Shown here: one piece after another, positions 1 to 33,780 of the stretch
Numbering within the stretch: the stretch's first letter is position 1
Layout of the letters: the number at the start of each line of letters is the position of its first letter
The notes under the pieces: generated by a model
Database searches by the model: none
The model's input: only the letters and a program-made list of their open reading frames with translations
What the model was told of the DNA's origin: nothing
Assembly (NCBI GenBank): GCA_009703125.1
Contig: WLGS01000007.1
Coordinates: 1 to 33,780 of the forward strand
Source: Actinomycetota bacterium
Lineage (GTDB): Bacteria; Actinomycetota; Acidimicrobiia; Acidimicrobiales; Ilumatobacteraceae
Reading direction: 5' to 3'
Length of the DNA: 33,780 nt
Made by a program: the position numbers and the translations under genes

Positions 1-2
1 CA

Positions 3-980
3 CCAAACAACTTCACTGAAATTCTTCAAAACATATGGTGGAAGTTGGACGCAGCATTAGATCCAGACATCATTTATTGGTCAGCTGCCCTAGGTGCCGC
101 AGAAGCACTACTTGCAGGCACTACGGCGATCATTGACCATCATGAATCACCTTTCTCGATCGAGGGCAGCCTGGATCTCATCGCGGACGCTTGTGATTTC
201 ATCGGAGTACGCCACATCCTCGCCTATGGCGTTACCGATAGATGGTCAGATCAAGGATCGCTAGTCACAGTTTTGCCGTCGGACGCCATGACGGATGCGG
301 CCTACCGCGGCTTAGAAGAAAACAAGAGATACGCATTGACGGGAAGACGCTCGATGGTGGGAGTCCATGCAGCATTCACATGCACTGACGAGACTTTGGA
401 GATGGTCTCGGATCTATCGCGGGAGTTGGGCATTGGGGTGCACATACATGTTGCAGAAGCTTTTGAAGATGCCGATGCGGGCTCTCGGCTCGAGAAATTT
501 GCTCATGACAATTGGCTTCTCGTTCACGCTGTTCATCTCGACCGCGCACTACCAGGCTTCATTGCACACAACCCCCGTTCAAACATGAATAACTCGGTGG
601 GCTATGCGCGACCCGCTCAGCGAGATTCCACTGTGGTTCTCGGCACCGATGGAATAGGCGCAGACATGCTGGAAGAATTTCGCTTGAGTTTCGTCCGGCA
701 TCGAGAAGACGACCGCAATGCGTCACCAGACGTGTCATGGCAATGGTTACAGAATGGTTACCTGTTCTTTCCAGAAGCACTCAATGACAAGGTCACATGG
801 TCCTATGACTATGTCGATGACCCATGGAAGACTGCCTTCACGCCTGGAATTCGCTGCCTTGATGTTGTCATCGATGGCCAGCCTTTAGTTCACAACGGAG
901 TGCCTGTGCACTTCGATCTTGATGAGGTACGGGCTAAAGCATCGGAGCAAGCTGCACGACTATTTGCAAGGATGTCTTAG
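3..980 (+). CDS. SsnA-like amidohydrolase (5' partial)
   Basis: Metal-dependent aminohydrolase of the amidohydrolase superfamily (COG0402), closest in feel to SsnA, the putative aminohydrolase linked to purine-type molybdenum hydroxylases. The reading frame is open from base 3 and already encodes conserved sequence (NNFTEILQNIWWKLD), so the TTG at 45 is not the start; the N-terminus with the usual HxH metal motif lies outside the window. Visible motifs are TTAIIDHHESP, HIHVAE (metal His and Glu), LVHAVHLD (metal His) and LGTDGIGADM (catalytic Asp). The stop is followed after 2 bases by the FAD subunit of a molybdenum hydroxylase, which suggests it deaminates or opens a substrate or product of that enzyme. 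Guanine or 8-oxoguanine deaminase activity is possible; substrate cannot be read from sequence. Confidence 0.85.
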   Translation, partial: PNNFTEILQNIWWKLDAALDPDIIYWSAALGAAEALLAGTTAIIDHHESPFSIEGSLDLIADACDFIGVRHILAYGVTDRWSDQGSLVTVLPSDAMTDAAYRGLEENKRYALTGRRSMVGVHAAFTCTDETLEMVSDLSRELGIGVHIHVAEAFEDADAGSRLEKFAHDNWLLVHAVHLDRALPGFIAHNPRSNMNNSVGYARPAQRDSTVVLGTDGIGADMLEEFRLSFVRHREDDRNASPDVSWQWLQNGYLFFPEALNDKVTWSYDYVDDPWKTAFTPGIRCLDVVIDGQPLVHNGVPVHFDLDEVRAKASEQAARLFARMS

Positions 981-982
981 TT

Positions 983-1822
983 ATGCCTATTTATACCCCC
1001 ACATCAGTGCGTGAAGCGACTGAAATCTTTGCAGAGAATCCCGAAGCGATGTTGCTTGCTGGAGGCACAGACTTCATGGTCGAGGTGAACTTCAACCATC
1101 GCAAACCCTCCTCGGTGATCAACCTTGCACGCGTTAACGAACTCAAGTCATGGCATCTTGATACACAAACATCGGTTATTCGCATTGGAGCCACAGTTCC
1201 CTTTTCACAGTTTGAAAGTTCAGAATTTGAACAACTCTCTCCCGCTTTGTCTCATGCCGCTCGTACGGTTGGTTCACCACAGATTCGAAATACTGCCTCT
1301 ATTGGCGGCAATCTCGGGACGTGTTCTCCAGCCGGTGATTCATTACCCGTCTTGTTTGCTCTTGATGCCCAGATTGAAATTGCTTCTCTACAAGGCACCC
1401 GCTCACTTTCTATTCATGACTTTATGTTGGGACCCAAAAGAAACGCACTTTCAGTGGGAGAGATTGTTGCCGCCATCACGATTCCTGTGGCAAGTGGATT
1501 TCAGGATTACGCCAAGGTTGGTGTGAGAAATGCAATGGTGATTTCCATCGCGTCTGCATGCTTTGCATTGCAGGACAACCAGTGCCGCATTGCTCTTGGT
1601 TCTGTTGGGCCAACAATCATTCGATGTAATGAGGCAGAGAAATTCCTCCAGGACTACATCACGCAATCCAGTCCCCCTGATCTGGAAACAATTCGTGAAT
1701 TTTCACGGTTAGCAGCCGTCGCGGCACAGCCAATTGACGATCATCGTTCTACTGCCACTTATCGACGTCATGCCATAGAGGTACTTGCACGCCGTCTGGC
1801 AATGAGGAGTTTCTCACTATGA
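983..1822 (+). CDS. Molybdenum hydroxylase FAD-binding subunit (xanthine dehydrogenase/CoxM family)
   Basis: Medium subunit of a three-subunit molybdenum hydroxylase, which carries electrons from the Fe-S clusters to NAD+ or another acceptor through FAD. At 279 aa it has the usual length. The PCMH-type FAD site is visible: LLAGGTDFM at about residues 24-32 and IRNTASIGGNLGTCSPAGDS at about 101-120. The C-terminal CO-dehydrogenase flavoprotein domain follows (YAKVGVRNAMVISIA). It starts 2 bases after the amidohydrolase and overlaps the next gene by 4 bases (ATGA), so the subunits are translationally coupled. The order FAD, Fe-S, Mo is the coxMSL order. No XdhC-type maturation protein is seen in the window. 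Confidence 0.93.
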   Translation: MPIYTPTSVREATEIFAENPEAMLLAGGTDFMVEVNFNHRKPSSVINLARVNELKSWHLDTQTSVIRIGATVPFSQFESSEFEQLSPALSHAARTVGSPQIRNTASIGGNLGTCSPAGDSLPVLFALDAQIEIASLQGTRSLSIHDFMLGPKRNALSVGEIVAAITIPVASGFQDYAKVGVRNAMVISIASACFALQDNQCRIALGSVGPTIIRCNEAEKFLQDYITQSSPPDLETIREFSRLAAVAAQPIDDHRSTATYRRHAIEVLARRLAMRSFSL

Positions 1823-2298
1823 GTAATGAGCACTATTCACTTCACATCAATGGAACGGATCATCAAGTACAAGATGCATGGATTGGTGAAAGCCTCCTTT
1901 ATGTCCTAAGAGAGCGACTTGGCTTGCCGGGTGCAAAAGGTGCATGTGAACAAGGTGAATGCGGTAGTTGCACTGTCTATCTAGATGGCCAGCCCGTATG
2001 CAGTTGTCTTGTGATGGCGGCTTCGGTAACCGAGTGTCAGATTGCGACAGTTGAAGGCCTGCGACCAGATGGTGGTCTCACAGATGTTCAAGAGTCTTTT
2101 CTTAGCGAAGGTGCCGTGCAATGCGGTTTCTGCACGCCCGGTCTGGTTATGGCCGTTCATCATCTTTTAGATACCAACCCCTCTCCCACTGAGTTGGAAG
2201 TGAAAGAGGCGATTTCAGGAAACATTTGTCGATGCACTGGATACGGAAGAATTTTTGCTGCCGTTGAAGCGGTGGTGGTTCAGCGAGGTAACAGATAA
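1819..2298 (+). CDS. Molybdenum hydroxylase 2Fe-2S subunit (CoxS/XdhC-type small subunit)
   Basis: Small subunit of the molybdenum hydroxylase, carrying two [2Fe-2S] clusters between the Mo site and FAD. The plant-ferredoxin-type N-terminal domain has Cys43, Cys48, Cys51 and Cys63 (CEQGECGSCTVYLDGQPVCSC). The C-terminal helical domain has Cys102, Cys105, Cys137 and Cys139 (QCGFCTPG and GNICRCTGYG). All eight cluster ligands are present and the 159 aa length is normal, so the subunit looks functional. The ATG overlaps the FAD-subunit stop, and the TAA stop shares a base with the ATG of the Mo subunit (TAATG). Confidence 0.95.
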   Translation: MSNEHYSLHINGTDHQVQDAWIGESLLYVLRERLGLPGAKGACEQGECGSCTVYLDGQPVCSCLVMAASVTECQIATVEGLRPDGGLTDVQESFLSEGAVQCGFCTPGLVMAVHHLLDTNPSPTELEVKEAISGNICRCTGYGRIFAAVEAVVVQRGNR

Positions 2299-4562
2299 TG
2301 GTAGAGACACTCACTAAATCACGTTTTGGTATCGGAACAAATGCTCCACGGCCTGATGGCACAGCGAAGGTATCCGGAGAGTTCTCTTTCTCTTCTGATC
2401 TGTGGGCTGAAAACATGTTGTGGGGTGCCACGCTTCGATCTCCTCATCCACATGCGCGAATCATCTCGATAGACACAAGTGCAGCACTCGGGTTGTCGGG
2501 GGTAGAGGCTGTCATTACGGCCAAAGACGTTCCAGGACAACTCACATATGGACTCATTAGTGCTGATCAGCCGGTATTTGCTGATTCCGTCGTTAGATAC
2601 ATGGGTGAGCCAGTTGCTGCTGTTGCCGCCGATCACCCTGAGACATGTCGACGAGCATTAGATCTCATCGAAGTGGTCTACGAAGCCTTGCCTGTTCTTT
2701 CAGACCCTGAAGGAGCACTTGATCCCACCGTGGCGGCGATACACCCTGATGGGAACCTCATCCGTCATCAACGTATTGTGAGTGGCGACCCCGATGTAAC
2801 TGGTGACGTAGTTGTTGAAGATACTTACGTCATCGGAATGCAAGACCAAGCATTCCTCGGCACAGAGTCCGCGCTCGCACTTCCCGATTCAGATGGAGCA
2901 GGCGTTGTCATGCATGTGGCTACACAGTGGTTGCACGAAGATCAAAAACAGATTGCCGCTTGTCTGGGTCTCGCTCCCGAACGCGTTCGGTTGCAATTAG
3001 GCGGCGTGGGTGGCGCATTTGGAGCCAGAGAAGACATCAGTCTTCAAGTACATACGGCCTTGTTGGCTCTAGCGACACGACGACCCATCAAGATGCAATA
3101 TGGTCGTCATGAAAGTTTCTTTGGACATGTGCACCGACATCCTGCCACTGTCTGGATGCGTCATCATGCAGATACCTCGGGTGTGATTCAGAAAATTGAA
3201 GCTCGATTTCTTTTTGATGGCGGAGCCTATGCGTCCACATCATCGGCAGTTCTGATCAACGGCGTCACACATGCTCAAGGGCCGTACAAGTGCGACAACG
3301 CAGTTGTGGATGGCTATGCGGTACGTACGAATAATCCCCCTTGTGGAGCAATGCGAGGGTTCGGAGTAGTGCAAGCCTGTTTTGCACACGAAAGCCAGAT
3401 GGACAAAATTGCTCAAGCTCTGCATTTGGATCCTGTGGAAGTACGACTCAGAAATGCGATGCAACAAGGCGACCGTCTTATCACTGGTCAAGTTATTGAA
3501 TCAGTCGCCCCAGTGCAGCGACTCATCGAAGAGACACGCCAGATTCCCCTGCCTCCTGAGGCTTCCCCACATCCAGACCCGCTCTCTCTTCCGGGCGGAT
3601 CTGGCTTGGCGTCTGAAGCGCGTCATGTACGCCGCGGTATCGGATGGGGTGTCAGCATCAAGAACATCATGTACAGCGAGGGTTTCGATGACTATGCCAC
3701 TGCTCGTTGCACTCTGAAAGATGGAAAGGCGTCTCTCAAATTCGCCACCAGTGAAGTAGGACAAGGATTTGTAACCATCGCTCAGCAGATTGCGCGCACC
3801 GTACTAGGAGTAGACGATGTGGATCTCGAGGCGATTGACACCGACATAGGATCAGCGGGATCAACTTCGGCTTCGCGTCAAACATGGATGAGTGGCGGTG
3901 CAGTGGATGGGGCGTGTCGTCTTGTGCGTGAACGTCTTTTTCAGATCGTGGGCCAACAGCACAACGTTGACCCTCTGAGATTGGTCATCGAGGAAGATGA
4001 AATCGTTGACCCACTTGGTGCCTTCAGAGTTTCAGTTCGTGAGGCGACACGGGATTTGGTAATCACCGAAGAGTTTGAGCACCATCATCGACCCACTGAA
4101 GATCTTGATGAGAACGGTCAAGGAAATTGTCACGTGGCTTTTGCTTTTGTGGCGCATAGAGCAGTTGTCGACGTCGATCCTGAATTGGGCTTGGTCAAAG
4201 TTGTGCAAATTGCAACAACTCAGGACGTAGGTCGAGCTCTCAATCCCCTTTCCGTCTTGGGTCAAATTGAGGGTGGTATCGCTCAAGGTCTGGGTTTGGC
4301 AGTTATGGAAGAAATCATTGTGAAAGACGGTCGAGTGTTGAATCCGAGCTTTACTGACTACCTCCTACCCACAACACTGGATGCCCCAGAGGTGGTTGCG
4401 CGACTTGTGGAGGAGCCCGACCCTCAGGCTCCCCTCGGTGCAAAAGGTGTAGGTGAACCACCGTGTATCTCTGTCACTCCTGCAATTGTTGCCGCGATTA
4501 GAGACGCGATCGGACGTGACATTCCGCGATGCCCCGTGCGGCCACAAGACATTTGTCTCTAG
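2298..4562 (+). CDS. Molybdopterin-binding subunit of a xanthine-dehydrogenase-type hydroxylase
   Basis: Large catalytic subunit (754 aa) of the xanthine oxidase family, hydroxylating a carbon next to nitrogen in a heterocycle. An a/b hammerhead domain covers about residues 20-130, followed by two Mo-cofactor domains. By alignment in my head to bovine XDH, GGAFGARE places Glu245 at the Glu802 site, CGAMRGFG places Arg353 near the substrate-binding Arg, and GAKGVGEPP supplies the catalytic base Glu720. The CO-dehydrogenase active-site loop (VAYRCSFR) is absent, which argues against CoxL. The AMRGFG and NNPPCG pattern resembles streptomycete proteins annotated as xanthine dehydrogenase. A proline-rich linker at about 412-435 separates the Mo domains. 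Xanthine or hypoxanthine is the best substrate guess given the SsnA-like neighbour, but other N-heterocycles are possible. Confidence 0.9.
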   Translation: MVETLTKSRFGIGTNAPRPDGTAKVSGEFSFSSDLWAENMLWGATLRSPHPHARIISIDTSAALGLSGVEAVITAKDVPGQLTYGLISADQPVFADSVVRYMGEPVAAVAADHPETCRRALDLIEVVYEALPVLSDPEGALDPTVAAIHPDGNLIRHQRIVSGDPDVTGDVVVEDTYVIGMQDQAFLGTESALALPDSDGAGVVMHVATQWLHEDQKQIAACLGLAPERVRLQLGGVGGAFGAREDISLQVHTALLALATRRPIKMQYGRHESFFGHVHRHPATVWMRHHADTSGVIQKIEARFLFDGGAYASTSSAVLINGVTHAQGPYKCDNAVVDGYAVRTNNPPCGAMRGFGVVQACFAHESQMDKIAQALHLDPVEVRLRNAMQQGDRLITGQVIESVAPVQRLIEETRQIPLPPEASPHPDPLSLPGGSGLASEARHVRRGIGWGVSIKNIMYSEGFDDYATARCTLKDGKASLKFATSEVGQGFVTIAQQIARTVLGVDDVDLEAIDTDIGSAGSTSASRQTWMSGGAVDGACRLVRERLFQIVGQQHNVDPLRLVIEEDEIVDPLGAFRVSVREATRDLVITEEFEHHHRPTEDLDENGQGNCHVAFAFVAHRAVVDVDPELGLVKVVQIATTQDVGRALNPLSVLGQIEGGIAQGLGLAVMEEIIVKDGRVLNPSFTDYLLPTTLDAPEVVARLVEEPDPQAPLGAKGVGEPPCISVTPAIVAAIRDAIGRDIPRCPVRPQDICL

Positions 4563-4563
4563 G

Positions 4564-4580
4564 TGGGAATCAATCTCCCA
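4564..4580. terminator. Possible bidirectional terminator hairpin at convergent gene ends
   Basis: A perfect inverted repeat, TGGGA at 4564-4568 and TCCCA at 4576-4580 with a 7-base loop, lies between the Mo-subunit stop and the convergent lactone-oxidase stop, partly inside the latter. The stem is short and no clear T-run follows, so it is a weak candidate. Confidence 0.3.
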
Positions 4581-5865
4581 ATACTTGCTTCAAATAATCA
4601 TTTGCAAAAACACGATCAGGGTCAAGTCGTGAACGCAGTGCGACAAATTCTCCAAAGCGACGATACTTCTGAGCGAGTTCTTCTGCGTTTTGAAAATGCA
4701 ACTTGCCCCAGTGCGGTCGAGATTCATACCGTTTGAGGATTGCTTCAACGTCTCTAAAGAATGGCTCAAACTCCATTCCTTTGAATACATGAACGGCAAT
4801 GTAGGCAGTCTCCCGCTCACTCGCAGTTGACATGGGAATGTCATCGGCTGCAGTGAATCTGACCTCGACAGGAAAGTTCAACAAGTAACCCTTGGCATCA
4901 ATCATGGCGCGTATCTCTTGTAACGCTGGAACTAGCGAAGCCCGAGGGATTGCTGTCTCCATCTCATAGAAACGCACAATTCTCGGACTTGCAAAAATCT
5001 TAAAACTGTCGTTGATGTATTCCCTCTTGCCAGAAGAAGGTAGCGCTGTTGCTAAGCGTGGAATCAAAGAAGGACGCGCCTTGCCCAGATGGCAGAGCGC
5101 CCCGAAGGCAACATTCTCCATGAACGTCTTCTCAATCCATCCGCGCACCTTTGGTAATGGTTGAAGAGGTTCCTCTGTGCGATTATTCCGCTTGGTTAAA
5201 GCCCATGGCGTGTGTGGCAACCAGAAGAATTCAACGTGGTCATTGCTATCCACAAACTCATCAATGCGTTCCAGAACCACATCTAAAGGCAGCGCGCGCT
5301 CCACTGCGTGAAGTCGAAAGGCGGGAACAGCTTGCAGTGTGTAGTGGGTGATTATTCCCAATGCACCAATGGAGACCCGACCTACATCAAAGATGTCTGC
5401 ATTGTTCTCCAAATCACAATGCAAGATCTGACCTTGACCATCAATCAGTGTGAATCCCCTCACCTGACCAGCAAGGCCAGTCAACGACACACCCGTTCCA
5501 TGTGTAGATGTGGAAATCGCACCTGCAACAGTCTGATATGCAATATCTCCGAGGTTCGGTAGAGCCAATCCTTCGGCATGAAGCAACTCGTTGAGCACAG
5601 CGAGAGTCGTGCCCGCCTTTACGGTGACACGAAGAGTAGATCTGTCAATTGAGACAATCCCCGACCAGTTGTCAAGGGTTACTAAGTGACCCTTGGTGAC
5701 CGCTGTTGATGTAAAGCTGTGACCCGAACCCACACATTTCACAGTCTCTTCTCGACTGCGGGCATTCACCACTAGATCGCACATCTCGTCCAAGGATCTC
5801 GGTGCTCGTATTGAAAGTGGTCGAGCCGTCTGGTTTCCTGCCCAGTTCTTCCACGTCTTCGCCAT
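4570..5865 (-). CDS. FAD-linked sugar-1,4-lactone oxidase (D-arabinono/L-gulono-lactone oxidase family)
   Basis: Aldonolactone oxidoreductase of the vanillyl-alcohol-oxidase superfamily, oxidising a sugar-1,4-lactone (or, in bacterial relatives, a polyol) to the ascorbate-like product. The 431 aa protein has an N-terminal PCMH FAD domain with VGSGHSFT, where His49 is in the place of the 8-alpha-linked FAD histidine of gulonolactone oxidase, and GAISTSTHGTG. The C-terminal ALO domain ends in the family signatures HWGK (His385) and DPDRVFANDYL. It stands alone on the minus strand between plus-strand units, divergent from the DUF35 gene and ending 7 bases from the Mo-subunit stop. The substrate is not predictable; xylitol or alditol oxidase is a related alternative. 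Some mycobacterial homologues act as gulonolactone dehydrogenases. Confidence 0.88.
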   Translation of the reverse strand: MAKTWKNWAGNQTARPLSIRAPRSLDEMCDLVVNARSREETVKCVGSGHSFTSTAVTKGHLVTLDNWSGIVSIDRSTLRVTVKAGTTLAVLNELLHAEGLALPNLGDIAYQTVAGAISTSTHGTGVSLTGLAGQVRGFTLIDGQGQILHCDLENNADIFDVGRVSIGALGIITHYTLQAVPAFRLHAVERALPLDVVLERIDEFVDSNDHVEFFWLPHTPWALTKRNNRTEEPLQPLPKVRGWIEKTFMENVAFGALCHLGKARPSLIPRLATALPSSGKREYINDSFKIFASPRIVRFYEMETAIPRASLVPALQEIRAMIDAKGYLLNFPVEVRFTAADDIPMSTASERETAYIAVHVFKGMEFEPFFRDVEAILKRYESRPHWGKLHFQNAEELAQKYRRFGEFVALRSRLDPDRVFANDYLKQVLGD

Positions 5866-5998
5866 TTCTCATGTCTAGTCCAAAACGTCGGGCACCCAAG
5901 CACGCGAGGTAGCAAAAGGCCCATGAAGTCGCTCCGTCTACACACCACGTGGCGCCGAGGCTCTAATCTGTTCCCATCCCCATATGTAAGGAATTCTC
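5866..5998. promoter_or_regulatory. Divergent intergenic region with likely promoters
   Basis: These 133 bases separate the divergent starts of the lactone oxidase (minus) and the DUF35 gene (plus), so promoters for both should be here. I see a purine-rich AAGGAA Shine-Dalgarno about 7 bases before the ATG at 5999 and a loose TAATCT -10-like box near 5963, but no convincing -35 partner or operator. Confidence 0.4.
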
Positions 5999-6400
5999 AT
6001 GGCGACTGCACAGCAAGTACCCCTCGTTGACTATCTGGTTTTAGGTGACGCAGTTCATCTTGAAGCCAATGAGTGCACCTCATGCAAAGCAAGATTTTTT
6101 GATCGTCGTAACGCATGTGCTGCGTGTTTTGGCACTCAGTTTTCAAAGGCGAAGATTTCAAACTCTGGCATTGTGCGCTCCTTCACCATTGTCACTTTTG
6201 CCGCCCCTGGAGTACCGGTTCCTTTTGTTGCCGCAATCATTGACTGTGATGGCACGAGCGTCAGAGCAAATCTCATTAACGTTGAACCCACGCCAGAAAA
6301 AGTATCTCTCGGCATGAAAGTGCAACTTGCTACATATTCCCTTGGCACCGATGACAATGGCGCAGAAGCCATCGGATTTGGCTACGAGCCCGCCCTTTAA
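5999..6400 (+). CDS. DUF35 / zinc-ribbon OB-fold acyl-CoA-associated protein
   Basis: Small (133 aa) OB-fold protein with an N-terminal rubredoxin-like zinc ribbon: Cys26, Cys29, Cys40 and Cys43 in CTSCKARFFDRRNACAACF. The OB domain follows (IVRSFTIVTFAAPGVPVPF and GMKVQL). DUF35 proteins partner thiolase-like enzymes, as in ChsH2-Ltp2 retro-aldol complexes of steroid side-chain degradation and in the mycobacterial Rv1628c-Rv1627c pair near polA. Here the thiolase follows after 32 bases, which supports the same partnership. It probably binds or shapes the acyl-CoA site and has no catalysis of its own. An AAGGAA ribosome site precedes the ATG. Confidence 0.9.
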   Translation: MATAQQVPLVDYLVLGDAVHLEANECTSCKARFFDRRNACAACFGTQFSKAKISNSGIVRSFTIVTFAAPGVPVPFVAAIIDCDGTSVRANLINVEPTPEKVSLGMKVQLATYSLGTDDNGAEAIGFGYEPAL

Positions 6401-6432
6401 TCAATCACAACGACCACACAACGGAGCACATC

Positions 6433-7638
6433 ATGGCAACAGACGACATTTATATCCTCGGAATCAACATGACCAAGTTTGGAAAGTATCCAGATAAGGA
6501 CGTAGTTGATCTCGCATCAGAGGCAGTGATGGCTGCTCTCGCCGATGGCGGAGTTTCGATGGCCGACATTGGAATTCTTGCAGCAGGCAATCTCATGGGC
6601 TCAGGCGGCGTTGGCCAGATGATTCAAAAGCAAGTGGGTCAAACCGGAATTCCTGTGTACAACGTTTCCAATGCTTGCGCTACCGGCGCCACTGCACTGC
6701 GTACCGCCATCATGGCCATCAAAGCCGGTGAATGCGATATGGGACTAGCTGTTGGTGTCGAGAAGCTTGCAGGCGTGGGACTACTTGGCGGTGGAGGCGC
6801 ACCAAAGACACCTGGAAAGCAATGGGCTCCCACTGGTCGTTATGGTGCGGTCACCAACGTTGACGGACTTATCGGTACTGCCACAATGCCAGGCACCTTT
6901 GCGCAAGTGGGAATGGAATACGGACATAAATACGGCGGTGCAACATTTGAATTGTTCGCCAAAATTTCCGAAAAGAATCATGCTCACTCAACACTGAATC
7001 CACTCGCCGCCTACACAAAGCGCATGACACTGGAGGAGATCATGAATGACATCATGATCTCGTATCCAAATACGCGTCCTATGTGTTCGGCAAACTGTGA
7101 CGGCGCAGCAGCAGCTGTAGTCGTAAGTGGTGCAAAACTCAAGACTCTTTCACGTGAGCAACAGCGCAGAGCAGTGAAAGTGTCTGCGTCTGTCTTGACA
7201 AGTGACCCTTATCAAGAAGCTTGCCAGGTATTGCCCGATGTCAATACCTTGACTCGAATTGCCGCCAAGCAGGCCTATGAATCTTCCGGTGTGTCACCAC
7301 AGGACCTTGACCTTGTAGAACTACATGATTGTTTCGCAACTGCAGAGCTTGTTCACTATGACAACTTGATGCTGTGCGAAGAAGGCGGAGCTGTTGACTT
7401 CTTCAACTCCGGTGCAACATGGCGTGATGGATCTACTCCTGTGAATGTGTCAGGTGGATTGGAATCTAAGGGACACCCCATTTCTGCAACGGGCATAGCC
7501 AATATCTGGGAAATCTGCCATCACCTGCGTGGTGAAGCCGGACCTCGACAAATCGAGGGCGCCAAGGTTGGTCTTGCTCACGTCATTGGTCTGGGATCAG
7601 CCTGTGGTGTGCACATCCTGGAGAAGTCAGCTCTCTGA
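6433..7638 (+). CDS. SCP-x/Ltp-type thiolase-like protein
   Basis: Thiolase-fold enzyme of the nonspecific lipid-transfer group (SCP-x thiolase domain, 401 aa), likely acting on acyl-CoA thioesters. The nucleophile Cys82 lies in NVSNACATGATAL. The classical NEAFA loop is replaced by HDCFATAEL (about 298-306), as in SCP-x and Ltp2 proteins. GHPISATG carries His348, and GLGSACGVHIL carries Cys391 in the position of the second thiolase cysteine. With both Cys and the His present, thiolytic or retro-Claisen chemistry remains possible, whereas Ltp2 relatives act as aldolases. It resembles Rv1627c by neighbourhood. The upstream DUF35 gene is its probable subunit. The downstream hydrolase may start at a CTG overlapping this gene's TGA. 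Confidence 0.92.
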   Translation: MATDDIYILGINMTKFGKYPDKDVVDLASEAVMAALADGGVSMADIGILAAGNLMGSGGVGQMIQKQVGQTGIPVYNVSNACATGATALRTAIMAIKAGECDMGLAVGVEKLAGVGLLGGGGAPKTPGKQWAPTGRYGAVTNVDGLIGTATMPGTFAQVGMEYGHKYGGATFELFAKISEKNHAHSTLNPLAAYTKRMTLEEIMNDIMISYPNTRPMCSANCDGAAAAVVVSGAKLKTLSREQQRRAVKVSASVLTSDPYQEACQVLPDVNTLTRIAAKQAYESSGVSPQDLDLVELHDCFATAELVHYDNLMLCEEGGAVDFFNSGATWRDGSTPVNVSGGLESKGHPISATGIANIWEICHHLRGEAGPRQIEGAKVGLAHVIGLGSACGVHILEKSAL

Positions 7639-8768
7639 ACAACTCGTTACCTCTCCATGGTTTCGTAGATTCATCCTTCACGGCGGTCAGAGACGCGTTC
7701 ATTCATAACTTCAGTACCCACAATGAAATTGGCGCCTCGTTGTATGTCATTGCAGAAGGCAAAGTCGTTGTGGATCTGTCTGGCGGTTGGATGGAGTCGG
7801 AGTGCATAAGGCCATGGACATCATCGACTTTGGTGAATTCATTTTCAGTGGGAAAAGGAATCTTGTCCATTCTTCTTGCACATGCTCTCAGCAACTCTCA
7901 TGTAACCCCTAATGACACTCTTGCGTCACATTGGCCCGATCTCGCAAGGTCGACCATGGGGAATCTCACAATAAAAGAACTGAGTGGACACAGAGCCGGT
8001 CTGCCCGCACTATCGCAAAGATTGTCCGAACGAGATCTTTACAACTGGTTACACATGGTGGGAACTCTTGTTCAACAAAAACCATGGTGGGAACCCGGTA
8101 CAGCCCATGGATACCACGTCAACACCTTTGGATTCCTCGTTGGAGAAATCATCGCCAGAATTGGCAGAACCACACATCGAGAACTACTTCACCCGTTACG
8201 GAATTTCGTGGGTGATGAAATGTTCTGGGGTGTCCCCTTTCATCGACTCGATGATGTCGCCACTTTGTACTGGCACGAAGAAGATCAGCAAAGAGAGACA
8301 CTCAAGACACTCCCCACAGCGTCTATGCATGTGCTCGCGTACAACAACCCATCCAACTTCTCGGGCATGGGTGCAGTGAACACCACTGCTTGGCGACAGT
8401 GTGTGCACCCAAGCACAAATCTTCATACAACAGCCCGAGCTGTCGCCTCCGCGTATGAAACAGTGTGCAACTCTACGCTGGGTATTCACTCCACAATCCT
8501 TCAAGAAGCAACCGCCACGGTATCTCGGGGTACCGATGTAGTACTTGGTGCCGAGACACACTTCGGAATGGGATTTCAGTTACCCACTGCCACACGCAGG
8601 TTTGGACCAAACGATGAGGCCTTTGGTCACTATGGAGCAGGTGGATCAATGGGTTTCTATGATCCTGTTTCTCAATTGTGTGTGGGATATGTCATGAACC
8701 AGATGGGGCGCGGTTGGCAGAACAGCCGTAATCAAACCTTGATAGATGCCATCTTCTCTTGCCTCTGA
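7635..8768 (+). CDS. Beta-lactamase-family serine hydrolase (probable CTG start)
   Basis: Serine hydrolase of the class C beta-lactamase/EstB esterase family. The SxxK nucleophile is SVGK (Ser at about residue 71 counting from the CTG), YHVNTFGF gives the YxN tyrosine, and HYGAGGSMGF provides the HxG-like third motif. There is no signal peptide, so it is probably a cytosolic esterase or lactamase. The first usual start codon is a TTG at 7740. However, the frame upstream of it encodes sequence typical of the family N-terminus (GFVDSSFTAVRDAF), and no ATG, GTG or TTG occurs there. A CTG at 7635, overlapping the thiolase TGA (CTGA) and preceded by GGAGA about 10 bases upstream, is the best start, giving about 377 aa. 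The downstream MFS gene starts 38 bases later. Substrate unknown. Confidence 0.83.
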   Translation: MNNSLPLHGFVDSSFTAVRDAFIHNFSTHNEIGASLYVIAEGKVVVDLSGGWMESECIRPWTSSTLVNSFSVGKGILSILLAHALSNSHVTPNDTLASHWPDLARSTMGNLTIKELSGHRAGLPALSQRLSERDLYNWLHMVGTLVQQKPWWEPGTAHGYHVNTFGFLVGEIIARIGRTTHRELLHPLRNFVGDEMFWGVPFHRLDDVATLYWHEEDQQRETLKTLPTASMHVLAYNNPSNFSGMGAVNTTAWRQCVHPSTNLHTTARAVASAYETVCNSTLGIHSTILQEATATVSRGTDVVLGAETHFGMGFQLPTATRRFGPNDEAFGHYGAGGSMGFYDPVSQLCVGYVMNQMGRGWQNSRNQTLIDAIFSCL

Positions 8769-8806
8769 CAACATCAATTCATCTGTCTTGCTGTAAGGAT
8801 GAAAGC

Positions 8807-10042
8807 GTGAGCAGTCCGCAAGTACCCAACATCCGGCCTGCTGAACTCATGAGAATCAAGTCATTTCGATTGCTGTGGACCAACAGTTTTCTGTTCGTGT
8901 TGGTGCAGAGCACCCAAAGATTCGCATTCGTGTGGTTAGCACTTGAACTTGGTGCGCGTTCAGACATCAATGGCGTCATCCTTTTTGTCATGGGTATTCC
9001 TGCACTCCTTATCTCGTTGCCCGTTGGAGTGATGAGCGACCATCTCAATCGAAAGACACTTTTACTCGTAAGTCAATTAGGTGCTCTTTGTACGACAATT
9101 GCAATTGCATTCATGGTGAGTGCAGAACTCATGACAATCTCCTGGGCAATTGCTGCCTCATTTGCTGCTGGCATCTTCATCGCACTTGGTACACCGGTCC
9201 GCGCAGCCGCCATTCCCACACTGGTTCCCCAGGACAAGCTGATTGGCGCCATTGCGGTGAATACCATCGGCATGAATATTGGTCTCATTATTGGTCCTGC
9301 CACAGCCGGACCAGTCATTCGCATCTGGGGCATTCAAGGCGCTTTCTGGCTTCAAGCTGTGCTGTACCTCCTGGGCTTTGTAGCGCTCCTGCGGCTTGAG
9401 TTGCCTGCCGGAGTAAACACGGAGCGTCGTAGCTTGCGCTGGGAGATCCTTGAGGGACTGAAGTTCATACATGGTCACCAAGCGGTGAGATCATTCTTTG
9501 TACTTCTCTCGTCTTCCACCGTCTTTATGATGGCGCCATGGATTGTGTTGGGTCCTCAGTTGGCACGCGAACAGGCTGGAGCCACCGCAAGTCAAACCAC
9601 CCTCATGTTCGCTCTACTCGGCGTGGGACAATTTGTAACCTCATTGTTCATCATGCGCTTTAACCAACTGTTAGTTCGCAAGGGATTGTGGTTTATGTGC
9701 GGTCTGTGTTGGGGCTCGGGAGTACAAATACTCCTCGGACAAAGCACATCTATTGCAATGATGAGTCTTTTCCTTTTCATGTGGGGTGTGGGTGGAGGTT
9801 TGTATATGAATCTCAATCAGACATTGATACAAAACAACACACCACGTGAAGTCATGGGCCGAGTGATGGCCATCCATTCCCTATTGATGAGTGGTCTCGC
9901 ACCAGCGGGCGCTCTTGCCGTGGGATTCCTCGCCCGTCAGATTGACTCCGCCCCTTTGATGTTTTCGCTATGCGGAGCAGCGATGATGATCTCCACGCTG
10001 TATTTCCTCGTCGCCAAGCCTCATCTTCGCCCCATGTCCTAG
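8807..10042 (+). CDS. MFS transporter
   Basis: Integral membrane major facilitator superfamily protein, about 411 aa with around 12 hydrophobic segments. It includes the loop 2-3 signature region GVMSDHLNRKTLLL (variant of GxxxDRxGRR) and a repeat of the fold in the second half (VMGRVMAIHSLLMSG). It resembles drug or siderophore exporters of the EntS/MFS_3 type; the cargo is not predictable. I chose the GTG at 8807 because TAAGGA lies about 8 bases upstream and the conserved helix begins shortly after. A TTG at 8759 would extend the protein by 16 residues into the end of the hydrolase gene with no ribosome site. Probably co-transcribed with the hydrolase. Confidence 0.9.
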   Translation: MSSPQVPNIRPAELMRIKSFRLLWTNSFLFVLVQSTQRFAFVWLALELGARSDINGVILFVMGIPALLISLPVGVMSDHLNRKTLLLVSQLGALCTTIAIAFMVSAELMTISWAIAASFAAGIFIALGTPVRAAAIPTLVPQDKLIGAIAVNTIGMNIGLIIGPATAGPVIRIWGIQGAFWLQAVLYLLGFVALLRLELPAGVNTERRSLRWEILEGLKFIHGHQAVRSFFVLLSSSTVFMMAPWIVLGPQLAREQAGATASQTTLMFALLGVGQFVTSLFIMRFNQLLVRKGLWFMCGLCWGSGVQILLGQSTSIAMMSLFLFMWGVGGGLYMNLNQTLIQNNTPREVMGRVMAIHSLLMSGLAPAGALAVGFLARQIDSAPLMFSLCGAAMMISTLYFLVAKPHLRPMS

Positions 10043-10050
10043 GTCAGGAC
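10036..10050. terminator. Short hairpin spanning two convergent stop codons
   Basis: GTCCT at 10036-10040 and AGGAC at 10046-10050 form a perfect 5-bp stem around a 5-base loop. The element covers both the MFS stop (10040-10042) and the pyk stop (10044-10046 on the complement). It could end transcription from both sides, but there is no T-tract. Confidence 0.3.
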
Positions 10051-11396
10051 TCCAGATGCAACATGATCGTGTCTGCATCAGAGTTGGGACCCAAACGAGA
10101 CACACACACCACAATTCTTTGCCCCGCCAATATGAGGTGCTTATCTCTGGCTCCCTGAAGACCCTCTTCAATTGCCCTGGTGATGTCATCATGTCGACTT
10201 TCGACCAAGGGCCATACACCACGACACACCGAAAGCGACCGTGCGGCTGACTCTGTCGGCGTGACCGCAACGATTGCCGTATTTGGGCGGCATGCCGCAA
10301 GAAGGCCAGCTGAATATCCAGTATTCGTGATTGACAAGATACGGTCCGCATTAATGCGCTTTGCCAGCGCCGCTGCCGCAGCAGTCACTGCTGCTACTTC
10401 GGGGTTCTCATCGGCGAACCAGTTTGGCATCGAAACATCACGCTCGGCAGCTTCACAGATTCTTGCCATTGCACGTACTGCACCGACTGGATCGACACCT
10501 ATCGCGGTTTCTGCCGACAACATCACTGCATCAAAACCATCACGCACAGCAGCTGTGACGTCAGAGACCTCTGCGCGAGTGGGACGAGACGATTGGATCA
10601 TTGATTCCAACATCTCCGTTGCACAGATGCTTACGGTGCCACTTTTCAGGGCTGCTAGTGCAATCGCTCGCTGCGCCGATGGCACTTGCTCGTAAGGAAG
10701 TTCAACACCCAGATCTCCTCGTGCCGCCATGACACCATCACTTACTGCACAGATCTCTTCAATCAGTTGTAGCGCTTGAGGTCGCTCAATTTTTGCAAAG
10801 ATTTTTGGTCCCTCACCGGCCAAGGCCCGCACTTCTTCCACGTCAGATGGTTGCTGAACAAAAGAGACAGCAATAATCTCCACACCCATCGAACGTGCCA
10901 CATCGATGTCGTAGCGGTCTTTTACAGACAACACACTGCCTGTCATCACTGTGTCGGGAAAGTTCACACCCTTTCCTCTAGCTAACTTGCCACCTTTAAC
11001 TACCTTGAGAATCACAACATCATTCTGAACGGCATCAATTTGTGTCTGTATTCGTCCATCATCAAAGAGAACTCGTTCCCCTACATTCATTGCCATGTGA
11101 AAAGACTCATCACTTTGGCTCAATCCCAAGTCATGACGCTTCATCTCCACCGTCGACCCAGTTGAAAGAGAGATGTCAGTTCCCATGAAGCGCAATTTGG
11201 GCCCCTGGATATCTACCAATATCCCAGCCTCTGGGGCAACCTTTCGAATACTTCGGATGTTCTCTTCAAGAGCCTCTGTCGACAGATGAGAACAATTCAA
11301 ACGAAAGACAGATACACCCACCGCAAAAAGACCCGAGATCATTTGAGGAGAAACAGACTTTGGGCCAATTGTGGCCACGATTTTTGTATGACGCAT
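10044..11396 (-). CDS. pyk: Pyruvate kinase
   Basis: Converts phosphoenolpyruvate and ADP to pyruvate and ATP in the cytosol, the last step of glycolysis. The 450 aa protein starts with KIVATIGPKS and has Arg32, Asn34 and Ser36 in FRLNCSH. The lid (B) domain is complete, the catalytic signature IFAKIERPQAL has Lys202 and Glu204, and the A domain has MLESMIQSSRPTRAEV. The ADP/metal segment reads DIQGPKLRF, with Gln64 and Lys67 where potassium-dependent enzymes have Lys and Glu. It ends after the C domain with no extra PEP-utiliser domain. It lies 62 bases downstream of tRNA-Leu(AAG), so it may belong to the gap-pgk-tpiA-secG transcript. No strong ribosome site is visible before the ATG. Confidence 0.96.
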   Translation of the reverse strand: MRHTKIVATIGPKSVSPQMISGLFAVGVSVFRLNCSHLSTEALEENIRSIRKVAPEAGILVDIQGPKLRFMGTDISLSTGSTVEMKRHDLGLSQSDESFHMAMNVGERVLFDDGRIQTQIDAVQNDVVILKVVKGGKLARGKGVNFPDTVMTGSVLSVKDRYDIDVARSMGVEIIAVSFVQQPSDVEEVRALAGEGPKIFAKIERPQALQLIEEICAVSDGVMAARGDLGVELPYEQVPSAQRAIALAALKSGTVSICATEMLESMIQSSRPTRAEVSDVTAAVRDGFDAVMLSAETAIGVDPVGAVRAMARICEAAERDVSMPNWFADENPEVAAVTAAAAALAKRINADRILSITNTGYSAGLLAACRPNTAIVAVTPTESAARSLSVCRGVWPLVESRHDDITRAIEEGLQGARDKHLILAGQRIVVCVSRLGPNSDADTIMLHLES

Positions 11397-11458
11397 GCTC
11401 AGTTCATCTTATGAAGCAGGAACTAGGCGCGCACTGATATTTCACGACGAGTAAAAAA

Positions 11459-11543
11459 TGGTGTCGAAGGGGGGACTTGAACCCCCACGCCCTAAGGCGC
11501 CAGTCCCTTAAACTGGTGCGTCTGCCTATTCCGCCACTTCGAC
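11459..11543 (-). tRNA. tRNA-Leu (anticodon AAG)
   Basis: A complete cloverleaf folds by hand. It has a 7-bp acceptor stem (GTCGAAG/CTTCGAC), a D arm with GGCGGAATAGGCAGACGC, an anticodon stem CCAGT/ACTGG around the loop TTAAGGG, a long class II variable arm (CGCC-TTAG-GGCG), and a T arm GGGGG-TTCAAGT-CCCCC. The discriminator is A, followed by an encoded CCA. The loop puts A-A-G at positions 34-36, so the anticodon is AAG (codon CUU), not the usual bacterial GAG. It sits between secG and pyk; E. coli also has a tRNA-Leu (leuU, GAG) next to secG. Confidence 0.95.
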
Positions 11544-11585
11544 AAGGGATTACAGGCTAGCGAGCTAACTGTTCAAAAGCACCAA

Positions 11586-11825
11586 TTAGGCCGAGAGCAA
11601 AAAAGCGAGAGCGATCACTGTGAAGATCCACACAGTTGCCAAGACCGCTGTGATGCGGTTGAGGTTCTTCTCGGCAGCTGCTGAACCCAAAGACGCTCCA
11701 CTAGCACCACCGAACATGTCAGAGAGTCCGCCACCTTGACCGCTATGCAAGAGGACACCCACGATTAGGGAAATCATGGCCACCACGTTGACCACGACAG
11801 TGAAATATGTAATCAAAGAACGCAC
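11586..11825 (-). CDS. secG: Preprotein translocase subunit SecG
   Basis: Small accessory subunit of the SecYEG export channel in the cytoplasmic membrane. At 79 aa it has the family shape: a first membrane helix (about 5-25), a short polar loop with LLHSGQGGGLSDMFGG, and a second helix (about 55-77). The start is GTG with AGGA 7 bases upstream. It is the last protein gene of the gap-pgk-tpiA-secG cluster, 43 bases after tpiA, and is followed by tRNA-Leu(AAG). Confidence 0.95.
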   Translation of the reverse strand: MRSLITYFTVVVNVVAMISLIVGVLLHSGQGGGLSDMFGGASGASLGSAAAEKNLNRITAVLATVWIFTVIALAFLLSA

Positions 11826-11868
11826 GCAAAAATCCTATCGGCGAAGCCCACGAATGAAAGGCCTGCCC

Positions 11869-12648
11869 CTAATGGAGCCTGTACTGGACGATTCGCGCAA
11901 ATTCATCAGGGTCAAGGCTTGCGCCCCCAATTAATGCGCCGTCAATATCGGGCTGGGCCATCAGTTCTGAAATATTGGACGCCTTTACAGATCCGCCATA
12001 TTGAATCCGAACGCCCTGTGACACTTCTTGCCCAAAAAGAACTGCAACTTCACGCCGGATGGCTCCACACACCTCTTGAGCATCTTCAGCCGTAGCTGTC
12101 TTGCCGGTACCAATTGCCCATATTGGCTCATAGGCAATTGTCATTTCGGACACTCGCTCTGGAGCCACCGACGCGAGACCACCACGCAATTGATCAAGGA
12201 TTCGTTCGATGGTTGACCCAGATTCACGTTCTTCCAAAGTTTCGCCGACACACATAATGGGAATCATGCCGTGCTTGAAAACAGCACGAACCTTTTTATT
12301 CACCATTTCATCGGTTTCCCCAAAAATTTGCCGTCGCTCACTATGGCCACATATCACGTAACGCACACTTAACTTGCCGAGAAAGGATGGTGATACTTCA
12401 CCGGTGAAGGCGCCTGTGTCTTCAAAATGACAATTCTGCGCACCAAGAACAAATCCCAGTTTGTCCCCTTCAATCAAAGTCTGCACACTACGCAAGTCTG
12501 TGAATGGCGGATGCACAGAGACTTCCACTTCGGCAAAGTCATCTTTGCCGACAAGAAAAGCAAGCTTTTGCATGATTTGAATTGCCTCATAATGATTGAG
12601 GTTCATCTTCCAGTTACCACTCATCAATGGTTGACGCTTATTGGGCAT
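11869..12648 (-). CDS. tpiA: Triosephosphate isomerase
   Basis: Interconverts dihydroxyacetone phosphate and glyceraldehyde 3-phosphate in glycolysis. The 259 aa TIM barrel has all catalytic residues: Lys14 in GNWKMN, His102 in CGHSERR and Glu174 in AYEPIWAIGTG, plus the phosphate-binding GGSV and IGGASLD segments. The start is the ATG at 12648, which has GAGGAG 6 bases upstream and overlaps the pgk end by 11 bases. The longer open frame, beginning at 12750, adds residues unlike any TIM N-terminus and runs inside pgk. Translation is probably coupled to pgk. Confidence 0.96.
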   Translation of the reverse strand: MPNKRQPLMSGNWKMNLNHYEAIQIMQKLAFLVGKDDFAEVEVSVHPPFTDLRSVQTLIEGDKLGFVLGAQNCHFEDTGAFTGEVSPSFLGKLSVRYVICGHSERRQIFGETDEMVNKKVRAVFKHGMIPIMCVGETLEERESGSTIERILDQLRGGLASVAPERVSEMTIAYEPIWAIGTGKTATAEDAQEVCGAIRREVAVLFGQEVSQGVRIQYGGSVKASNISELMAQPDIDGALIGGASLDPDEFARIVQYRLH

Positions 12649-13753
12649 TAGGTGCTCCTCGCAGTGCTTGCAATCCTGGCAGGTCACCAAGTTCAAGAAG
12701 TTCCAATGATGCTCCACCACCTGTTGACACGTGATCAACATCATCATCAAGTTTGAACTGCGCTAGGGCAGCGGCACTATCGCCCCCTCCTACAACAGTG
12801 AATGCCTTTGTGGCGGCCATAGCCTCGGCAACAGTACGTGTACCCGAGGCGAAGCGCTCATCTTCAAACATCCCCATGGGGCCATTCCAAAAAACTGTCC
12901 GGGCATCCATGATTACATCAGAAAATGCAGCCGCACTGCCAGGTCCGATATCGAGACCCTTGGCCCCGTCTGGAAGCCGCACGCCAAATGTCGCGTAATT
13001 TCCCGATGCGTCCAAGCCCACGATGTCATCGGGTAAGTGAATTGTTCGACCACTCTCAAGCAAACCGCGACATACATCAATCTGGTCTTTTTCACAAAGG
13101 GAGTCTCCAATGGGGTATCCCTTTGCAGCGAGGAATGTAAAACACATTCCCCCACCAATTACTAACGAATCCACAACATTCAGCAGAGACTCAATCACTC
13201 CCAGTTTGTCGCTCACTTTCGCACCACCAAGAACAGCTACAAATGGGCGTTTCGGACGGTCACGAAGGCCCGAGAGAATCTCCACTTCACGCTGCAACAA
13301 TCGTCCTGCTGCTGATGGAACGGTCTGAGGTGGACCCACGATGCTTGCATGCGCGCGATGTGCAGCCCCGAAGGCATCGTTGACGTACATGTCAATTCCC
13401 TGCATTATTTGTGCGACGAATTCGGGATCATTCCCTTCTTCACCAGGATGAAAACGCAGATTCTCCATGAGTTCGACACCAGGTGCGAGCGAGCCAAGCC
13501 TTTCGCGCAATGGTGCAACCGAATACTTGTCTACTACCGCACCTTTTGGGCGACCAAGATGTGTCGCACACACCACATGTGCCCCACGAGAAGTCAACCA
13601 TTCAATGGTGGGAAGCGCTGCGCGTATACGGAAATCATCAACGATGACACGAGCATCATCGGGGCCTTCCATAGGCACATTGAAATCAGTGCGAACAAGA
13701 ACTCTCTTTCCTGCTACATCACCTAGGTCTTCAAGTGTGGGCAATGAAGCCAT
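12638..13753 (-). CDS. pgk: Phosphoglycerate kinase
   Basis: Transfers phosphate from 1,3-bisphosphoglycerate to ADP in glycolysis. The 371 aa protein is slightly shorter than the usual 390 or so. The N-domain substrate site shows VLVRTDFNVPMEG and ATHLGRPKG. The hinge and nucleotide domain show LGGAKVSDKLGVI, FWNGPMGMFE and VGGGDSAAALAQF. It starts 12 bases after gap and overlaps tpiA by 11 bases, so the three glycolytic genes form one operon. Confidence 0.96.
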   Translation of the reverse strand: MASLPTLEDLGDVAGKRVLVRTDFNVPMEGPDDARVIVDDFRIRAALPTIEWLTSRGAHVVCATHLGRPKGAVVDKYSVAPLRERLGSLAPGVELMENLRFHPGEEGNDPEFVAQIMQGIDMYVNDAFGAAHRAHASIVGPPQTVPSAAGRLLQREVEILSGLRDRPKRPFVAVLGGAKVSDKLGVIESLLNVVDSLVIGGGMCFTFLAAKGYPIGDSLCEKDQIDVCRGLLESGRTIHLPDDIVGLDASGNYATFGVRLPDGAKGLDIGPGSAAAFSDVIMDARTVFWNGPMGMFEDERFASGTRTVAEAMAATKAFTVVGGGDSAAALAQFKLDDDVDHVSTGGGASLELLELGDLPGLQALRGAPNAQ

Positions 13754-13765
13754 CGAGAGCGACTC

Positions 13766-15704
<1,939 letters not shown>

Positions 15705-15720
15705 GAGGTCACACTATCCA

Positions 15721-16476
15721 TTACTGAGATGGCTTGCGTAGACGCAAATACAACAAACGTGGAATTGTGGATGCCAATTCATATTCGGGAGCCCTTGCGA
15801 GAAAACCCTCGGGTGGGGCTGGCTCCAACATTCGCTCCAACACCAAACCCGCATCCTTCAGGGCATTCACGTAACGACTCAAAGGACGATGAATAAAACG
15901 GATATATACGTTTGATTCAACTTCCTCCATGGAATCAGTCTCAATGAGATAGGCACCAAGACGCCAATACTGTTCCGGAGGATCCACAATGTGATCATCA
16001 ATCCATCCGCTACCAGGTGTTTGCAGTAACGGATGATTGAGAAAGAAACTGAACTGCCCCCCAGGTTTAAGCACTCTCGCCACTTCAGCGATAGCTGGCT
16101 CGAGGTCATCTATGTGCTCAAACACCAAACATGCGACCACGGCATCCTGAGATTCGTCCTCCACGGGAAGAGCGGTCGCCGAACCCAGAAGGTACTGTGC
16201 TCCCCCACCTCGCTCTTCGGCAATCTTGATGTGCAGTGCTGTGGGATCAATTCCTAGTACATCAGAACCTTGCAGCGAGAGAGCCCTTGATATTTGACCA
16301 TCGCCACAGCCAACATCAAGAATCGTCTTGTAACCCAGTAACTCACTTTTCGCCAGAGGAATGATTTGCTCTTCATACTCTGGGTCCACACCATTGGTGA
16401 ATCCGTCGATCCACCATTGAGCATGTTCGTCCCAGCCCTGATCATTTTTCTCATCACTCACGTACATCACCACCAT
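15721..16476 (-). CDS. Class I SAM-dependent methyltransferase (UbiE/BioC-like)
   Basis: Rossmann-fold methyltransferase, 251 aa. Motif I is ILDVGCGDGQISRAL, the post-I acidic residue is in VLGIDPTALH, motif II is in AVVACLVFEH and motif III in VLKPGGQFSFFLNHP. The C-terminal part with RFIHRPLSRYVNALKDAGL is the substrate lid of this group. The acceptor is unknown; small molecules are more likely than nucleic acid by family. The ATG at 16476 has CGGAG 5 bases upstream and overlaps the uvrC end by 23 bases; a GTG at 16461 is the alternative. It occupies the usual uvrC-rapZ junction, where most actinobacteria have no gene. Confidence 0.9.
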   Translation of the reverse strand: MVVMYVSDEKNDQGWDEHAQWWIDGFTNGVDPEYEEQIIPLAKSELLGYKTILDVGCGDGQISRALSLQGSDVLGIDPTALHIKIAEERGGGAQYLLGSATALPVEDESQDAVVACLVFEHIDDLEPAIAEVARVLKPGGQFSFFLNHPLLQTPGSGWIDDHIVDPPEQYWRLGAYLIETDSMEEVESNVYIRFIHRPLSRYVNALKDAGLVLERMLEPAPPEGFLARAPEYELASTIPRLLYLRLRKPSQ

Positions 16477-18376
16477 TTACGCTCCGATAAATATCGTCAG
16501 ATATTGCGTCAGAGTGAAAATGAGCATAAACGTTCTGAGCAACATTCTCCGGCAACCAGGAAAGAGATGACAACTCCTCCATCGATGCACTCTTTATCGC
16601 CTTGACGGTGCCCATCTCTTTCAGAAGACGCTTAGCTCTCACCTCGCCAAGTCCTTCTATTCCTTCCAATGAGGACGCCACCATACGTTTACTGCGAGAC
16701 TCTCGATGAAATGTATTCGCAAAGCGATGCGCTTCATCTCGAATGCGTTGCAATAGAAACAGGGATTCACTTCCTCGAGGTATTCGAATGGGTTCACTGC
16801 GTCCCGGGACGTAGATCTCCTCGAACTTCTTGGCAATTGCAGCTACTGGAATCTCATCTGCCAGCCCCAATTCGTGGACCACTTCAATCGCAACACCAAG
16901 TTGACCCTTTCCACCGTCCACAAGTAACAGTTGTGGTGGATATGCAAACTTCTTGGGTCGAGATAATTCATCGTCACTACTGTCATCTCGCTCGTTGATG
17001 TAGGCCGACAAACGACGATGTAGTACTTCCTTCATCGCTGCATAGTCATTGTTGCCATCGACATTCTTCACACGAAAGCGCCGATATTCACGCTTGTTAG
17101 GCAAGCCATCTTCCATGACAACCATCGACCCGACATAGTCCGTGCCTTGTAGGTGAGCCATGTCATAACACTCGATGCGCAATGGTGCCTCGGGAAGTTC
17201 CAAGACTTCCTGTAGTTCCGACAATGCGCGACTACGTGCGTTGTGATCTGATGCTCTTTTCATCCGATGACGCACAAACTCCTCGCGAGCATTATTGACC
17301 ACAGTTTCCATCAAGGTTCTTTTGTCGCCACGTTGGGGAACACGCACCTCGACCAATGCCCCGCGTTGTTGGGCCAACCATTCCTCCAGTACGCGGCAGG
17401 ATTCGGGTTCATGAGTAACCAATATGAGTCCAGGAATACCTAGCGGGGGCTCCTCGCCATACATCGCCTTAATGATTTCTTCGACTAGGCCACCATTGCT
17501 GAGATCCTCTGCTTTGTCCACAATGAATCCTTTACGACCAACCACTCGACCCTTACGCACATAAAAAACTTGCACAGCAGCTTCAAGATCGTCGTCAACC
17601 GAACCAATGAGATCGAAATCCTCACTGCGCTCACCCACCATAAGTTGCGTTTCCATCGCGCGGCGAACACCACCAAGGCGATCACGCAATCGAGCAGCCT
17701 TTTCAAACTCCAAGCTCTCAGACGCTTTTAACATATCTTGTTGAAGCGCCGCAATAATCTCTTCGTTCTCGCCATCGAGAAACGCAGTGAGACCATTCAC
17801 GTGACGTGAATATTCATCCTGGGAGATCTCTTTCACGCATGGACCACTGCACTTTTCAATATGAAATAGAAGACAGGGCTTCCCCAAACGTTGATGTTGG
17901 TTGAACTTTCCCTGACTGCAAGTTCTCACCGGAAAAGTTCTTAACAACAAGTCGAGTGTTTCCCTAATAGCCCAAGCATGTGCATAGGGGCCGAAGTACC
18001 GAGTCCCCTTGCGCTTCGTTCCGCGCATCACGACCGCACGTGGCCACTCCTCATCCACCGTAATGGCCAAAAACGGATAACTCTTGTCATCCCTTAACCT
18101 CACATTGAAGCGAGGTCTGTGCTGTTTAATCAGAGAATATTCAAGCATGAGTGCTTCAAGTTCGTTGCGTACTTCAATCCATTCGACCGTGGTTGCCGCA
18201 GCCACCATTGCAGCAGTACGAGGATGTAACACTGATGCATCTTGGAAATAACTCGAAAGACGCGAACGTAGATTCGATGCTTTCCCCACATACAACACAC
18301 GTCCAAGATCATCCTTGAACTGATATGAACCCGGAGACGTCGGGATGGTTCCAGTGGGTGGTTTAGAAACAGCCAT
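16454..18376 (-). CDS. uvrC: Excinuclease ABC subunit C
   Basis: Dual-incision endonuclease of nucleotide excision repair, 640 aa. The N-terminal GIY-YIG nuclease is visible (GSYQF, LYVGKASNLRSRL), which makes the 3' cut. A four-cysteine cluster, Cys153, Cys168, Cys176 and Cys180, matches the iron-sulfur site described for UvrC. A UVR domain for UvrB contact follows (LEFEKAARLRDRLGGVRRAM), then the RNase H-like 5' nuclease (IECYDMAHLQGTDYVGSMVV) and a C-terminal helix-hairpin-helix (IEGLGEVRAKRLLKEMG). It starts only 2 bases after the uvrA stop and is overlapped at its end by a methyltransferase gene. Confidence 0.97.
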   Translation of the reverse strand: MAVSKPPTGTIPTSPGSYQFKDDLGRVLYVGKASNLRSRLSSYFQDASVLHPRTAAMVAAATTVEWIEVRNELEALMLEYSLIKQHRPRFNVRLRDDKSYPFLAITVDEEWPRAVVMRGTKRKGTRYFGPYAHAWAIRETLDLLLRTFPVRTCSQGKFNQHQRLGKPCLLFHIEKCSGPCVKEISQDEYSRHVNGLTAFLDGENEEIIAALQQDMLKASESLEFEKAARLRDRLGGVRRAMETQLMVGERSEDFDLIGSVDDDLEAAVQVFYVRKGRVVGRKGFIVDKAEDLSNGGLVEEIIKAMYGEEPPLGIPGLILVTHEPESCRVLEEWLAQQRGALVEVRVPQRGDKRTLMETVVNNAREEFVRHRMKRASDHNARSRALSELQEVLELPEAPLRIECYDMAHLQGTDYVGSMVVMEDGLPNKREYRRFRVKNVDGNNDYAAMKEVLHRRLSAYINERDDSSDDELSRPKKFAYPPQLLLVDGGKGQLGVAIEVVHELGLADEIPVAAIAKKFEEIYVPGRSEPIRIPRGSESLFLLQRIRDEAHRFANTFHRESRSKRMVASSLEGIEGLGEVRAKRLLKEMGTVKAIKSASMEELSSLSWLPENVAQNVYAHFHSDAISDDIYRSVNGGDVRE

Positions 18377-18378
18377 AG

Positions 18379-21300
18379 CTATTTCTTCACTGTGCGAGTA
18401 CGCCCAGTAGTAGAGACCTTCTTGTGAGCAGCCTTGGAGACCGATGCCTTGGGTGTAACCGTCTTACTGGATGTAGATGAATCCGCTTTGACTGTTGGCG
18501 TCTTCTTGGTTTTGGCGGGCTTCTTTGACCCCTGCGGGACGGGCGGCTCCATGCCCAATAATGGCGCAAGAAAGCGTGCGGTATGACTGGCCGCACTGCG
18601 TGCTATCTCTTCTGGAGTCCCTTCGGCGACCACAAGACCACCGCCCCGCCCACCTTCTGGACCCAAATCGATTATCCAGTCCGCAGTCTTGATGACATCC
18701 AGATTGTGTTCAATAACCAATACGGAGTTTCCTTGATCAACCAGACGAGACAGCACAGTTAACAAACGTCGAACATCCTCAAAATGCAACCCCGTAGTGG
18801 GCTCGTCCAAAAGATAGAGCGTGTGCCCAGTAGATCGCTTGGCCAATTCACTTGCCAGCTTCACACGCTGTGCTTCTCCACCCGACAACGTAGGAGCCGA
18901 CTGTCCTAAACGAACATAACCAAGTCCCACATCGACAAGAGTTTGCATGTAGCGAGCAATATTGGGTTGATTGGAAAAGAACTCAAGAGCCTCCGATATC
19001 GGCATGTCGAGAACTTCAGCGATGTTCTTTCCCTTGAACGTAATCTCCAGAGTGTCTCTGTTGTACCTTGCTCCCTTACACACCTCACACGGCACGTACA
19101 CATCTGGAAGAAAGTGCATTTCAATCTTGATCGTGCCATCTCCTGAACACGCCTCGCAACGACCTCCATTAACGTTAAAACTGAAACGTCCAGGTTGGTA
19201 ACCACGCACTTTTGCTTCGGGAGCTGCAGCAAATAGCTTTCGAATAGAATCAAAAACTCCTGTGTACGTTGCCGGATTAGAACGAGGAGTTCGACCAATC
19301 GGTGATTGATCCATATCGATGATCTTGTCGATTGCGTCAATACCCTCCACACTCCTGTGCTTACCTGGCGACTCTTTACTCTTGTAAATCTTTTGCATCA
19401 TGGCAGGCAGCAAGATGTCACGAATGAGTGTGCTCTTTCCACTTCCGGACACACCGGTTACGGAGACAAAACATCCAAGTGGAATCTGTACGTCAATGTC
19501 TTGAAGGTTGTGTTCCCTCGCGCCACGAATTACCAATTTTTCACCTGGAGGCGTACGGCGTACTTTGGGCACTGCAATGGCAGAGCGTCCCGATAGATAC
19601 TGACCAGTCACCGAATCTTTTACTTTTACGATTCCATTAACAGGACCGCTGTACACAACTTCACCGCCGTGTTCACCCGCACCCGGGCCAATGTCGACTA
19701 TCCAATCGCTCTCACGAATGGTGTCTTCGTCGTGCTCCACCACGATCACTGTGTTGCCGAGATCTCGCAGTCGCACCAAGGTGTCGATCAATCTCTTGTT
19801 GTCTCGTTGGTGCAGACCAATACTGGGCTCATCAAGCACATACAAAGTGCCGACCAAACCAGATCCAATCTGGCTTGCTAAGCGAATGCGCTGTGCCTCA
19901 CCGCCAGCTAATGTCCCCGCAGAACGAGACAATGTCAAATAATCAAGACCCACATCAAGCAGGAATCCGAGGCGCGCATTGATCTCTTTCGTCACACGTT
20001 CGGCAATCATGGCGTCTCTGTCGCTGAGCACTAGTCCTGCAAGAAACTCCGCAGACTCACCAATGGGCAAATCACACACATCAGAAATGTGCCTTCCATT
20101 GATGGTCACAGCTAACGAGGACGGCTTCAGCCGTGCACCCTCACACTCTGGGCATGGCACTTCGCGCATGTACGACTCGAACTGTTCACGAGTCCAATCC
20201 GATTCGGCGTCAACGTGACGACGCTTAATCCATGGAATGACACCTTCATATGTAGTGCTGAATTGACGCACTTTCCCAAAGCGGTTTCGATACTTGACCT
20301 GCATTGCACCGGCTTTGCCGTGCAGCACAAGTTTTTGTTGTTTTGCAGTCAACTTTGACCACGGCTTATCGATAGCAATTTCTTCTTGCTCACACAACGC
20401 AACCAACATGCGATGAAAATATTGAGTGTGTGCACTTCTCCATGGCGCTAGCGCCCCATCAGACAAAGACATAGAAGGATCAGGTACAACCAACTCGGCG
20501 TCCACTTCAAACTTGGTACCTAGGCCATCGCAATGTTCACAAGCACCGTAGGGCGAGTTAAAGGAGAAGTTACGAGGTGCTGGCTCTTCGAAGCTGGCGT
20601 CACATTGGGGGCAGGCCAGATGTTGACTAAAGGTGAGCACCTCGCCCTCTTCACCGTCGGCGCCCACAAGGTCTATACACGCCACACCTTCGGCCATCTT
20701 GAGAGCGGTCTCCAAAGAATCTGTGAGCCGACGTTCAATATCATCACGACGTACGAGACGGTCCACAATGATGTCAATTGTGTGATTCTCGTATCTCGCC
20801 AACTTTTCATTGGATTGAAGAAATTCACCGATATCCCACACCGTGCCGTCGATGCGCGCGCGTACGAAACCTTGACCCGCGATGTCGGCAAGCAATGTGT
20901 CGTATTCGCCTTTGCGTCCACGTACAACCGGGGCGAGAACCTGAAAGCGTGTGCCCTCCTTCAACTTCATGACGCGGTCAACAATCTGTTGTGGGGTCTG
21001 ACGCTGGAGGGCTATTCCGTCCGCTGGACAATGCTGGACACCAATGCGCGCGTACAACAATCTCAAGTAGTCATAAATCTCTGTGATAGTTCCCACAGTG
21101 GAGCGCGGATTTCTAGATGCAGATTTCTGATCGATGGAGATTGCGGGAGACAACCCTTCAATCACATCGACATCAGGCTTATCCATTTGTCCCAAGAACT
21201 GACGTGCATACGCCGACAAGCTCTCTACGTAACGACGCTGCCCTTCTGCATAAATGGTGTCAAAAGCAAGAGAACTTTTACCACTGCCCGACAACCCAGT

Positions 21301-21390
21301 AAAGACGATGAGCTTGTCGCGTGGAAGCTCAAGACTTACGTTCTTCAGATTGTGTTCTCGAGCGCCTCGAACAATGATTTTTTCTGACAC
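18379..21390 (-). CDS. uvrA: Excinuclease ABC subunit A with a basic C-terminal tail
   Basis: Damage-sensing ATPase of nucleotide excision repair, 1003 aa. It has two ABC modules: Walker [10 protein letters not shown] and GVSGSGKST, and signatures [13 protein letters not shown] and [13 protein letters not shown]. Zinc modules appear as CPQC...CEHC and CEAC...CEVC pairs. It begins [20 protein letters not shown], typical for the family. The last 50 or so residues (after GMEPPVP) are rich in Lys, Thr and Ser with few hydrophobics, extending the protein beyond the usual 940-970 aa and predicted to be disordered and DNA-binding. It lies 20 bases after uvrB and 2 bases before uvrC. Confidence 0.97.
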
Positions 21391-21410
21391 GTGCTAAGGC
21401 TACCCACTTG

Positions 21411-23438
21411 CTAGCGGGCGTCTCGTAACTCACGGCGTAAGTCATTGATCTCATCCCTGAGACGGGCGGCATACTCAAACTTCAACTCCGTTGCCGCCTC
21501 TCGCATCTCGTCTTCCAACGTCTGAAGAAGACGCTGGAGTTCATTCTGTGGCAGTGATTTCACTTCCTGCTTAATCTTGTCCCGCTCACGATTCTTTCTC
21601 TGCCCTTTCCCTGGGACTGGCGCTGTGTCAGAACCCAAATTAAGAACTGACAAAATGTCCCCGACAGCTTTCCTAATTGTCTGTGGATTGATCCCATGCT
21701 CAAGGTTGTAGGCAACTTGCCTCTCACGCCGCCTCTTGGTCTCCCCAATAGCGCGTTCCATAGACGGAGTGATTTTGTCTGCATACATGATTACTTGACC
21801 CGCCACATTTCGCGCGGCGCGACCAATCATTTGAATCAAAGATGTTTCACTACGAAGAAAGCCCTCTTTATCTGCGTCCAAGATTGCAACTAGGGAGACC
21901 TCCGGCAAGTCCAGACCCTCACGCAATAGGTTGATGCCCACAAGAACATCAAATTCCCCTAAACGAAGTCCGCGCAAGATCTCAATACGCTGAAGGGTCT
22001 CGATGTTGGAATGTAGATAACGCACATTCAGGCCCTGCTCTAGAAGATATTCCGTGAGATCTTCTGCCATCTTCTTGGTCAAAGTTGTGACCAGGACTCG
22101 GTCACCCATCTCCACTCGACCTTGCACCATCTCTACAAGATCATCAATCTGACCCTTCGTAGGACGCACAATAACTTCCGGGTCAACAAGACCTGTGGGG
22201 CGAACAATCTGCTCCACAACCCTGGCGCTGTGTTTCAACTCGAAAGGAGCTGGAGTGGCAGAAAGGAAAATACATTGATTGATTCTCTCCATCGTTTCTT
22301 CAAAACGAAGCGGCCTGTTATCACGGGCACTTGGCAACCGAAAACCGTGTTCCACCAAGGTGTCCTTGCGGCTGCGATCGCCCGCATATTGGGCATGCAA
22401 CTGGGGAACCGCAACATGGCTTTCGTCAATAATGAGAAGGAAGTCTTTGGGAAAATAATCCAACAAAGTGAACGGGGGTTCACCCGGTTTACGACCATCT
22501 ATATGCATCGAATAATTCTCAATACCGTTGCAGTAACCCATTTCTTGAATCATCTCTAGGTCATATTGAGTACGCATCCGTAACCGCTGCGCCTCGAGTA
22601 ATTTGCCCTGAGACTCAAAGTGGGAAAGTTGCTCTTGCAGTTCCTTTTCAATCCCTTGAATTGCAGCTCGAAGACGATCGTCACCTGCCACATAGTGCGT
22701 CGCTGGAAAAATCACCACACTGGAAACATCTGAAAGAGTCTCACCTGTCAATGGGTCAATCATCGTGATGCGCTCAATAGTGTCACCGAACATTTCAATA
22801 CGCACTACAGATTCCTCGTAGGCGGGATGAACTTCAACCGTGTCGCCTCGCACTCGGAAGTTGCCACGACCCAAAGTCATATCGTTACGATCAAACTGAA
22901 GATCAACGAGACGACGCAAGATACTGCGTTGGTCGTAGTCGACCCCTACATGCAGATCAAGCAGTTGTCCCTTGTACTCGGCTGGGTCACCCATGCCGTA
23001 GATGCACGACACCGATGCCACCACGATTGTGTCTCTGCGAGTAAGTAATGCCGCAGTGGCCGAATGCCGAAGACGATCAATCTCATCGTTTATCGAGGAA
23101 TCCTTTTCGATGTAAGTGTCACTCGTCGGTATGTAGGCCTCAGGTTGGTAGTAGTCGTAGTAGCTCACGAAGAATTCCACTCGATTGTGAGGGAAGAATT
23201 CCTTCATCTCCTGGGCAAGCTGGGCAGCCAGGCTCTTGTTAGGAGCCAAGATCAATGTGGGGCGCTGCGTCTTCTCAATCGTCCAAGCCATAGTCGCCGA
23301 CTTACCTGAACCTGTGATTCCCAACAAGGTCTGGAATCGTTCCCCCGCATCTAACCCAGCAGAAAGCTCAGCTATTGCTTTTGGTTGATCTCCCGCAGGT
23401 GCGAAATCTGAGATGACCTCGAATCTCACATCAGTCAT
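21411..23438 (-). CDS. uvrB: Excinuclease ABC subunit B
   Basis: Damage-verifying helicase-like subunit of nucleotide excision repair, 675 aa. Motif I is [12 protein letters not shown], the beta-hairpin region shows [15 protein letters not shown], motif II is LLIIDESHV, motifs V and VI are [17 protein letters not shown] and QMIGRAARN, and the C-terminal UVR domain is [20 protein letters not shown]. It starts 9 bases after coaE and is followed by uvrA and uvrC, so the three subunits are made from adjacent genes. Confidence 0.97.
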
Positions 23439-23447
23439 GAGTCCACG

Positions 23448-24089
23448 CTATTTCGATGTTTCTGGTGGAATGACATTTCCTGCATCTGGACCTGCATGCT
23501 CCAGAGTCTGCATCCATTTCCACACCAGCTTCACCTGGGACTCTAAAGAAGCAAGGTCTCCACCGTTGTCGATAACCCAATCCGCAATCTCGCGACGCTT
23601 CTCACGCGAAGTTTGACGCTCGATACGACTACGCGCGTCTTGCTCGGACATACCTCGTTGAGACACGAGACGACCCACTGCCAATTCTGGGTCGATATCT
23701 ACAACGATCACCCCACTGAGACCACTGCGTGGATTCTCTGCCAGTAGTGGAATGTCCAGCACAACGACATTGTCACCCGCACGTTGCTCATCAATCAATC
23801 GCGCCATTTCGCGTCCGACCGCAGGATGAACAATCTTGTTCAAGTCAGCCAAAGCCTCGGCATTACCAAATACCTGGTTTGCAAGCTTTTGACGCAACAA
23901 TGAACCGTCCGAATCCAAAACATCATTGCCAAATCTCTCAGCGATGAGTTTCAGTAGAGGCTGACCTGGGGCTTGAAGTTGTCGCGTAATCGCATCAGCA
24001 TCCACAATCACAGCGCCATGAGACGCCAGCAGTTGTGACACTGTGGACTTGCCTGAACCAATCCCCCCGGTTAGACCGACAAGGATCAC
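23448..24089 (-). CDS. coaE: Dephospho-CoA kinase
   Basis: Phosphorylates the 3'-hydroxyl of dephospho-CoA in the last step of CoA synthesis. The 213 aa protein has the P-loop VGLTGGIGSGKSTVSQL, the DADAITRQL substrate loop, the LDIPLLAENP segment and the lid SQRGMSEQDARSRIERQTS. It lacks the extra UPF0157 domain found in mycobacterial CoaE. It lies 9 bases after rpsA, the common actinobacterial order rpsA-coaE-uvrB. Confidence 0.95.
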   Translation of the reverse strand: MILVGLTGGIGSGKSTVSQLLASHGAVIVDADAITRQLQAPGQPLLKLIAERFGNDVLDSDGSLLRQKLANQVFGNAEALADLNKIVHPAVGREMARLIDEQRAGDNVVVLDIPLLAENPRSGLSGVIVVDIDPELAVGRLVSQRGMSEQDARSRIERQTSREKRREIADWVIDNGGDLASLESQVKLVWKWMQTLEHAGPDAGNVIPPETSK

Positions 24090-24098
24090 CAGAATGAC

Positions 24099-25412
24099 CT
24101 ATTCAGCAGCAGGAGCGTCGGGCGCGACAGCCTCAGAGCCATCTGCCGTGGGCTGACCGTACTCCTTGTAGTACTCGGCCCATGCAGCTTCGCGTTCACT
24201 ATCGTCGCCACCGACCCAGTTGCCATGCTCGTCGACTTCGAACTGACCCTGATACTCAGCGGCCAATTCTCCGCCTTCAGCGGCTTGCTTAATTGAGATT
24301 GAGATACGACGACGCGCGAGGTCCAAATCGATGATCTTGACCCACAATTCTTCGCCTGGTGCAACTACTTGTTCGGCAGCCTCTACGTGATGAGCTGACA
24401 TTTCAGAGATGTGCACCAAACCTTCGATGCCGTCTCCTACCTGTACGAATGCACCAAACGGAACGAGCTTGGTGACGCGGCCATAAACCAACTGACCCAC
24501 TTCGTGCGAGTTAGCAAACTCTTGCCAAGGATCTTGTTGTGTTGCCTTGAGCGAAAGGCTGATTCGTTCGCGACTGAAGTCAACATCGAGAACCTGAACA
24601 GTCACAGGGTCACCAATCTGAACAACCTGTGAGGGATGCTCTACGTGCTTCCATGACAGTTCAGACACGTGGATGAGTCCATCCATGCCGCCCAAATCAA
24701 CGAAGGCACCGAATGCAACCACCGAAGATACTTTTCCTTGACGAATTTCGCCTGGCTTCAAATTGTTCAAGAAGTCATCGCGAGTTTCCTTTTGATTCTC
24801 TTCGAGGAATCCACGGCGCGACAACACAACATTGTTGCGATTTCGATCGAGTTCAATGATCTTTGCCTCAATGGTTTGACCAATGTAGGGCTGCAGGTCG
24901 CGCACGCGACGCAGTTCCACCAAGGATGCAGGAAGGAATCCGCGCAGACCGATGTCCACAATGAGTCCGCCCTTGACAACTTCGATGATGGTTCCTCGTA
25001 CGAAACCATCTTCTTCCTTCTTCTTCTCGATCTCACCCCAGGCCTTTTCGTACTGAGCACGCTTCTTTGAAAGAACTAGGCGACCCTCTTTGTCCTCAAG
25101 TGTGAGCACAAGAGCCTCAACTTTTTCACCGAGTGCAACGACGTCATTCGGGTTCACATCATTCTTAATCGCCAATTCGCGAGTTGGAATAACACCCTCT
25201 GTCTTATATCCGAATTCAAGCAACACACCATCGCGGTCAATCTTGACAACGGTTCCGGTCACTAACTGACCTTCTTTGAGTTCAACCATTGTTCCTTCAA
25301 TGGCATCCGCAAAAGATGTAGGAAGATCACGTTCTGTGATCTGGCGGGGTGTGTAGTTTCCTTCCGCATCGAAGGTTCCCATAGGGGCGGAAGTAAGTGT
25401 TGTATCGGACAA
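24099..25412 (-). CDS. rpsA: 30S ribosomal protein S1
   Basis: Ribosomal protein S1, which helps mRNA bind the 30S subunit. The 437 aa protein has four S1 OB repeats, starting near residues 48 (GQLVTGTVVKIDRDGVLLEF), 135 (GFVRGTIIEVVKGGLIVDIG), 220 (GEIRQGKVSSVVAFGAFVDL) and 305 (GQLVYGRVTKLVPFGAFVQV). Repeats 3 and 4 carry the DGLIHVSELSW and EGLVHISEMS motifs. The C-terminus is short and acidic (EAVAPDAPAAE). Four repeats is the usual number in actinobacteria; E. coli has six. It follows the frameshifted methyltransferase by 28 bases. Confidence 0.96.
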   Translation of the reverse strand: MSDTTLTSAPMGTFDAEGNYTPRQITERDLPTSFADAIEGTMVELKEGQLVTGTVVKIDRDGVLLEFGYKTEGVIPTRELAIKNDVNPNDVVALGEKVEALVLTLEDKEGRLVLSKKRAQYEKAWGEIEKKKEEDGFVRGTIIEVVKGGLIVDIGLRGFLPASLVELRRVRDLQPYIGQTIEAKIIELDRNRNNVVLSRRGFLEENQKETRDDFLNNLKPGEIRQGKVSSVVAFGAFVDLGGMDGLIHVSELSWKHVEHPSQVVQIGDPVTVQVLDVDFSRERISLSLKATQQDPWQEFANSHEVGQLVYGRVTKLVPFGAFVQVGDGIEGLVHISEMSAHHVEAAEQVVAPGEELWVKIIDLDLARRRISISIKQAAEGGELAAEYQGQFEVDEHGNWVGGDDSEREAAWAEYYKEYGQPTADGSEAVAPDAPAAE

Positions 25413-25440
25413 GGAATTGTTCTTTCGAGATGGATATTGA

Positions 25441-26192
25441 TTATGTATCTGTGGCCTCAGAAACCCGAGGGCCCACGGATTTCGTGAGCGGAGAAAACGC
25501 TACCACCAGAAATTCCGAACTTTCTATGCTCGGTTTTTCTGACCTATAGCTACCCGGGTCCACACTAAAAATCTGCTCAATTTCCAGGCCAGCTTGACGA
25601 CACATCATCCTGAGTTCTCGGGGGTGTAGCACCCAGTCCACAGGTCAACTTCTTCCGATGAGCCTGTGGAGTCGCGGATTTCGGTGCGTTCATGATTGAT
25701 GCCTGTATCGGCATCAAAGACCGCAGTTTCGAAGTATTTCACCACGAAGTACGAACTAAATGCTGACAATACCAATCGGCCGCCAGGCCGTAGGGCCGAT
25801 GCCATTTTCTGCACCACAACCGAATCCTCGTCTTGGGCAGTCATGAGTCCAAAGGCCCCCTGACATAGACAAATCACCAGATCAAATTCATTCATGAACT
25901 GCATGAATCGGGCGTCGAGACGTTCAAAACTCGCGCCGTCTATGTCCTCTGCATTGGCAAGATCAATAAAGGTCTGAGAGATATCAATCCCATGCACCAC
26001 ATAACCGCGTCGCGCAAGTTCATGACTGTGACGACCTGGACCACACCCCACATCGAGGATTCTCATACCGGGCGTCAATGACAATGTCTCTATGAGAAAG
26101 TCAACTTCTTGAGTTGTTCCCTTCGTGAACGAGTACCGCAAGTAGGCAGGGCCCATGAACTCGGCAAGTGGCTCAAACCAATGATCAGTCAT
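25441..26192 (-). pseudogene. SAM-dependent methyltransferase split by a one-base frameshift
   Basis: Two adjacent frames on the minus strand together make one class I methyltransferase of about 250 aa. The first (26192 to 25605) has motif I ILDVGCGPGRHSHELARRG, DFLIETLSL upstream and the motif III region LRPGGRLVLSAFSSYF. It loses the family sequence after LWTGCYTP. The second frame (to 25441) continues it with RELRMMCRQAGLEIEQIFSV and ESSEFLVVAFSP. The combined length is 752 bases, one short of a whole number of codons. The switch falls on a run of five C (G at 25620-25624 on the plus strand); six would restore the frame. This may be a real mutation, a sequencing or assembly error, or slippage. 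The gene lies 6 bases after polA and 28 before rpsA. Confidence 0.85.
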
Positions 26193-26198
26193 CTGTTG

Positions 26199-28874
26199 CT
26201 ACGACTTTGCGTCTGCCCAGGATCGACCCCACGCTGCATTCACTTCCAATGGCACCCGCAAAGACGCTGCATTTTTCATTTCATGAAGCACCAAGGGTCC
26301 CACTACTTCCACTTCGTTGTCAGGTACTTCGACAATCACTTCGTCATGCACCTGTAGAACAATGCGTGAGCCAAAACTGCCCTTCTCAAGAAGAGAATCA
26401 ATCCGAACAAGCGCGATCTTGAAAATGTCCGCTGCCAGTCCCTGAATTGCCGCATTCATCGCTTGTCGCTCACCGGCTTGACGCACTCGAAAGTTGTCAC
26501 TTCGAAGCTCTTCAATGGGGCGCCGACGACCAAAGAGTGTTTCGGTGTAACCCGTCTCACGAGCCAACTTGACAGCATCATCCATGTAATTCTTCACCCG
26601 CGGAAATGCAGCAAAGTATGCATTGAGAATTTCGGAAGCTTCATCGACACCGATTGCAAGACGCTGGCTGAGGCCGTACGCCTCCATACCGTATGCGAGC
26701 CCGTAAGAGACCATCTTCGCTTTTGATCTTTGGTCATGGCTTACTTTGTCGGGAGACACACCGAATACACGAGCCGCTGTTGCACGATGAATATCTTCAC
26801 CCGCATCAAATGCAGACACCAAACCTGGATCATCGGACAGATGAGCGATGCATCTCAACTCAATTTGGTTGTAGTCGGCCACAAGAAATTGCGCACCGGC
26901 TGGTGCAACGAATGCAGTGCGAAAGACGCGGCCCTCATCTGTGCGAACCGGGATGTTATGCAAGTTCGGTTTATCGCTTGTCAATCGACCCGTTCGTGCA
27001 ACAGCCTGATGAAATGTTGCGTGGATTCTTCCATCGTCTTGAACTTCCTGGAGAAGTCCTTCGGCATAGGTAGAACGCAGTTTCTCAACCTCTCGATACC
27101 TCAAAAGAGGTCCGATGAATTCCGGCCACTGATCATGAATTTTCTCCAACGTTGCCGCATCGGTACTAAATCCAGTCTTGGTTTTCTTCCCCGGCGCAAG
27201 ACCACGCTCGGTGAACAAAATTTCGCGTAGTTGAGTCGGCGAGTTCACATTGAATGTTTTTCCTGCTACCTCATACAAATGCTGCGTGATGTTGTGAGTC
27301 TCTTCGGTGAGTCTGTCCCTGATTCCTTGCAATACCGAACGATCTACACCAATGCCACAGAACTCCATCTTTGCAAGAACTCGAATAAGCGGGTTTTCGA
27401 TGTCACCATACAGAGAACTATTTCCCATCTCTGACAACTGAACGCGCAGCGAGCTGCACAAGGCTTCAATGAATAACGTTTCTTCGGCCGATTGCCGAAT
27501 GGCTTCATCACCAGAATTGCCGCCGAAATCAAACTGACCATCATCTTGAGAAGCTTCTGATGGGGTTTGACCAAGGATGTCTTCACATACATCGGTGAGG
27601 ACATAGCTTGACTTCGAGGGATTTACTAGATACGCACTAATTGCTGTGTCGAACGTGACGCCCTTGGCATCGATGCCGTCATGCAATAACGCATTCATTA
27701 ATCGTTTTGCATCATGTGCGACCAGCGAGGAAGATTGAGCGATTGCTTCGCTCACAGTACTTTCACGCAAGAGTTGTCGATCAACAAAATGCACAACACC
27801 TTCGTCGGAAGCAAAATGCACGGCACAACCTGCGAGAGTCTCGAATTTTCCCTGTGACTCGTAGACGCCACTGACATATTTTTCATCGGGACTCTGAAAA
27901 ATAACCAGCGCTTCACCTGGGGAGACACATCTGCGCACCTCCGACAATTTCTTCACGGTTGGTTCTACATCATCTGTGACTACAACTACATCAGATGTCC
28001 AGCCCTGTTTCTTTGCCACATCACTAAAGCGTTTCAACATTGTCGAGAATTCAAGAAATTCAAACTGTCGCTTCACTGCAGCAAGATCAGGATGTGGCTT
28101 CCAAGAATCAAAATCACACGAAATCGGCACATCGCGACGCAACAGCATCATCTCTGCATTACGCAACACACGCGTGCCGTGCTCTAAAAGATTGGCCCGC
28201 AATTTCGGAGTTTGAGATTCAGCATTCGCTAAAACACCTGACAAATCACCATATTGATTGATGAGTTTGGCTGCAGTTTTTTCCCCAACGCCAGGAACCC
28301 CATCAAGATTGTCGCTGGGATCACCTCTTAGAGCGGCGTAGTCCGCGTACTGCGACGGTGTGACTCCTGTTCGTTCAAAGATGCCTGCCTCGTCGTACAG
28401 GGCGTAATCGCTCACACCCCGCTTGTTATACAAGACCCTTATATAGGGATCATGTACAAGTTGATAGCTATCACGATCACCAGTCACGATGATGACGTCA
28501 TGACCCATCTCAGAAGCACGTGCTGCAACAGTGGCGATGAGATCATCGCCTTCAAAACCCGCTAGCTCCATCCAACTGATACCCATGTCATTGAGAAGCT
28601 CGCGAATAAGACCTAACTGTTGAAACAAAGTGTCAGGAGCCTTCTCTCTCTGCGCCTTGTATTCAGGAATAGCATCATGTCTAAACGTGGGTTCGGGCCT
28701 GTCAAAGACCACGAGCAGCGCATCCGGATTATGTTCCTTCGCAAGATTTAACAACATGGTGGTGAACCCATAGACAGCATTTGTGCTCTGCCCGCTGGCG
28801 TTCGCCATGTCTTCAGGCAGGGCGTAGAACGCACGATATGCAAGAGAGTTGCCGTCTAGGGCCATCACCTTCAT
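26199..28874 (-). CDS. polA: DNA polymerase I
   Basis: Repair and Okazaki-fragment polymerase, 891 aa. The 5' nuclease domain (about 1-290) has LDGNSLAYRAFYAL, LAGFEGDDLIA, VTGDRDSYQLV and the helix-hairpin-helix VPGVGEKTAAKLI. The middle domain (about 300-480) has the 3'-5' exonuclease fold, but I see no DxE motif, so proofreading is probably absent. The polymerase domain has motif A DYNQIELR (Asp667, with Asn at the usual Ser), motif B KMVSYGLAYG (Lys720, Tyr724) and motif C QVHDEV (Asp844). Tyr724 aligns with E. coli Phe762. It follows the ANTAR regulator by 9 bases. Confidence 0.97.
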   Translation of the reverse strand: MKVMALDGNSLAYRAFYALPEDMANASGQSTNAVYGFTTMLLNLAKEHNPDALLVVFDRPEPTFRHDAIPEYKAQREKAPDTLFQQLGLIRELLNDMGISWMELAGFEGDDLIATVAARASEMGHDVIIVTGDRDSYQLVHDPYIRVLYNKRGVSDYALYDEAGIFERTGVTPSQYADYAALRGDPSDNLDGVPGVGEKTAAKLINQYGDLSGVLANAESQTPKLRANLLEHGTRVLRNAEMMLLRRDVPISCDFDSWKPHPDLAAVKRQFEFLEFSTMLKRFSDVAKKQGWTSDVVVVTDDVEPTVKKLSEVRRCVSPGEALVIFQSPDEKYVSGVYESQGKFETLAGCAVHFASDEGVVHFVDRQLLRESTVSEAIAQSSSLVAHDAKRLMNALLHDGIDAKGVTFDTAISAYLVNPSKSSYVLTDVCEDILGQTPSEASQDDGQFDFGGNSGDEAIRQSAEETLFIEALCSSLRVQLSEMGNSSLYGDIENPLIRVLAKMEFCGIGVDRSVLQGIRDRLTEETHNITQHLYEVAGKTFNVNSPTQLREILFTERGLAPGKKTKTGFSTDAATLEKIHDQWPEFIGPLLRYREVEKLRSTYAEGLLQEVQDDGRIHATFHQAVARTGRLTSDKPNLHNIPVRTDEGRVFRTAFVAPAGAQFLVADYNQIELRCIAHLSDDPGLVSAFDAGEDIHRATAARVFGVSPDKVSHDQRSKAKMVSYGLAYGMEAYGLSQRLAIGVDEASEILNAYFAAFPRVKNYMDDAVKLARETGYTETLFGRRRPIEELRSDNFRVRQAGERQAMNAAIQGLAADIFKIALVRIDSLLEKGSFGSRIVLQVHDEVIVEVPDNEVEVVGPLVLHEMKNAASLRVPLEVNAAWGRSWADAKS

Positions 28875-28883
28875 GGGTCTGAA

Positions 28884-29462
28884 CTATTCGGGCTTTAGGG
28901 TTCCCGCAACAATCATCTCTGCCACTTTTCGCATAGTGGTGCGATGATTCATTGCGCCGCGTTGAATAAATCCATACGCATCTGCTTCTGACATGCGGTA
29001 CTGATCAATCAGAATGCCTTTTGCACGGTCAATGGTTTTACGAGCCTCAAGTTGTTCACCAAGTTCTTCAATCTCACCATTGAGCACCTGCAATTCCCTG
29101 AAGCGACCCAACGCCACTTCCATTGCAGGAATGAGATCACTCTTCTGGAAAGGCTTCACCAAATAGGCAAGAGCTCCGGCATCTCTTGCTTCTTCCACAA
29201 CTTCGCGTTGACTGAATGCAGTCAAGATGAGCACGCCACAAATACGGTCTTTACTAATGAGTCGTGCGGCCTCGAGACCATCCATCCCTGGCATTTTCAC
29301 ATCCAAGATTGCGAGATCGGGACGAAGATCGCGCACGAGATCTACCGCCTTGTCTCCTCGACCCGTCTCTCCAACTACGACATAGCCCTCTTCTTCAAGA
29401 GTCTCTTTCAAGTCAAGACGAATAATTGCTTCGTCCTCAGCAATAACAACACGAACAGTCAT
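28884..29462 (-). CDS. pdtaR: ANTAR-domain response regulator (PdtaR type)
   Basis: Response regulator that binds RNA rather than DNA, 192 aa. The receiver domain (1-120) has the acidic pair Glu9/Asp10, phospho-acceptor Asp54 in LAILDVKMPGMDG, and Lys103 in LVKPFQ. A helical linker leads to the C-terminal ANTAR domain (about 130-190), with TIDRAKGILIDQYRMSEADA. ANTAR proteins bind paired hairpins in mRNA leaders and prevent termination. Mycobacterial PdtaR (Rv1626) is also encoded close to polA, supporting the symbol. Its kinase partner PdtaS is not in the window. The ATG overlaps the stop of a small coiled-coil gene by 4 bases. Confidence 0.93.
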   Translation of the reverse strand: MTVRVVIAEDEAIIRLDLKETLEEEGYVVVGETGRGDKAVDLVRDLRPDLAILDVKMPGMDGLEAARLISKDRICGVLILTAFSQREVVEEARDAGALAYLVKPFQKSDLIPAMEVALGRFRELQVLNGEIEELGEQLEARKTIDRAKGILIDQYRMSEADAYGFIQRGAMNHRTTMRKVAEMIVAGTLKPE

Positions 29463-29752
29463 AGACGGGCATCCTTCATTCGATCAAGGTATTCATTAAC
29501 TCTTTGTTCTAGAACAGATATTTCTTGAACCAAGTCATCACGATGCTTCAACATCGCGTCCGCGTGCTTCTTGGCCTCACGGTATTCAAAACTCGCCGAC
29601 GGTGTTTCAGAAACCATGGCACGAAGCGAAAGGTCATCGGCTTCGTCGGACATGTGACTCAATTGGTCCTGCACCACTCGAAGTTCCTCTTGTAACTCAC
29701 GGATTCGGCACGACGCCTGAGTCAACCTTCGCTGAAGAAAACGTTGACCCAT
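29459..29752 (-). CDS. Small coiled-coil protein coupled to the ANTAR regulator
   Basis: Hypothetical protein of about 97 aa with no family I recognise. It is almost entirely helical and charged: IRELQEELRVVQDQLSHM near the start and HRDDLVQEISVLEQRVNEYL near the end form two heptad-rich stretches, suggesting a dimeric coiled coil. No membrane segment or signal peptide is present. The open frame extends up to 29803, but that would start inside the tRNA, so I take the ATG at 29752 (26 bases beyond the tRNA 3' end). The stop overlaps the regulator ATG (ATGA), so the two proteins are coupled and may interact. A ribosome site is not obvious. Confidence 0.75.
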   Translation of the reverse strand: MGQRFLQRRLTQASCRIRELQEELRVVQDQLSHMSDEADDLSLRAMVSETPSASFEYREAKKHADAMLKHRDDLVQEISVLEQRVNEYLDRMKDARL

Positions 29753-29778
29753 AGAACTAAGTGTATGAATCACCTGGG

Positions 29779-29861
29779 TGCCCGAGGTGGGACTCGAACC
29801 CACACGCCCTTTCGGACAACGGATTTTGAATCCGTCGCGTCTGCCATTCCGCCACTCGGGC
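29779..29861 (-). tRNA. tRNA-Leu (anticodon CAA)
   Basis: A full class II cloverleaf folds by hand. It has acceptor GCCCGAG/CTCGGGC, a D arm with TGGCGGAATGGCAGACGC, an anticodon stem ACGGA/TCCGT with loop TTCAAAA giving anticodon CAA (codon UUG), a variable arm GTCC-GAAA-GGGC and T arm GTGGG-TTCGAGT-CCCAC. The discriminator is A; the next bases are CCC, so CCA is not encoded, unlike the other tRNA-Leu in this window. It is co-directional with the coiled-coil and ANTAR genes just downstream. Confidence 0.95.
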
Positions 29862-29952
29862 CAGGGCTAAAGAGCGTACAGCGGGTCACGCCAGCACCCT
29901 ACTAATGGGTAACAAGTCTTGCCTGCATCAACAGGTCTAAGGTTTTCCCGTC
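29862..29952. promoter_or_regulatory. Divergent control region of tRNA-Leu(CAA) and the fab operon
   Basis: These 91 bases should hold the tRNA promoter (minus) and the fabD promoter (plus). Two small dyads are visible: ACCC-7 bases-GGGT at 29896-29910 and CCTG-6 bases-CAGG at 29922-29935. Either could be an operator for a fatty-acid regulator, but no known consensus is matched. TAAGG about 10 bases before the ATG is a plausible ribosome site. Confidence 0.4.
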
Positions 29953-31128
29953 ATGCTTGCTTTTACATTCCCAGGACAAGGATCTCAGCGTCCTGGCATG
30001 GGTCGCCCTTGGCAACAACACGACAGCTGGGAATTGGTGGACGAAGCATCCCACGTAGCTGGCCGAGATGTGGGGGCCTTGTTATTGGATGCCGACGCCG
30101 ACACCTTGAAGGACACGCGCAATGCCCAGCTCACCACTTTTGTGGCCAGCTTGATGGTGTTGGACGCGGTAGAGCGTCTAGGAATTGTGCCCAGTTTCTG
30201 TGCGGGTCACTCATTAGGCGAATACACCGCTTTAACCGCAACTGGCGCTTTGTCTTTTGAAGATGGAGTGCGCCTGGTAGTTGAGCGAGCCGACGCCATG
30301 CACGATGCAGGTATCTCCTCGCCTGGAACCATGGCTGCAGTTCTGGGTCTCGATGACGATGTCGTGGAGGTCGCATGTCGCCGAGCAGACAGTGATGTGT
30401 GGGTCGCAAACTTCAATGCACCAGGACAAGTCGTCATCGCTGGCTCCCCAGAGGGTGTTGGCGCCGCAGGTGAACATGCGAGATCTTTAGGGGCGAAGAA
30501 GGTTATGCCGCTTCAAGTATCCGGAGCGTTTCACACACCATTTATGACGTCTGCTCGTGAACGCCTCCGCACAGCTATCACCCTTGCTTCTCCGCGAGAT
30601 ACCGAAGTTCCAGTGGTGTCAAATGTGGACGCTCTCCCCCATGCCACAGGCGATGAATGGTCATCGTTGCTCTCCGCACAACTCTCCAGTCCAGTGAGAT
30701 GGAAGCACTGCTTGTTGACATTGGCCGAACAAGGCGTGACAGGCTTCGTGGAGCTAGGTCCCGGTGGCGTGTTGACCGGAATGGCAAAACGTACGGTGGA
30801 TACGGCACGAACCATCAGCGTGTCGACTCCTGAGGAACTTGACAAGTTGATTGAGTGGGTAGGCGCCTCATCACCTACTGGTGGTGCACAAATCGAAGGA
30901 GAGCATCTCTTTGCAGTAGAGAGACTCGTAGTGAGTCCATCAGCAGGCGTCTTCACACCATCCGACTCGGTCTCTATCGGGTCCACAATCTCGGTCGGAA
31001 CAGTTATCGGGAGTATCGGTGACATTGAAGTGCGATCTCCATTTGCTGGCATCGTGCAGAACTTCATCGCAGTGCAGGGTGAACGCGTCACCACTCATCA
31101 GCCCATTGCTTGGCTACGGACGCAGTAG
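29953..31128 (+). CDS. fabD: Malonyl-CoA:ACP transacylase with C-terminal biotinyl/lipoyl-like domain
   Basis: Loads malonyl from CoA onto ACP to feed fatty-acid elongation. Residues 1-300 are a standard FabD: Gln9 in FPGQGSQ, nucleophile Ser87 in GHSLGEYTAL, Arg112 and His194 in GAFHTPFM. At 391 aa it is about 80 longer than usual. After a Gly/Ser linker (about 303-315), residues 325-391 read like a barrel-sandwich carrier domain (VVSPSAGVF near 326-334, then SPFAGIVQNF and GERVTTHQPIAWL). The hairpin that would carry the biotinyl or lipoyl Lys (MKM-like) is missing; the two halves join at GSIGDIEVRSP. So it probably acts as a docking or structural module and is not modified. It opens the fab operon; fabH follows after 4 bases. 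Confidence 0.95.
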   Translation: MLAFTFPGQGSQRPGMGRPWQQHDSWELVDEASHVAGRDVGALLLDADADTLKDTRNAQLTTFVASLMVLDAVERLGIVPSFCAGHSLGEYTALTATGALSFEDGVRLVVERADAMHDAGISSPGTMAAVLGLDDDVVEVACRRADSDVWVANFNAPGQVVIAGSPEGVGAAGEHARSLGAKKVMPLQVSGAFHTPFMTSARERLRTAITLASPRDTEVPVVSNVDALPHATGDEWSSLLSAQLSSPVRWKHCLLTLAEQGVTGFVELGPGGVLTGMAKRTVDTARTISVSTPEELDKLIEWVGASSPTGGAQIEGEHLFAVERLVVSPSAGVFTPSDSVSIGSTISVGTVIGSIGDIEVRSPFAGIVQNFIAVQGERVTTHQPIAWLRTQ

Positions 31129-31132
31129 AGCC

Positions 31133-32083
31133 ATGCCAAAGATTCCACAGAACGTGCGCGGTGCTCGATTCACTGGCTGGGGAACTGCGCTGGGACACAA
31201 GACTGTGACTAATCATGATCTGTCGCTCACTATTGACACAAACGATGAATGGATTCGCGAACGTACAGGCATTCATCGTCGTCATATAGGCGGATCCACA
31301 GCAGAATTAAGTGTGGCAAGTGGTCGTGATGCACTCGCCATGGCTGGAATTGCTCCTGAACAAATAGACGCCTTGGTGTTGGCAACAACTACACCGGACC
31401 GCACGGTTCCTGCCACCTCAGCCACCGTGCAGAATCTGCTAGGCCTACGCTGCGGCGCATTTGATGTCAATGCTGCGTGTTCAGGTTTTGTCTATGCACT
31501 CGTCAATGCGCACGGTCTCATTGCCATGGGTGCAGAAAAAGTCTTGGTTATCGGAACAGATACCTTGGCCCGCATCACCGATTGGCAAGATCGCAATACC
31601 GCAGTCTTGTTTGCCGATGGCTCTGGTGCTGCGGTCCTTGAACACACTCAGGGTCCGGGTCAATTGTTGGGCTGGGATCTCGATGCTGACGGATCTGCCG
31701 AAGACATTCTCTTTTGTGACATCGGGGGAAATATCCAGATGGATGGCAAAGAAGTGTTTCGGCGTGCAGTGCGGATCATGGTCGACAGTGCACAGAAATC
31801 AATGGCACACGCAGGTGTGCAGGCATCTGACATCTCCCTTATCGTTCCCCATCAGGCAAACATTCGCATCATCTCGGCAGCCTGTGAACGGCTCGAGATT
31901 CCTATGGAGAAGGCAGCCATCGTGATCGACAACACCGGCAATACCTCTTCGGCATCAATACCTCTTGCATTGTTCGACGCTGCCGACAAAGGCCGTCTAG
32001 CGCCGGGTGATCTTGTTCTCTTAGTGGGTTTTGGTGCGGGCATGACTGCAGCAAGTGCCGTTCTTGAATGGGGTACGCAATGA
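31133..32083 (+). CDS. fabH: 3-oxoacyl-ACP synthase III
   Basis: Starts fatty-acid synthesis by condensing an acyl-CoA primer with malonyl-ACP. The 316 aa protein has the complete triad Cys116 (DVNAACSGF), His240 (VPHQANIRI) and Asn270 (NTGNTSSASIPLAL), and the N-terminal NDEWIRERTGI motif. The start is the ATG at 31133, 4 bases past the fabD stop; the longer frame starting at 31019 runs inside fabD and is not family-like. It may use branched or straight primers; this cannot be told by eye. It overlaps fabG by 4 bases. Confidence 0.96.
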   Translation: MPKIPQNVRGARFTGWGTALGHKTVTNHDLSLTIDTNDEWIRERTGIHRRHIGGSTAELSVASGRDALAMAGIAPEQIDALVLATTTPDRTVPATSATVQNLLGLRCGAFDVNAACSGFVYALVNAHGLIAMGAEKVLVIGTDTLARITDWQDRNTAVLFADGSGAAVLEHTQGPGQLLGWDLDADGSAEDILFCDIGGNIQMDGKEVFRRAVRIMVDSAQKSMAHAGVQASDISLIVPHQANIRIISAACERLEIPMEKAAIVIDNTGNTSSASIPLALFDAADKGRLAPGDLVLLVGFGAGMTAASAVLEWGTQ

Positions 32084-32784
32084 GTCGAGTAGTTCTTATT
32101 ACAGGTGGTTCCAAAGGAATTGGGCTTGCATGTGCTCAACACTTCGCTGCGCTTGGCGACAAGGTGGCGATCACATATAACTCGACTCCTCCACCTGCGG
32201 AGTTCTTTGGCGTGAAATGTGACGTCACAGATGCAACGCAAGTTGATTCTGCATTTCGATCGGTTGAAGAACATTTCGGTCCGGTCGAAATTCTCGTCTC
32301 CAATGCAGGAGTTACAAAGGACACTTTGTTATTACGGATGAGTGAAGATGATTTCACTTCAGTCATTGATGCGAACTTGACGGGTGCATTCAGAGTTGTA
32401 AAGCGCGCCACCCCTTCAATGCTCAAGGCACGTAGAGGTCGAATCATTTTGATGTCTTCCGTGGTGGGCCTCTTGGGATCAGCGGGACAAGCCAATTATT
32501 CGGCGTCAAAAGCAGGGCTCGTCGGTTTCGCGCGTTCATTGGCTCGAGAATTAGGTTCTCGAAGCATCACCATCAATGTTGTGGCGCCTGGACCGGTAGC
32601 AACCGATATGACCGCTGCACTCTCGGCTGAGCGTTTGGGAGAACTTGCAGAAGCAGTTCCTTTGAAGAGAGTGGCTCAACCAGAGGAAATCAGTGCAGTT
32701 GTCGGTTTTCTTGCCAGCGAGGGAGCTGCTTACATCACAGGCGCGGTCATACCTGTGGATGGTGGCCTTGGCATGGGTCACTAG
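32080..32784 (+). CDS. fabG: 3-oxoacyl-ACP reductase
   Basis: NADPH-dependent short-chain dehydrogenase that reduces 3-oxoacyl-ACP in fatty-acid synthesis. The 234 aa protein has the cofactor motif TGGSKGIG (residues 8-15), SNAGVTKD, and the catalytic set Asn99, Ser127, Tyr140 and Lys144 (NYSASK). The C-terminus PVDGGLGMGH is typical. The ATG at 32080 overlaps the fabH stop (ATGA), pointing to coupled translation. A start at 32068 would add four residues with no benefit. Its place between fabH and acpP supports FabG over a general SDR. Confidence 0.95.
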   Translation: MSRVVLITGGSKGIGLACAQHFAALGDKVAITYNSTPPPAEFFGVKCDVTDATQVDSAFRSVEEHFGPVEILVSNAGVTKDTLLLRMSEDDFTSVIDANLTGAFRVVKRATPSMLKARRGRIILMSSVVGLLGSAGQANYSASKAGLVGFARSLARELGSRSITINVVAPGPVATDMTAALSAERLGELAEAVPLKRVAQPEEISAVVGFLASEGAAYITGAVIPVDGGLGMGH

Positions 32785-32807
32785 CACTCAATGGCGACTT
32801 GCCAGTG
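32785..32807 (+). promoter_or_regulatory. Small hairpin between fabG and acpP
   Basis: CAC and TGGC (32785-32795) pair with GCCA and GTG (32801-32807) around the loop GACTT, with a 4-base bulge on the 5' side. It lies in the only sizeable gap (59 bases) of the fab operon and might stabilise mRNA or attenuate. It is weak and could be chance. Confidence 0.25.
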
Positions 32808-32843
32808 ATGATTGTGCGAAAATAGAAGAAACAAGGAGTTGAT

Positions 32844-33080
32844 ATGAGTCAAGAAATTTTTGATCGTTTTGTGAAGTGTGCCGTAAAGACACTTTCAGTA
32901 GAGGCCTCTCAGGTCACCAAAGAAGCAACCTTCGCTGAAGATCTTGACGCCGATTCTCTTGACGTAGTGGAACTCGTGATGGAACTTGAAGAAGAATTTG
33001 GCATCGAGGTGCCAGAAGAAGAACTCCAAGACGTCAAGACCGTCGGTCAAGCATTCGACATCATCGTCGCAAAGTTGTAG
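32844..33080 (+). CDS. acpP: Acyl carrier protein
   Basis: Carries growing acyl chains on a phosphopantetheine arm. The 78 aa acidic four-helix protein has the attachment Ser38 in [18 protein letters not shown]. It has the best ribosome site in the operon (AAGGAG, 6 bases from the ATG), fitting the high level at which ACP is made. It lies 59 bases after fabG and 11 before fabF. Confidence 0.98.
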
Positions 33081-33091
33081 ATCTTTCGCAT

Positions 33092-33780
33092 ATGCAAGGT
33101 TCGGGACATCGCGTAGCGATAACAGGCCTAGGCGTCGTAGCTCCATGCGGAATTGGTAAGGACGCATACTGGAAAGGCTTGCTAGGGCCTGGTCTCACAG
33201 ATCGCAAGTACATCGAAATTGAAGATTGGGATCCACTTCCCTATTTCAATAACCCAAAAGATGCGCGACGAGCAGATCGCGTGGAGCAGTTTGCCTTGGC
33301 GGCAGCATCGGAAGCTTTTGCTCAAGCTGGAGAGATCAAGGTAGATCCTGCTCGCTTCGGCACGATTTTTGCAACGGGTATCGGTGGTCTACACACACTC
33401 GAAGAACAAGTCCTTGTTCGTGCCGAGAAGGGCGAACGAAGAGTGTCGCCTTTTCTAGTTCCGATGATGATGGCAAACGCTCCAGGAGCTGCAATCTCGA
33501 TGCGTCACGGTCTTCAAGGCCCTAATGAGACCATCGTGACAGCGTGCGCTGCTGGAACTCATGCAATTGGCTACGCCGCACGTCTCATTGCATGGGGTAT
33601 GTGTGATGCAGTTGCAACCGGAGGAGCCGAAAGTGCTGCGACGGCGACATCACTAGCGGGTTTTGGCAACATGACCGCACTGTCAAGTTCAGGAAAGTCC
33701 ATGCCTTTTGATATTGCCCGAGACGGATTCGTCATGGGAGAAGGCTCAGCAGTTTTCATTCTCGAACGCTATGACCTTGC
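33092..33780 (+). CDS. fabF: 3-oxoacyl-ACP synthase II (3' partial)
   Basis: Elongating condensing enzyme of fatty-acid synthesis. The frame opens with the ATG at 33092 (HRVAITGLGVVAPCGIG) and runs off the window end without a stop, giving 229 residues of an expected 410 or so. The nucleophile is Cys152 in TACAAGTHAIGYA, with GGAESA and RDGFVMGEGSAVFILE further on. The two active-site His lie beyond the edge. The 11-base spacing from acpP gives the common acpP-fabF pair. Confidence 0.95.
   Translation, partial: MQGSGHRVAITGLGVVAPCGIGKDAYWKGLLGPGLTDRKYIEIEDWDPLPYFNNPKDARRADRVEQFALAAASEAFAQAGEIKVDPARFGTIFATGIGGLHTLEEQVLVRAEKGERRVSPFLVPMMMANAPGAAISMRHGLQGPNETIVTACAAGTHAIGYAARLIAWGMCDAVATGGAESAATATSLAGFGNMTALSSSGKSMPFDIARDGFVMGEGSAVFILERYDL

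Follow-up and report, generated by a model that had tools for sequence, protein, structure and literature searches.

A lysine-less biotinyl-type domain on FabD of a freshwater actinobacterium, and its possible role as a dock to acyl-CoA carboxylase

Introduction

The usual teaching on type II fatty-acid synthesis is that free enzymes share an acyl carrier protein (ACP). The FabD of a freshwater actinobacterium carries about 70 extra residues at its C-terminus, which raises the question of what this tail is and what it could do on the enzyme that receives malonyl-CoA. The original prediction, made from the DNA alone, was that FabD is here fused to a barrel-sandwich domain of the biotinyl/lipoyl type that has lost its lysine hairpin, and that such a domain might dock FabD to acetyl-CoA carboxylase or to ACP. 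Here the fold, distribution and gene neighborhood of the tail were analyzed.

Results

The fab operon and the enzyme part of FabD

The window, the whole stretch of DNA analyzed here (33,780 nucleotides), is the entire contig C118 of a 150-contig assembly of 1.93 Mb. Its 3′ end holds a fab operon in the order fabD, fabH, fabG-like, acpP and fabF (Table 1), with four bases between the fabD stop codon and the fabH start; the reductase gene presumably deserves the name fabG, which is taken from its place in the operon. Since the contig stops inside fabF, a gene 3′ of fabF is invisible in the window. The carboxylase genes of the same genome lie on contigs other than that of the fab operon, and a phage search gave no match.

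Residues 1–284 of the fabD product matched TIGR00128 with 280.3 bits (cut-off 260.9), and the product retains the Ser of the GHSLG motif as well as the Arg and the His of the active site. H86, S87, R112 and H194, to which we assign the catalytic roles of FabD, are invariant in 75 aligned fusions. Judged from its sequence, the window FabD thus has a complete catalytic domain and is predicted to transfer malonyl groups.

Table 1. Features of the fab operon at the 3′ end of the window.
Feature	Position	Strand	Remarks
fabD ORF, tail included	29953..31128	+	391 aa, single frame
FabD (malonyl-CoA:ACP transacylase) domain, residues 1-306	29953..30870	+	TIGR00128; GHSLGEY around Ser87, Arg112, His194 retained
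Flexible linker, residues 307-321, ending GEHLF	30871..30915	+	pLDDT <50
Lysine-less biotinyl-type barrel-sandwich domain (predicted), residues 323-391	30919..31125	+	GERVxxxQPIAWLR near end
Gly356-Asp357 tight turn at the AMKM-hairpin position of biotin carriers	31018..31023	+	predicted strands 351-355, 358-361
fabH	31133..32083	+	PF08541, PF08545; TIGR00747 313 bits
fabG-like reductase	32068..32784	+	PF13561, PF00106; overlaps fabH
acpP (acyl carrier protein)	32844..33080	+	PF00550
fabF, incomplete at contig end	33092..33780	+	PF00109; open-ended ORF

The tail is modeled as a barrel sandwich of the biotinyl type

AlphaFold2 gave high confidence for FabD and tail when run on the whole protein with 75 rows, the tail lying mostly at about 90 pLDDT or more, and a pLDDT of 92.3 for the tail by itself with 67 rows. 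Upstream of the barrel domain, from about position 30898, the linker holds a conserved arm, GEHLF, whose residues G316, E317, H318, L319 and F320 are invariant in 75 sequences. With the tail model as query, Foldseek returned a Pyrococcus BCCP as best match (E 1.4e-5) and the efflux adaptor BesA as runner-up. VIA-align ranked E. coli BCCP 4hr7_G, from a complex with biotin carboxylase, as best match (Z 12.6, rmsd 0.9, 67 residues), ahead of 1bdo and Arabidopsis BCCP1 and of BesA at Z 11.5, matches less than 1 apart in Z being counted as tied. Profile matches of the window tail stayed below cut-off: PF00364 (Biotin_lipoyl) reached E 0.0057 and 16.9 bits (cut-off 22.1, passed by four of ten stand-alone relatives tested), PF13437 reached 16.4 bits (cut-off 22.2) and TIGR03309 (YqeB) reached E 3.4e-6 and 26.7 bits, far under its cut-off of 220. 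The model therefore describes the tail as a barrel sandwich of the biotinyl type. With one ORF for enzyme and tail, and BCCPs as the top structural matches, this agrees with the original prediction, for which an AlphaFold model with no such fold had been named as the counter-evidence.

At the hairpin that bears AMKM in biotin carriers, the fused form is four residues shorter and is modeled with a tight turn. Among 121 distinct tails the hairpin has 6 residues in 83 and 10–11 residues in 38, neither MK nor KM occurs in it in any of the 121, and a Lys stands elsewhere within it in three (L089, L105, L117). A functional carrier domain was ruled out on the absence of MK and KM. In the stand-alone relative L083, the hairpin aligned without gaps to that of the AccA-type BCCP encoded by the genome of the window, EGPGT standing opposite EAMKM. 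The expectation that the lysine hairpin is gone thus held for the fused form and failed for the stand-alone relatives, in which the hairpin has its full length and the motif is missing. This suggests that loss of the Lys preceded the shortening of the hairpin. On the model, the tail is best described as a pseudo-biotinyl domain that would be unable to carry biotin or lipoate.

Distribution of the domain

A search with the whole protein gave a full-length, one-frame match in 42 of 61 genomes, that of the window included, and fabD plus tail form a single frame in 74 of the 80 loci of the genome_contigs set, which rules out chance or a frame error. The remaining six are four loci cut by contig ends, the frame-split L161, and L189, which begins just before the tail. 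In L062 (G019) and L161, fabD plus tail is divided between two frames by a frameshift or an assembly error, and the two may be one genome present twice.

Of the 298 genomes sampled from the order, 246 contain the domain and 271 gave a FabD match; tabulated by hand, 243 genomes had both, 28 FabD only, 3 the tail only and 24 neither. Frames of at least 389 aa surround 148 of the 150 tail matches listed for the order, which suggests fusion to FabD. The search for the same fusion in relatives, proposed with the original prediction, was thus positive, and the alternative named there, a common FabD C-terminus, proved true within the order only: solved FabDs align with the window protein only to about residue 303 and lack the tail, which excludes a generic FabD C-terminus. 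Tail matches were found in 54 of 148 genomes of the class sample and, at 1e-6, in 65 of 396 of the phylum sample, both counts including order members and some weak hits that do not belong to the tail gene. Since a match at 1e-6 is missing from the majority of the phylum sample, type II synthesis as a whole appears able to proceed without the domain.

Twenty-three of the 28 order genomes with FabD and no tail were inspected: ten of family f22, three of f58, G122, G082, G252 and seven others. G252 turned out to have the tail when a wider profile was used, and in seven of the 23 the FabD match lies inside frames of >1,000 aa, probably polyketide synthases. Other f22 genomes, such as G057, gave no FabD match at 1e-20.

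A separate-gene form, fused forms on the FabD tree, and selection

In relatives a small gene of its own, placed between fabD and fabH, often encodes the domain, and the window tail corresponds to the product of this gene. Loci were chosen by hand and fetched from 18 of 31 matching class genomes outside the order and from 22 of 45 phylum genomes outside the class. Thirty-four of these 40 lie in fab operons (excluded are L093, L094, L096, L112, L116 and L119, outside such operons). In 33 of the 34 the domain is preceded by fabD, and in 33 it is followed by fabH. Three of the 34 (L095, L106, L111) show a fusion of domain and FabD and 31 do not; the separate gene is also present in six order loci (L037–L042). 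Ten stand-alone proteins searched against Pfam and NCBIfam matched no model at cut-off besides the generic PF00364, and the weak NCBIfam matches of stand-alone forms were mostly to carboxylase BCCP models.

Some neighbors and outliers were recorded beside these loci. The match in L096 is of the lipoyl type and includes a Lys. L093 and L094, which belong to other families of the class, each encode a divergent homologue that also lacks the Lys (E ~1e-13 and 1e-11); in both it stands outside fab operons, near genes named by eye as efp, nusB, pyrR, pyrB and pyrC and near a phosphatase-like gene. MerR-type regulator and FabZ-like genes, also named by eye, adjoin fabD or the stand-alone gene on the opposite strand in L038, L039 and L040.

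In a rapidly built FabD tree with 65 domains, which omits four of the ten f22 loci and L226 and places the long branches L111, L113, L207 and L211 uncertainly, the states fused, separate and absent required 7 changes, against a shuffled mean of 26.9. The fused state required 6 changes, at least 2 of them forced by well supported branches; each may be a fusion or a split. On this tree, FabD with a fused domain occurs in at least two lineages. Apart from L211, the class rows with a separate gene form one supported FabD clade, of 19 rows.

In 44 close pairs of equal length, which are not independent of one another, the median dN/dS was 0.12 for the tail and 0.046 for FabD. These pairs were used because window pairs, with pN of 0.14–0.20 in the tail and 0.09–0.15 in FabD, are saturated at silent FabD sites. 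The values point to purifying selection on the tail.

Carboxylase genes near the domain

Carboxylase genes were sought in the loci with the AccA- and AccD-type proteins of the window's genome. Of the 19 class operons with the separate gene that were tested, 17 have accD (carboxyltransferase) directly 3′ of fabF, in the same orientation. Specifically, it was present in 6/6 order loci (L270–L274, L302) and in 11/13 loci of the class outside the order (L081, L083, L250, L251, L254–L259, L261), and was absent after fabF in L252 and L253. No accD followed fabF in fused loci, whether in the order (0/16: L275–L287, L289, L242, L243), outside it (0/3: L260, L266, L268) or in the genome_contigs set (0/47, each reaching at least 1,500 bases past the fabF frame, with genomes that may repeat). 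Class operons without the domain also lacked it (0/20: eight f22, three f58, G122 and L318–L325 of other families; L293 is visible only about 1,000 bases past fabF and L319 has no detectable fabF). Outside the class, one of 11 loci with a separate gene had accD (L118; L262–L265, L267, L303–L306 and L308 did not). The tally leaves out L039 and the loci that end near fabF (L088, L269, L288, L307, L309). Since the class operons with a separate gene are one FabD clade, a single inherited event may account for accD in these operons, and the presence of accD in an operon gives no information on physical contact.

Two further arrangements of carboxylase genes were seen. In L324 and L325 (G701 and G698, family f129), an AccA-type gene (biotin carboxylase + carrier) lies immediately 5′ of fabD, and the domain is absent. 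In G000, an ESMKM biotinylatable domain and the start of a carboxyltransferase run off contig C40 (L249) and seem to continue in C102 (L248), in a frame distinct, by eye, from the AccA-type gene beside a biotin-ligase-like gene in L244.

The company of fabH

fabH follows the tail in all 71 testable genome_contigs loci, its homology beginning 7–54 bases on; three of the 74 loci were too short for this test. The adjacency of fabD and fabH in itself tells little, since fabH also stands directly after fabD in 8/8 domain-less class operons. L039 and L118 have the domain beside fabH with no adjoining fabD, in f58 fabH is present and the domain absent, and in L092 the domain is present in an operon without fabH.

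In none of the ten f22 genomes with a fabD match is fabD followed by the domain or by fabH; their fabH is located elsewhere, and the domain is absent there too. G122 has a truncated tail and its fabH elsewhere, and its congener G187 has tail and fabH at both fabD copies. In a FabH tree, G122 grouped with f22 and the operon FabH of L057 (support 86), and G187 with L055. G082 (88% complete) has neither the domain nor fabH beside fabD, and a FabH search at 1e-15 returned nothing for it. The pattern of joint loss counts two independent pairs on supported branches and four in all. By eye, a nucleotidyltransferase-like gene follows the extra-operon fabH in L228 and L234 (f22) and in L238 (G122).

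Discussion

Relation to known systems

The tail shares the barrel-sandwich fold with the BCCP of acetyl-CoA carboxylase, and the stand-alone form also shares the length of the hairpin; unlike BCCP, the tail has no biotinylation motif, its fused hairpin is four residues shorter and it is found in a fab operon or on FabD itself. Efflux adaptors of the HlyD type (BesA, MacA, EmrA) have the same fold (Z 10.7–11.5), to which the weak PF13437 match also points; they are, however, parts of membrane-fusion proteins, and the tail stays below the PF13437 cut-off. The weak profile match is all that is shared with YqeB.

The closest precedent by analogy is plant BADC. In the passages of PMC11926652 that deal with them, BADC proteins are BCCP relatives in fatty-acid synthesis that lack the biotinylation motif, first thought to be inhibitors and later called a 'glue' that aids carboxylase assembly. 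Like them, the tail is BCCP-like without a biotinylation motif; in contrast, BADC acts on the heteromeric plant carboxylase, and those passages make no mention of a FabD fusion (PMC11926652).

Limited literature searches, covering open-licence papers, found no report of the FabD fusion or the stand-alone gene. The tail is apparently a member of a wider, undescribed family in fab operons.

What the tail may do

A lysine-less carrier fold that is under selection and has been joined to FabD in at least two lineages most likely binds something. The favored partner is a carboxylase: the tail is akin to BCCP, accD accompanies the separate gene in most class operons tested, and FabD requires malonyl-CoA. 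The tail would then be a pseudo-BCCP and a putative dock of FabD to acyl-CoA carboxylase, a tentative reading to which we give a probability of about 40%. It would act as a non-catalytic module on a flexible tether and bind a carboxylase subunit (AccD, biotin carboxylase or the true BCCP) at the seat of the carrier domain, so that FabD would be brought to the source of malonyl-CoA, or the carboxylase would be tuned, as by plant BADC. Fusion to FabD may, in a further step of this scheme, have happened once accD had left the operon. Consistent with such docking, the nearest structures are BCCPs, the first of them from a complex with biotin carboxylase; accD accompanies 17/19 class separate-gene operons and 0/20 domain-less ones; L083 aligns through the hairpin without a gap to the BCCP of the window's genome, and BCCP models match weakly; the dN/dS of 0.12 indicates purifying selection; BADC provides a precedent; and fusion to FabD is seen in the order and in L095, L106 and L111. 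However, the fused operons have no accD, only 1/11 outside the class has it, and its company may be a single inherited event. In addition, an AccA-type gene precedes fabD in f129 despite the absence of the domain, efflux adaptors are almost equally near in structure, and the domain is missing from most of the phylum sample.

Joint loss with the operon fabH suits another partner better. In an initiation complex, the domain would keep FabD beside FabH, or hold malonyl-ACP on its way to FabH. Such docking is favored by the joint loss of domain and operon fabH (10/10 f22, G122, G082, with G187 keeping both), by fabH after the domain in 33/34 class and phylum operons and 71/71 genome_contigs loci, and by L039 and L118, where the domain has fabH and no fabD as neighbor. 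Yet fabD and fabH are adjacent without the domain in 8/8 class operons and in f58, L092 has the domain in an operon without fabH, and the joint loss comes down to two supported independent pairs, four in total, of which G122 would be explained by a single deletion. We therefore regard docking to FabH or ACP as somewhat unlikely and rank docking to carboxylase above it. That the domain has no partner outside FabD, and stabilizes or oligomerizes the enzyme as an appendage, would fit its fusion to FabD in at least two lineages; the disordered linker of the model and the separate protein encoded without fabD alongside in L039 and L118 make this improbable. Still less can be said for a sensor in which the barrel sandwich would bind an acyl chain or CoA ester and regulate FabD: the arm is conserved and the last strand contains a Trp, but nothing specific speaks in its favor and no such relative is found among the structural matches listed, so that we consider it very improbable. 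The loss of Lys and hairpin, and the missing or truncated domain in some lineages, would also be expected of a neutral remnant of a lost BCCP gene; with a dN/dS of 0.12, invariant motifs and retention across the order, the class and parts of the phylum, this is the least credible of the explanations.

Implications

The domain may, at somewhat less than even odds, be an unnamed non-catalytic subunit of the type II system that links the making of malonyl-CoA to FabD, or FabD to FabH, in much of the class and parts of the phylum, fused to FabD in at least two lineages. Relatives offer both the fused and the separate form, some with accD alongside and some without it, so that these ideas are easy to test, and the GEHLF arm and the GERVxxxQPIAWL strand are the sites of interest for function. 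If true, there would be a physical link between the supply and the use of malonyl-CoA, or an initiation complex, built on a carrier fold that carries nothing, and the tail would be, by analogy, a bacterial counterpart to plant BADC.
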